Source: Bacillota bacterium | GTDB lineage: Bacteria; Bacillota; UBA4882; UBA10575 | Direction: 5' to 3' | Assembly: GCA_012839115.1 (NCBI GenBank) | Contig: DUNX01000073.1 | Span: 1 to 51,376 of the forward strand | Length of the DNA: 51,376 nucleotides | Part shown: piece by piece, positions 1 through 51,376 of the stretch | Layout: each line of letters starts with the position of its first letter | Numbering within the stretch: the first letter of the stretch is position 1 | Program-made: the position numbers and the translations under genes | Notes under the pieces: model-generated | What the model was told of the DNA's origin: nothing | Seen by the model: only the letters and a program-made list of their open reading frames with translations | Databases searched by the model: none

Positions 1-147
1 CGCCGGGGCCTCCTCCACTCTTACCCCGGCAATGGGGAGGCCATCACTGACCGTAATAACCGGTGTGACCGGCCAATGAAAACCGGTAACCACCAGGATT
101 GTGAGGAGAAGGCCGACGCCGGCCAAAAAGAAAGCCACTTTTCTCAT
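1..147 (-). CDS. N-terminal part of an unknown membrane-anchored protein (cut by window edge)
   Basis: The minus strand is open from an ATG at 147 to the window edge, giving 49 residues. They start with a short basic segment (MRK) followed by about 18 hydrophobic residues, so this is a signal peptide or membrane anchor; the remainder would lie outside the cytoplasm. A GAGGAG Shine-Dalgarno sequence about ten bases upstream supports the start. The family cannot be told from this fragment. The leader upstream carries a 20-bp tandem repeat. Confidence 0.6.
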   Translation of the reverse strand, partial: MRKVAFFLAGVGLLLTILVVTGFHWPVTPVITVSDGLPIAGVRVEEAPA

Positions 148-150
148 TTT

Positions 151-200
151 CCCGATTCACTCCTCATCTTCCGTATTCATTCCTCATCCTCCGGATTCAC
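151..200 (-). repeat. 20-bp imperfect tandem repeat, 2.5 copies
   Basis: Three successive segments starting at 151, 171 and 191 follow the pattern CCGNATTCAYTCCTCATCYT. On the minus strand each full copy carries a purine-rich GAGGA ribosome-binding-like core. The copy nearest the gene serves the ATG at 147, so the duplication multiplies the ribosome-binding region in this leader. Confidence 0.6.
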
Positions 201-404
201 ACCGCTCGTAACATCCGCTTGCCTGCGACCGGTGCGCCCCGGCCCGGCGTTACCGCCTGCCTCAACCAGTCGCTTACCATGATTATTCGTGTTTTTCCGG
301 GGTTTTCCTTTAGAGTCCTCCTATTCCTTTTCAACCCTGTTGGTAAAGCCGGTAAAAATAAGGTAAAGAATGGCCAAACAATTTACCTGTCCCCCTCTTT
401 CAAC

Positions 405-433
405 TTGCGAAAATCACGGGCTTGTATTACAAT
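405..433 (+). promoter_or_regulatory. Likely sigma-A promoter for the aminotransferase gene
   Basis: TTGCGA at 405-410 and TACAAT at 428-433 are separated by exactly 17 bases, a good vegetative promoter layout. Transcription would begin near 440. This makes the longer reading frame from a TTG at 422 unlikely and supports the GTG start at 488. The rest of the 148-487 gene-free stretch holds the leader of the divergent upstream gene and an AAT-rich segment (431-455); nothing else was recognised in it. Confidence 0.5.
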
Positions 434-487
434 GGCAATAATAGTAATAATAGCTTTGACATGGACTTGGTTAAGGAGGGTGCAGCC

Positions 488-1690
488 GTGAAGGAGTATT
501 ATGCGGAGCGAGTCGGCACAATGGCCGGGGGCGAATTGGGAGATCTGATGCGGTTGGTGGGCAGGGATGATATTATCTCCTTTGCCGGGGGTATCCCTTC
601 TCCGGATATTTTCCCCCTGGAGGAACTTAAAGAAATCATCCGCGAGCTTCTCGCGGATGAGCCCCGGCAGGTTTTTCAATACAGCAGCACTGAAGGGCGC
701 ATTGACCTCAAGGATTACATCGTGGAATTCCTTTCCCGGCGGGGAGTTAAAACCAGCCGGGAAGAGCTCATCATCACCAGCGGGTCCCAACAGGCTTTGG
801 ATCTAATCGCCAAGGTTCTGGTGGACCCCGGCGACCCGGTGCTGGTGGAAAAACCGGGCTATGTCGGCGGGATTGGCGCCCTCAAGTGTTACCAAGCCCG
901 GGTTACCGGTATCGATATGGAAGAAGATGGGATTAGCATCGACTGCCTGGAAGAGACGGTTAAAAAGATCGTAAGCGAAGGCCGGCCGGTAAAATACATC
1001 TACCTGGTCCCCGATTATTCCAATCCTTCCGGGGCCCGTCTTTCGGCGGAAAAGAGAAGAAAAATCCTGGACCTGGCCGGAAAGTACAATTTTTATATTC
1101 TGGAGGACACCCCCTACAGTGAGTTAAATTATTACGAAGAACGCCTGGACTTCATTAAAGAATATGACCAGGAAAACCGGGTGATCCTGCTCGGCTCCTT
1201 TTCCAAGTTTTTTGTTCCCGGGTTGCGCGTAGCCTGGGTCTGTGCTCCCCGCCCCTTCATTGACCTGCTAAGCCGGGCCAAACAAGACGCGGATCTGGCG
1301 TCCAGTACCATCGGGCAATTGGTCATCACCCGGGCCGGGGAAAAAGGACTGGTTGAGACCCAGGCCCGCCGGGTACAACCATTTTACCGTGAACGGCTGG
1401 AAGCCATGGGCACGGCACTGGACAAGTACTTCCCGGCGGAAACCTCCTGGTTTACGCCGCGGGGCGGCTTCTTTTTCTGGGTAAAACTGCCGGCCGGTTT
1501 GAACAGCAAGGAGTTACTGGCAAAAACGATTGCCGAAGAGAAGGTGGCCTTTGTACCGGGAACCGCATTCTTCGCCGACCCCCAAGACGGCTACTCCTAC
1601 CTGCGGCTTTCCTTCTCCGACATTAAGCCGGCCATGATTGAAGAAGGAATCAAAAGACTGGGGCAGGCGATCGCCGGATACCCCGGATAA
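488..1690 (+). CDS. PLP-dependent aminotransferase, class I/II (LysN/2-aminoadipate type)
   Basis: This is a 400-residue fold-type I aminotransferase of the subgroup related to MocR C-terminal domains and 2-aminoadipate/aromatic transaminases. It would move an amino group between an amino acid and a 2-oxo acid in the cytoplasm. The PLP lysine is about residue 240 in SFSKFFVPGLR. NPSG near 179 and the LEDTPYSEL segment near 205-213 supply cofactor and substrate contacts. The GTG start at 488 is chosen because AAGGAGGG lies seven bases upstream, and a promoter overlaps the alternative TTG at 422. There is no DNA-binding domain, so it is an enzyme and not a MocR regulator. The substrate cannot be settled from the sequence. 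Confidence 0.85.
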   Translation: MKEYYAERVGTMAGGELGDLMRLVGRDDIISFAGGIPSPDIFPLEELKEIIRELLADEPRQVFQYSSTEGRIDLKDYIVEFLSRRGVKTSREELIITSGSQQALDLIAKVLVDPGDPVLVEKPGYVGGIGALKCYQARVTGIDMEEDGISIDCLEETVKKIVSEGRPVKYIYLVPDYSNPSGARLSAEKRRKILDLAGKYNFYILEDTPYSELNYYEERLDFIKEYDQENRVILLGSFSKFFVPGLRVAWVCAPRPFIDLLSRAKQDADLASSTIGQLVITRAGEKGLVETQARRVQPFYRERLEAMGTALDKYFPAETSWFTPRGGFFFWVKLPAGLNSKELLAKTIAEEKVAFVPGTAFFADPQDGYSYLRLSFSDIKPAMIEEGIKRLGQAIAGYPG

Positions 1691-1730
1691 GGGCAGTAAA
1701 TTCCCGCCAATCGACCCGGGGGCATGGACC

Positions 1731-1846
1731 GGTTTTGGCACGGATAAGCGATACCGGGAGGGTGCAAGCCCGCCCTTCATAATGCCCTGGTTTTGGCACG
1801 GACAAGCGCTGCCGGGCAGGCGGGTGCAGGACTGCCCGTACATGAT
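1731..1846 (+). repeat. Two-copy 58-bp tandem repeat, possibly a structured leader RNA
   Basis: A 58-bp unit starting GGTTTTGGCACGGA at 1731 repeats at 1789. The first half of the unit is well conserved. The second half differs, but each copy can still form a short hairpin; in copy 2, CGGGCAG at 1813-1819 pairs with CTGCCCG at 1832-1838. The pair lies between the aminotransferase stop and the msrAB start and so would be in the msrAB leader. It matches no riboswitch class that I recognise. Confidence 0.45.
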
Positions 1847-1901
1847 ACCGCCCGGCAAAGGAGAGAATAGATAAGAATAGACTAAGGATAGAAGGAAAAG
1901 G

Positions 1902-2909
1902 ATGAGTACCTTGGCGCAAACCTCACCGGCAAACCCCAACAAGACAACCGGTGATAAAGGCGAAGCCCGCAAAGAAATCTGGCTGGCCGGGGGGTGTTTT
2001 TGGGGTGTGGAGGCCTATTTCTCCCGGATCCGCGGCGTAGTGGCAACAACCGCCGGTTACGCCAACGGCAAGACGGAAAACCCCACCTATGAACAGGTCT
2101 GTTCCGGCAGGACCGGGCATGCGGAAACCGTCCATGTCGAATATAACCCGCAAGTGGTAAGTTTGACCCAACTTCTTCATCATTTTTTCCGGATCATTGA
2201 CCCCACCACCCGCAACCGCCAGGGAAACGACGTCGGCCCTCAGTACCGTTCCGGTATCTACTACCGGGACCCGGAGGACCTTCCGGTCATCCGTTCCGTC
2301 CTCGCCAGGGTGCAAAAGCAATACCAAAAGCCGGTGGCCACCGAGGTGTTGCCTCTGACCAACTTCTACCCGGCCGAGGAGTACCACCAGAAATATTTGG
2401 AGAAAAACCCGGGCGCATATTGCCACGTGGACCTCAGCCTGGCAGCTTGCGACGTATCCCCTCCTGCCAATTACCGGAAACCTACGCCGGAAGAAATTAA
2501 GAAGAACCTCACCGCCCTGCAGTATGACGTGACCCAGCGCGACCGGACCGAACCGCCCTTTGCCAACCCCTACTGGGATAACTATGAACCTGGCCTCTAT
2601 GTGGATGTGGTTACCGGCGAACCCCTCTTCAGTTCGAAAGATAAATTTGCTTCGGGTACGGGTTGGCCCAGCTTCACCCGGCCCATTGACCCCGGGGCAG
2701 TGACCTGCCGGGAGGACTTCAGCGGCGGTAGGGAACGGGTCGAGGTGCGCAGCAGGATCGGCGATTCCCACCTCGGTCATGTCTTTGATGACGGCCCGCC
2801 GGAAAAGGGCGGCCAACGTTTCTGCATCAACAGCGCGGCACTGCGCTTTATTCCCCTTGCCGAAATGGAGAAGGAAGGGTACGGCGCCTTTATTCCGCTG
2901 GTTAAGTGA
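1902..2909 (+). CDS. msrAB: Bifunctional peptide-methionine sulfoxide reductase MsrA/MsrB
   Basis: This 335-residue fusion protein repairs oxidised methionine. The N-terminal MsrA half (about 25-180) reduces the S-sulfoxide and has the GGCFWGVE motif with catalytic Cys32. The C-terminal MsrB half (about 195-335) reduces the R-sulfoxide and has its catalytic cysteine at about 308 in [11 protein letters not shown]. The MsrB half lacks the two CxxC zinc pairs of zinc-type MsrB: where a CxxC pair would sit it reads [13 protein letters not shown]. No signal peptide is seen, so the enzyme is cytoplasmic. The ATG start follows AAGGAAAAGG. A tandem repeat with hairpin potential lies in the leader. 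Confidence 0.95.
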
Positions 2910-2932
2910 TAATTTAAAAACTGGGTACGCGG

Positions 2933-3397
2933 TTACTTTCTTACCCGGACAACCTGCCCTTGATTGGCCCTTAAAAGCTCAGCCGTGCTGATTTTCACCA
3001 ACGAGTTGGGTGTTCCTCCCCCCGTATAGACATAAGCTGATTCTGTCACCTTTGGATCGATTAAAAAAACCGCCGGGTACCCGAAAGAAGGGACCCCGCC
3101 TGCCGGGTATCCAGTATATCTCAATATCTCATCCGCATTGGCCAAACGCGGCCGTTCGCTCTTTAAGATTTTCCCCACCCGCGAAGTGCTTACCCGGTCT
3201 TCCCCTTTGACAATGGCCACGACCAAACGACCGTCCTCACTGATCAAGCAGACATTTTTAACAAGCTCGTCAATGGAAGCATTGACGGCTTTTGCCGCCT
3301 CTTCAACGGTGTGGCAAGATGCTGCAAATTCAAAATGTTCAGCCTGGAAATTGTTGAGTTTTATGTACTCTCTGATTTTTGCCTTGTAATCCAACAT
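2933..3397 (-). CDS. YbaK/ProX-type aminoacyl-tRNA deacylase
   Basis: The 154-residue protein is a single-domain, free-standing tRNA editing enzyme of the YbaK/EbsC/ProX superfamily. Such enzymes hydrolyse mischarged tRNAs, often Cys- or Ala-tRNA(Pro). The family shows in the central KNVCLISEDGRLVVAIVKG strand region, the GGVPSFGYP loop and the C-terminal YVYTGGG segment. It converges with msrAB, with only 23 bases between the stops. The exact substrate (YbaK, ProXp-ala or another) cannot be read from the sequence. Confidence 0.85.
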   Translation of the reverse strand: MLDYKAKIREYIKLNNFQAEHFEFAASCHTVEEAAKAVNASIDELVKNVCLISEDGRLVVAIVKGEDRVSTSRVGKILKSERPRLANADEILRYTGYPAGGVPSFGYPAVFLIDPKVTESAYVYTGGGTPNSLVKISTAELLRANQGQVVRVRK

Positions 3398-3508
3398 TAC
3401 TCCCCCACTTTATTATTATTTATCATGAAATTCTGCCTTACGGCCCGCCCCTCCGCGTCATGATCTACATATGTTAATACATGGCTTTATAAGGAGGGAT
3501 GATGTATT

Positions 3509-4216
3509 TTGAATAATGTTTTTTCTTCTCAGGTCCCATGTCCCGATGGTACTGTTTACACGATCCGCCCCGGGGACACCTTCTTCGGTCTTGCTGCCCG
3601 TTTTAACACTACTGTACAGGCGATCATGAACGCCAACCCGGGTGTTGACCCCAATAACCTCCAAATCGGTCAGCAGATCTGTATCCCGGTGGCGCCAACG
3701 CCCGGAGAGTGCCCGGGAGGCTTCCTTTACACGATCAGGGCCGGCGACACCTTCTTCAGTATTGCCCGGCGTTTCGGGATCACTGTTAGTGCCCTGATTG
3801 CCGCAAACCCCAATGTGGATCCGGACAGACTCCAGATCGGGCAGCAGATCTGTGTTCCCGCTCCGATGCCGGGGCCGGGGTTCTGCCCGGGCGGTTTCAT
3901 CTATACGATTAGAGCCGGCGATACCTTCTTCAGTCTCGCCAACCGCTTTAACACCACCGTACAGGCGATAATTGACGTCAACCCGGGGGTGGACCCGAAC
4001 AGGCTGCAGATTGGACAGCAAATCTGTATCCCGGTACCGCCGCCGGTCGAATGCCCCAATGGCACCATCTACACGATCCGGGCCGGCGATACGCTCTTCG
4101 CCTTGGCCCAACGCTTCGGTACCACTGTTAATGCGATTATTCTCGCCAACCCCGGGATTGATCCCAACAGTCTGCAAATCGGACGGAGGATTTGTATCCC
4201 GGTATCACAAAGTTAA
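3509..4216 (+). CDS. Four-repeat LysM protein, probably spore- or wall-associated
   Basis: The 235-residue protein consists almost wholly of four LysM domains of about 45 residues, each with a YTIRxGDT start and an LQIGQQICIP-like end. LysM domains bind the glycan chains of peptidoglycan or chitin. Each repeat has one cysteine just before it and one near its end, so four similar disulfides are possible. No signal peptide is present, which in a spore former suggests coat or cortex placement as for SafA-like proteins. The start is a TTG ten bases after AAGGAGGG; the nearby ATG at 3516 is out of frame. A terminator lies downstream. Confidence 0.85.
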   Translation: MNNVFSSQVPCPDGTVYTIRPGDTFFGLAARFNTTVQAIMNANPGVDPNNLQIGQQICIPVAPTPGECPGGFLYTIRAGDTFFSIARRFGITVSALIAANPNVDPDRLQIGQQICVPAPMPGPGFCPGGFIYTIRAGDTFFSLANRFNTTVQAIIDVNPGVDPNRLQIGQQICIPVPPPVECPNGTIYTIRAGDTLFALAQRFGTTVNAIILANPGIDPNSLQIGRRICIPVSQS

Positions 4217-4289
4217 CGGGCATAACAGAGACGGTTCTGTTTCAATAGGATTCGCGTGCGAATCTGCACGTGTACTGTACTAATTATAG

Positions 4290-4315
4290 GCATGTGCACG
4301 TACGTACACGCGCGC
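4290..4315. other. 26-bp perfectly alternating purine-pyrimidine tract
   Basis: Every step from 4290 to 4315 alternates purine and pyrimidine, and the tract is built from GCAT, GTGCAC, GTAC and GCGC units. Such DNA can adopt the left-handed Z form and is rich in small palindromes. It lies between the LysM stop and a terminator. It is the longest member of a family of similar tracts in this window. Confidence 0.8.
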
Positions 4316-4318
4316 TCT

Positions 4319-4354
4319 AAAAAAGAGGCTCCAATGTGGAATGCCTCTTTTTTG
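4319..4354. terminator. Rho-independent terminator after the LysM gene
   Basis: AAAAAAGAGGC at 4319-4329 pairs with GCCTCTTTTTT at 4343-4353 around a 13-base loop. The A-run on one side and T-run on the other allow it to act in both directions. Confidence 0.8.
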
Positions 4355-4493
4355 TTGCCAATTCTCCTATACTCTCGACTCTTAACCATTTTTCACCCGC
4401 CCGCCCGCGTCGGCCCGGAGATCAGCAACTCTCTCTTTCCGGCGCGGAGTTGTCCACGCATGCAAAAATCACTATACGTAAGCGCGGACATTT

Positions 4494-5441
4494 TTACCAC
4501 GTAGAAAAAACCTGTTTCCTGTAAGCATCCACCGCAGGTGTTAAGCGGTAATCATTCTCCGCCAGTACGTCCAAATAGGCTTTTATCTGCGTGGAAAACT
4601 CGCCATCCTCCGCGTGCGACAGGTATTCCGCATAGGCCCGCCGGGCTTCAGGGTCCATCTCCTTCGTCCAGTAGTCGAAGAGGGGGGTGTTATTACAGCC
4701 ATACAAAGCAAACCCGAGATAGCGTTTGAGCAACCCCCTGACTGCCTGGACTATTGCGGTTCTGTAAGCCCTGCACCCCTCCACGTCGCCGGCCCCTCTG
4801 CCGCGTACCTGGGCGCCTTGAATGCGCAGGAACCGTTCCTGGTTGGCAGCCCGGCGGAGGATCTCATCCCACCCGATCATCAACGCAGCGTCCTTCACCG
4901 GAGGATCCTCCGACTCGACCGCCATGAGTTCAAGGTAAGCGGCCACCTCCGGGGGAACGGCCTCATGGTACCTCCGGTAAAAGGTATAATCAATAACCGG
5001 GAAATACTGGCCTTCCGCGGTCTCCACCTTATACCCGTTTTCTATGGTCTCCTGTAATAACTCCAGTAACTTCCCATCCGCAGTACGCGCCTGCGCGCGC
5101 TTGATGATTTCCTGCGGTGACCATCGGTCACCATAAATCTGCCATAGATTTCTCTGTAGATCTTCATCTTCATACCGCTGTTGCCACTGGGCCAGGTTTG
5201 CCTGTTGCACCTGTTCCAGCCCAAGCACCATGGTTGCCGCGTTTTCCTTGGTAACGGCCTCTATATATTCATCCACATATGCTACCACCTGTGCCACAGT
5301 AGGATCCTCACCGGCTATAAGAACGGCAAATCCGGTTATAATCTCTTTTTCCCTGGCTGTCTGCAGATGGTTATTTAAAACAAAACCCGCCAAAACAAGG
5401 CCCAGGACAAGGATGAAAAAGATGAATACGCGCTGTCGCAT
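4494..5441 (-). CDS. Conserved-looking unknown membrane-anchored protein
   Basis: The 315-residue protein has an N-terminal hydrophobic segment (about residues 5-22) followed by a largely helical, acidic domain rich in Glu, Ala, Leu and Tyr. It is therefore probably anchored in the membrane and extracytoplasmic. The ATG at 5441 is chosen over an upstream in-frame ATG at 5528 because AAAGGAGG lies eight bases before it and the hydrophobic segment then sits at the N-terminus. I do not recognise a family. It lies downstream of the amino acid transporter operon on the same strand, but a terminator-like hairpin separates them. Confidence 0.7.
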   Translation of the reverse strand: MRQRVFIFFILVLGLVLAGFVLNNHLQTAREKEIITGFAVLIAGEDPTVAQVVAYVDEYIEAVTKENAATMVLGLEQVQQANLAQWQQRYEDEDLQRNLWQIYGDRWSPQEIIKRAQARTADGKLLELLQETIENGYKVETAEGQYFPVIDYTFYRRYHEAVPPEVAAYLELMAVESEDPPVKDAALMIGWDEILRRAANQERFLRIQGAQVRGRGAGDVEGCRAYRTAIVQAVRGLLKRYLGFALYGCNNTPLFDYWTKEMDPEARRAYAEYLSHAEDGEFSTQIKAYLDVLAENDYRLTPAVDAYRKQVFSTW

Positions 5442-5558
5442 ACCGGCGCCTCCTTTGTTCTGCATGTCTGCGTCAGGCAGGACAGGTACAGCCGCCGTTG
5501 CCATTTGGTTTCCGGCGTGCCTACGCAATTCTCCTGCTCAATTATAACGTTGCCGCAG

Positions 5559-5579
5559 AAAAAAGGTTTGGGCCCAACC
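5559..5579 (-). terminator. Terminator after the amino acid transporter operon
   Basis: On the minus strand, GGTTGGGCCCAAACC (5579-5565) is followed directly by six T. It lies just past the stop of the transporter ATPase gene. Confidence 0.6.
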
Positions 5580-5604
5580 GCTGGTAATTGCTGCCGGCCG
5601 CAAG

Positions 5605-6384
5605 TCAACCCAATTTGTGGTTGGCACTGAAGTTCCGCAAGAAATTCCTGGTCCGTTCATTCTCGGGATCGCCGAAGATCTGTTTTGCGGTGCCTTCTTC
5701 GACAACCTGTCCTTTATCCATAAAGATCACCCGGTCGGCCACATCACGGGCAAAAGCCATTTCGTGGGTGACCACCAGCATGGTCATGCGCTCGGCTGCC
5801 AGTTGCCGGATGACCTTCAGCACCTCACCGGTTAACTCGGGATCCAGGGCGGAGGTGGGCTCGTCAAAAAAGAGGATATCCGGTTTCATCGCCAAAGCCC
5901 TGGCGATCGCCACCCGTTGGCTCTGGCCGCCGGAGAGTTGATAGGGGTAAGCATCGGCCTTATCAGTCAGGCCAATCTTTGCCAAGAGTTTTTCCGCCTC
6001 TTCCCCGGCTTCCGCCGGCGACAGGCCCCGCACATGGATGGGGGCTTCGGTAATATTACGCATTACAGAAAAATGGGGGAAGAGATTGAAGTTTTGAAAA
6101 ACCATGCCCAGACGTAAACGGATCTTCCGCAACTGCTCTTCGGAGGCGTAGACCACACGGCCCTGCGGAGTGGTTTCGACCATGGTCTCCCCGGCCACCT
6201 TGATCGTGCCGTGGTCGATCCTTTCCAAAAGGGTCAGGCAGCGTAGTAAGGTGCTTTTCCCGGAGCCGGAGGGCCCGATAACAGCGATTACTTCCCCCTC
6301 ATTGATCTCAAAGGAGACGTCAGTAACCACCTCGCCGCTTCCGGCAAAACTCTTATAAAGGTTTTCCACCTTGAGAATTTGCAT
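5605..6384 (-). CDS. Polar amino acid ABC transporter, ATP-binding protein
   Basis: The 259-residue protein is the ATPase of a polar amino acid uptake transporter (GlnQ/HisP group). Walker A is GPSGSGKST at 37-45, the signature LSGGQ is at 151-155, and Walker B ILFFDEP is at 171-177, followed by the H-loop histidine in VTHEM. It is the last gene of a three-gene operon, after the substrate-binding protein and the permease, with 12 bases between it and the permease. The transported amino acid cannot be read from the ATPase. Confidence 0.92.
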
Positions 6385-6396
6385 AGCGCACGCCTC

Positions 6397-7071
6397 CTAC
6401 CGGTAATAACCCAGTTTTTTCTCGGCTTTTTCAAAGACTTTTGTCACGATCCAATTAAGGAAGAGGTAAAATAATCCGGCAGTAAAGAGGGGCGTCGTCG
6501 AGAAAGTCCGGTTGGCTTCGTTCTTGGCGGCACGGAAAAGCTCGGTAACCCCAAGAATATTGACCAAAGCCGTATCTTTTACCAGGGTTATTACCTCATT
6601 ACTGACCGGCGGCAGAATCCTCTTGATCACCTGCGGCAAGATGATCTTGAAAAACGTCTGTGTCCTGGTAAAACCGAGAACAGCAGCGGCTTCATACTGT
6701 CCGATGGGGATCGATTCGATCCCCCCGCGGTAAATCTCGGCAAAATAAGCCGCATAATTCACGACAAAAGCGATAATCGCCGCGGTAAAGCGGGGCAGCC
6801 TGAATTTAAGACCCTCCGGCATCAGATAGAAAGGAAAATAATAGATAAAGATTAATTGCAGCAACAAGGGCGTACCCCGCATGATCAGGATATATAGTCT
6901 TATGGGATAATTGACCCATTTTTGCGACGACATTCTCCCGAGCGCAGTCAGTAAGCCCAAAGGCAGGGAAAAAAGGAGCGTCAAAAAGAAAATTTCCAGC
7001 GAAGTCAGTACACCGTTGAAAAGGAGCGTCACTAATTTTATAAGGCTTGGTGGCACTTGAAAAGCGGACAT
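6397..7071 (-). CDS. Polar amino acid ABC transporter, permease
   Basis: The 224-residue integral membrane protein belongs to the HisM/GlnP permease group. It has several hydrophobic helices and the cytoplasmic EAA loop (YEAAAVLGF...ILPQ, about 134-155) that contacts the ATPase. Only one permease gene is present, so it presumably works as a homodimer. AAAGGAG lies eight bases before the ATG. The gene sits between the binding-protein gene and the ATPase gene in one operon. Confidence 0.92.
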   Translation of the reverse strand: MSAFQVPPSLIKLVTLLFNGVLTSLEIFFLTLLFSLPLGLLTALGRMSSQKWVNYPIRLYILIMRGTPLLLQLIFIYYFPFYLMPEGLKFRLPRFTAAIIAFVVNYAAYFAEIYRGGIESIPIGQYEAAAVLGFTRTQTFFKIILPQVIKRILPPVSNEVITLVKDTALVNILGVTELFRAAKNEANRTFSTTPLFTAGLFYLFLNWIVTKVFEKAEKKLGYYR

Positions 7072-7104
7072 GGCAAAATCTCCTTTAAAGGCCGGTCTTT
7101 CAGA

Positions 7105-7157
7105 GGAAAAGGGTTATGAGACCCAGCCGTATCTACGGAAACTCACAACCCTTTTCC
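7105..7157 (-). promoter_or_regulatory. Hairpin between binding-protein and permease genes
   Basis: GGAAAAGGGTTATGAG at 7105-7120 pairs with CTCACAACCCTTTTCC at 7142-7157, with one mismatch. There is no proper T-run after it on the minus strand. Hairpins in this position commonly protect the 3' end of the binding-protein message or cause partial termination, so that the binding protein is made in excess. Such a role here is inferred. Confidence 0.5.
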
Positions 7158-7196
7158 GGTCGTACGTATGCAAGAAAAAACCTCGTAACCGTTGGT

Positions 7197-8009
7197 TTAT
7201 TCGTCTATGATCGTAATATCTTCGCCAAACCACCGCTGGGAAATGGCGGCCATTGTCCCGTCTTCAGCCATGGCAATCAGGGTCTCTTCAAATTTTTCCA
7301 TCAATTCCCAGTCTTCTTTGCGGAAACCAATACCGTACTCCTCACCAGCCAACGCCTCATCGAGCACCTTATAGTTCTTGCTGCGTTGCTGGATATAAAA
7401 GCGGGCGACAATCTCGTCCATCAGCACCACATCGATGCCGCCCTGTTCCAGGTCCATCAGGGCGGTCATGTTGTCATCAAAGGCAACAACTTCGCCCAGA
7501 GAGGCCTTGAACTCTGCTGCATTGTCCAGGGCATCATTGGCGCTGGACCCGGCCTGAATCCCCAATTTCTTACCGGTAAAATCGGCGAGCGCGGCGTAGT
7601 CGCTATCAGCTCTAACCACCAGAACCTGACGGTTTTTCATGTAAGGCTTGGTGAAAAGGATAACCTCTTCCCGTTCCGGTGTAATCGTCAAGCCGTTCCA
7701 GATACAATCAATATTTTTTGTGTTAAGTTCCTGTTCCTTAGCGCTCCAGTTAATCGGCTGTAGTACCAGTTTGATCTTCAGGCGGGAGCAGACTTCCTTG
7801 GCAAGGTCGATATCGAAACCGACAATCTCCCCGTTTTCATCCCTGAAGCCCATCGGCGGAAAGCTGTCGTCGAGCCCCAAGACGAATTCGCCTTTTGCTT
7901 TTACTTGCTTCCAGGAATTATCCACATCTGCGTCGTCTTTTTTGCACCCGGAAAACGCCAAAACCATAATAAGTACGGCGAAAAAAACCAGAGTAATGTT
8001 CCTCTTCAA
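7197..8009 (-). CDS. Amino acid ABC transporter, substrate-binding lipoprotein
   Basis: The 270-residue protein is a family 3 solute-binding protein. It starts with a lipoprotein signal (LKRNITLVFF... ending FSGC), so it is anchored outside the membrane. The body has typical segments such as FVLGLDDSFPPMGFRDENG, GFDIDLAKE and TGKKLGIQAGSSA. The TTG at 8009 is preferred to the upstream ATG at 8033 because GGAGAGAGG precedes it and the signal peptide then has normal length. It is the first gene of the transporter operon and delivers a polar amino acid to the permease. Confidence 0.9.
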   Translation of the reverse strand: MKRNITLVFFAVLIMVLAFSGCKKDDADVDNSWKQVKAKGEFVLGLDDSFPPMGFRDENGEIVGFDIDLAKEVCSRLKIKLVLQPINWSAKEQELNTKNIDCIWNGLTITPEREEVILFTKPYMKNRQVLVVRADSDYAALADFTGKKLGIQAGSSANDALDNAAEFKASLGEVVAFDDNMTALMDLEQGGIDVVLMDEIVARFYIQQRSKNYKVLDEALAGEEYGIGFRKEDWELMEKFEETLIAMAEDGTMAAISQRWFGEDITIIDE

Positions 8010-8236
8010 AACAAGCACCTCTCTCCAATTCATTTTATTCTAATTGTACTAAAAAAAAAGGAAATAGTAAAGGGAAGACACAATAGAGAACAATGCCAAC
8101 TTAAAAACAGGGCCATTCCGAAAACACCACCAGGACGGAGATACCGGGACTCAATACTGAACCTGGATTTATGATACAATATATAGAAATGAACTTTTTT
8201 CCCCCCCGCCCCGTCTTATTAGTGAGAGGTGAAAGC

Positions 8237-9151
8237 ATGGACAAACCAATTATTAGTATGGAGAAGGTGAACAAGGCCTTTCTCCCCGGAGTACAAGTCA
8301 TTGATAATCTCTCTTTTTCCGTGCAGAAGGGTGAGATTATTGGCATTTTGGGCCCCAATGGCGCGGGAAAAACCACTACCATTCGCCTGCTTAACGGCGT
8401 CCTCTATCCGGATACGGGACGGATGAGCGTTGCCGGGTTTGACCCGGTCTCCGCCGGCGACGAGGTCCGCAAAAGATGCGGGGTGCTGACGGAATCCGCC
8501 GGACTCTATGAACATATGACCGCCCGTGATAATCTCCTTTTCTTTGCCGAACTTTACGGGGTTCCCGAACCGGTGCGGCAGGCTGAGAGGTTATTGTCGG
8601 AATTCGGCCTGGCGGGAGCGGCCCGGAAAAAAGTGGGGACTTTCAGCACGGGGATGAAAAAACGGTTGGGGATTGCCAAGGCCCTCCTCCATAATCCGGA
8701 GATCCTTTTCCTGGATGAACCGACCACCGGCCTGGATCCGGAAGGTTCACGGGCTTTACTTAATTACATTAAGGAGCTAAACCGGGAGTGCGGAGTTACA
8801 ATCCTCCTCGCCACCCACCTCCTCAAGCAGGTGCAAGATTTTGGTCACCGTTTCCTCTTTATCGAACAGGGGCGCCTCCTCGAAAGCGGTAGCTTCGTGG
8901 AGTTGGAAACAAAATACCTGCGGGAAATAACGCTGAAGGTGGAGACGGGTCTTGCCGTCTCCGGGGATGATTTCGCCGGTTTTCCAGTGGTCAAAAAAGG
9001 CCCCGGTTATCTCTGGTTCCGGCTGGAGAGTAAAAACGCCGTCCCGCTCCTGCTGGAGAAGATCCTGGCTGTCGCCCCTGTTTATTCCGCGGTGATTACC
9101 GGACGGGATCTGGAGACGATCTACTTTATAATCAGGGAGGAGAAACAATGA
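8237..9151 (+). CDS. ABC transporter ATP-binding protein (NatA/YxlF-like)
   Basis: The 304-residue ATPase has Walker A GPNGAGKTT (39-47), signature FSTGMKKR (136-143) and Walker B ILFLDEP (156-162), then a C-terminal extension of about 90 residues typical of exporter ATPases of the NatA/DrrA group. The ATG at 8237 is preceded by AGAGGTG; a longer in-frame start at 8171 has no ribosome-binding site. Its stop overlaps the permease start by four bases (ATGA), which implies translational coupling. With the ECF sigma and small membrane proteins downstream, it resembles yxlF of the Bacillus subtilis sigY operon. Confidence 0.88.
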   Translation: MDKPIISMEKVNKAFLPGVQVIDNLSFSVQKGEIIGILGPNGAGKTTTIRLLNGVLYPDTGRMSVAGFDPVSAGDEVRKRCGVLTESAGLYEHMTARDNLLFFAELYGVPEPVRQAERLLSEFGLAGAARKKVGTFSTGMKKRLGIAKALLHNPEILFLDEPTTGLDPEGSRALLNYIKELNRECGVTILLATHLLKQVQDFGHRFLFIEQGRLLESGSFVELETKYLREITLKVETGLAVSGDDFAGFPVVKKGPGYLWFRLESKNAVPLLLEKILAVAPVYSAVITGRDLETIYFIIREEKQ

Positions 9152-9969
9152 GAAAAAGACAAGTCCGGGCGGTTATTAAAAAGGATATCACAGCGGTCAC
9201 CAGCAGTTTTCAGACATGGCTGCCGATGCTCCTGCTTCCGGTAGTTTTCTCACTGATCATGCCTTGCTTGTTGATTGTCCCGGCCTATAAATATGATATC
9301 AGCGAACGGAGTATCCTCCAAGTCCTTGAGGAACTACCCCCGGGGGAACTGCGGGAGACCATCTTTTCCTTTGGTTCCACCAACAAACAGATGATCTATT
9401 TCAGTGTTCATTACCTTTTCGCTCCTTTTCTCCTGATCATTCCCTTAATGGCCGCCAGTGTCCTTGGGTCCGGGAGCTTCGCCCGGGAAAAAGAACGAAA
9501 AACTATGGAAAGCTTATTGTTGGCGCCGATCTCCGCCCCTGACCTGTTCCGGGCGAAGATCCTCGCCGCTTTTATCCCTGCCGTTCTCCTTACTTTCTTC
9601 TCTTTCTTGCTCTACGGAACAACAGTCAACCTCACCGCCTACCGGCTCTTCGGCGGGTTAATCTTCCCCAGGCCACACTGGCTAATCCTGCTGTTCTGGG
9701 TAAGCCCCGCCCTCAGCCTGGGCGCGGTCTTTCTCAATGTCTTTATCTCCGCGAAAGTAAAAGGGTTCCAGGAAGCATACCAGCTCGGCGCCATGACCGT
9801 CCTCCCGCTCATCGCCTTGATTGCCGGGCAGGTCACCGGCGTTCTCCTGCTGAGCAATACCATCCTTTGGTTCCTGGGCGCCGGTTTGTGGCTGCTGGAT
9901 TTCTTTCTGATTAAAAGGGCCGGACGGTACCTGGATCGCAGCAAACTCTTTACTACCCTGGCTTCGTAA
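9148..9969 (+). CDS. ABC-2 type permease (YxlG/NatB-like)
   Basis: The 273-residue protein has about six hydrophobic helices (near 20-45, 92-118, 138-165, 175-200, 212-235 and 240-260) and the FAREKERKTMESLLLAPIS segment found in ABC-2 export permeases. It pairs with the ATPase whose gene overlaps its start. The substrate is unknown. In B. subtilis the equivalent pair, YxlF-YxlG, is co-transcribed with sigY; here the pair precedes the sigma gene by about 70 bases. Confidence 0.85.
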   Translation: MRKRQVRAVIKKDITAVTSSFQTWLPMLLLPVVFSLIMPCLLIVPAYKYDISERSILQVLEELPPGELRETIFSFGSTNKQMIYFSVHYLFAPFLLIIPLMAASVLGSGSFAREKERKTMESLLLAPISAPDLFRAKILAAFIPAVLLTFFSFLLYGTTVNLTAYRLFGGLIFPRPHWLILLFWVSPALSLGAVFLNVFISAKVKGFQEAYQLGAMTVLPLIALIAGQVTGVLLLSNTILWFLGAGLWLLDFFLIKRAGRYLDRSKLFTTLAS

Positions 9970-9974
9970 ACCGG

Positions 9975-10048
9975 AATAAGGATTGGAGCGGTGTCCAGTT
10001 GGGAGAGGCGAAAATAAGGATTAAAGCAGGTGTCCAGTTGCGAGAGAA
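9975..10048 (+). repeat. Tandem duplication (38/39 bp) of the sigma-factor start region
   Basis: AATAAGGATT..AGC..GTGTCCAGTTG at 9975-10001 recurs at 10013-10040, and the similarity runs a few bases further (GAGAGRMG). One extra base in the second copy makes the two TTG codons (9999 and 10038) exactly 13 codons apart and in frame. Each copy therefore offers a possible start for the sigma factor. Confidence 0.7.
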
Positions 10049-10598
10049 GGAGTTAATCAAAACGGCCTTTGCCGGGGGAAAAAACGGGGAAGAAGCCTTG
10101 GCCGCCCTGCTCCAAGCGAATTACCGGATAGTCCTGGGGTATTTTCTCAAACTGACCCAAGACCCGGAGGCGGCGAAAGACTTGACCCAGGAAACAATGG
10201 TCCGGGCCATAAAAAACCTCCGGAAATACAGGGGCGAAGGGAAATTCTCCTCCTGGTTAATCGCGGTCGGCTCCAACTTCTACCGGGACGAACTACGGAA
10301 GAAGAAGACGGCAGAAAAAATAAAGGACCGGTATCTTTCCGTCTTAGAAAAACAGCCGGAAGCGGAGACCGTGGATATAAAACGGGCTTTGCTGGAACTG
10401 CCCGCAGAAAAACGGATCCCCCTCATCCTGAAATACTACTATGACTACTCATACCAGGAGATTGCCGCCGCGCTAAAAATTCCCCTGGGAACGGTCCGTT
10501 CCCGGTTGCATTCGGCTGTACGCCAACTCCGGGAACGGTTGACAGAAGAGCCCGCCGGAACCCACAGGAAAACCCCGGGCGCTAAGGAGGAATTGTAG
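10038..10598 (+). CDS. ECF-type RNA polymerase sigma factor (SigY/SigW-like)
   Basis: The 186-residue protein is an extracytoplasmic-function sigma factor. Region 2 (about 20-85) contains DLTQETMVRAIKNLRKYRG and FSSWLIAVGSNFYRDELRK. Region 4 (about 120-175) contains LPAEKRIPLILKYYYDYSYQ and a helix-turn-helix ending LGTVRSRLHSAVRQLRERL. The TTG at 10038 is chosen because AGGTG lies five bases upstream and the protein then begins MREKELIKTA like related factors; the TTG at 9999 is the alternative. The next two genes follow at once (2-base gap, then overlap) and encode small membrane proteins that probably hold it inactive. Confidence 0.88.
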   Translation: MREKELIKTAFAGGKNGEEALAALLQANYRIVLGYFLKLTQDPEAAKDLTQETMVRAIKNLRKYRGEGKFSSWLIAVGSNFYRDELRKKKTAEKIKDRYLSVLEKQPEAETVDIKRALLELPAEKRIPLILKYYYDYSYQEIAAALKIPLGTVRSRLHSAVRQLRERLTEEPAGTHRKTPGAKEEL

Positions 10599-10600
10599 AA

Positions 10601-11053
10601 ATGAGAAAACCGGATAAACGCCAAAAGGGCCTTTTCCCAGGCCCGGCCACTGGCCTGAAAAAACAAAAATCCGGTTTAGGCCGGCTAAAGCACGCGTGGG
10701 CGCGCGACGAAGAGGAACTCCTTTCCGCCCTCGCACCGCTCAAATCTTCCCTTGATGCTTTTGGCGAAGAAACGGAGGAGATTTTGGCTGGCCTTGCCAC
10801 CCCCGACACGATCTATTTTGCCGGGATCGCCCGGAAGGCACTGGCCGGGAGCACGCGTGCACGTAAAAAACCAGCGTTCATAGAGGCGTTGGCTTTTATA
10901 GTGGCGGCAATAGCTTTTCTCACCGGGGTCCTCTGGTTTTTACAGGCCGGCTACTTTCTACCGGCGGCTATTTTTTACGGTATTGTCGCCCTATTGCTGC
11001 CAACCGTTATTCTTTTCGTCCCTGAAATCCAGCGCGGGGAGGTGAATGAGTAA
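10601..11053 (+). CDS. Probable anti-sigma membrane protein (YxlC-like)
   Basis: The 150-residue protein has a charged cytoplasmic N-terminal part of about 90 residues and two C-terminal hydrophobic helices (about 95-115 and 120-140). Its place straight after an ECF sigma gene, with its ribosome-binding site AAGGAGG inside the end of that gene, fits an anti-sigma factor such as B. subtilis YxlC. It lacks an obvious ZAS zinc motif (HxxxCxxC). The similarity to YxlC is in layout and size; I cannot claim clear sequence homology. A 15-bp alternating purine-pyrimidine run lies in its coding sequence at 10851-10865. Confidence 0.6.
   Translation: MRKPDKRQKGLFPGPATGLKKQKSGLGRLKHAWARDEEELLSALAPLKSSLDAFGEETEEILAGLATPDTIYFAGIARKALAGSTRARKKPAFIEALAFIVAAIAFLTGVLWFLQAGYFLPAAIFYGIVALLLPTVILFVPEIQRGEVNE
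10851..10865. other. 15-bp alternating purine-pyrimidine run inside a coding region
   Basis: The run GCACGCGTGCACGTA alternates strictly and encodes part of a basic linker (STRARKK) just before the first membrane helix of the probable anti-sigma protein. Confidence 0.7.
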
Positions 11054-11262
11054 TGAACCCGAACCCAGTTCCCTGGCACTTATACCTCCTCTTTGCCGTG
11101 TTAGCTTTCACTCAAGCTCTCTGGATTTTTTATGATGCCCGGAAACGGGGGGAAAACCACTGGCTCTGGGGGCTTTTAGGCTTGCTTAACGTCCCCTCTT
11201 CCCTGATCGTATACCTCCTGGTGACTAGGAGATATAAGAAAAAGAAAGAGTCCGGTATATAA
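11053..11262 (+). CDS. Small two-helix membrane protein (YxlE/YxlD-like)
   Basis: The 69-residue protein has two hydrophobic helices (about 8-27 and 42-61) around a conserved-looking loop, FYDARKRGENHWLWGLLGLL. This pattern is common in small proteins encoded beside ECF sigma factors and in phospholipase D nuclease N-terminal-like domains. Its ATG overlaps the stop of the preceding gene (TAATG), so the two are translationally coupled. In the B. subtilis sigY operon the small proteins YxlD and YxlE are parts of the anti-sigma complex; a similar role here is inferred. Confidence 0.7.
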   Translation: MNPNPVPWHLYLLFAVLAFTQALWIFYDARKRGENHWLWGLLGLLNVPSSLIVYLLVTRRYKKKKESGI

Positions 11263-11280
11263 ACATACCGGGCTCCCTTT
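11248..11280 (+). terminator. Terminator of the sigma/ABC operon
   Basis: GAGTCCGGTAT at 11248-11258 pairs with ATACCGGGCTC at 11265-11275 around a six-base loop, followed by CCTTT. The hairpin overlaps the last codons of the small membrane protein gene. A second hairpin, GCCGGGGAA/TTCCCCGGC (11339-11362), lies downstream. Confidence 0.75.
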
Positions 11281-11425
11281 CGCGGGCGCAATTTATCAAC
11301 TCGCTGAACGGTGGGTTTAATCCCCAAATATACGTAGAGCCGGGGAACTCGCTTTCCCCGGCCTATCCAGCCTAGAAAAATAAGTAGATTTTACTAAATC
11401 TATAGCAAACGTATATATCATTTTA

Positions 11426-11500
11426 TGGTGGGCGAAGCTGGATTTGAACCAGCGACCCCTTGCTTGTAAGGCAAGTGCTCTCCCCCTGAGCTATTCGCCC
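11426..11500 (-). tRNA. tRNA-Val (anticodon TAC)
   Basis: The 75-base cloverleaf starts GGGCGAA on the minus strand, pairs with TTCGCCC at its 3' end and has an encoded ACCA tail. The D arm is AGCTCAGGGGGAGAGC, the anticodon stem is CTTGC/GCAAG with loop CTTACAA (anticodon TAC), and the T arm contains GGTTCAAATCC. It reads GUA and related valine codons. Confidence 0.97.
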
Positions 11501-11582
11501 ATAGCGGCTCTACCAAGCCAAAACTATTATACCCCAAAGGATACAAAATGTAAACCCCCAACCCCGCCGCGCAATATACTTC

Positions 11583-11611
11583 TTTATTTACCCGGTTCAT
11601 TATATTATAAT
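11583..11611 (+). promoter_or_regulatory. Possible promoter for the lemA cluster
   Basis: A consensus TATAAT lies at 11606-11611, about 65 bases before the lemA start. Seventeen bases upstream is only a weak -35 element (TTTATT, 11583-11588). Confidence 0.4.
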
Positions 11612-11675
11612 AGAGAAGAAAACTGGCTGACAATTCAGAAAAAAGCGGAATCGTTAAATTTGAGGAGGAAAAGCC

Positions 11676-12236
11676 ATGCAAAAGTATAAAGGCCTTTTTA
11701 TTGTTCTGGGAATTGTTTTTTTTCTGGTCTTTGGTTACGTTTACTATTATAACAGCTTCATTACTTTAGAAGAGGAAATTAACGGGAAATGGGCGGAGAT
11801 CGAGAACAACCTGCAAAGAAGAGCCGACCTCATCCCGAACCTCGTGGCCACGGTCAAAGGATACGCCAGCCACGAAGAAGCGATCTTTACTGAGATTGCC
11901 CAGGCCAGAAGCAGGCTCCTGGGCGCGCAGGGCGTTGCCGATAAGGTTCAAGCCTCGGCGGCGATGGAATCGGCTTTAGGCCGGCTCCTGGCGATTGCGG
12001 AAGCCTACCCGGAGTTGAAGGCAGACCAACGCTTTGCCGCCCTCCAAGATGAGTTGGCCGGAACGGAAAACCGCCTTTCTGTGGCCAGGCTCCGTTATAA
12101 CGAGGCGGTCAAGGCCTATAATGCCCGTATTCGCCGCCTGCCCGCACGGATCGTCGCCGGGATGATGGGCTTGGAAGCAAAAGAATACTTCCAGATCGAA
12201 GAGGCGGCCAGAGAAGTGCCGAAGGTGGAATTTTAG
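11676..12236 (+). CDS. lemA: LemA family protein
   Basis: The 186-residue protein has an N-terminal membrane helix (about 6-25) followed by a long helical domain typical of LemA: INGKWAEIENNLQRRADLIPNL..VKGYASHE and the C-terminal RYNEAVKAYNARIRRLP segment. Family members sit on the outer face of the cytoplasmic membrane; their biochemical role is unsettled. GAGGAGGAAAAGCC precedes the ATG. The next gene starts directly after its stop, and the LemA-TPM pairing is common in bacteria. Confidence 0.92.
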   Translation: MQKYKGLFIVLGIVFFLVFGYVYYYNSFITLEEEINGKWAEIENNLQRRADLIPNLVATVKGYASHEEAIFTEIAQARSRLLGAQGVADKVQASAAMESALGRLLAIAEAYPELKADQRFAALQDELAGTENRLSVARLRYNEAVKAYNARIRRLPARIVAGMMGLEAKEYFQIEEAAREVPKVEF

Positions 12237-13049
12237 ATGAAGAGGTTATTTGTGAAAAAGAATCTAGCCGGTTCATCCCTTTTCCTCCCGGTTCTATTTA
12301 TCTTGTTCCTTTTCTTCCTGTTGCTTCCGGCGATTTTTCCCCCTCCGGCTTGCGCGCAAGACCCTGCCGCCTTGCGTTTTGACGACTACGTTCTGGACCA
12401 GGCCGGCCTGCTGCGGGTGGAGGAAAAGAGAGAGCTTGCTTCTTTGCTGGCGGACTTTGATCAAAAAACCACCAACCAGTTCCTGGTGGTGATCCTCCCC
12501 TCCCTGCCCCCGGCGACGAGTTTGGAACTCTACTCGCTTGAACTGGCCGAAGCAGCCAAAGCCGGAAGGGCCGGCAAGGATAATGGACTTTTACTGCTCA
12601 TCTTAAGAGACGACCGGAAAATCCGGATCGAGATAGGTACCGGACTGGAGGAGAAGATCACCGACGGCCGGGCGGGACGGGTGATCCGCGAGATACTGGC
12701 CCCGGCTTTTCAGCGCGACGAGTATTATCCAGGGATTAAAGCGGCGATGCTCAATTTGATGAACCGGGTTGACCCTTCTTATGCCCCGGCTGCGGGAGGG
12801 GGCGGTTTTCCGGAGAGCGACGGGCAGAACCTTCCCTTCTTGCCCGTGTTAATCCTGGTTCTGTTTGTCGTCTTTTTCTCTCTGCTTGACCAGAGAAGAC
12901 TCTATAGAAGGGGCTACTCCCAGACAACTTTCGGCCCGGTTGTCTTTCGCCACCGTCCGTCCGGAGGTTTTGGTGGTTTCCGCAGCAGCGGCGGCTTCCG
13001 CGGCGGCGGCGGTGGCTTTCGCGGTGGCGGGGCCAGCGGCGGATGGTAG
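12237..13049 (+). CDS. TPM-domain membrane protein (YgcG-like)
   Basis: The 270-residue protein has a signal peptide or first helix (about 10-40), a TPM domain (about 43-180: YVLDQAGLLRVEEKRELASLL, TTNQFLVVILPS, GKDNGLLLLILRDDRKIRIEIGTGLEEKITD), a second membrane helix (about 200-220) and a C-terminal tail of Gly, Ser and Arg. TPM domains occur in envelope proteins such as YgcG and in the photosystem II repair protein TLP18.3. The gene starts one base after the lemA stop codon. The Gly-rich end gives the GC-rich run near 12985-13045, which is coding and not an unrelated repeat. Confidence 0.9.
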   Translation: MKRLFVKKNLAGSSLFLPVLFILFLFFLLLPAIFPPPACAQDPAALRFDDYVLDQAGLLRVEEKRELASLLADFDQKTTNQFLVVILPSLPPATSLELYSLELAEAAKAGRAGKDNGLLLLILRDDRKIRIEIGTGLEEKITDGRAGRVIREILAPAFQRDEYYPGIKAAMLNLMNRVDPSYAPAAGGGGFPESDGQNLPFLPVLILVLFVVFFSLLDQRRLYRRGYSQTTFGPVVFRHRPSGGFGGFRSSGGFRGGGGGFRGGGASGGW

Positions 13050-13095
13050 AACGAATGTTACTACCCATGACCACCGGCCAGAGGCCGGACTAGGC

Positions 13096-13111
13096 CGCGC
13101 GCGTGCGTGTG
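13096..13111. other. 16-bp alternating purine-pyrimidine tract
   Basis: The strictly alternating run CGCGCGCGTGCGTGTG lies in the 125-bp space between two TPM-domain genes. It belongs to the same family as the 26-bp tract at 4290. Confidence 0.75.
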
Positions 13112-13174
13112 AAACCGGCGGGTGTTAAGGCAATACCGCGGCGCCCGGCCCGGATACAAAGGAGGGAGCCCTTT

Positions 13175-13600
13175 TTGAAGATTCTCACCCATAATGATAA
13201 AAATCGGATTGTGCAGGCGATTATGGCAGCGGAAAAAATGACCTCCGGGGAACTCCGGGTTCATGTGGAAAAAAAAGCCGGAAAAGACCCGTTCCTCAGG
13301 GCGCAAGAGGTCTTTCAGGAGTTAGGAATGGACCAAACCCGGGAACGAAATGGCGTTTTATTCTTCCTGGCGGTGGAGGAGCGAAAATTTGTCATCCTCG
13401 GGGATGAGGGAATCAACAATAAAGTCCCGGCGGATTTCTGGGAAGAGACCAAAGAGGCTATGGCCGCCGAATTCAAGGAGAGCCGGTTTGCCGAGGGCCT
13501 TATGGAAGGGATACGACGGGCCGGCGAAGCCCTGGCCAAGCATTTCCCTTATCGCCATGATGACATTGATGAACTGCCCAACGAGATTTCAATCTCCTAA
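13175..13600 (+). CDS. Short soluble TPM-domain protein
   Basis: The 141-residue protein is a second TPM domain without membrane helices or a signal peptide. It shows IVQAIMAAEKMTSGELRVHV, RNGVLFFLAVEERKFVILGD and a C-terminal helical segment. The TTG at 13175 is chosen because AAAGGAGGG lies just upstream; the longer frame from 13103 would add about 24 residues encoded by repeat-like GC-rich DNA. It probably acts with the LemA and membrane TPM proteins encoded just before it. It ends at a large palindromic terminator. Confidence 0.8.
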   Translation: MKILTHNDKNRIVQAIMAAEKMTSGELRVHVEKKAGKDPFLRAQEVFQELGMDQTRERNGVLFFLAVEERKFVILGDEGINNKVPADFWEETKEAMAAEFKESRFAEGLMEGIRRAGEALAKHFPYRHDDIDELPNEISIS

Positions 13601-13665
13601 AGCAAAGAAAGGCTAATGATTAATCATTAGCCTTTCTTTGCTTAATACTAGTTTACTAGTGTTAA
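13600..13665. terminator. 44-bp perfect palindrome plus a second hairpin, bidirectional terminator
   Basis: Positions 13600-13621 and 13622-13643 are perfect reverse complements (22 bp each, no spacer). A second hairpin with an 11-bp stem and a TT loop follows at 13642-13665 (one G-T pair). They lie between the convergent TPM and GH5 genes and would stop transcription from both sides. Confidence 0.8.
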
Positions 13666-13682
13666 TTAAGCCTACCGCGTGC

Positions 13683-14762
13683 CTACTCCTTCCCGTATTC
13701 CTGTAATATCTTCAAAAGGCGCTCATTCACACGGCCCACCCTATCCACTAAACCAAAATCATTACTCTTATAATTCCAATTGGCCATCCCAATCCCGTTC
13801 TCGCGGCAAAGGGAGGCAAAATCGGCATACCAGCGGAGCCGATCCTCTTCCGGCGCCTTGGTGATTACCCCGAATTCGCCGCAATAGACGGGAGCGCCTA
13901 CTTTCTCTTTGAACTCCAATACCGGCTGTAAAAAGTCGGCCAAAAAATCCCGCCCGTAGGAAACTTCGAACATCCGTCGATAAATGGGGCGAAGATCTTC
14001 ACTTACCTGCAGAAAATGAAAAATACTCTCCAAATCGCTACAGGGAAATCCCTCCAGAAGCTCCTTGGTGAGCGGCCCGGGGTAAGGGACCTTTCTCCCG
14101 TCCAACCAGGCGAGTTGTGGTAGCCACGACGCACCCTGGTGCGTAAAGATCATCGGTTCATAAAAATGGAAAGTATAAACCACCCGGTTATCATCGACCG
14201 GCTTGAGAGAGCTGAATTTACCCGCGTTATTCCAGGAGTTCGAGGGGATCATCAGCCAACTCTCCGGGTTTTGCGCACGGATTACCGCATGCAGCTTGGC
14301 GGCCAATTCGTTCCATTCCCCGTCAAACATGGCCACCGGTTCATTCAGGAGTTCCAAAACCACATGGTCCTGTCCACGGTAGCGGTGGGCCAGCATCGCC
14401 CAGATCGCCAGCGCCCGCTGGTGTTGTGGCGAATCCTGGTCCCAGATCAGATTATACCTGCCGGTAACCATGAAATGGTGGCCGGGCAGGCAATGCATAT
14501 CCAAAACCATCCACAGCCCGGCCCGGCGGGTCCACTCAACCGCCCGGTCAATCCAAGAAAGGCCCTCCTCGGAAAAGGAGAGCGGGTCTCCGTCATGTTC
14601 AAAAAGGGCATAGTCCACCGGGAAGCGGATATGGTCCATTCCCCAGGAGGCGATCTGCTCGACATCGGCCTCGGTAAAAAATACCGCCAGATGATTCCGG
14701 TCCAGGCTGGACTGGGAGAGCCAGTGCCCGATATTGGTGCCAAAACGTAAAGACGGTTTCAT
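13683..14762 (-). CDS. Glycoside hydrolase family 5 enzyme, intracellular
   Basis: The 359-residue protein is a GH5 (beta/alpha)8-barrel glycosidase. The acid/base glutamate is about residue 141 in LELLNEP and the nucleophile is about 296 in YCGEFG; the FPVDY and LDMHCLPG segments are also typical. There is no signal peptide, so it would act on beta-linked oligosaccharides or glycosides inside the cell. The ATG at 14762 has AAAGGAGGA upstream, whereas the longer frame from 14828 has none. The exact substrate (cellodextrin, mannoside or other) is not visible. A cupin gene lies upstream on the same strand behind a hairpin. Confidence 0.88.
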   Translation of the reverse strand: MKPSLRFGTNIGHWLSQSSLDRNHLAVFFTEADVEQIASWGMDHIRFPVDYALFEHDGDPLSFSEEGLSWIDRAVEWTRRAGLWMVLDMHCLPGHHFMVTGRYNLIWDQDSPQHQRALAIWAMLAHRYRGQDHVVLELLNEPVAMFDGEWNELAAKLHAVIRAQNPESWLMIPSNSWNNAGKFSSLKPVDDNRVVYTFHFYEPMIFTHQGASWLPQLAWLDGRKVPYPGPLTKELLEGFPCSDLESIFHFLQVSEDLRPIYRRMFEVSYGRDFLADFLQPVLEFKEKVGAPVYCGEFGVITKAPEEDRLRWYADFASLCRENGIGMANWNYKSNDFGLVDRVGRVNERLLKILQEYGKE

Positions 14763-14823
14763 TATGCCTGTTCCTCCTTTTTCCCAGGTCTTTATTTTTT
14801 TCAGCCACTTGCTCCTGCGAAAT

Positions 14824-14856
14824 GGCACGGAGGGGTCCTCCCAACCCTTCCGTGCC
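14824..14856 (-). terminator. Terminator-like hairpin after the cupin gene
   Basis: GGCACGGA at 14824-14831 pairs with TCCGTGCC at 14849-14856, extended inward by partly paired G/C. It starts directly after the cupin stop codon. Only a short ATTT follows on the minus strand, so termination may be partial. Confidence 0.55.
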
Positions 14857-15204
14857 TTAGTAGGTAAGAATAACCGCCAAGAATTGCAGGGGTTCCGCTC
14901 CGCAGTTCTCTATGGCATGGTTTTCGCCGCCCCCGGTCAGGACCGCATCGCCCGGACCGACCGCCCAGGTATGGCCGGCATCAATCACACGGCCGTGGCC
15001 TCTGATGATATAAAAAATCTCTTCCTCATCCTTATGTTCGTGCAACCCGATGGAACAACCGGGTTCCAGGGTTATAACCCCCAGTAAACGGCTGTGCCCT
15101 TTCAGCTCATCCCGTTCAAAAATATGTTGGATCCTGACTTCTCCCTTTCCTCCCCGCATTTGCGGGCGGATTTCCACCCGCATCCGGTCGGCTTCTCTAA
15201 TCAT
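14857..15204 (-). CDS. Small single-domain cupin protein
   Basis: The 115-residue protein is a conserved beta-barrel cupin. Its first metal motif (GLHEHKDEEEIFYIIRGHGRV) supplies two histidines and a glutamate, and the second motif contributes GGGENHAIEN. Such proteins bind a metal and often act as sugar isomerases, epimerases or ligand sensors. GGAGGAGGG lies before the ATG. It precedes the GH5 gene, so a role with the same sugar is possible but unproven. Confidence 0.85.
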   Translation of the reverse strand: MIREADRMRVEIRPQMRGGKGEVRIQHIFERDELKGHSRLLGVITLEPGCSIGLHEHKDEEEIFYIIRGHGRVIDAGHTWAVGPGDAVLTGGGENHAIENCGAEPLQFLAVILTY

Positions 15205-15265
15205 TGCTCACCCTCCTCCCAAGGACAAATCTTTATTCCCCATTACGCACGGGTTTTGGCGATCC

Positions 15266-15350
15266 TGCGCCGGCCTGCATCACCAGGGGCGGGGCAATTC
15301 GCGCGCGCGAGGCCGGCGCAAAAGCCGTTGGTTTAACCGGCGATTAAACC
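15266..15350 (-). terminator. Two hairpins downstream of the isocitrate dehydrogenase gene
   Basis: GGTTTAA/TTAAACC (15330-15350) lies just after the idh stop on the minus strand. Further on, an 11-bp stem TGCGCCGGCCT/AGGCCGGCGCA (15266-15276 with 15310-15320) encloses a 33-base loop that contains (CG)5. Neither has a strong T-run, so termination is likely but not certain. Confidence 0.45.
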
Positions 15351-15357
15351 ACTGGTT

Positions 15358-16434
15358 TCATGCTTTCATCTTTTCCACGATCGCCTCGGCCATCCGGGCG
15401 GTTCCCGCGGCAGTGGGGTCATTACGGTCGGGTTTTAAGTCGTAGGTGACATCCTTGCCTTCTTGGATCACCGCGGCGATCGCCTTTTCCACCCGGTCCG
15501 CGGCTTCATTTTCCCCGAGATACCTGAGCATCATGACTCCAGAAAGAATGATTGCCGTGGGGTTAACCTTATCCATCCCTTTGTATTTAGGGGCGGAACC
15601 ATGGGTAGGCTCGAAAAGGGCTACTCCATCCCCGATATTGGCCCCGGGGGCCACCCCCAACCCTCCGACCAGGCCGGCACAGAGATCGGAGATGATATCC
15701 CCGTAGAGGTTGGGGAGGACAAGTACGTCATAATTCTCCGGCCGCTGTACCAGACGCATGCAGAGGGCGTCCACCAGGACCTCTTCGTACTCGATCACCC
15801 CTTCGTATTCCCGGGCAATCTCCCGGCCCACATGATAAAAAAGGCCGTCTGTATATTTCATGATATTGGCTTTGGCCACAGCCGTCACTTTCCGCCGGTT
15901 GTTCTTTTTCGCATACTCAAAGGCGTAACGGATTATTTTTTCACTACCGGTCCGGGAGACGGGTTTAATGGAAATGGCGGCATCTTCCTTAATTTTCCCG
16001 GCAGGCGCCATCGCCATTATCTTCCGGGCTTCTTCCGAGCCGGCAGGGAACTCAACCCCCGCATAAAGATCTTCGGTGTTTTCCCTGACGACCACGATGT
16101 CCACATTGGCGTAGCGGGAACGGACACCCGGAATGGATTTGCACGGGCGGACACAGGCAAAGAGATCAAGTTCGTGACGGAGCGCCACGTTCACGCTGCG
16201 GAATCCGGTACCGATCGGTGTGGTGATCGGGCCTTTTAACGCCACTTTATTCCGGCGGATCGATTCCAAGACCGCCGCGGGCAGCGGTGTCCCCTCCTTC
16301 TCCATCACATCAGCGCCGGCCTGCTGTTCTTCCCATTCAATCGCCACGCCCGTGGCGTCAAGCACACGGCGGGCGGCCGCCGCCAGTTCCGGGCCTGTTC
16401 CATCCCCGGGGATTAATGTAATACGGTAACTCAT
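15358..16434 (-). CDS. NAD-type isocitrate dehydrogenase (isocitrate/isopropylmalate dehydrogenase family)
   Basis: The 358-residue enzyme of the beta-decarboxylating dehydrogenase family most likely converts isocitrate to 2-oxoglutarate. It starts [12 protein letters not shown] and has [15 protein letters not shown], the catalytic [17 protein letters not shown] region and [16 protein letters not shown] with the metal-binding aspartates. The [10 protein letters not shown] motif and overall length point to isocitrate over 3-isopropylmalate. The ATG at 16434 follows AAAGGAGAG; the longer frame from 16500 lacks a site. Aconitase is encoded about 6 kb away, so the oxidative branch to 2-oxoglutarate is present. 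Homoisocitrate dehydrogenase is a less likely alternative. Confidence 0.85.
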
Positions 16435-16522
16435 GATATCTCTCCTTTCACCACTGATACCCTTGATTTTAGCATTATTTAATGATCTACTCAGCAACAA
16501 TTTATAATGTAACAGTTTATTT

Positions 16523-17020
16523 TTAATAACCCGTCATACTCTCCGGTGTCCACTCCGCCCGGTCTTCTTCCACGAATTTGGCCACGGAATACCGTTGTAC
16601 CCGCCCGTCGCCGGCGCCCGTTACCACCCACGCAATCCCGGCGTTAATAATCATTCTGGTACAGAGTTTGCAAGGTTTGATCCCGTCAACCCGTTCACCC
16701 GTAAACGGATCAAGGCAGGCCACGTAAAGGGTGGAGCCCAGCATATCCTGGCGTGATGCATGAATAATCGCATTCATCTCCGCATGGACGGAACGGCAGA
16801 GTTCATATCTTTCACCCGGCGGAACCCCTGCACGCTGGCGCGGGCAATCATCAAGATCAATGCAGTTAATACTGCCCCGCGGCGCGCCGTTATAGCCGGT
16901 ACTAATAATCTGGTCGTCCCGGACAATCACCGCCCCAAAATGCCGACGTAAACAGGTTGAACGTTTTGCCACTTCCGCCGCGATGTTCAGGTAATATCCG
17001 TCTTTTCCAGGTCTTTTCAA
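16523..17020 (-). CDS. dCMP/cytidine-type deaminase (ComEB-like)
   Basis: The 165-residue zinc deaminase probably converts dCMP to dUMP for thymidylate synthesis. The zinc and proton-shuttle motif is VHAEMNAI and the other zinc ligands are in [27 protein letters not shown] is typical of the dCMP deaminase insert. TTG at 17020 is preferred because GGGGGAG lies just upstream; an ATG at 17035 is the alternative and would add five residues. The upstream space (17036-17216) contains degenerate short repeats. Confidence 0.88.
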
Positions 17021-17040
17021 TAAAATCTCCCCCATTCTTC

Positions 17041-17175
17041 CCGCATGCCCCGCTCTATCCCTGCTATATCTTCACAGAGCCCCGCCGTACCCCTGCCGTA
17101 TCCCAACTGCATCTCTTCGTTGCATTTCCGCCGTATTCTGTATCGCCGCTGTATTTCTACTGCATCCCGCCTTCT
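17041..17175. repeat. Degenerate short pyrimidine-rich repeats
   Basis: Variants of CCGTATYC, TGCATYYC and TGCTATATC recur about every 8-17 bases through this gap between the dCMP deaminase and an unknown gene. No frame across it looks coding. The unit is too degenerate to define a period by eye. Confidence 0.4.
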
Positions 17176-17216
17176 TACAGCCTTTTTCCCCAGCGGAGGG
17201 CCTAGTAAACCCGGTT

Positions 17217-17795
17217 TTAAGGCCCGGGAACAAATAGAGCCAGGCCGGAACCCTCCTTCAACGGGACTTGGGCCTTTACAGGTTCGGCCGCATACCCCGG
17301 TAGGTCAAAATAGGCGGTCAACTCTTCCCCGTCCTCCACGGATAGCTCGCCGTTCACCAATATCTCCTTGGCTTCTCCGGCTGCCAGAGCCGGCAGTTCC
17401 ACAATCCGCCAGTCCGCCCCGGAGACTTCTCCCCCGGGCGCCAGGGTGAGAAGGAACAGGAAGCCAACAGCCGGCTTAAACCTACGGGTGGAATGGTTCT
17501 TTACGAGCACGGAGAACGTATAGTTGACACGGTTTTCCGGTAGAAAGGCTAAAGATACCGCTTCCATCCTTTGCAGGGAGAGTTCCCGGCGGCCGGTATC
17601 CCCGAAAGGCGAAAGGCCTTCCACCGTCTCCAGCCGGTCCAGGCGTTCGGCAAGTAGAACAGCCTTCTCCCGCCAGTTATTCCTCTCCTCCAGCAGTAAC
17701 CTGTTTTCACGGAAAAACCCATTGATGATCAAGAGAAAAAGGAGGAGAAAAAGGAAAATTCCTCCTGTAATTATTATTTTTCGTGGCAATGCCAA
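17217..17795 (-). CDS. Unknown membrane-anchored protein with beta-rich outer domain
   Basis: The 192-residue protein has an N-terminal helix (about 9-28), a short coiled-coil-like stretch rich in Glu, Arg and Leu (about 30-60) and then a beta-rich domain resembling a generic extracellular Ig-like fold (VNYTFSVLVKNHSTRRFKP). I do not recognise a family. It starts at a TTG inside the end of the DUF523 gene (22-base overlap), preceded by GGGAAGGGTGA, so the two are probably cotranslated. Confidence 0.65.
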   Translation of the reverse strand: MALPRKIIITGGIFLFLLLFLLIINGFFRENRLLLEERNNWREKAVLLAERLDRLETVEGLSPFGDTGRRELSLQRMEAVSLAFLPENRVNYTFSVLVKNHSTRRFKPAVGFLFLLTLAPGGEVSGADWRIVELPALAAGEAKEILVNGELSVEDGEELTAYFDLPGYAAEPVKAQVPLKEGSGLALFVPGP

Positions 17796-18271
17796 TCACC
17801 CTTCCCGGAGATCCATTCTGTTTCTGAATAGACCGGGATCCCCTTCTTTAGCAGCAGGGCGGTGGTTACACCCGGACCCGGCCGCAACCGCTTTTGAAAA
17901 GTCCCGTCGTAAATTAAGTTCTTGCCGCAGGATGGACTCCGCTCCTTTAAAATCGCTGCAGTACAGCCGGTTTCCGACAACAACCGCCAGGTTTTTTCCG
18001 CCCCTTCCCGGAAGAACTCCGTCAGTTCCTCCCCACAAGCATTTTTCACCAGGGCTTTTCCTGCCCAAACCGCTTTCCCGTCCCCACCGCTAATCTCCGC
18101 GGGTTTCCGGGGTGTGCCGAGACCACCCAGTTGTTCCGGGCAGGCCGCGATTACCGGCCGGCCCCGGAGTTTCTCCAGCAATAATGGGCAAGAACTGCCT
18201 TGCCCGTCATAACGGCATTTCTCCCCCAGGAGACAGGCACTGACCAATACAGGCGCGAAGCCTGTCACCAC
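17774..18271 (-). CDS. DUF523 family protein
   Basis: The 165-residue cytoplasmic protein has the DUF523 pattern: VSACLLGEKCRYDG at the N-terminus, CPEQLGGLGTPR, then SPSCGKNLIYDGTF with conserved cysteines. In many bacteria this domain is fused to DUF1722 or free-standing; its function is not established, though the conserved cysteines suggest metal or thiol chemistry. It starts at a GTG inside the end of the fxsA gene (7-base overlap), with GGAGGATGATGG upstream. Confidence 0.85.
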   Translation of the reverse strand: MVTGFAPVLVSACLLGEKCRYDGQGSSCPLLLEKLRGRPVIAACPEQLGGLGTPRKPAEISGGDGKAVWAGKALVKNACGEELTEFFREGAEKTWRLLSETGCTAAILKERSPSCGKNLIYDGTFQKRLRPGPGVTTALLLKKGIPVYSETEWISGKGDWHCHEK

Positions 18272-18705
18272 CCATCATCCTCCCCCTGCGGGCCGGCGCC
18301 GGAATCTCCTGACCGGCGGACGTGGAAGTAAAAACCGGCCGTGCGGAGCCTCGCCGTCAACCACCTGCGGATTAACTCCACCAGCAGGCGGCGCGTTGGC
18401 GGAAACAGCAAAAACAAACCGGCGGTATCCGTCAGCAAACCGGGGGCAATAAGGAGGATGCCCCCCAAGAGGACGCAAAACCCGTTCACCATTTCCCAGG
18501 CGGGTAGACTGCCGTGCCGGAGTTCGTCCAGGATCCGGTGGAAGAGGAAAAAGCCCTGTGTCTTTGCGAAAAAGGCCCCGGCCGCCCCGGTCCCCAGCAC
18601 CACCAGGATGGTAGGCCAGGTACCGATAGCCTTACCCAACTCAATCAAAAGCAATAGCTCCAGCGCGGGAAGAACGGTAAAGCAAAATATGAGCAAAAAA
18701 AGCAT
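18265..18705 (-). CDS. fxsA: FxsA family membrane protein
   Basis: The 146-residue protein has about four hydrophobic helices and the FxsA family pattern (GKAIGTWPTILVVLGTGAAG, GILLIAPGLLTDTAGLFLLFPP). In E. coli, FxsA relieves phage T7 exclusion by F; its normal role is unclear. The ATG at 18705 follows GGAGGAAACC, while a longer frame from 18840 would run through repeat DNA. The gene overlaps the DUF523 gene, which follows it. Confidence 0.88.
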   Translation of the reverse strand: MLFLLIFCFTVLPALELLLLIELGKAIGTWPTILVVLGTGAAGAFFAKTQGFFLFHRILDELRHGSLPAWEMVNGFCVLLGGILLIAPGLLTDTAGLFLLFPPTRRLLVELIRRWLTARLRTAGFYFHVRRSGDSGAGPQGEDDGW

Positions 18706-18817
18706 AGGTTTCCTCCAAGAAAGCTGACTGTTGCGCCCACACGCGTTTATTTTTCCCCAGCCGCTTTGCCACCAGTCTATATTCGCGGAAAAACCGGTAA
18801 TACCTCCTGGGTAACTC

Positions 18818-18853
18818 TCTTCATACTGTGTACTCTTCATACTGTGTACTCTT
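18818..18853. repeat. 16-bp direct tandem repeat, about 2.2 copies
   Basis: TCTTCATACTGTGTAC at 18818-18833 is followed at once by an identical copy at 18834-18849 and the start of a third. It lies between nadE and fxsA. Confidence 0.9.
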
Positions 18854-18890
18854 TATATATTCCGCCGGGGGAAATACCCCGGAAAAAACT

Positions 18891-19628
18891 TCAGGCCTCC
18901 GGCAACGGCGGCATCCTTCGTTTATGCGCAGTCTTTTCTTCCATTTCCCGCAGGCGTTCTATGACCTCCGGCCGGCCTTCACCGGTTAACAAATAACGGT
19001 CCAGGTCTTCGTAGGTCAACCCCAGTTCCCCTTCGTCGGTCTGCCCCTCCCACAACCCGGCGGAAGGCGGTTTATTAATAATCCTCTCCGGTACGCCGAG
19101 ACAACAGGCAAGGGCCCGGACCTCGGATTTCACCAGGTTCCCCAGGGGCATAAGGTCCACCCCGCCATCCCCGTATTTAGTGAAATAACCGATCATCCGT
19201 TCACTGCGGTTGCTTGTCCCCACCACCAGGTAATTAAGGCGGGCCGCCCAATGGTACAAGGCGATCATCCGTAGCCGCGGTTTGATGTTATAGAAGAAGG
19301 GTTCCCGTTCAGCCCCGTTTACTTCCTCCCCGGAAAGCCTCCCGGCGGTCAACAGGTACAGATCATCAAGGTCGATCAGGCGGTAAGGCAGGCCGAGTTC
19401 TTCCGCAACAAACCTGGCATCTTCGACCTCTCCGGGACTGCTGAAACAAGGCAGAATCAGCCCCAGGGTTTCATCGCCGCAGGCCTTCTTGCACAAGGCG
19501 CCAACCACCGCCGCGTCAATCCCTCCGGAAAGACCAAAAACCGCTCCTTTCGCCCCGGCCGCTTCAATCATCCCGGCCAACCAGGCAACAAGAGCCTCTA
19601 CCCTTTCTTCAGGCCAGTTCTTCTCCAC
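18891..19628 (-). CDS. nadE: NH3-dependent NAD+ synthetase
   Basis: The 245-residue enzyme performs the last step of NAD synthesis, amidating nicotinic acid adenine dinucleotide using ATP and ammonia. The PP-loop is GLSGGIDAA; the usual serine or threonine after Asp is alanine here. Other family segments are VVGTSNRSERMIGYFTKYGDGGVD and LVKSEVRALA. There is no glutaminase domain. A GTG at 19628 is chosen because GAGGAGGAG lies six bases upstream; the TTG at 19634 is too close to it. Confidence 0.93.
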   Translation of the reverse strand: MEKNWPEERVEALVAWLAGMIEAAGAKGAVFGLSGGIDAAVVGALCKKACGDETLGLILPCFSSPGEVEDARFVAEELGLPYRLIDLDDLYLLTAGRLSGEEVNGAEREPFFYNIKPRLRMIALYHWAARLNYLVVGTSNRSERMIGYFTKYGDGGVDLMPLGNLVKSEVRALACCLGVPERIINKPPSAGLWEGQTDEGELGLTYEDLDRYLLTGEGRPEVIERLREMEEKTAHKRRMPPLPEA

Positions 19629-19789
19629 AGCCAACTCCTCCTCTTCTCCGCCTATCTAATTGGTCTAGTAATTTTTTCAATTAAAGATTCATTTTCAAAC
19701 TACCGAATAAATATATACCAGAAATAATCATTCGCCATTGGAGAGCTCCATAACGCCCGCAGCAAGGCAGAAGCAAGGGGGGAAAGGCC

Positions 19790-20344
19790 ATGCGTCAACA
19801 ATCAACCGTCACAACCTGGGCAAAGAAAAACTTCATGCTGTGGTTCATGGAAAATTATCCTCTCCGTGCCAATGGTGGGCGAAAAATCCTGACCTACCTG
19901 TTGGAGAAGAAACCCGCCCTCGGTTTTTTGCATATTATCGAAAACGGCTCCCTTTTCCGCCCGCTTTTGGTGGTCTCCAGTGAAAACGCGGGCATGCCTT
20001 CCTGCTTGCTTATAACGGTTAGGGATAGCCTTTCGAACCCCGATTCCATCCTGGAATACCTGGAAAACTTCGAGGCAGATAGCGGCAACAAGCTTTTTCT
20101 CACATTTTACTTCCCCGATCGTGAAAAGTGCCGGCCTTTTTGGCAGGTCTCCGAAGAAGGAGCTTTAATCATTCCATCGGAGAGAATCAAAAATTTGCAG
20201 TTCGACTTTGAACTCCGGCTTCTCCTGGCAGAAGAAAGAAAAAAATTGCGCCGGCAAGAACTAATGGCCGAGATAGACGAGGCCTTGGCCAGGGGCGAAA
20301 AACGGGTCTTCCAACAACTGGCCAGGGAGTTAAAAAACCTTTAG
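19790..20344 (+). CDS. YpiB-like protein (UPF0302 with C-terminal IDEAL motif)
   Basis: The 184-residue protein resembles B. subtilis YpiB in plan. The N-terminal domain has KKNFMLWFMENYPL and ILTYLLEKK, matching the KKQFLRWFLNHY pattern. The C-terminal tail LMAEIDEALARGEKRVFQQL is an IDEAL motif followed by ARELKNL. IDEAL motifs occur in small Firmicute regulators, often as protein-docking elements. The function is not known. The ATG follows a GGGGGGAAAGG ribosome-binding site and the gene ends at a good terminator, so it looks monocistronic. Confidence 0.75.
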   Translation: MRQQSTVTTWAKKNFMLWFMENYPLRANGGRKILTYLLEKKPALGFLHIIENGSLFRPLLVVSSENAGMPSCLLITVRDSLSNPDSILEYLENFEADSGNKLFLTFYFPDREKCRPFWQVSEEGALIIPSERIKNLQFDFELRLLLAEERKKLRRQELMAEIDEALARGEKRVFQQLARELKNL

Positions 20345-20381
20345 CTTTCCAGCTAATTTTTCCCCAGGACCAACCAGGTAG

Positions 20382-20395
20382 GCGCGCACATGCGC
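20382..20395. other. 14-bp alternating purine-pyrimidine tract
   Basis: The run GCGCGCACATGCGC lies between the YpiB-like stop and its terminator. A second, shorter tract (20549-20566, GCGTGCGC then TGTGCGCGCA) lies inside the loop of the ogt terminator. Confidence 0.65.
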
Positions 20396-20419
20396 TTTCC
20401 CTCTATTTCCCTCCAAACC

Positions 20420-20468
20420 GCCGGCAGACTGTGGATATCCGGGTCCAAACATCTGCCGGCCTTTTTTT
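20420..20468 (+). terminator. Terminator of the YpiB-like gene
   Basis: GCCGGCAGA at 20420-20428 pairs with TCTGCCGGC at 20452-20460, followed by CTTTTTTT. Confidence 0.85.
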
Positions 20469-20526
20469 ATTCACCAAAACAGTCCACAACCGCATGTCTT
20501 CGCGGCCCCCGGGTTGGCGCACTCAT

Positions 20527-20573
20527 CAAAAAAGCTCCCTGGTTGACAGCGTGCGCTGTGCGCGCAGGAGCTG
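20527..20573 (-). terminator. Terminator of the murC-ogt operon
   Basis: On the minus strand, AGCTCC and GGAGCT form the base of a stem and are followed by TTTTTT. The loop contains an inner hairpin (ACAGCG/CGCTGT). It lies 21 bases after the ogt stop. Confidence 0.7.
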
Positions 20574-20593
20574 ATGAAGTCCGGTTTTTTTAG

Positions 20594-21064
20594 CTAAATT
20601 TTAACTCCTTCCAAACGCAATAGGTATTTTTTCAGCCGTTCACCCCCGCCAAACCCGCCAAGGCCGCTGGTGGCCACCACCCGGTGGCAGGGAATTAGCA
20701 GGGGAAGGGGGTTTGCCCCACAGGCTTGTCCCACCGCCCGTACCGCCCCCGGCGAACCGGCTGCCACGGCCATCTCTTTATAGGTGCGGGTTTGGCCGTA
20801 GGGGATTTCGGTTAAAGCCCGCCAGACCCGTTGTTGAAAATCGGTCCCTTCCACCCGGTAGGGAAAAGTCAAATTCCTGCACCGGCCTTGCAGGTATGCC
20901 TCCAAGGCCGCCAAAAACGGGTGGGCGCCTGAGCATTGCCGGGCTTCCGCCGCCACTTCGCTTTGGGTGATCCCCCTCTGCCCGGGCAGGATGATCCTCC
21001 GGAGGAAGCCATCTTCATCCCAGAAAACAAAGCCCTTCCCAAAACCGGTGATATAAAATTCCAT
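20594..21064 (-). CDS. ogt: Methylated-DNA--protein-cysteine methyltransferase
   Basis: The 156-residue protein removes methyl groups from O6-methylguanine in a suicide reaction. The acceptor is Cys126 in LIPCHRVV, and the DNA-binding helix region is IPYGQTRTYKEMA with AVRAVGQACGANPLP. The C-terminal GGFGGGERLKKYLLRLEG is typical. The ATG at 21064 lies only four bases after the murC stop and a GAGGGG site precedes it. Ada-type activator domains are absent. Confidence 0.93.
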   Translation of the reverse strand: MEFYITGFGKGFVFWDEDGFLRRIILPGQRGITQSEVAAEARQCSGAHPFLAALEAYLQGRCRNLTFPYRVEGTDFQQRVWRALTEIPYGQTRTYKEMAVAAGSPGAVRAVGQACGANPLPLLIPCHRVVATSGLGGFGGGERLKKYLLRLEGVKI

Positions 21065-21068
21065 CGGT

Positions 21069-22493
21069 TTAACCCCTCTGTTGCTGCAGATTTTCCGTTC
21101 CTGTCCCCACAAAGAAACCTTCCTTTTCTTGAAGGTATTCCTCGCCGACTTTCCAGATATCCCCGGCGCCCATGGTGATGATGAGATCGCCGGGCAGGGT
21201 TTCCTGCAGGAGATGCTCCTTGATGGAGGCCATGTCCCCAAGATACCGGACATCCCCATGGTGTTTACCGGCCTCCGCCGCTAAAATACGGCTGGAAATA
21301 TCCCCCGGGTCCTTTTCCCGCGCCGGGTAGATGTCGGCTAAAACCAAAATATCAGCGGCATTAAAGGCATGGGCAAACTCTGTTAACAAACAACGGGTCC
21401 TGCTGAAGAGGTGGGGCTGGAAAACGCACCAGATCCGGCCGGGAAAATGGCTCCTGGCCGCCCGCAAGGCTTTGGCGATCGCCACCGGGTGATGGGCGTA
21501 ATCATCAACAACCAGTATTTTCCCGACTTCGCCTTTGATCTCAAAACGCCGCTTGACACCTTGAAATTCTTCGAGAATGGCAAGGGCCTCTTCCACTTCT
21601 ACTCCCACCTGGACCCCGGTGGCCAATGCCGCCAGAGCGTTCAATAGATTATATTCTCCTGGGACCTGCAGCCGGAGCCGGCCTTTATATTCCCCACGGT
21701 AAAACAGTTCGGCCTCTGTCCCCAGGGGCGGGCGAACCTTCGGATGGAGTAAAAACCAATCGGCCTCCTGGGAAAAGCCGAAACTGGTTACCGGCGCCTT
21801 GGAAACCGCTGCCAACTCCGGAAAATGCCTCTCCTCGCGCCAAAAAATCAACCCGCCGTCAGCCGGTAAAAGACGGATAAATTCCTGGAAGGCGTCAACC
21901 ACCATGCGTGAATCGGGGAAAATATCCGGGTGGTCCCAGTCCACATTGGTAATCACCGCGTATTTAGGGGAAAGATGTAAAAAAGAACGGCGAAATTCAC
22001 AGGCTTCAACCACAATATAAGGGCTAGCGCCGGTCCGGTGGTTCCCCGGGAGTTCCTTCATTTCGCCCCCCACCTCTACCGTGGGGTCTTTGCCGCTCCT
22101 GGTTAAGATGAGTGAGATCATAGCGGTGGTGGTGGTCTTCCCGTGCGTGCCCGCGACCGCGATGCCGACACCCATCTCCCGCATCAGTCTCCCCAAAAGC
22201 TCGGCCCCTTCCAAAACCGGGATCTTTTCGGCACGGGCCTTTATTAACTGGGGGTTGTTCTCCCCGACCGCATTGGTATAGACCACCAAATCAAGATCTT
22301 TTGTAATACACCGCGGGTCATGCCCATAATCCACCGGGATTCCCCTTGCCTCCAGTTCCCGTGTGGCCTTTGTCCGGCACCGGTCGGAACCGGCGATACG
22401 GTATCCCCTGTCACTGTAGATTTTGGCTAAAGCACTGAGACGGTTACCGCCAATGCCAATAAAATATATCCTGTCACCTGATTTCAAGAGCAT
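21069..22493 (-). CDS. murC: UDP-N-acetylmuramate--L-alanine ligase, clostridial variant
   Basis: The 474-residue Mur ligase adds L-alanine to UDP-MurNAc in peptidoglycan precursor synthesis. The ATP loop is GTHGKTTT (115-122), the central domain has ITNVDWDHPD, and the C-terminal domain has GVKRRFEIKG and VDDYAHHP. The nucleotide loop reads FIGIGGNRLSALA where classical MurC has GIGGIGMSGLA, as in a divergent clostridial branch. The ATG at 22493 follows AAAGGACGG closely. The gene lies outside any division/cell-wall cluster and is followed by ogt. Confidence 0.85.
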   Translation of the reverse strand: MLLKSGDRIYFIGIGGNRLSALAKIYSDRGYRIAGSDRCRTKATRELEARGIPVDYGHDPRCITKDLDLVVYTNAVGENNPQLIKARAEKIPVLEGAELLGRLMREMGVGIAVAGTHGKTTTTAMISLILTRSGKDPTVEVGGEMKELPGNHRTGASPYIVVEACEFRRSFLHLSPKYAVITNVDWDHPDIFPDSRMVVDAFQEFIRLLPADGGLIFWREERHFPELAAVSKAPVTSFGFSQEADWFLLHPKVRPPLGTEAELFYRGEYKGRLRLQVPGEYNLLNALAALATGVQVGVEVEEALAILEEFQGVKRRFEIKGEVGKILVVDDYAHHPVAIAKALRAARSHFPGRIWCVFQPHLFSRTRCLLTEFAHAFNAADILVLADIYPAREKDPGDISSRILAAEAGKHHGDVRYLGDMASIKEHLLQETLPGDLIITMGAGDIWKVGEEYLQEKEGFFVGTGTENLQQQRG

Positions 22494-22763
22494 CCGTCCT
22501 TTCTGATACCGCCCGGCGCCGGTATCTATCTTATTCGCCAACCAAAAAGAAAAGTATCCAGGATACAAGCAGCTCTTTAATTGACATGCTCCCCGTTCTT
22601 TGCTAAACTGACTGTTGTATCCAACATAATCAACCCGCTTGCCTTAGCTTATAATTAACCCGTTTATTATAGTTCATTATTTATAGGGGATTTCCTTCAT
22701 CTTTATATCTTATCCTTAAATTCAATAAAAAATCCATATTTTTCGAAATGGAGGTTTAAACCG

Positions 22764-24695
22764 TTGGGACTGACTTTAGCAGAAAAAATCATCCAAAACC
22801 ACCTGGTTTCCGGGAAGATGGAGCCGGGAAACGAAATTGCCTTAAAGATTGACCAGACTTTGACCCAGGATGCCACCGGGACCATGGCCTATCTCCAGTT
22901 TGAAGCCTTGGGACTGGACCGGGTAAAAACCAAACTTTCGGTAAGTTATGTTGACCACAATACCCTCCAAAGCAGCTTTGAAAATGCCGACGACCACCTG
23001 TTTCTCCAGACCATTGCCGCCCGGTACGGCATCTATTACTCACGCCCGGGTAACGGCATCTGTCACCAAGTCCACCTGGAACGGTTCGGCACCCCCGGCG
23101 CTACACTGCTGGGTTCCGACAGCCATACCCCCACCGCCGGCGGCCTCGGGATGCTGGCCTTCGGCGCCGGCGGGCTGGATGTGGCCGTGGCCATGGCCGG
23201 CCGGCCCTTCTACCTTACCATGCCGGAAATCGTCCGGGTAAACCTCACCGGGGAATTACCCCCCTGGGTAACGGCAAAAGATATTATCCTCGAACTGCTC
23301 CGCCGTCTTTCTGTCAAAGGCGGCGTAGGAAAGATCTTTGAGTACGGGGGCGACGGGATAAAAAACCTCACCGTCCCGCAACGGGCCACTATTACCAATA
23401 TGGGGGCGGAGCTGGGCGCGACCACTTCGCTTTTTCCCAGTGACGAACAGACCAGGCTCTTCTTGAAAGCCCAAAAAAGAGAAGAGGCCTGGCAATCGCT
23501 GGCCCCGGATCCGGACGCCCGGTACAGCGAGACGATCACCATCGACCTCAATACTTTAGAACCCTTGGTGGCCTGTCCCCATTCGCCGGACGCCGTCAGC
23601 AAGGTCACAGAAGCCGGGCCGCTTCCTTTGGACCAGATCGCCATCGGCAGTTGTACCAACTCTTCATATACCGACCTGATGCGGGTGGCCGCTATTTTGA
23701 AGGGAAAAAGCGTCCATCCCAAGACCAGCTTGGTCATTTCCCCCGGTTCGCGGCAGGTCTTGTTGATGCTGGCGAAAAACGGCGCCCTCGTGGATCTGCT
23801 CGCGGCCGGCGCCCGCGTGTTGGAGAATACCTGCGGGCCGTGTATTGGTATGGGACAAGCCCCTTGTTCCGGCGGTAATTCCCTCCGGACCTTCAACCGG
23901 AACTTCGAGGGACGCAGCGGGACCAAAGACGCCCGGATCTACCTAGCCAGCCCGGAAGTGGCGGCTGCTTCCGCCCTCACCGGGGTGCTGACCGACCCCA
24001 GGACCCTGGGCGCCTACCCGGAAGTTCCGCTCCCTGACGAATTCATCATCGACGACAGCATGGTCATCCCGCCGGCAGCCGACCCAACAGCGGTGGCGAT
24101 CCGGCGCGGGCCGAATATCAAACCTTTGCCGCGGCGGGGCCCGCTGGCCAAGAGCCTCACCGGTCCGGTCTTGCTCAAGGTCGGCGCCAATATCACCACC
24201 GACCACATCATGCCGGCCGGCGCCAAGATCCTGCCCCTGCGTTCCAACATCCCGGCCATTGCCGGGTATGTCTTCTCCGGGATTGACCCGGATTTCGCAG
24301 CCCGGGCCAGGGAAAAGGGCGGCGGGTTTATCGTTGCCGGTGAGAACTACGGCCAGGGTTCCAGCAGGGAACATGCGGCCCTGGCCCCGATGAGCCTTGG
24401 CGTCACCGCCGTTTTCGCCCGCTCTTTTGCCCGGATTCACCGGTCGAACCTGATCAACTGCGGGATTTTGCCCCTGGTCTTCAGTGATCCCGGTGATTAT
24501 GAAGGGATTTCGCCAGGCGATATTTTATCCCTGGCCGACACGGCAGAAGGAATTAACAGCGGAGAACTGATGGTGGAGAATAAGACCAGCAACCGGAGGT
24601 TCCGGGTCTTCCTCCCCCTGGGGGAGCGGGAAAAAGAGATTTTACGCGCCGGCGGCCTGCTGAATCTCACAAAGAAACAGGCAGAAAGTGAGTAG
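22764..24695 (+). CDS. Aconitate hydratase
   Basis: The 643-residue enzyme interconverts citrate and isocitrate in the cytoplasm. It carries an iron-sulfur cluster held by cysteines in GSCTNSSYTDL and in CGPCIGMGQ. GSDSHTPTAGGLGMLAFGAGG and the C-terminal GENYGQGSSREHAAL swivel-domain segment are typical. The size matches the short bacterial/mitochondrial aconitase group, not the 900-residue AcnA. The TTG start follows GGAGG by ten bases. The 270-bp upstream space (22494-22763) is AT-rich near the gene and probably holds the promoter; I see no known riboswitch in it. Confidence 0.93.
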   Translation: MGLTLAEKIIQNHLVSGKMEPGNEIALKIDQTLTQDATGTMAYLQFEALGLDRVKTKLSVSYVDHNTLQSSFENADDHLFLQTIAARYGIYYSRPGNGICHQVHLERFGTPGATLLGSDSHTPTAGGLGMLAFGAGGLDVAVAMAGRPFYLTMPEIVRVNLTGELPPWVTAKDIILELLRRLSVKGGVGKIFEYGGDGIKNLTVPQRATITNMGAELGATTSLFPSDEQTRLFLKAQKREEAWQSLAPDPDARYSETITIDLNTLEPLVACPHSPDAVSKVTEAGPLPLDQIAIGSCTNSSYTDLMRVAAILKGKSVHPKTSLVISPGSRQVLLMLAKNGALVDLLAAGARVLENTCGPCIGMGQAPCSGGNSLRTFNRNFEGRSGTKDARIYLASPEVAAASALTGVLTDPRTLGAYPEVPLPDEFIIDDSMVIPPAADPTAVAIRRGPNIKPLPRRGPLAKSLTGPVLLKVGANITTDHIMPAGAKILPLRSNIPAIAGYVFSGIDPDFAARAREKGGGFIVAGENYGQGSSREHAALAPMSLGVTAVFARSFARIHRSNLINCGILPLVFSDPGDYEGISPGDILSLADTAEGINSGELMVENKTSNRRFRVFLPLGEREKEILRAGGLLNLTKKQAESE

Positions 24696-24733
24696 CGGCA
24701 TACGCTGGTGGCGTACGCCGCCGTATATGCCGC
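24695..24733 (+). terminator. Hairpin after aconitase
   Basis: GCGGCATA at 24695-24702 pairs with TATGCCGC at 24726-24733, and the inner part contains the palindrome GGCGTACGCC (24710-24719). No T-run follows, so it may be a weak terminator or a message-protecting hairpin. Confidence 0.4.
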
Positions 24734-24758
24734 CGGTGGGCGGCCAACCAGCGGACAA

Positions 24759-24977
24759 CTAGTAACCTTCATTAGAAGCGCCAAGTTTTTCCGCTTTTGC
24801 CGGATCGATTTGCCGGTGACAAACGGGACAGTTGACAAAGGTCCCGTTTTTTTCTTGGCCGGGTGCGTCCGCCAACCCGACCCCGAACATCGCCCCACAT
24901 TGCGGGCACTTAATGCTTTCTTCGGCATTGTCGGCGGCAGCGGGGATCTCTACAGAAGACGGGGTTTTTTCCATCAT
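24759..24977 (-). CDS. Small zinc-ribbon protein
   Basis: The 72-residue protein has two CxxC knuckles (CPQCGAMFG and CPVCHRQI), which should bind one zinc ion. The N-terminal third is acidic and probably disordered. The ATG at 24977 follows AAAGGAGAG; the upstream in-frame extension to 25106 has no ribosome-binding site. No specific partner or function can be named. It is divergent from the SASP gene. Confidence 0.75.
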   Translation of the reverse strand: MMEKTPSSVEIPAAADNAEESIKCPQCGAMFGVGLADAPGQEKNGTFVNCPVCHRQIDPAKAEKLGASNEGY

Positions 24978-25225
24978 ATCCTCTCCTTTCAAAAAGTTCT
25001 GTGGCACAGCGGTATAAGAGCCACAAAAACCGTTCTTATTCTCCTCCATCTTGCCGGCTCTATTCACACTCCGTGTGTACGCTTCTGCCTGTGCGCATCT
25101 GCGCATCTCCGCAATTGCGCCGGTCAGGGAAAAACGGTGGTTTTGGCTACGCTTCCCCTGTTGCCCGGGGTTTGGCTGTTTTTTTCTTCCCCCGGCTGAA
25201 GAGAATAAAAAGGGGAGGTGAGGTT

Positions 25226-25432
25226 ATGGCGCGCCGCCGGAGTATAGTCTCGGACGAGGTCAAATACGAAATAGCCCGGGAACTCGGATTTGCCGACCGG
25301 ATTCGGCGGGACAAGGGAGGTTATGATTACGGCAATATCACCACCCGCGAAGCCGGACTCATTGTCCGGGGCTTAATCCAAAAGGCCGAAGAGATGATGA
25401 GCAATAACCAGCCACCCCAGGGACGGTCTTAA
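25226..25432 (+). CDS. Alpha/beta-type small acid-soluble spore protein
   Basis: The 68-residue protein has the two SASP signatures in slightly divergent form: VKYEIARELGF near the N-terminus and YGNITTREAGLIVRGLIQKAEE near the C-terminus. Such proteins coat DNA in the spore core, protect it from UV and heat, and are degraded by the Gpr protease at germination. AGGGGAGGTGAGG precedes the ATG. A strong terminator overlaps its last codons. This gene is the clearest proof that the organism makes endospores. A sporulation-specific (SigG) promoter is expected but was not identified. Confidence 0.88.
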   Translation: MARRRSIVSDEVKYEIARELGFADRIRRDKGGYDYGNITTREAGLIVRGLIQKAEEMMSNNQPPQGRS

Positions 25433-25445
25433 CCGTCCCTTTTTC
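25419..25445 (+). terminator. Terminator of the SASP gene
   Basis: AGGGACGGT at 25419-25427 pairs with ACCGTCCCT at 25432-25440, followed by TTTTC. The stem includes the last codons and the stop codon of the gene. Confidence 0.85.
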
Positions 25446-25571
25446 TTGCCATTAATTCCTTTCCCAGCTTGAGAAGGTATTTTTCTATAACCGGAGAATT
25501 TTTAGCTAAACGCAGCACTGGACAGAGAACCGGACACAGAACCAAAGCAAAACAAGATCGGAGGAGTAATC

Positions 25572-26813
25572 ATGATGGATTCGCACTCTTTTCGTAGCAA
25601 AATTTGGAAGACCATTCAGCGGAAGACTACTCATCCCGGTACGCGTAGATGCGCAAGAGACGCCCGTGTACCGCAGGTTCGCCCCACGCGCACCGGCATT
25701 ATGTGCGCCTGCATGGTATGCAGCTTCTTCCTTGGCATCTTCCTGGTTGTAGTCCCCCCGGCTTTTGCCGCCGCTGCAACCAGCCAGACCCTCAACCGCC
25801 TTTCCAGCCTGGAAAGCCGGTGGGGCCATCTTCATCTTGGGGGGAAAATCACCTTTTCCGCGGATTATTTCACTTACGACGGGATCTTTGATCCTGAAGA
25901 ACCCGGCGAAAACCCGTCTTTGAAGGGGAGCAACGCCCTCTGGCAAGAACTCCAGATCTTTCTCAATGCCCGTTTGGACCGGCACTTCGACCTCTCGCTT
26001 TCCTTTGCCGGGCAGGATTTCTATGGTACACAGCAGTTGAGCGGTTTCTCCCTCTTTTTGAATGAGACAATCCTCAGGTACCGTTCGTCCAACCTCCTGG
26101 CTGATCTGGGCCGGCTCAATTTCTCCCTTGATCCCCTGGGCCTAATCGCCGACCGCTCTTCCTACCCGGTTGAAGGCCTGGTGGTCCAGACCGGGTCACA
26201 AAACCATTATTTCGGCGGTTACTATTCCCGGCTTGCCGGGGAAGAACTGGCTTTGCGCCTGGCTTTTCCCCAACCGGGCTATATGGCGGGTATAACCGTG
26301 ATCCCCTTCGCCGATACCGCCGTGGCTGTTGACCTCCTGGCTGAAGTGGCCGGAGGGGCACTCCAGGGTGAACTGGCCTGGTACCGCCCGGACCAAAGGC
26401 ATGTTCCGGAAGCGAGCGGCGCCTTCGGCGGCCTGTTGGCGTGGAAAAAAGATTTTGCCCTTTCCTCCCTCACCCTCCAGGCCGGGAGGTTTGAGGAGGG
26501 ATTTGCCCCCTTATCCTCCCGCCTTGCCCATGTGGCGACCAACGGGAATGCCATAAATTTTGCTCCCAACACCTACGGTGTGGCCGGGGAGTATCTCAGA
26601 AAGCTCCAGAATGGCTGGAATCTCCTGCTCAAAGCGGGGCTGCTCTACCCCTGCCGGACAACGGAAGAAAACTCTTCCGGGCACTTCTCCTTCAGCGGGC
26701 GGGTCCAAAAAGCCTTCTCTACCTCCATCAGCCTGGAGGCAGGATATGATTATCAGCCCCCGGGCGCCGGCTCCTACGGCTTTTTTATCTGCCGGCTGAC
26801 AGCCCTGTTTTAA
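25572..26813 (+). CDS. Secreted beta-rich protein resembling an outer-membrane barrel
   Basis: The 413-residue protein has a very long basic N-terminal stretch (about 1-43), then a hydrophobic segment ending PPAFAAAA (about 44-70), which reads as a signal peptide. The body (about 80-413) alternates short amphipathic beta strands with turns, for example FLNARLDRHFDLSLSFAGQD and LNETILRYRSSNLLADLGRL. The last strand is GFFICRLTALF, ending in Phe as outer-membrane barrels do. No SLH or POTRA domain is visible. The ATG at 25572 follows GGAGGAG; the in-frame ATG at 25701 has no site. Residues 24-50 are encoded by DNA rich in alternating purine-pyrimidine palindromes. A barrel is inferred from pattern only. 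Confidence 0.65.
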   Translation: MMDSHSFRSKIWKTIQRKTTHPGTRRCARDARVPQVRPTRTGIMCACMVCSFFLGIFLVVVPPAFAAAATSQTLNRLSSLESRWGHLHLGGKITFSADYFTYDGIFDPEEPGENPSLKGSNALWQELQIFLNARLDRHFDLSLSFAGQDFYGTQQLSGFSLFLNETILRYRSSNLLADLGRLNFSLDPLGLIADRSSYPVEGLVVQTGSQNHYFGGYYSRLAGEELALRLAFPQPGYMAGITVIPFADTAVAVDLLAEVAGGALQGELAWYRPDQRHVPEASGAFGGLLAWKKDFALSSLTLQAGRFEEGFAPLSSRLAHVATNGNAINFAPNTYGVAGEYLRKLQNGWNLLLKAGLLYPCRTTEENSSGHFSFSGRVQKAFSTSISLEAGYDYQPPGAGSYGFFICRLTALF

Positions 26814-26834
26814 ACCGTTGACGCAAATACAATA

Positions 26835-26865
26835 GACGGCCGGTTTTCTCCGGCCGTCTTTTTTT
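26835..26865 (+). terminator. Terminator of the barrel-like protein gene
   Basis: GACGGCCGG at 26835-26843 pairs with CCGGCCGTC at 26850-26858 around TTTTCT, followed by seven T. The gene-free stretch 26814-27138 also holds two alternating tracts and a second terminator-like hairpin; nothing else was recognised in it. Confidence 0.9.
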
Positions 26866-26896
26866 GCTGCTCCTTCATGATTATTCACTGCCGAAT

Positions 26897-26936
26897 CACG
26901 CACGTACGCGCCGCGCCAATTGCGTGTGTACGCGTG
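26897..26936. other. Paired alternating purine-pyrimidine tracts (15 and 16 bp)
   Basis: CACGCACGTACGCGC (26897-26911) and TGCGTGTGTACGCGTG (26921-26936) are each strictly alternating and only nine bases apart. CACGCA at the start of the first can pair with TGCGTG at the start of the second. Confidence 0.75.
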
Positions 26937-26943
26937 AAACACA

Positions 26944-26981
26944 CCTGTGCCTACAGGTTAGGCACAGGCGCCCCGTTTTTT
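26944..26981 (+). terminator. Second terminator-like hairpin
   Basis: CCTGTGCC at 26944-26951 pairs with GGCACAGG at 26961-26968, followed after six bases by seven T. It lies directly after the paired alternating tracts. Confidence 0.6.
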
Positions 26982-27138
26982 TCCCAATTATAAAACCTAC
27001 AAGGCTGCCAAGCCAAGGGGAGCCATAAGATGATTCCTGTCCTACGCTCTAGAGGATAAAATTACTAGATTAAATTTTCCGGGAGGATTTTTCCCTCCCG
27101 GTGGCGAATTAAAAACAAAAAGTAAAAAGGTGGTAAAG

Positions 27139-28197
27139 ATGGAAAAATTATTAAGAATTTTCTTTCCGTTTTTCCTCCTCTTTCCTTTACTCGCTGCCGG
27201 TTGTCTGCAAAAACCCTATTATCCAGGAAGAGACTATGGCGAACTAAAGATCCGTCTGGTGCTGGCAGAGGAGGCCGCCGTCACGGCACCGGTGGGAGCC
27301 GCCGGGACCACGACAGCCATTAATATCGAAAAAATCCTGATTCAACTGAGCCACGGCAAAGGTAAGCTCACCCATGCCCAAGAAATTCCCTATGTTCCCG
27401 ATCAGCCAATGGAAGCCAGTTTTTCCTCCCTGTACCCGGGGAAATGGCAGGTGACCGCGGAAGCCTACGAAGAGAGGTTTGTTGTTCTCTACTGCAGTCG
27501 TGAGGTGACCATCGAACCGGGGAGCAGCAACACCGCGGAATTATATCTCACGACGGCGCCGGGCTTTTTAGATTTTACCTTTGATGGTTCGGAGTTCCCC
27601 GGATTCGGCACAGAGGTCACCGGAGGAAAACTTTATGCCTATCTTAATCCAAAGAATAACCAGTCGACCTCTTTTCCCCTTACCCGGGAGGGCGATCGCT
27701 TAACCGGTTTGATTAAGTTACCGGCGGGCACCTTTCAAGTCCGGGTGGTTATACCGCAGATCAGCACCAAGGAATACGAGAGTCCGTACTACACGGTGCA
27801 CATTTTCCCCGGGAGAACCGTGGAACTTACTGTCGGTCCGTACGAAGAGTTGATTATAGAGGGGACCATCGATTTCCCTCCGGAAAAACCCGGCCAATTA
27901 ATCCTGAGCCAGGAAGAACCCGATGAAGCCGGTTCCGTTACCATCCATCTTTCCTGGGCAGAAGTCTCCGTAGCGGACCTGGGCGGCTATCGTCTCTACC
28001 GGACCAATGCCGAGGGGCGTTTCGTTCACCTGGCTGAAGTGGACCCTCATACCCGCGCCTACACCGATACCGTAGCGCCCGGGGCCTATTATGACGGCCG
28101 GGTCGGATACGCCGTCAGCAGCTTTGACCTGGGAGGTAATGAGAGCCTATGGAGTGAACCGGTCTACCTGGACAAGCCGGGAGAAAACAGCCAGTAA
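27139..28197 (+). CDS. Lipoprotein with beta-sandwich and fibronectin type III-like domain
   Basis: The 352-residue protein starts with a lipoprotein signal ending LLAAGC (Cys about 22), so it is lipid-anchored outside the cytoplasm. Two beta-rich domains follow (about 35-145 and 150-240, the first with SLYPGKWQVTAEAYE). A fibronectin type III-like module ends the protein (about 255-345: GSVTIHLSWAEVSVADLGGYRLYR ... YAVSSFDLGGNES, split here by the linker). It may bind carbohydrate or another surface protein. ATG at 27139 is chosen with AAAGGTGG upstream; a GTG at 27130 is in frame but too close to that site. It follows the barrel-like gene on the same strand. Confidence 0.75.
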   Translation: MEKLLRIFFPFFLLFPLLAAGCLQKPYYPGRDYGELKIRLVLAEEAAVTAPVGAAGTTTAINIEKILIQLSHGKGKLTHAQEIPYVPDQPMEASFSSLYPGKWQVTAEAYEERFVVLYCSREVTIEPGSSNTAELYLTTAPGFLDFTFDGSEFPGFGTEVTGGKLYAYLNPKNNQSTSFPLTREGDRLTGLIKLPAGTFQVRVVIPQISTKEYESPYYTVHIFPGRTVELTVGPYEELIIEGTIDFPPEKPGQLILSQEEPDEAGSVTIHLSWAEVSVADLGGYRLYRTNAEGRFVHLAEVDPHTRAYTDTVAPGAYYDGRVGYAVSSFDLGGNESLWSEPVYLDKPGENSQ

Positions 28198-28385
28198 AGC
28201 GGTGCCCGCCGCCTCCAGCCGGAAAAATTTCCTATCCTTTTGCGGGCCTGCGCTCCGTTAATTTTCCGCCTTACGGTCAAGAATATAGAGGAAGGTAACT
28301 GCCTGAGGGCGCAAACAGTCCGGGAGTATGGCGTGGTGTATGTATATGCCATTACAAGTACGCCATCGGTGAGGAGGTGGAAAAG

Positions 28386-28550
28386 ATGAGAACGGCTGAT
28401 TGGATCGTAATCGCTTTGGGCGCTCTGGTATCGGCGATTGGGTATAGTTTTCTTCCGATGAATTGGGCCTGGTTCGTTCTGGGGTTCGGAGTAGCCCATA
28501 TTATCCTTGGTGCGCTCGACCTTATTTTCCGCACCGAAGCCCGGGTCTGA
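28386..28550 (+). CDS. 54-residue two-helix membrane protein
   Basis: A short open frame starts at an ATG preceded by GAGGAGGTGG and encodes MRTADWIVIALGALVSAIGY, a turn around FLPMNW, then a second hydrophobic helix ending in LGALDLIF. It ends RTEARV. The strong ribosome-binding site, two clean helices and a downstream terminator argue that it is real. Similar small proteins with an FGxAHxxLGxLDL ending occur in clostridia, as I recall; the function is unknown. Confidence 0.7.
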   Translation: MRTADWIVIALGALVSAIGYSFLPMNWAWFVLGFGVAHIILGALDLIFRTEARV

Positions 28551-28595
28551 AACCGGCACATAGGGAAGAAGCGGATCCGCAGACGGGATTAAAAA

Positions 28596-28638
28596 GTGAG
28601 AGGTGAGAAAAACGCATGCGCGTTGTCTCACCTCTCAC
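28596..28638 (+). terminator. Terminator after the small membrane protein gene
   Basis: GTGAGAGGTGAGA at 28596-28608 pairs perfectly with TCTCACCTCTCAC at 28626-28638, and the loop contains AACGC/GCGTT. The following CGCTTCTTTG is only moderately T-rich. Confidence 0.7.
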
Positions 28639-28687
28639 CGCTTCTTTGTCTGTTTTGTGTGCCATAGGCCATTCCTCTACGCCTGCC

Positions 28688-28703
28688 TGTGCGTACGTGC
28701 ACG
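28688..28703. other. 16-bp alternating purine-pyrimidine tract
   Basis: TGTGCGTACGTGCACG alternates strictly. It lies between a terminator and the thrC stop, in otherwise non-coding DNA. Confidence 0.75.
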
Positions 28704-28805
28704 GCTTCACACACGCTCCGGATTTGCATCCAGCGAACATTGGCAAACAGGGCCTTTTCGCTGACGCCACTCGTAACTCTCCCTCATGCAGGAGGCCTGT
28801 CCGCG

Positions 28806-30317
28806 TCAACTCAACCCCAAAACCTGCCGTGTTGCTTCTTTCATCCCTTCCGGCGACGTCTTCAGGCGATGCCGGACCGGTTTTTCCTGTATACCCCGGA
28901 GCGCTGCCGGGATCTCTTCCCCGGTAAACCCGGACAAAACCTCCAAGAGCGCAAAATCGTCCTTGTCCCGGTAATTTTCTTCACCCATGACCGCCTGGAC
29001 CACACTCCTGGTGAATTTAAAGGGGCTGGCCGTAGCGGCAATGATCACCGGCCGGTGGTCGCCGGTCTCCCGCCGGTAGTCCCGGCAGACTTTTACCCCC
29101 ACCGCTGTATGGGGGTCGAGCAAATACCCGTATTTTTGATAGACATCCCCGATCGTGGCAATGGTCTCTTCTTCGCCGGCATAACCGCCCCAAAACTCCT
29201 CTTGCAACCGGGCGCAGGCCTGCGCCCCCAATTGGTAACAGCCTTTTTCCTGCAACTGGCTCATAAAACCTTTTACCGCCGCCGGATCCCGGTCCACCAG
29301 TTCAAACAAGAGCCGCTCCAGGTTGCTGGAGACCAGGATATCCATGGAAGGAGAGATCGTCCGGTATAATTGGCGGCGCCGGTCGTAAAAACCGGTATTG
29401 ATAAAATCCGTCAAGACCTTGTTTTTGTTCGAAGCACAGATTAGCCGGTGGACGGGCAAGCCCATTTGTTTAGCATAGTAAGCCGCCAGGATATTACCGA
29501 AATTTCCGGTGGGAACCACAATATTGAACTCTTCGTCCTTTGGCAGAAGCCCTTCTTGCCTCCCCTTAAACCAGGCCCAAAAATAATAGACAATCTGCGG
29601 CACAAGCCGCCCCCAGTTAATCGAGTTGGCCGAGGAAAAAGCCATTCCCTGCCGGTGCATGGCGGTCCTCAGTTCCCCGTCGGCAAAAAGCCCTTTCACC
29701 CCGGCCTGGGCCTTGTCAAAATCGCCTTCAACAGCGACCACAAACGTATTTGCCCCTTCCTGGGTGGTCATCTGCCGCTCCTGAATTCTACTGACCCCCT
29801 GGTCCGGGAAGAAAACAATCACCCGCGTGCCGGGGAGATCCCGGAAACCCTCCAGGGCTGCCTTGCCGGTATCCCCGGAAGTGGCCACCAGAATAATAAT
29901 CTCCGACCGGTCGCCGGTCTTGGCCACCGCGGCTTTTAATAAGTGCGGCAAGGCCTGCAGGGCCAGGTCTTTAAAGGCACAGGTCGGGCCATGCCAAAGC
30001 TCCAAAAAGCCCATTTTTTCACCGAGCAAATGGACGGGGGCGATTTCCGGGGTGTCAAAATTATCGCCGTAAGCCTTTTCCACCACAACCTCCAGTTCCG
30101 CAGCGGAAAAATCCGAAAGAAAAGACTGGAGAATCCCCCCGGCCAGTTCCTGGTAATCCCGGGCGGCGGCCGCAGCGGCCTCCGCCAAACCGATCTCCGG
30201 TAAAAACCCGGGGACAAAAAGGCCGCCGTCCGGCGCCAGCCCAGCCTTGATCGCTACGGCAGAAGCGACGGGTTCACCGCCGCCTCTGGTACTGATATAT
30301 TTCATTTCCTGCCGCAA
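28806..30317 (-). CDS. thrC: Threonine synthase
   Basis: The 503-residue PLP enzyme converts O-phosphohomoserine to threonine. The PLP lysine is about residue 116 in CAFKDLALQAL, the phosphate-binding loop region is VATSGDTGKAALEGF, and SSANSINWGRLVPQIVYYF is typical of the long, fungal/enterobacterial-type ThrC. The TTG at 30317 lies three bases after the yajC stop and an AAAGGGG site precedes it; an ATG at 30305 is the other option. Being translated after yajC is unusual for a biosynthetic gene. No other threonine gene is nearby. Confidence 0.93.
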   Translation of the reverse strand: MRQEMKYISTRGGGEPVASAVAIKAGLAPDGGLFVPGFLPEIGLAEAAAAAARDYQELAGGILQSFLSDFSAAELEVVVEKAYGDNFDTPEIAPVHLLGEKMGFLELWHGPTCAFKDLALQALPHLLKAAVAKTGDRSEIIILVATSGDTGKAALEGFRDLPGTRVIVFFPDQGVSRIQERQMTTQEGANTFVVAVEGDFDKAQAGVKGLFADGELRTAMHRQGMAFSSANSINWGRLVPQIVYYFWAWFKGRQEGLLPKDEEFNIVVPTGNFGNILAAYYAKQMGLPVHRLICASNKNKVLTDFINTGFYDRRRQLYRTISPSMDILVSSNLERLLFELVDRDPAAVKGFMSQLQEKGCYQLGAQACARLQEEFWGGYAGEEETIATIGDVYQKYGYLLDPHTAVGVKVCRDYRRETGDHRPVIIAATASPFKFTRSVVQAVMGEENYRDKDDFALLEVLSGFTGEEIPAALRGIQEKPVRHRLKTSPEGMKEATRQVLGLS

Positions 30318-30320
30318 GCC

Positions 30321-30632
30321 CTATTCCCCTTTAACCCTGGAAACAGCGCTTCGTAACATCTTGAGTTCAACCTTGTCGGTTACCCGCAAGAGGATATCAT
30401 CACCATTAATCTGGGTTATCTCCCCGTGGATCCCGCCGATGGTGACGACCTTATCCCCCTTCTTTAAGGCGTTCAGCATCTCATCCCGTTTTTTTTGCTG
30501 TTTGCGCTGGGGCAAAATTAAAATTACCCAGAAAACAAGAAAAATGATGATCATCGGTAAGAACGCCATCAAACCGGCGCCAGATGCCGGCTCGGCTTGT
30601 GCTGTTGCTGCTGAAGCTAAAAGAAAATTCAT
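30321..30632 (-). CDS. yajC: Preprotein translocase subunit YajC
   Basis: The 103-residue protein has a single membrane helix (about 24-42, MAFLPMIIIFLVFWVILI) followed by the YajC cytoplasmic domain: LPQRKQQKKRDEMLNALKKG, DKVVTIGGIHGEI and VTDKVELKM. YajC associates with SecDF and the SecYEG translocon. The ATG at 30632 follows GGAGGTTGG. The gene stands downstream of queA and tgt, the usual order in many Firmicutes. Confidence 0.95.
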   Translation of the reverse strand: MNFLLASAATAQAEPASGAGLMAFLPMIIIFLVFWVILILPQRKQQKKRDEMLNALKKGDKVVTIGGIHGEITQINGDDILLRVTDKVELKMLRSAVSRVKGE

Positions 30633-30703
30633 TTTCCAACCTCCATTAGTTTTTATTGTCAACCTAGGATAAGCATTAGTATTCCACATTAAGGGGAAAA
30701 ATC

Positions 30704-31843
<1,140 letters not shown>

Positions 31844-31902
31844 TCATCCTTTCCAGCCTCAAACCGCTAAATAATCAACGTGCTAAAGTATTAGCCAAAT
31901 TG

Positions 31903-32949
31903 CTAGACAATCAACATGGCATCGCCGAAGCTAAAGAAGCGGTAACGCCTGCGTACCGCCTCCTCGTAAGCGGCCAAAACCTGTTCCCGCCCGGCAAAAG
32001 CGCAGACCATCATCAACAGCGTACTGCGGGGTAAATGAAAATTGGTCAGCAGGGCGTCGACCACCTGGAAACGATAGCCCGGATAGATAAAGAGTTCCGT
32101 CCGGCCGGTCCCCGCCGTAACTTCCCCGTTCTCCCGGGCCGCACTCTCCAAGGCCCGGGTCACCGTGGTCCCCACGGCAATCACCCGTCCGCCGGCCCTC
32201 CTTGTCTCTGCCACCGCCTTTGCCACTTCCCGGTTGATCCGGAATTCTTCGCTGTGCATCTTATGTTCTTCAATTTGCTCCGTTTTTACCGGACGAAAAG
32301 TATCCAAACCGATATGGAGGGTGAGAAAAGCGGTCCGCACCCCCCGCGCCCTTACCGCGGCCAGCAGTTCCGGGGTAAAATGCAGCCCGGCCGTGGGCGC
32401 GGCCGCCGACCCTTCAAAACGGGCGTAAACCGTTTGGTACCGTTCGCGCATGCGTGCGCGCTCCTCGCGCACCGGTTCTTTGATATAAGGGGGCAAAGGG
32501 ACCTCCCCCAGTTCATCGATGTAAGCCCGTAATTCATCACCGTGCCGGTCAAATCTGAGCACCCGCCCGCCGGCAGCGGTGCGGCCAACAATCTCCGCGG
32601 TCAGTTTCTCTTCCCCGCCAAAAACCAGTCTTTGCCCGATGCGGACTTTCCGGCCCGGGCGGACAAGGGCTTCCCATTCATTCTCTCCTGTGGGGTGCAA
32701 AAGCAAGATCTCGGTCTTTCCGCCGCCGGGGAGCCTTTTCGCCCACAAACGCGCCGGGATAACCCGGGTGTCGTTAAAGACCAGCAGGTCATCGGGGTTC
32801 AGCCAGGCGGGCAAGCCGGCAAAACCCACATGGTGCAGGCGGTTATTCTCCCTTTCCAGGACAAGCAGGCGTGACCGGTCCCGGCGGTCCAGGGGGTATT
32901 GGGCGATGAGTTCCTCCGGCAACACGTAATCAAAATCCTTTAACAGCAC
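31903..32949 (-). CDS. queA: S-adenosylmethionine:tRNA ribosyltransferase-isomerase
   Basis: The 348-residue enzyme transfers the ribosyl group of SAM to 7-aminomethyl-7-deazaguanine in tRNA, making epoxyqueuosine. It starts LLKDFDYVLPEELIAQYPL and contains RLLVLERENNRLHH, DDLLVFNDTRVIPARL, SAAAPTAGLHFTPELL and NFHLPRSTLLMMVCAF. The GTG at 32949 with GGAG upstream gives the normal family length; a longer frame to 33081 would add 44 unlikely residues. It lies just upstream of tgt in the usual queuosine pair. A 17-bp alternating purine-pyrimidine run (32445-32461) encodes part of RARMRERY. Confidence 0.95.
   Translation of the reverse strand: MLLKDFDYVLPEELIAQYPLDRRDRSRLLVLERENNRLHHVGFAGLPAWLNPDDLLVFNDTRVIPARLWAKRLPGGGKTEILLLHPTGENEWEALVRPGRKVRIGQRLVFGGEEKLTAEIVGRTAAGGRVLRFDRHGDELRAYIDELGEVPLPPYIKEPVREERARMRERYQTVYARFEGSAAAPTAGLHFTPELLAAVRARGVRTAFLTLHIGLDTFRPVKTEQIEEHKMHSEEFRINREVAKAVAETRRAGGRVIAVGTTVTRALESAARENGEVTAGTGRTELFIYPGYRFQVVDALLTNFHLPRSTLLMMVCAFAGREQVLAAYEEAVRRRYRFFSFGDAMLIV
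32445..32461. other. 17-bp alternating purine-pyrimidine run in queA
   Basis: CGCGCATGCGTGCGCGC alternates strictly. It falls in codons for a basic, probably surface-exposed stretch of QueA (ARMRE). Confidence 0.7.
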
Positions 32950-33001
32950 CTTGTTCTTCTCCTCGCGAATTCCATGGTAGAGACTTTTGGTAACAGCAGG
33001 C

Positions 33002-33026
33002 CAAAAAACCCCTGCCGGCGTCCGGC
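33002..33026 (-). terminator. Terminator between the dgkA cluster and queA
   Basis: On the minus strand, GCCGG-acg-CCGGC is followed by AGGGGTTTTTT. It lies after the dgkA-PAP2 stop and before queA, separating the two operons. Confidence 0.6.
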
Positions 33027-33082
33027 TTTTTCCTTCAGGAAAAGCAATGTGCAGACAGGACAAAGCGCATGCACACGGCATC

Positions 33083-33790
33083 TTACCGCAGGCGGGGAAG
33101 GAGTTGGAAAATAAGCAAGGTCAAGAAAATCCCTAACAGACTGCCGATCACTGCCTCAACCGGCGTATGAATCTCCGTCTCCACCCTGCTCTCCGCCAAC
33201 AAAAAAGCCATAAACAAAGCCAACGCGGTGACCAGCCCGTTGCCACTGAGCAAAGCAATTATGGTGGCAATGGCAAACCCCAACGCTGCATGGCCGCTGG
33301 GCATCCCCCCGGAAAAAGGAAGCCCTTTACCGGTGCGGGTTTTCAAAAAAAGGACCGCCAAAAAGACCAGCAACAGCGCGATCAGGCTCAAATAAACAGG
33401 GGAATCCCCCACGGCAAAGATGACTTTTGGTATTAGCGGGTCGATTTTCGGAAAAAAAACAAGATACCCGGTGATCACGGCGTAAACTGCCGCCAGGATC
33501 ACAGCCCCGGCAGCCAGGTTCTTGGCTGTAGCCGCCAGTGGGTGGTAACGATCGGTGATCAGATCAATCGTGACTTCTACGGCGGTATTGATCGCCTCGG
33601 TGATTAATACCAGAAAGATGGCGGCCAAGACCAGGAGAAACTCACCTTTACTAATGTGGAACCAGAGACTCAAGAGGAGGACGGCGGCGGCGGCGAAAAC
33701 ATGAATCCGAAAATTTCTCTGCGTCCGCAGGCAGTAAATGATCCCGCTGGCCGCCCGGTTAAAACTCTCCAGTAAGTTCCTATTCTTCAT
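33083..33790 (-). CDS. Undecaprenol/diacylglycerol kinase fused to a PAP2 phosphatase
   Basis: The 235-residue membrane protein joins two enzymes. The N-terminal half (about 1-115) is a DgkA-type kinase with [19 protein letters not shown] and [13 protein letters not shown]. The C-terminal half (about 140-235) is a PAP2 phosphatase with [10 protein letters not shown] and a later histidine in the [13 protein letters not shown] region. In Gram-positive bacteria the kinase phosphorylates undecaprenol; the partner could remove phosphate from undecaprenyl diphosphate, so both steps of lipid carrier recycling may be joined. The start overlaps the end of ybeY; the ATG at 33790 is best spaced from GGAG. 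Confidence 0.88.
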
Positions 33791-34238
33791 TGCCATTGAC
33801 TCCGCTGAGAAACGCTTCCTCCTTCTCCCTCATCTTCCGTTTCTCCGTTTCGTTTTCATGGTCATAACCCAGCAAATGCAAGAGCCCGTGGACGGTCAGG
33901 TAGAGGAGTTCCCTCCGGAAGGAATGGCCAAATTCCCGGGCTTGTACCAAAGCGCGGGGGACGCAAATCACCACATCCCCCAAGAGATCCGGTTCCCCGC
34001 CGGCTTGTGTTTCTCCCGGCTCTTGCATGGGAAAGGAAAGGACATCCGTGGGCGCATCAATCCCCCGGTAATCCCTATTGAGCTGCTGGATCTTCTCTTC
34101 ACCCACCAGGGTCAGTCCTACTTCCGTCCGGTCTTTTCCGTGGGCGCCTAAAACCCGTTCCGCCAGGCGGGTCAAGGCTTCTTCCAGTTCTTTTTCGATC
34201 TTTACCCGCCGCTGCCGGTTATTGATTATTACCGTCAA
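33780..34238 (-). CDS. ybeY: Endoribonuclease YbeY (rRNA maturation factor)
   Basis: The 152-residue metalloenzyme acts in 16S rRNA 3'-end maturation and ribosome quality control. The zinc motif is [11 protein letters not shown] and the preceding DVLSFPM is typical. The second of two adjacent TTG codons (34238) is taken as the start because the protein then begins MTVIINN, as in relatives, after AAAGGAAGAAG. The gene overlaps pgpH at its start and dgkA at its end, so the three are translationally coupled. Confidence 0.93.
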
Positions 34239-36441
34239 CAAGCTTCTTCCTTTCCGCCTCGCTCTCAAGATCCGGGTATTTGATCCGGTGGTGGAAGATC
34301 CCGGTCAATACTTTTAAGAAAGCGGCTTTAATCTTATCCAAATCCTTTAGGGTCAGGGCGGTCTCATCAAGTTGCCGCAATTCCAGCCGGTCCTGAATAA
34401 TCTTGTCGACCAGGGCTTCCAACCGGCTGGGTGTGGGTTGTTCCATGGCCCGGGCGGCGGCTTCCACCGAATCGGCCAGCATGATGATGGCCGCTTCCCG
34501 GGAACGGGGTTTGGGGCCCGGATAACGGAAATTCCCCTCCGCCAGGGTTTCTTTTTCTTCCTGTACATTCTCGGCGGCCCGTTTGAAGAAATAACGCAGC
34601 AGGTCGGTGCCGTGGTGCTGTTCAATAATCTCAATGACACTGTCCGGGAGCCCGTACTGGCGTGCCAGTTCCACCCCGTCGCGCACATGGGAAGTAATAA
34701 TCAACGTGCTCAAGTTGGGAGAGAGCTTCTCATGGGGGTTGTCCTGGGCAATCTGATTCTCTACAAAGAAATAAGGCCGCTGGAGTTTCCCGATATCATG
34801 ATAATAGGCGCCGACCCGGACCAGAATACTGTCGGCCCCGATGGCGTCGGCCGCCGCTTCCGCCAGGTTCCCCATGATGATGCTGTGATGGTAGGTTCCA
34901 GGGGCTTCAATCAACAATCTCTTCAGTAATGGCATATTAGGGTTGGCCATTTCCAAGAGGCTTAAGGCGGAAGTCACCTTGAAAAGCTGCTCAAGGAAGG
35001 GGAGGAAACCGTTGGCTAAAGCAATCGAGAAGATCCCGTTGAAACCGCCGATCATTGCTGTTCCCAAGATGTTCAGGAAATTCCTCTCTCCAAAAAGCAG
35101 CCCCAGCGTAACCGCGGCCCAAAAATTGACCCCGGCCAGAAGCCCTCCCATCCTGATCATATCTTTACGCTGGGTGATATTGCTCACACTGTAGATGGAG
35201 ATTGCCCCGCTGATAAAATAAAAGACCGTCAAGGAAAGGTTAAAATCCACCACCACGCCGATCATCAGGCTAAGAAGGGCGGTTGCCACCCAAGCCACCT
35301 GGGGATCAAGCAAAATGGTGAGGGTCACCCCGCCAAAAGCCAGAGGGATCAGATAGCGCAGCCAGGGGATATCCGGCAGGCTCATAATCTTCGCCGTCGC
35401 CAGGACGACCAGGATCACCAGGGTTAAGAGGTACAAACGGTTTTCCTCGTAGAGAATCTTTCTATTAAACCGGTAGAGATAGAAAAAACCGATCCCAAAG
35501 ATGAAAAGGGAGAAAAAGGCCAGGCTGAAAAAGATCAACAACCGGTTGCCCTGGTTGTCAATGAGAGCCAGGTCCCGCAGGATCCTTATGTGCTCGCTGG
35601 TAACGATCTCCCCTTCCCTTAAGATCAGATTCCCCTTTTCAATGGTGACCGGGGTAACCTTCTTCCTGGCCTCGTCCTGAACCTGGCGGAGTTTCGCCTG
35701 ATCCGGAACGAGATTCGGGAAAAGCATCGCAGAGAGCAAGGCCCGTGCCGGTTCATGATCCTGGGGTAGCAACGGATAGGTGAGGATGAACCGGTCCAAA
35801 TCCTTTTTTAACTCGTCAATTTTCTCCGGGCTGATCCGCTCATCTGCCTGAATATTCGGAAAAATCTGCCGGACTCCCTTTTTTACCCGGTCATAGTCTT
35901 CGTCTCCCATCAACAAAAGGGCTTTGATCTGTTCCGGCGGCAGGGTGGTAAATTCCTCCTTTAGCACCACCAACTCCGCACGGACCCTTTGGATCTGGTG
36001 TTCCAATTCGCGCCCCGGCGGCGGTTCTTCCCCGCGCCCTCCCCTTTCGCTGTCAAAAACCGCAAAAACACCGGAAACCAAGGCTACCGCCTGGTTCCGT
36101 GCCTGCGCGGAAATAATCTGAAACTCCGGTTTGGGCAAGGACTCCTCCAGGGCTTTGGCTGCCGCCTCCTCTTGAAGTTCTTCGGTTTTTACGGCATTGA
36201 TCACCGTCCGGGGCGCCTCGACCTTCTCAGGGCTAGGCTGGCCCAGTTCAATTTCGATCGTCCTCGGCACCAGATCGATCTGGAGGATGCCCACCATTAC
36301 AAGGAAACTGACAACCATTAATGCCCGCTGCCGGTTAATTCTCTCCAGAAAAACCCTCTGCAGCCAGGGAAGGAACTTCTCTTTTTTCCCGGCCCGTTTG
36401 AAAACGGACTGCCACGAAGGGCGTTTTTGTTTCCTGACCAT
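34219..36441 (-). CDS. pgpH: Membrane HD-domain phosphodiesterase PgpH (YqfF type)
   Basis: The 740-residue protein is a 7TM-HD receptor. It has a first helix (about 37-54), a large extracytoplasmic domain (about 55-295), a bundle of helices (about 298-490) and a C-terminal cytoplasmic HD domain with His548-Asp549 in YYHDIGKL and the HHS segment near 518-520. PgpH hydrolyses the second messenger c-di-AMP and so affects potassium and wall homeostasis. GAGGAAGGGAG precedes the ATG. It lies between phoH and ybeY, the standard Firmicute arrangement. Confidence 0.93.
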
Positions 36442-36457
36442 TTCAGGCTCCCTTCCT

Positions 36458-37435
36458 CTACGGCTCTTTCACCGGCCGCCTGTTTTCGTATCTTTCATAA
36501 GCACGAATGATTCTTTTGACCAATTCGTGACGGACCACATCCTGATCGGTCAGATAAACAATGGCGATCCCCGGAATTCCCTCCAGAATCCGCGCCACTT
36601 CCACCAGCCCGGAGACCTCGCCTTTCGGGAGGTCAACCTGGGTAATATCGCCGGTCACAACCATCTTGGAACCGAACCCCATCCGGGTCAGAAACATCTT
36701 CATCTGTTCAGGAGTGGTATTCTGTGCCTCATCAAGGATGATAAAGGAATCTTCCAGCGTCCGCCCACGCATATAGGCGAGGGGGGCAATCTCAATGATC
36801 CGGCGTTCACTGTAACGCTGGTATAAATCAACCCCCAAAAGATCAAATAAGGCGTCATACAATGGGCGAAGGTAAGGGTCAACCTTTTCCTGGAGATCCC
36901 CGGGGAGAAACCCCAATTTTTCCCCGGCCTCCACCGCCGGCCTGGTCAGGATGATCCGGGCTACCTCTTTCCTTTGTAAAGCCGCAACCGCCGTCGTTAC
37001 CGCCAGGTAGGTCTTGCCGGTTCCCGCCGGGCCGATGCCAAAGGTTAAACTGTTTTCCCGGATGGCATCGATATATTGCTTTTGTCCCACGGTCCGGGGG
37101 TAAATTTTCTTCCCCCTGTTGGTGACTTGAATCACTTCTCTGGTAAAATCACTCTTTTTCCCGGACTCATTGCCGCTTTTAACTAAATCCAAAGCATACT
37201 TGATCTCTGAAGGCCCGGGGAAAAGACCATTTTCAACTTGGACTTTAAGTTGTTCCAATACGGCCAAAGCCTGATTAACCGCTTTATTATCTCCGGAAAG
37301 GTAGATGGTATTATCCTGTGCTGTTAAATCAATCCCCAGCTCTTCTGCAATTTGGCGTAAATTCTGGTCGTATTGGCCAAAAAGAGCCGGGGCTGCCTGC
37401 GGATCGACCTTCAGGGTCAAATTTTCTTGGTTCAA
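36458..37435 (-). CDS. phoH: PhoH-like ATPase
   Basis: The 325-residue protein has a small N-terminal KH-like region (about 1-65) and a PhoH P-loop ATPase domain, with Walker A GPAGTGKT at 135-142 and Walker B FIILDEAQN at 231-239. PhoH proteins are thought to act in RNA metabolism, in line with the adjacent ybeY. The TTG at 37435 follows GGAGGAG at a slightly long spacing. It stands between yqfD and pgpH. Confidence 0.93.
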   Translation of the reverse strand: MNQENLTLKVDPQAAPALFGQYDQNLRQIAEELGIDLTAQDNTIYLSGDNKAVNQALAVLEQLKVQVENGLFPGPSEIKYALDLVKSGNESGKKSDFTREVIQVTNRGKKIYPRTVGQKQYIDAIRENSLTFGIGPAGTGKTYLAVTTAVAALQRKEVARIILTRPAVEAGEKLGFLPGDLQEKVDPYLRPLYDALFDLLGVDLYQRYSERRIIEIAPLAYMRGRTLEDSFIILDEAQNTTPEQMKMFLTRMGFGSKMVVTGDITQVDLPKGEVSGLVEVARILEGIPGIAIVYLTDQDVVRHELVKRIIRAYERYENRRPVKEP

Positions 37436-37456
37436 AGCCGCTTTTTTCTCCTCCTT

Positions 37457-38749
37457 CTAGATACAGACGGCCTGCCAGGCGCCGTCTTCCGGGGTTTTCT
37501 CCTGGTCTTGGCCTTGGCTATGGCTTTGGTCATACCCGTCTTCCTGCTTCTCCCTGGTGGAAGCGGCGGGTTGGGCGATATCTTCCAGGGTCTCAACAAC
37601 CAAGAGGTAAACAAGGAAGTCCCCGCCGGTTTCCCACTCTTCCCGGCGGCTTTTGATCGTAGCTGCCTCAGGAAGCAAAAATGAGAGCTCTCTTGCGGCT
37701 TCCCTGCGTGCTCTAGCCAAGGCTTCCTCCGGCGAAATCCGTACTTTCATCCAGGAGACTTCTGAATATATATCTTTTACTAATTCGACTAAACTCACTT
37801 GATTCCTTCCCCGGCAAATACTCTTTGTCTGGCGTTCCCAAAGAACCTTCCCGGAAACCTTGCCCCGCCGGAAAAAAGGGAATAACCGCTCCCGGCAACG
37901 CAAGGAAAAAACCACTGCTTGCCGGTTACTCCGGACCGGTCTCCATATCTCCAGCGGCTCCTCGCTTCTTTTCTCATACCAAACACGGGCCCTGACTATT
38001 CCTTCGGCCCGGACCGGTTGCGTAATAAACCCGCCTTCCCGGCTGGGTAATACCTTTTCTCCCAAGATCAACAAATCGCCGCGGCTGACCATATCACCCG
38101 CCTTCGCCAGCGGGGTCCCTTCCAAAACAATCAATTCACTGATTAAACCCTCTTTGGCGGCGACAATATCCGCAGGACCTTCTTCCTTTGCCGGGGGCGG
38201 GGTTTTGCCCACCATCGTGACTAATACCACCACCCCCCGCAATTCCACGTTGATCCAGGCCGCCTCCGGAAAAGCGACGGTCAATTCCTCCAAAATCCGT
38301 TCATGCTCTTTTTTTATTCTTCCCCGTAAGACCCCGGGCCGTACACCGATTTCCCTCAGTTCCTCCCGGATCTGAAGATGCCCGGGTAATTCCCCATCCT
38401 CCACGGCTACGCCGACCACCCAGACAAAGGAGGCAATGACCTGAATGGTGGTGATAAAAAAGACCAGTCCCAGCCACCGGCCCTTGTTCCGCAAGAGCCG
38501 GCGGAGGATAAAAGGCAGGCCGCTACGGTACAGAATCTTCCCCCGGCAACCGCACCGGCGGAATGCAGAGCGCAAAAGAAAAAAATCCTTCCCTCTCACC
38601 CTGAACAGGAGACGGCCGGGGGCCGGACGCCGGATCCCCCAAAGATAAATCCCTTTGCCCACCGCGCTGTTTAAAAATGCCTCCAGCCTTTTCCCCTGCG
38701 CCATTACGACCAGGTAGCCATGGTAAAAATCCAGCAACCACCGGTACAT
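37457..38749 (-). CDS. yqfD: Sporulation stage IV protein YqfD
   Basis: The 430-residue protein has an N-terminal domain (about 1-90), one membrane helix (about 93-115: GLVFFITTIQVIASFVWVV) and an outer beta-rich domain with SGELPG-like and GMVVSRGD-like segments (here DGELPGHLQIREELREIGV and GDMVSRGDLLILGEKV). It belongs to the YqfD/SpoIV family made in the mother cell during sporulation. The C-terminal tail (about 395-430) is Gln/Glu/Asp-rich. Its ATG lies one base after the yqfC stop codon, so the pair is coupled. Confidence 0.93.
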   Translation of the reverse strand: MYRWLLDFYHGYLVVMAQGKRLEAFLNSAVGKGIYLWGIRRPAPGRLLFRVRGKDFFLLRSAFRRCGCRGKILYRSGLPFILRRLLRNKGRWLGLVFFITTIQVIASFVWVVGVAVEDGELPGHLQIREELREIGVRPGVLRGRIKKEHERILEELTVAFPEAAWINVELRGVVVLVTMVGKTPPPAKEEGPADIVAAKEGLISELIVLEGTPLAKAGDMVSRGDLLILGEKVLPSREGGFITQPVRAEGIVRARVWYEKRSEEPLEIWRPVRSNRQAVVFSLRCRERLFPFFRRGKVSGKVLWERQTKSICRGRNQVSLVELVKDIYSEVSWMKVRISPEEALARARREAARELSFLLPEAATIKSRREEWETGGDFLVYLLVVETLEDIAQPAASTREKQEDGYDQSHSQGQDQEKTPEDGAWQAVCI

Positions 38750-38750
38750 A

Positions 38751-39062
38751 TTACTCTTCTCCCTCCGGTAAATCGATCCGGAGAAACCGTCCAGCCAAGC
38801 CCAGCTCTTCTTTTACCATGTACAAGAGGTTGAGGCCTTTCCCGGTGACCCGGATCTCGCCGTTGTGCGCGGTTTTGATCCGGACTGTCTCCTCTGTATA
38901 TTCCAGCAATCCCCGGTGGTTTTCCACCACCATCCTGCTGTTGCCCAGCATAACCAGGCGGGGAAGATCCAAAAGTACTTCCCGGGGCAGACCAAAAAAA
39001 TTGACCAGCAGTGTTTTGTAGTGTTTTGGTCTCCGGTGGCTGTTCTTTACCATATTCGCCAT
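38751..39062 (-). CDS. yqfC: Sporulation protein YqfC
   Basis: The 103-residue protein belongs to the YqfC/YabP family, with LPREVLLDLPRLVMLGNSRM and VENHRGLLEYTEETVRI. Family members are made under SigE control in the mother cell during sporulation. It is the first gene of the yqfC-yqfD-phoH-pgpH-ybeY-dgkA cluster on the minus strand. The space upstream (39063-39203) carries a G-rich motif on the plus strand. Confidence 0.93.
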   Translation of the reverse strand: MANMVKNSHRRPKHYKTLLVNFFGLPREVLLDLPRLVMLGNSRMVVENHRGLLEYTEETVRIKTAHNGEIRVTGKGLNLLYMVKEELGLAGRFLRIDLPEGEE

Positions 39063-39128
39063 CGCTCTCTTCCTTTCCCTAACAAAAATATGCCGGAAAG
39101 GAAGGAAACATGAGACGGACCGGCAGCA

Positions 39129-39162
39129 GGGGGACCAGGGGCAAGGACCGGGGGGGCAGGGG
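39129..39162 (+). other. G-rich stretch with quadruplex potential
   Basis: Four G runs of 5, 4, 7 and 4 bases are separated by 4, 8 and 2 bases. On the opposite strand it lies in the yqfC leader or promoter region. One spacer is longer than the usual limit of seven, so folding is possible but not certain. Confidence 0.45.
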
Positions 39163-39203
39163 CCGAAGGTTTTACCCGCGCCCGTGTGGCTTTGCTGTCT
39201 TCA

Positions 39204-40631
39204 TTAACAGGGGCTATTCTCTTTTTTCTTCTTTTTCTCCTCCAGGTACCGCAGGAGTCTTTCCCTGGTATTCCGTTCCGGGTCTTCTGTTACCCAGGAA
39301 AAAAGTTCCTGCATAACCCGGCCGACTTCCGGGCCGGGGGCCAGACCCAGCACAGCCATGACATCGCGGCCATTAACCGCCAAATCGCTCAGGGTCAAAA
39401 CCTTTTCCTCCCGGAGCAGGGCTTGAATGCGGGAGGCAAATTCGGAAAGGATCCGCCATGCCCGGTGATAATGGTTCCCGCTGGCAACAATATCGGCCCT
39501 GCGCAATTCGAGCAAGTCAATAAGGGCCTCCCGCCCAACCTTGGCGGCCAGGCGCCGCAAGGCCGTATCGCTCATTCCCGGATCGCACGGGAACATATGC
39601 CGCCGGACCAGAATCAAAACCTTCTCCGTAAACGCCCGGGAGAAGCGGAGCCGTTCGAGCAAAACGGCGGCCAATTTTTCCCCGGCCTGCTCATGACCGA
39701 AATAATGAATGCCCGTGCCGTCCTGGATCCGGGTGGCCGGCTTGCCCAAATCATGGAGGAAAGCCGCCCAGCGCAGGTGTGGTTCGGGTTTTATCGCCTC
39801 CACCGTGGCGAGCAAATGCTCCATTAACTCCGGATCCATCACCACCGGTGTAAATTCGGGTGCAATTATAGTTAAAAGGCCCGTCCGTACCAGTCCCCGT
39901 AATGCTTTGCCCGGGGCAACCCCGGTCAGGAGCTTGTTTAGTTCCTCCCGGACCCGCTCAGGGCTGACTTTGGCAAGAAGGGAGGGGTCCTCAGCCGCCA
40001 CTTGTGCAATAACCCGTTCGGTCTCCGCTTCCCCGCGGAAGTTGAGAACCGCCTGGAAACGGTAGAATCGCAGCATCCGCAGGGCGTCTTCGCTGAACCG
40101 GGACTGGGGATCCCCGACCGTCCGGATGACCCGCCTCCGGAGATCCCCCCGGCCCCTGAAGGGATCCACCAATTTTTGCGCAAGCGGGTCCAGGGCCATG
40201 GCGTTAACCGTAAAATCCCGGCGGGAAAGATCATCCACCACCGATTCTTCAAACTCGACCCAGTCCGGACGGCGGCCGTCGGTATACGTCCCTTCCCGGC
40301 GGAAAGTCGTCACATCCACCGGTATTTCCCCGGTAAGCACCCGGACGGTCCCAAAACGCTTGCCCGTATGCACAAGCAACCGGCCGGGAAAGACCTCCTC
40401 CACCTGCCCGGGCAGGGCGCTGGTGGCCACATCCCAGTCCTCCGGCTCACGCCCTAAAAAAAGATCACGAAGGGCCCCGCCGACAAGAAAAGCCTGAAAC
40501 CCCCGGGCTTTTAACTCTGCTATCACCGCCATTACTTCCCCGGGGATCCGCGGTAAAACACGGCGGATACCGGGACGCCATTCCCGGAAACGTCGCGTGC
40601 GCGCGTGCCTGTTCCCACCAACCGTCAACAT
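39204..40631 (-). CDS. cca: CCA-adding tRNA nucleotidyltransferase
   Basis: The 475-residue class II enzyme builds or repairs the 3' CCA end of tRNAs. The nucleotidyltransferase head starts FLVGGALRDLFLGREPEDWD with metal-binding aspartates. RRDFTVNAMALDPL and GVAPGKALRGL follow, and a C-terminal HD domain contains LRWAAFLHDLGKPATR. The ATG at 40631 is the first in-frame start with GGGGGAG upstream, but residues 2-28 are Arg-rich, unlike relatives, and are partly encoded by an alternating tract (40594-40608). Some tRNA genes here encode CCA, so the enzyme would serve mainly in repair. Confidence 0.92.
   Translation of the reverse strand: MLTVGGNRHARTRRFREWRPGIRRVLPRIPGEVMAVIAELKARGFQAFLVGGALRDLFLGREPEDWDVATSALPGQVEEVFPGRLLVHTGKRFGTVRVLTGEIPVDVTTFRREGTYTDGRRPDWVEFEESVVDDLSRRDFTVNAMALDPLAQKLVDPFRGRGDLRRRVIRTVGDPQSRFSEDALRMLRFYRFQAVLNFRGEAETERVIAQVAAEDPSLLAKVSPERVREELNKLLTGVAPGKALRGLVRTGLLTIIAPEFTPVVMDPELMEHLLATVEAIKPEPHLRWAAFLHDLGKPATRIQDGTGIHYFGHEQAGEKLAAVLLERLRFSRAFTEKVLILVRRHMFPCDPGMSDTALRRLAAKVGREALIDLLELRRADIVASGNHYHRAWRILSEFASRIQALLREEKVLTLSDLAVNGRDVMAVLGLAPGPEVGRVMQELFSWVTEDPERNTRERLLRYLEEKKKKKENSPC
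40594..40608. other. 15-bp alternating purine-pyrimidine run at the start of cca
   Basis: CGCGTGCGCGCGTGC alternates strictly and falls within codons 9-13 of the cca reading frame, inside the Arg-rich extension that relatives lack. Confidence 0.65.
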
Positions 40632-40645
40632 CCTTTCTCCCCCAA

Positions 40646-40681
40646 TACCCGCTATATCCGCATTACCCGTTATATCCGTCC
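40646..40681. repeat. 18-bp tandem repeat in the cca-cwlD divergent region
   Basis: TACCCGCTATATCCGCAT at 40646-40663 is followed by TACCCGTTATATCCGTCC at 40664-40681, with 15 of 18 positions the same. The pair lies between the divergent cca and cwlD starts and could contain promoter or operator sites. Confidence 0.7.
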
Positions 40682-40716
40682 AGGCCTCCGGAATAAATAT
40701 CTATAACGAAAGCGAT

Positions 40717-41475
40717 GTGAGTCTCGTGCTGATCATCTTATTACTGCCGCCAGGATTTCGCCGTTTTCTCTTCATCCTGGGCGGGCTGACCCTCGTTTCC
40801 TTACTGGCCGGGGCTTTTTATCCTTCCGGCTTAATACAAAGCCTCATAAGCACCTCCGGCCCGGTGGTGGTGGTTGATCCCGGGCACGGTGGCGTCGACG
40901 GCGGTACCGGCGAGCAAGGAGGAACTCTCGAGAAAGAGATCAACCTCGCCATTGCCCTGCGCGTACGGGATCACCTGCGCACCGGCGGGGCGAACGTTGT
41001 GATGACCAGAACAACCGATACGGACCTTTCCCCTTTTGTCCCGGGGAAAAGCGGCCGGCACCGGCGGGATCTGGCTGCCCGCATCGAAAAAGCCAGAAAG
41101 GCCGGGGCTGTTTGCCTTGTCAGTATCCATTGCGACTGGTCGGAAGATAAAAAAAGACGGGGAGCGGTGGCCTTCTACAACCCCCGTAACAACACCGGTA
41201 AAGAGCTTGCCTGCCTCATCCAGGAAGAACTGAACAAAGTGCAAGCCGTACCCCAAAAGGCGGCCCCGGGCAATTTCTTCATCCTCAACCAAACCGGGTT
41301 GACCGCTGCTTTGGTGGAAGCCGGTTTCCTTTCCCATCCGGAAGAAGCGCGGTTGCTCGGGACCCCGGCTTACCAAAGCCGGTTGGCCCGGGCAATTGCC
41401 AACGGGATCCGCCGCTATAACCGGTGGTACGGTAACAACCGGCAACCCGCCGTTCATGAAGGGTTAAAACGGTAG
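40717..41475 (+). CDS. cwlD: N-acetylmuramoyl-L-alanine amidase CwlD
   Basis: The 252-residue amidase_3 enzyme cleaves the stem peptide from muramic acid. In spore formers CwlD makes the muramic delta-lactam of the cortex, which germination enzymes recognise. It has an N-terminal membrane helix (about 16-36), zinc ligands His57 in VDPGHGG and His138 in VSIHCDW, a glutamate in LEKEINLA and the C-terminal LVEAGFLSHPEE. The GTG at 40717 gives the normal length; it has only a weak GAAAG site. The longer frame from 40597 would overlap cca and add repeat-derived residues. Confidence 0.88.
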   Translation: MSLVLIILLLPPGFRRFLFILGGLTLVSLLAGAFYPSGLIQSLISTSGPVVVVDPGHGGVDGGTGEQGGTLEKEINLAIALRVRDHLRTGGANVVMTRTTDTDLSPFVPGKSGRHRRDLAARIEKARKAGAVCLVSIHCDWSEDKKRRGAVAFYNPRNNTGKELACLIQEELNKVQAVPQKAAPGNFFILNQTGLTAALVEAGFLSHPEEARLLGTPAYQSRLARAIANGIRRYNRWYGNNRQPAVHEGLKR

Positions 41476-41478
41476 CCG

Positions 41479-42726
41479 CTAAAGCGGCCGGTTAAAATTC
41501 CCCACCAGCAGGCCGGGGAATTCCTTTTTCAGTTCGGCACAGAAACGGCTGATCCCGGCGGCAGGCCCGGAACCGGCCTTCATCACCTGCCAAAACCACT
41601 CCGGGTCGATATTTAAATTGCGCAGTTGAATCATGTCCACCGGATGCCGGTGCAACCAGCGGAAAAGCGCTGTCATTTCTTCACGACGGTCGGTATATCC
41701 GGGCATCACCAACAAGTTCAAGGAGGTAAAGACCCCCAACGCCCCAAGCCGGTCGATTGACTGCCCCACCTGGTCCAGGCTGTAATTCTGCGGCCGGTGG
41801 TACCGGTGGTAGTGGCCGGGAAGCGCCGATAAAAGGCTGATCCGGGCGGAATTCAAACCGGCCCCGGCCAAGGCTTCCAGCCCTTGGGGGAGCCCGGCAT
41901 TGGTATTGATATTAATCGTACCCGCGCCGGTATGCCTCCGGATTTTTTCTACAGCACGGACCAGCAGCGGCCAAACGGTCAACGGTTCTCCCTCACACCC
42001 CTGGCCAAAGCTGATGATGGTCTTGCCGGCCCGCAGGTGGGGTAAGGCCACCTCAACAATCTCCTCCACCGCCGGTTGAAAAGCAATCCTTTCCTGCGGC
42101 GAAGGGCAACACTCCGCCGGTTGCAGGGAAATGCAGCCCAGGCAGCGGGCGTTGCAAGCGGAAGAAACCGGAACGCCCCCCTCCCCGCGGCCAAGAAAAA
42201 TATTCCGCGCTGTCAGGCACTTATAAACAAGGGTACAGTGGGCCAGTTGTTTCAGGATTCTGTTTTTTGGGTGGGCGGCCAGCATTTTTTCGACCAAAGC
42301 CGGAATTTTTTTTTCTTCCCCTTCCCGCACCCGCCACCCGGCAGTTGCCTCGTCCGTCTTTTGCGCGGCAATAAAAAGCCGGCCGTTGACAGCCGCCACA
42401 GCCGTATAACCGAAAAGCGGCAACCGCGGGGCGGAGGGTAACGACTGGTAAGCCGGTAAAAAGAGCCGGGTATAGCCGGGAGGGAGGCCGGCGGCCACCG
42501 CCGTCCGTTCTTCCCCCGGTAACAGCTCTTGCCTGCTGCTTTGCCTGTTGATCCCGGCAGGACGGCGCTGGGGGAGAAAAAAAAGATCCGCTTCCGGGGG
42601 CAAAGGAACCAAAGACTCCCTCTTCAATTCCACCCATTGTTCCCCGCTGGCGCCTAAGGCCAACATCCTGTCGTCGATCCCGATCTTTCCGTCCGGACCG
42701 GCGTAAACCGCAAATACTTTCTCCAT
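41479..42726 (-). CDS. Radical SAM protein of unknown substrate
   Basis: The 415-residue protein has a radical SAM iron-sulfur motif, Cys191-x3-Cys195-x2-Cys198 (SACNARCLGC), followed by two more cysteines at 206-207. GQGCEGEPL, with NINTNAGLPQGLEAL next to it, resembles the SAM-binding and GGE-like strands. An N-terminal domain of about 180 residues (1-185) without a known fold precedes it. The product cannot be named. The gene converges with cwlD (3 bases between stop codons) and is followed upstream by an ABC ATPase gene on the same strand, 12 bases away, so those two may form an operon. Confidence 0.85.
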   Translation of the reverse strand: MEKVFAVYAGPDGKIGIDDRMLALGASGEQWVELKRESLVPLPPEADLFFLPQRRPAGINRQSSRQELLPGEERTAVAAGLPPGYTRLFLPAYQSLPSAPRLPLFGYTAVAAVNGRLFIAAQKTDEATAGWRVREGEEKKIPALVEKMLAAHPKNRILKQLAHCTLVYKCLTARNIFLGRGEGGVPVSSACNARCLGCISLQPAECCPSPQERIAFQPAVEEIVEVALPHLRAGKTIISFGQGCEGEPLTVWPLLVRAVEKIRRHTGAGTININTNAGLPQGLEALAGAGLNSARISLLSALPGHYHRYHRPQNYSLDQVGQSIDRLGALGVFTSLNLLVMPGYTDRREEMTALFRWLHRHPVDMIQLRNLNIDPEWFWQVMKAGSGPAAGISRFCAELKKEFPGLLVGNFNRPL

Positions 42727-42738
42727 CCTCTCCCGCGT

Positions 42739-43686
42739 TTAAGAAACCTCTCTTTCCTCGGTAATAATCTGTAAAAAGATCTCTTCCAGCGTAAGATCGA
42801 CCGGCTTTAACATGAGGATCGGATACCCTTCGTTGCTCATGGCGTAAAAGATCGGCTTCCTGATATCCGTCTTCAATTCCGCTTCAACCAGAAAATCGAA
42901 GGCGCCGGGTTCAGCCGACCCCTTTTCTATAAGGTTCTTAACCCCCTCCACATTGGCCAGGGCGGCCCGGATCCGGTCCTCCGGTCCGGCAACCCGTACG
43001 AGCAACCGGTTTTTACCGGAAAGGCGGTGGGCCAGGTTTTCCGGGGTATCGCCCGCCACAATCTCGCCTTTGTTTATTATGATCACCCGTTCACAGACCA
43101 CACTGACCTCGGGCAAAATATGGGAACTCAAGATAATAGTATGTTCTTTACCCAGTTCTTTAATGAGAGTCCGGATCTCGATGATCTGTTTGGGATCAAG
43201 GCCAATCGTCGGCTCGTCAAGGATCAAAACCGGCGGGTTCCCCACCAGTGCTTGGGCCAATCCCACCCTTTGCTTGTACCCTTTGGAGAGGTTTCTGATT
43301 AAGCGGTCTTGCACGTCGCCGATCCTCACCAAATCCATAATCTTTTCCATACCGGTTTTCTCTTCCTCCGGCGGGACCTTTTTAATTCTGGTCACAAAAT
43401 CCAAATATTCCCTGACCGTCATATCCCCGTAAAGCGGGGGAAACTCCGGCATATACCCGATCATCTTTTTGACCGCCAGCGGTTCCTCCAAAATATCATG
43501 GCCGCCCACTTCCACCCGGCCTTCGGTGGCAGAGATATAGCCGGTGATAATATTCATGGTAGTGGTTTTGCCGGCGCCATTTGGCCCCAAAAAGCCCAGG
43601 ACCTCCCCACGGCTGACGGTGAAACTCAAACGGTTCACCGCTACATGGGTACCATAACGTTTCGTGACATTTTCGACTTTAATCAC
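42739..43686 (-). CDS. ABC transporter ATP-binding protein (exporter type, GldA-like)
   Basis: The 315-residue ATPase has Walker A GPNGAGKTT (34-42), signature LSKGYKQR (133-140) and Walker B VLILDEP (153-159), then a C-terminal extension of about 95 residues as in GldA/NatA-type exporters. The start is a GTG after AAGGAGAGA. No permease lies beside it in the window; the gene downstream is a radical SAM protein 12 bases away. It may work with a permease encoded elsewhere or have lost its partner. Confidence 0.88.
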   Translation of the reverse strand: MIKVENVTKRYGTHVAVNRLSFTVSRGEVLGFLGPNGAGKTTTMNIITGYISATEGRVEVGGHDILEEPLAVKKMIGYMPEFPPLYGDMTVREYLDFVTRIKKVPPEEEKTGMEKIMDLVRIGDVQDRLIRNLSKGYKQRVGLAQALVGNPPVLILDEPTIGLDPKQIIEIRTLIKELGKEHTIILSSHILPEVSVVCERVIIINKGEIVAGDTPENLAHRLSGKNRLLVRVAGPEDRIRAALANVEGVKNLIEKGSAEPGAFDFLVEAELKTDIRKPIFYAMSNEGYPILMLKPVDLTLEEIFLQIITEEREVS

Positions 43687-43903
43687 TAACTCTCTCTCCT
43701 TATCTTTAAGTCTGAAAAAGAATCCTCCATAATTTTTAGTAAATAGTATAGTATAATAAAAGTAGATTGGGATTAATGAATAATCTCCATTCCTATTAAT
43801 TAAACGCTACTTTAGTAACGGGATTTTTATCCTGATAGTTCCCAATGGCCGTTCGCCCTTAATTATATCATAAACTAAATATTATCCATGGGGAAGTGAA
43901 AAA

Positions 43904-44995
43904 ATGAAAAGAATCGTTCTCACCGGCGGTGGCACCGCCGGGCATGTCATGCCCAATCTGGCTCTCATCCCGGAGTTACAGCGGTTGGGCTGGGAGATCC
44001 ATTACATAGGAAGCAGGGAGGGAATTGAAAAAGAACTCCTCTCCGGAACCGGCCTCCCTTACCACACCATCGCCACCGGGAAACTCCGCCGTTATCTGTC
44101 ACTAAAGAACCTCACCGATCCCTTCCGGGTCTTGGGCGGTCTTTACCAGTCCTTTTTGTTACTGAAGAAAATTCGCCCGCGGATCGTCTTTGCCAAAGGC
44201 GGTTTTGTCTCCGTACCGGTGGTCATCGCCGCCTGGCTCAATAAAATCCCGGTGATCCTCCATGAATCCGACATCACCCCCGGTCTGGCCAACCGGATTT
44301 GTTCTCCCTTCGCCGGTTTGGTCTGTGTCTCCTTCCCGGAAGCCAAGGAATATTTCCCTGCCGGCAAGACCGTTTTAACCGGGAACCCCATCCGGAAATT
44401 TCTCCTCTCCGGTTCCAGAGCAAAAGGCCTGGCGCTTTGCGGTTTTTCTCCCAACCGCCCGGTTTTACTGGTAATCGGAGGCAGCCTGGGCGCGGCACGG
44501 ATTAACACCTTGGTCCGGGCGATCCTTCCGCAGCTTAATGATTTTCAGGTCATCCATGTATGCGGCCGCGGCCACCTGGACCCGGCGTTGGCAAAGGCTG
44601 AAGGTTACCGGCAATTTGAATTTATCGGCCCCGAACTCCCGCATATCCTGGCTGCGGCCGATCTCTGCGTCTCCCGGGCAGGCGCCAATTTCCTCTTTGA
44701 ATTGCTGGCGTTGAAAAAACCCGCCCTATTGATTCCCTTGCCAAAAACGGCCAGCCGCGGCGACCAAATCCTTAATGCCCGTTCTTTTGCCGCTCAGGGT
44801 TTCAGTATGGTCCTTCCGGAAGAAGAGGCAACAGAAGAAACCCTCCTGGAACGGATCCATCTGCTCTCCCAAAACCGGCAAGAGTTTGTGGAAAAAATGG
44901 AGAACTACGCAACAAAAGACGCACACGCAGCGGTAGTCAAGTTGATTACTGCCAAAGCGGATCCCCGGGCCCGTGTCACCCGGGGACCACGGTAG
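43904..44995 (+). CDS. murG: UDP-GlcNAc:undecaprenyl-PP-MurNAc-pentapeptide transferase (MurG-like)
   Basis: The 363-residue GT-B enzyme adds GlcNAc to lipid I to form lipid II on the inner face of the membrane. It begins IVLTGGGTAGHVMPNLALIP and has FAKGGFVSVPVVIAAWL, PVILHESDITPGLANR, LVIGGSLGAARIN and the ISRAGAN-like VSRAGANFLFELLALKKP loop. It belongs to the clostridial or Bacillus cereus-type second MurG branch. The ATG follows GGGGAAGTG. It stands alone, away from other cell-wall genes, so it could be a paralogue of a cluster-encoded MurG. Confidence 0.88.
   Translation: MKRIVLTGGGTAGHVMPNLALIPELQRLGWEIHYIGSREGIEKELLSGTGLPYHTIATGKLRRYLSLKNLTDPFRVLGGLYQSFLLLKKIRPRIVFAKGGFVSVPVVIAAWLNKIPVILHESDITPGLANRICSPFAGLVCVSFPEAKEYFPAGKTVLTGNPIRKFLLSGSRAKGLALCGFSPNRPVLLVIGGSLGAARINTLVRAILPQLNDFQVIHVCGRGHLDPALAKAEGYRQFEFIGPELPHILAAADLCVSRAGANFLFELLALKKPALLIPLPKTASRGDQILNARSFAAQGFSMVLPEEEATEETLLERIHLLSQNRQEFVEKMENYATKDAHAAVVKLITAKADPRARVTRGPR
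44963..44985 (+). terminator. GC-rich hairpin at the end of the murG gene
   Basis: CCCCGGG at 44963-44969 pairs with CCCGGGG at 44979-44985 within the last codons, and ATTTTTC follows at 44995-45001. The distance to the T-run makes termination uncertain. Confidence 0.4.
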
Positions 44996-45080
44996 ATTTT
45001 TCTGGGAAGACAGCCTTATTTAGCCAGCTGACAGGGAGCCGCCTGGCGCCCCCTCATATACTACACCAGGAGGTGACTCC

Positions 45081-45458
45081 ATGAGCGCTTGTGCAGTATT
45101 AAGGAGAATCGAAAAAGTCTCCCAACGGGCAGCGGATTTCCTGGACCAACCCGGGAGGCTGACCCGATCTGTGGTCGACAATTTGCTCGGGGAAATCGAG
45201 ACTGTTATCGGGGGTGTGCGTAACCTGCCTTTATCCAAGAAAAACAAAAGAGCAATTCTCCGCCATTTACAGGAGGCCAAGATTATCCTCAGAAACGGCC
45301 GGCTTAATCTGAGTGCGATTCAACGACTATTGGCGGTGGTACAAATCCTCCAGCTTGCCGGATACAAGATTCAAATCAAGAAACTACCCTGCCCGCCCGG
45401 AAAGGTTACGGTTTTTCCTTCCAACCGGTTCAGTACGATCTGTTCCATTTGTTCATAA
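45081..45458 (+). CDS. Unknown small basic helical protein
   Basis: The 125-residue protein is basic and mostly helical (RIEKVSQRAADFLDQPG, NKRAILRHLQEAKIILRNG), with three cysteines in its last 25 residues. No signal peptide, membrane helix or known motif is seen. AGGAGGTGACTCC precedes the ATG and a strong terminator follows, so the gene looks real and is probably expressed alone or after murG. I do not recognise a family. Confidence 0.65.
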   Translation: MSACAVLRRIEKVSQRAADFLDQPGRLTRSVVDNLLGEIETVIGGVRNLPLSKKNKRAILRHLQEAKIILRNGRLNLSAIQRLLAVVQILQLAGYKIQIKKLPCPPGKVTVFPSNRFSTICSICS

Positions 45459-45464
45459 AAAGCC

Positions 45465-45497
45465 AAAAAAGCCCGGCTATAAGCTGGGCTTTTTTGT
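45465..45497 (+). terminator. Terminator after the small basic protein gene
   Basis: AAAAAAGCCCGGCT at 45465-45478 pairs with AGCTGGGCTTTTTT at 45482-45495, with one G-T pair. The A and T tracts make it effective in both directions. Confidence 0.9.
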
Positions 45498-45581
45498 AAG
45501 GTAAAAAAGAACTGACAAGAATCTCCGCGCCGTCACGAATGTAGACAACGCGGAGAAAAACTGAAGGTATTTGTAAATTTT

Positions 45582-45665
45582 TGGTGCCCAGGACCGGACT
45601 CGAACCGGTACGGGAAGCCCATACGCCCCTCAAACGTACGCGTCTGCCAATTCCGCCACCTGGGC
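45582..45665 (-). tRNA. tRNA-Leu (anticodon GAG)
   Basis: The 84-base class II tRNA starts GCCCAGG on the minus strand and ends CCTGGGCACCA with encoded CCA. The D arm is GGCGGAATTGGCAGACGC. The anticodon stem TACGT/GCGTA holds the loop TTGAGGG (anticodon GAG), followed by a short variable arm and the T arm GGTTCGAGTCC. It reads CUY leucine codons. Confidence 0.97.
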
Positions 45666-45732
45666 CTGTTGGTACCTTAATTATAGCGAAATACTCTCCC
45701 CATGTCAAGATAGGACTTTAAGCCGTGCGTAA

Positions 45733-47232
45733 CTAACGTACGGGAAGATAAACCTGGTATACATAGGTCAGCTTTTTTTCTCCCCGTGCCGGGAGCTCGA
45801 CCTCCCAGGTGACTTCTGACTGGGGATTGGGATCATTGACTAAAGGCGCTTTTTTCGTAACTTTCCCATGGTCGCCGGCGGCGGTCACTTCTCCGGAAAG
45901 CCGCTGGGTAACTGAGATCTTTACTGTTTCCTCCTGGTAATTGTCGAGGATAACCGCTCCCCGGATCTTGACCAGGTTGTATTCCTGCCCGCGGAAAGAC
46001 ATGGTCCGGCGGGTTCGTTCAAACTCTTCCTCTTCCACCCGCGCCTGGATGGAACTGTCGGTTTGTACCATAATCTCACCGCTCCCCTGGGGCGGTATGT
46101 AGGGAAAACGCCGCAGACCCAGTGGTATATTGTCGCTGGTGATCATTGCCTGCCCCTCCACCCAAAACCTCTTACTGGAATCATTAAAGAGACGGTAACC
46201 TTTCCAGACGGGCAAATTGGAGTAATCGCCGCCGTGACGGCTTTGCACAATCTCCAAGCAGTAGAGGGGTTCTATTCTGATCGTTCCATGGAATAACGGC
46301 AAAACGACCCGCGTTCCTTTTTTCAAAGAAATGCTGGACATGGAATAGACTCTTAAGGAAGGGAGGGTGGTCTCTTCCACACCGGCAAAAGCCTGTAGGC
46401 TTGCCGCCCTTGTCCCTTCCGCGGTGATCTCTAAATAGACAGGCCCTTCCCGCTCTCCAAAAACGACCAACGGCGATATCTCCCCGTCAAAGCGCGGCCC
46501 TTCCTCCGCCAGGTACAGAGTGGTATTTTCTAAATCGATCAGATCGTTTTTAACCACCGCCGAGAAGAGCAACTCCGCCCCGCGCTCCGAACGTAAATCC
46601 AGTATGTACTCGGGGAACCAGGCAATACCCGCCTGTAAATAACTGAGGGTCAGTGGATACTGGCCGTCCTGGTCACCGCCCCGCAACCGCACCCGGATCC
46701 TGCCCGTATTCCCTATCTTTTCCTTCTCCAGGTTGGCCGGGTCGATAAAATAATAGGCGGCAATCCGGTCCAAGGGATAGGCCTGGTCTATAGCTCCTTT
46801 ATTATGCAAAACTGTTACCACTAAAAGGTCCGGCCCGATAAAGCCTTTGATTTTGCCGCTGACAAACTCCCCGTCGGCAAGTAGAAGCTGTACTGATTTG
46901 CCGGTATTTTCCCGGAAAAATTCCTCTTCTTTTGCATAGGGGATTTTTTCCGGTATGGCTTCAGTACGCACCTGCTCAACTGCAATCCCGGAAGCCGGTG
47001 AAGACACGCGCAGGCTCCCGCGAAGCGCTTGCGGAAGAAAATCCAACACACATTCGCCATCGCGCAACTTGACCTCTCCCTCATGGACCAGGAAGCTAAA
47101 ACCGTCAGGGTAGACAACTACCTCCTTGACCGGCAGCTTATACCCGCTCTCCGCCGCATCCCCGGCGGTAAAGGTACAAACCCCGGTCACTACCACCAAA
47201 AACACAAAAAACAACCATCTGCTCCTCTTCAC
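45733..47232 (-). CDS. Secreted DUF4139-type protein
   Basis: The 499-residue protein starts with a signal peptide (KRSRWLFFVFLVVVTGV then AGDAAES, split here). Near the N-terminus it has the strand pattern VVVYPDGFSFLVHEGEV, and the C-terminal half has EVELPARGEKKLTYVYQV, both as in DUF4139 proteins. Such proteins are secreted beta-rich chains of unknown function. GTG at 47232 is chosen with GGAGG seven bases upstream; the frame extends to a GTG at 47241 that overlaps that site. It follows dtd on the same strand behind heptamer repeats. Confidence 0.8.
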   Translation of the reverse strand: MKRSRWLFFVFLVVVTGVCTFTAGDAAESGYKLPVKEVVVYPDGFSFLVHEGEVKLRDGECVLDFLPQALRGSLRVSSPASGIAVEQVRTEAIPEKIPYAKEEEFFRENTGKSVQLLLADGEFVSGKIKGFIGPDLLVVTVLHNKGAIDQAYPLDRIAAYYFIDPANLEKEKIGNTGRIRVRLRGGDQDGQYPLTLSYLQAGIAWFPEYILDLRSERGAELLFSAVVKNDLIDLENTTLYLAEEGPRFDGEISPLVVFGEREGPVYLEITAEGTRAASLQAFAGVEETTLPSLRVYSMSSISLKKGTRVVLPLFHGTIRIEPLYCLEIVQSRHGGDYSNLPVWKGYRLFNDSSKRFWVEGQAMITSDNIPLGLRRFPYIPPQGSGEIMVQTDSSIQARVEEEEFERTRRTMSFRGQEYNLVKIRGAVILDNYQEETVKISVTQRLSGEVTAAGDHGKVTKKAPLVNDPNPQSEVTWEVELPARGEKKLTYVYQVYLPVR

Positions 47233-47245
47233 ATTGCTCACCTCC

Positions 47246-47337
47246 TCGTTCCTCGATGCTCGTCGCTCGTCGCCCGGTTGGATGCAATTAACAATTTGAC
47301 CATCCTTGTGCTCGTGGCTTGTTGTTCATTGTTCAGC
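47246..47337. repeat. Two short arrays of degenerate 7-bp repeats
   Basis: Four consecutive 7-mers of pattern TCGNNSC lie at 47246-47273 (TCGTTCC, TCGATGC, TCGTCGC, TCGTCGC). Four of pattern GYTYRTK lie at 47310-47337 (GCTCGTG, GCTTGTT, GTTCATT, GTTCAGC, the last less well matched). They sit between dtd and the DUF4139 gene and resemble short tandem heptamer repeats known from cyanobacteria. Confidence 0.6.
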
Positions 47338-47346
47338 CTGCCCGAT

Positions 47347-47805
47347 TCACCGGGACCCTGCCAGTTCTTGAGAATCCAGCCAGATCGTCACCGGCCCGTC
47401 ATTCACCAACTCCACCTGCATATGGGCGCCAAAGACACCGGTGGCAACTCTCACCCCGTATTCCTCAATGGCCTTGGCATACTCCAGATAGAGCCGTTCC
47501 CCTTCCTCCGGAGGGGCAGCCTCTGTAAAACTCGGCCTCCTGCCCTTCCGGCAGTCGGCATAGAGCGTAAACTGGGAGACCACCAGGGCTCCCCCGCCCA
47601 CATCCAACAGGGAAAGATTCATCTTCCCCGCCGCGTCTTCAAAAACCCGCAGATTAACGGTTTTCTCCGCCAAACGCCGGGCGTCGGCTTGGGTGTCGCC
47701 CTTTCCGGCGCCCACCAAAATCAAGAATCCCTGTCCGGTTTTGCCCGTCTCTTTTCCTTCCGCCACCACCCTGGCCTCTGTGACCCTTTGTATCAGCACC
47801 CGCAT
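47347..47805 (-). CDS. dtd: D-aminoacyl-tRNA deacylase
   Basis: The 152-residue enzyme frees tRNAs wrongly charged with D-amino acids or glycine. It starts [13 protein letters not shown] and contains the [17 protein letters not shown] active-site motif and the [12 protein letters not shown]-terminal motif (the Gly-Pro cross-subunit pair). The ATG follows AGGTGAGAAG. It lies eight bases after the relA/spoT stop, a frequent arrangement in Firmicutes. Confidence 0.96.
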
Positions 47806-47813
47806 CTTCTCAC

Positions 47814-49949
47814 CTACGTTCTTTTCACCCGGCTCACCCGGTGGATTCGTTGTACCCCGTTTACCTGCTTAATATGGGCCAATAAGTCCTTCACGTCATT
47901 CAAATGGGTTATATCCAAAGTTAAATCGATAAAAGCCATCCCTTTTCTCGTTGCCACTTTCGCGGCGCTGACATTGAAATTCCGCGCAGCGACCATATTC
48001 ATAATTTCCGCCAAAAGGTTCAAGCGGTCGGTCGCTTCGATCTTCACCTCAAACGGGTAAACGCCGGTCTCGGCCTTCGCCCATTCCACCGCAATCAACC
48101 GTTCCGTATCCTCCGGAAGGTTGGAACAGTTGAGCCGGTGGACCGCCACCCCTTTTCCCCGCGTAATATAGCCGATGATCTCATCGCCGGGCACCGGGTT
48201 ACAACAGCGGGAGAACCGGATCAGCAAACCTTCAACGCCCTTGACGATCACTCCCCCCGGACTCTTGCTCCGTCTTCTTCCCGGCTCTGGCCATTTGGCT
48301 TGCTTCCCCGGGTCCTTGTCCCCTAAGATCTTGCCGACCACCATTGCTGCGGTCATCTTCCCGTCGCCCACGGTCACCAACAAATCATCGGCTTCAGTAA
48401 ACCCTAAACGCTCAGCGGTATCCTGTAGTACTTCGGCTTTTAAGTACTCCTGCGGGTCCAGCCCGCGTTTTTTTATCTCTTTTTCTAAATTTTCCCGGGC
48501 CTGCTGGATATACTCGTCCCGCCTCTGTTCCCGTAACCACTGGCGGATCTTACTCTTGGCCTTGGAAGTCACCACAAACTTCAACCAGTCGCTGCTGGGA
48601 CCGCCCGCCTGTTTGCCGGTGAGGATCTGGACGATATCGCCGTTCTCCAATTTATGGTTCAACGGGACCAGCCGCCCGTTGACTTTGGCGCCGATACACT
48701 GTTGACCGATATGGGTATGGATATGATAGGCAAAATCAACAGGCGTCGCCCCGGCCGGCAGGTTCATCACATCACCCTTAGGGGTAAAGACAAAGACCTC
48801 GTCTTCAAAGAGATCAAACCTGAGATTCTCCAGGTACTCATCGGCATCTTTCGATTCCTGTTGCCATTCAAGGAGCTGGCGGAGCCAGGCGATCTTCTCA
48901 ATCAGGGTTTCATCGCTGGTCCCCTCCTTGTACCGCCAGTGGGCGGCAATACCGTATTCGGCAATCATATGCATCTCCCTGGTGCGGATCTGGATCTCCA
49001 GGGGCTCCCCGTTATCCCCGACTACCCTGGTATGGAGCGACTGGTACATATTGGACTTGGGCATGGCGATATAATCCTTAAACCCGCCGGGCATGGGTTT
49101 CCAGAGATTATGGGCCACACCCAAGGCTTCATAGCAATCGGGGATGGACTCCACCAGCACGCGCAGGGCCATCAAATCATAGATCTCCTCAAAGGGCTTG
49201 TTTTGCTTGGTCATTTTATGGTAGATGCTGTAGAAATGCTTCGGTCTTCCCTGGACCTCCGCCTTTATCCTGAGAGAAGCCAGTTGCTGCTGGAGTTCCC
49301 TCTTTACCTTTTCAATGTAGCCTTCCCGTTCCTGCCTTTTCTTGGCAACTTTCTGCACCAGTTCGTAGTATTTCTGCGGCTCCAAAAAACGCAGGGCCAG
49401 GTCTTCCAGTTCCCATTTAAATTTATACATACCCAAACGGTGGGTTAAAGGAGCATAAATCTCCAGGGTCTCTCTGGCGATCTTCTTCTGTTTCTCCACG
49501 GGCAGGTATTTTAGGGTCCGCATATTATGCATCCGGTCCGCCAGTTTGATCAGGATCACCCGGATATCCCTGGCCATCGCCAGGAACATCTTGCGCAGAT
49601 TCTCCGCCTGCTGCTCTTGCTTGCTTTGAAAAGAGATCCGGCTCAGCTTCGTAACCCCGTCAACCAAAGCCGCGACCTCCGGACCGAACTTCTCCCGGAT
49701 CTCTTCTAGTTTTACCGGAGTATCCTCCACCACATCATGGAGAAGCGCAGCCGCGATCGAAGTCCGATCCAGGCCCATATCCACCAAAATTCCAGCCACA
49801 CCCAGCGGGTGGTTGATATAGGCCTCCCCCGAATCCCTGGTTTGCCCGGCATGCGCGGCTTTGGCAAACTCATAGACCTCCAGCATATACTGGCGGCAAT
49901 CTTTGATCCCTGCTTTTTCCATCTTCTGAATCAGTTTTCCGATGGTCAA
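47814..49949 (-). CDS. relA: Bifunctional (p)ppGpp synthetase/hydrolase RelA/SpoT
   Basis: The 711-residue long RSH enzyme makes and degrades the stringent-response alarmone. The hydrolase domain has [12 protein letters not shown] and HD at 71-72 in LLHDVVEDT. The synthetase domain has [13 protein letters not shown] (about 235) and [14 protein letters not shown] domain (about 385-445, [24 protein letters not shown] split in two), a linker with conserved cysteines in [12 protein letters not shown], and a C-terminal ACT domain follow. Both catalytic domains look intact. The start is a TTG after GGGGAAAGAA. recJ lies upstream with no apt gene between. Confidence 0.96.
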
Positions 49950-49988
49950 ATTCTTTCCCCGCCTTAGTTTTCTGCCTCTTCTCCACGA

Positions 49989-51376
49989 TTACTCGCGCGC
50001 GCGCGCGGGTAATATATCTTTCAACACCAAACAGACCTGATGGTCCCGGTTCCAATCGTCCTCTTCCAATTTAAAAGCAAAGTCAAACTCTTCACCCACC
50101 GGTAATTTCTCACGCCAGGCGCCAAAATTAAAGCCAATACCCCGCCGGGAGATAACGCCGTTCCCAATCTCCACCGACAGGTGCCGCCCGTCCTTGCCCA
50201 CTGTACCGGCGGAAAGCAGTTTCGCTCCCTGACAGGCCAGAACAGGTTCGGGGTTCCCCGGCCCAAACGGGGCAAGGGCCGCCATCTCCCTGGCCAGTTC
50301 CACGGTTAAATCTTCAAGAACTGTCACTTCATCGATCTCCAAGACCGGGGCGCCCGCTTCTTCCCGGTCAAGGCAGGAGCCGGCTACTTCCGCAAAGCTC
50401 TCCTTGAAAGCCGCCAGTTTATCCCCGGCTATCTCCAAACCGGCCGCCATTTCATGGCCGCCAAACTTCTCCAGCAACGGGGCGCAGGTATCAAGCGCCC
50501 GGTAAAGGTGGAACCCGGGAATACTCCGGGCCGACCCCTTTCCTTTCCCCTTTTCCAGCGCCACCAGGACCACCGGCCGGTAATACTTTTCCACCAACCG
50601 CGAAGCGACAATCCCGATCACTCCCGGGTGCCAGTTCTCACTCCCCAAAACAATGGCTTGTCCCGGTTCTTCCCGGGAAAGGATCTCCTCCGCCTCTTTT
50701 AAGACCCTTTCCTCGATCTGTTGCCGCTTTCGGTTCAATTCTTCCAGTTCCGCTGCGATCTTCCGGGCGCGGTTGCGGTCCGTTTCCAACAGCAACCGGA
50801 GACCCTTGGCCGGATCGCCCAGCCGCCCGCAGGCATTCAGGCGGGGCGCCAGACCGAAACTGATCAAACCGGGCGTTATCTCCCTCGTTGCCCGGCCGTT
50901 CTGGTTAAGAAGAGCGGAAAGACCGGGGTTTTCCGTTTTCCCCAGGACCTTCAGGCCTTCCTTGACCAGAAGACGGTTCTCGCCGACCAAAGGCACGATA
51001 TCGGCGACAGTCCCCACGGCTACCAGGTCAAGATTCGCCCACAAAACCTCCCGGACCTCCGGGATGATCTCCGCCAGCCCTTGCAAGAGCTTGAAAGCCA
51101 CGCCAACCCCGGCCAGTTCACCGCCGGGGTAACCGGGGGTTGTTTTCGGGTTAACCACCGCCACCGCCTCCGGTAATACGGCTCCCGGCTCATGGTGGTC
51201 GGTGACAAGCAGATCCACACCCTTACTCCGTAAAAACTCCGCCTCCTGGAGGGCGGTTACCCCGCAATCCACCGTCACCACCAGCCGGCAACCGTATTTT
51301 ACCGCCTTTGCCAGGCTATCCCGGTGTAAACCATATCCTTCCCCCAATCTTTTCGGGATATAATAAAAAATATTCC
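49989..51376 (-). CDS. recJ: Single-stranded-DNA exonuclease RecJ, C-terminal part (cut by window edge)
   Basis: The frame is open to the window edge and encodes at least 462 residues of RecJ, a 5'-3' exonuclease of recombination and mismatch repair. The upstream codons before the TTG at 51347 read NIFYYIPKR, so that TTG is not the start and the gene continues outside. LLVTDHHEPG is the DHH-type motif, VGTVADIVPL follows, and the DHHA1 region has GSENWHPGVIGIVASRL and FGGHEMAAGLEI. The last codons (PARARE) are encoded by a (CG)7 run at 49994-50007. Confidence 0.95.
   Translation of the reverse strand, partial: NIFYYIPKRLGEGYGLHRDSLAKAVKYGCRLVVTVDCGVTALQEAEFLRSKGVDLLVTDHHEPGAVLPEAVAVVNPKTTPGYPGGELAGVGVAFKLLQGLAEIIPEVREVLWANLDLVAVGTVADIVPLVGENRLLVKEGLKVLGKTENPGLSALLNQNGRATREITPGLISFGLAPRLNACGRLGDPAKGLRLLLETDRNRARKIAAELEELNRKRQQIEERVLKEAEEILSREEPGQAIVLGSENWHPGVIGIVASRLVEKYYRPVVLVALEKGKGKGSARSIPGFHLYRALDTCAPLLEKFGGHEMAAGLEIAGDKLAAFKESFAEVAGSCLDREEAGAPVLEIDEVTVLEDLTVELAREMAALAPFGPGNPEPVLACQGAKLLSAGTVGKDGRHLSVEIGNGVISRRGIGFNFGAWREKLPVGEEFDFAFKLEEDDWNRDHQVCLVLKDILPARARE
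49994..50007. other. (CG)7 run at the recJ 3' end
   Basis: Seven CG dinucleotides in a row encode the final ARAR of RecJ. It is part of the family of alternating purine-pyrimidine tracts. Confidence 0.8.

Follow-up and report, generated by a model that had tools for sequence, protein, structure and literature searches.

A predicted porin-type outer-membrane barrel in a diderm spore former of the Bacillota and the pairing of its family with an amidase gene

Introduction

What does a protein that resembles an outer-membrane barrel do beside a spore gene in the Bacillota? The question is raised by P0001, a protein encoded in the window, by which we mean the whole 51,376-nucleotide stretch of DNA analysed here. 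A first-pass annotation of the window had noted a signal peptide, amphipathic strands and a terminal Phe in P0001, together with spore genes nearby. It proposed either an endospore-forming diderm or a novel secreted beta protein.

LPS-diderm Bacillota, including sporulating ones, are already known, among them Acetonema longum (PMC5007114) and Limnochorda pilosa (cited in PMC7924749). The OmpM proteins of Veillonella parvula combine tether and pore, and OmpM has been proposed as the ancestral tether of the Terrabacteria (PMC10628300). In Veillonella the OmpM proteins are the only general porins. Nutrient uptake is thus tied genetically to tethering, a connection that enters models of outer-membrane loss in the Firmicutes (PMC10628300, PMC5007114).

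Results

The genome combines outer-membrane and spore genes

The first-pass annotation made its reading depend on BamA, and BamA is encoded on contig C94 (4.4e-33). Three proteins of the genome match Omp85 (PF01103). One is BamA, which has POTRA domains; the other two are smaller Omp85-like barrels. Around BamA, contig C94 encodes TamB-like/AsmA-type proteins, OmpH/Skp, LpxD, LptF/G, an LptD-like barrel, LptC and LptA. Contig C28 carries lpxC followed by fabZ, lpxA, lpxI, lptC, lptA, lptB and lptF/G, the genes after lpxC being read by eye. Both LpxC and LpxD were found when lpx genes were looked for outside the window, as the annotation had proposed. No Pfam LptD match was obtained in the genome; the lpt cluster encodes an LptD-like protein of 793 aa (L006:8650-11031, minus strand) with an OstA-like N-terminal part and a barrel-like C-terminal part.

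The same genome encodes SpoIVA. Within the window, the SASP (26.7 bits) and YqfD (278 bits, 37457-38749) gene calls were confirmed. The cwlD call held in part: CwlD is the best NCBIfam match of the protein encoded at 40597-41475, but the score lies under that model's cut-off. An outer-membrane gene set (BamA, Lpt, Lpx, Skp) and SpoIVA, SASP and YqfD therefore occur in one MAG, as expected of the endospore-forming diderm that the annotation proposed. Genome completeness is 96.9%. A contamination artefact can be ruled out, since contamination is 0.03%, the barrel and spore genes share one contig and the barrel gene recurs near murC in relatives. Judged by the gene content of this MAG, the host is an LPS-diderm spore former.

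The two short additional Omp85-like proteins are encoded at L008:312-1598, with one weak POTRA, and at L009:8112-9233, with no POTRA, the latter gene following one for a PD40/peptidase-like protein. Relatives have similar short Omp85-like proteins. Directly upstream of lpxC lies an ABC ATPase gene, and before it a gene for an 847-aa membrane protein that has no confident Pfam match (L108:4877-7420, plus strand). Genes like it stand at the same position in the relatives inspected (L123-L127), and its product is a candidate for a lipid transporter within this cluster of outer-membrane genes.

The P0001 gene lies between a strong ribosome-binding site and a terminator-like hairpin

Features of the locus are given in Table 1. 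Upstream of the gene, AGATCGGAGGAGTAATCATG contains a near-perfect Shine-Dalgarno sequence about 6 nt 5' of ATG 25572/25575. Because this sequence is placed before that start, the n-region of the P0001 signal is unusually long and Arg-rich, at about 42 aa. Two of the three species of the genus have this basic n-region (window 25572-25772 and L004:10001-10200); it is short in L005. The signal peptide claimed by the annotation is a Sec signal, recognizable by its hydrophobic core and cleavage site. No TM helix was found after it, the maximal Kyte-Doolittle value past residue 70 being 1.62 over 19-residue stretches.

Table 1. Features at and around the P0001 locus (window coordinates)
Feature	Position	Strand	Basis
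Predicted porin-like outer-membrane barrel gene (P0001, 413 aa)	25572..26813	+	Homologues in 28/41 relatives
Ribosome-binding site GGAGGAG, upstream of ATG 25572/25575	25558..25564 (to within a few bases)	+	Sequence
Sec signal extended by a long n-region rich in Arg; hydrophobic core at residues 43-61, AFA|A near 64-67	25572..25772	+	Cleavage site by eye
Residues 71-84, SQTLNRLSSLESRW: short stretch with a heptad-like pattern, immediately N-terminal of the predicted barrel	25782..25823	+	Our inference
Predicted barrel domain ending in the C-terminal Phe (roughly residues 86-413), with about 16 strand-like segments of amphipathic character	25827..26810	+	Family-mean alternation; strand count inferred
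Intrinsic-terminator-like hairpin, 10 bp stem and T-rich tail, directly 3' of the barrel gene	26834..26859	+	
Alpha/beta-type SASP gene directly upstream of the barrel gene	25220..25432	+	PF00269, above cut-off
Terminator-like hairpin between the SASP and barrel genes	25419..25440	+	
MurC gene, divergent neighbour of the barrel gene	21069..22568	-	TIGR01082, 440 bits vs cut-off 335
Lipoprotein-like gene with lipobox-like LLAAGC	27130..28197	+	No Pfam match

Eight terminator-like sites occur in the region, compared with 6.1 expected, but the hairpin after the barrel gene is well placed and suggests a single-gene unit at the window locus. The lipoprotein-like gene is conserved downstream of the barrel gene (and the amidase gene described below) in family f1.

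The P0001 family occurs only in genomes that encode Omp85

Identity to P0001 is 79-84% in the genus and falls to about 45% at the level of the family and about 30% at that of the class. When genome contigs were scanned, the only close relatives were two Bacillota bacterium MAGs, AS09scLD_55 and AS09scLD_203. A profile search extended the P0001 family to further taxonomic families of the phylum, and near and far members aligned over 343 columns with an hhalign probability of 100%. Most of our profile work used alignment A3, with 22 members, and A4, which contains ten distant members of A3 and leaves out the close relatives of the window. Motifs in A3 include a strongly conserved P.GL at about residues 188-191 and G.[YW]SRLSS.Y.

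Single-sequence searches of Pfam, NCBIfam and PDB with P0001 gave no match. Against Pfam and NCBIfam, P0001 and its homologues together showed no SLH, porin or other plausible domain match. The family thus appears to be undescribed in the libraries searched. The absence of an SLH domain, stated in the annotation, extends to the homologues, but the genome encodes a separate SLH-containing OmpM-like protein.

All family-positive relatives are Omp85-positive (28/28, versus 32/41 of the relatives overall; P = 2e-6). In a sample of 249 genomes of the phylum, 22/22 family-positive genomes are Omp85/BamA-positive, versus 63/249 overall (P = 3e-15). These P values, from samples covering nine taxonomic families, treat kin genomes as independent. 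No P0001 family member was found at E <= 0.001 in Omp85-negative genomes of either the relatives or the phylum sample. Most Omp85-negative relatives are SpoIVA-positive, which rules out a barrel common to any spore former. Conversely, the single-protein query had no match in four Omp85-positive relatives (G017, G018, G035 and G040), and a P0001-type protein is therefore dispensable for a diderm of this phylum.

Family-level evidence points to a beta-barrel

The amphipathic strands noted in the annotation stand out in the family mean, while the single sequence is suggestive only. Family-mean hydrophobicity alternates with period 2 (z = 5.0), and 0/5000 column permutations reached this value. 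For P0001 alone, the alternation was equalled in 121/2000 shuffles. Strand-like peaks in the family mean numbered 17, not clearly higher than the 13.9 +/- 2.2 seen in permuted columns. The family-profile alternation resembles that of two barrels encoded in this genome, BamA and the LptD-like protein. The terminal Phe holds firmly: it is the last residue in 22/22 members of A3 and is invariant among homologues as remote as 20% identity.

Profile A3 matched a single solved structure, PDB 10aw, a '50 kDa outer membrane protein' of 473 aa (E = 0.0072), and A4 matched the same segment (E = 0.012). The match is marginal and spans only about 107 residues, comprising N-terminal strands that end in a GR motif; the remainder of 10aw could not be aligned to the P0001 family. 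PDB 10aw/10dn is probably Campylobacter Omp50. In a control hhalign comparison, the P0001 family did not match the LptD-like barrel of the genome. AlphaFold2, given three near-identical sequences, modelled P0001 with a pLDDT of 29.

From the Omp85-restricted distribution, the family-level alternation, the 10aw match, the signal and the terminal Phe, we infer that P0001 is an outer-membrane barrel, and a closed barrel is predicted on the same footing. General diffusion porins of the OmpF type, which are trimers with 16-18 strands and a measurable channel, resemble P0001 in their length of about 330 residues, their Sec signal, the Phe at the C-terminus and the alternation. P0001 differs from them in having no Pfam or NCBIfam match to such families, and its strand number of about 16 is suggested from sequence only.

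The barrel gene is paired with an amidase gene in most families

We examined the neighbourhood of the barrel gene across the family. Outside the genus of the window and family f5, the barrel gene adjoins an N-acetylmuramoyl-L-alanine amidase gene at 25/25 loci. At 22 of those loci the barrel gene, or its second tandem copy, is followed by a same-strand Amidase_3 gene after a gap of 20-450 bp. The two f36 genomes have this same order. At the single f12 locus the order is reversed, with the amidase gene directly before the barrel gene and a 4-bp overlap. The pair is conserved, in both gene orders, across families f1, f2, f6, f12, f36, f53, f87 and f93. In f6 it comes after ftsZ, and the cluster there also contains murC, murB and a gene resembling murA; murC lies near the barrel gene in f1, f5 and f6.

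The linked amidases have a signal peptide and about 210 aa, match PF01520 and score under the NCBIfam cut-offs for CwlD, AmiA and AmiC. The 17 of them that were placed in a tree all fall into a single clade (support 96/81), which excludes other Amidase_3 proteins and the CwlD of the window; the f12 amidase is a long branch within this clade. They share PF01520 and a signal peptide with AmiA/AmiC/CwlD-type enzymes, and differ from these in forming their own clade and in their genetic tie to an outer-membrane barrel. No adjacent amidase gene is present at the loci of the window's genus or at six f5 loci. In the window's genus the barrel gene stands alone.

These data could mean that the barrel serves chiefly as a partner of the amidase, structural or regulatory, and has pore activity only as a secondary property. 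It would place, shield or activate the enzyme in the periplasm, at the outer membrane, and the cutting of peptidoglycan would then keep pace with outer-membrane invagination during division or spore formation. The retention of the pair in eight families and in both orders, the single amidase clade, the ftsZ-barrel-amidase order of f6, the murC neighbour in f1 and f5 and the P.GL motif are all consistent with such a partner. However, the window's genus and f5 keep the barrel with no adjacent amidase, so it must work there either on its own or with an unlinked amidase, and the size of the barrel fits a pore. We consider a primarily amidase-directed role rather unlikely.

SLH proteins of the same genome are candidate tethers

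The OmpM-like protein is encoded in the lpxC-lpxA-lpt cluster (L108:16589-17662, plus strand; G000:C28, about 42588-43661). It consists of a divergent SLH domain, a linker and a small C-terminal barrel-like part ending in FRF. Pfam SLH missed this domain; in a profile of the protein's family, it is the SLH region that gives the matches to VpOmpM1 (7e-13) and SlpA (5e-7). The presence of this separate gene rules out P0001 as the OmpM of the genome.

Could P0001 instead descend from a barrel of the OmpM/SlpA type, with the SLH domain and the coiled coil lost and a pure porin left? In Veillonella parvula OmpM1 (8BYM/8BYS) and Deinococcus SlpA, a porin-sized C-terminal barrel follows a heptad-like stretch (PMC10628300, PMC9388160). 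P0001 likewise has a short heptad-like stretch just before its first predicted strand, which is possibly a remnant or a short coiled coil. VpOmpM1 also contains GGFYSRLSSGNLNHNGVTV, which resembles the G.[YW]SRLSS.Y motif and is a lead only, and such a loss would agree with the proposed ancestry of OmpM as a tether (PMC10628300). Unlike OmpM and SlpA, P0001 has no SLH domain, and its barrel shows no detectable homology to theirs. It also seems to lack a full coiled-coil stalk: the stalk region amounts to about 14 heptad-like residues, read by eye. Profiles A1, A3 and A4 did not match the OmpM1 chains 8BYM/8BYS, which were present in the structure library. By hhalign, the P0001 family reached a probability of <= 1% against an SLH-OmpM from the same phylum (L118), and likewise against the family of the OmpM-like protein of this genome. 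Barrels diverge fast, and the missing OmpM match leaves room for distant homology. Together with the separate OmpM-like gene of the host, these comparisons make descent from an OmpM by loss of its tether improbable.

Poorer still is the case for a secreted or periplasmic beta-rich protein, such as a surface or spore-coat protein, with no integral outer-membrane barrel: the low pLDDT, the weak single-sequence alternation and the SASP gene directly upstream would suit it, but we judge it very improbable given a family confined to Omp85-positive genomes and missing from monoderm spore formers among the relatives, an invariant C-terminal Phe, family-level alternation and the marginal match to an outer-membrane protein.

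Two small secreted proteins (L013:1363-2013, plus strand; L014:1168-1701, minus strand) combine a single SLH domain with a central part resembling a coiled coil and a hydrophobic stretch at the C-terminus. By sequence they are candidates for additional, non-barrel outer-membrane tethers. Their architecture resembles that of Thermotoga Omp-alpha. Among the Omp85-positive genomes with no barrel match (G017, L120; G018, L121; G040, L118), G040 has a large SLH-coiled-coil-barrel OmpM instead (L118:3645-5624).

Discussion

Our preferred reading, which we consider probable, is that P0001 is an untethered porin-type outer-membrane barrel, inserted by Bam and historically coupled to peptidoglycan cleavage. 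P0001 would be exported by Sec and cross the periplasm. Given the signal, the terminal Phe and the genome content, BamA would then insert it through the C-terminal strand that ends in the invariant Phe. The mature part of about 330 residues would leave room for about 16 strands and hence for a barrel as large as that of OmpF or VpOmpM1. With enough residues for such a barrel, P0001 would most likely act as a pore through which small solutes cross the LPS outer membrane by non-specific diffusion. A conserved amidase partner would be unusual if P0001 were a plain porin and speaks against this reading, in which pore activity is a prediction.

Since P0001 has no SLH domain, it would not itself be the tether. 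Tethering is probably performed by the separate SLH-containing OmpM-like protein and by the small proteins with an SLH domain, a coiled coil and a C-terminal helix. Tether and pore appear to be divided between separate genes in the host genome. If this is true, a widespread SLH-free porin-type barrel beside a separate SLH-OmpM would show that pore and tether can be uncoupled.

In most of the family the barrel gene is paired with that of a periplasmic amidase of one clade and has murC nearby, and in one lineage it follows ftsZ. The porin-type barrel was therefore probably used in concert with the cleavage of peptidoglycan while the envelope grew or divided. More tentatively, the barrel and its dedicated amidase might form a new module for coordinating outer membrane and peptidoglycan in diderm spore formers. 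As a speculative extension, the barrel could place or gate the amidase, with wall cutting following outer-membrane constriction at division or reshaping at sporulation. It is conceivable, at about the same modest level of belief, that SLH proteins would provide the tether in such a module, so that pore, tether and cleavage are split among genes and not joined as in OmpM. The pairing of a barrel with a wall-cutting enzyme hints that the outer membrane and the cell wall are connected in a way so far unstudied, and it is a concrete, testable candidate for coordinating two membranes and the wall in division and sporulation. We found no report of the barrel-amidase pair in a literature search that covered mainly openly accessible papers.

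One genome, G194, carries tandem barrel genes, two per locus at two loci (L116 and L117), each locus ending in a linked amidase gene. These tandem copies are a family expansion in one lineage.
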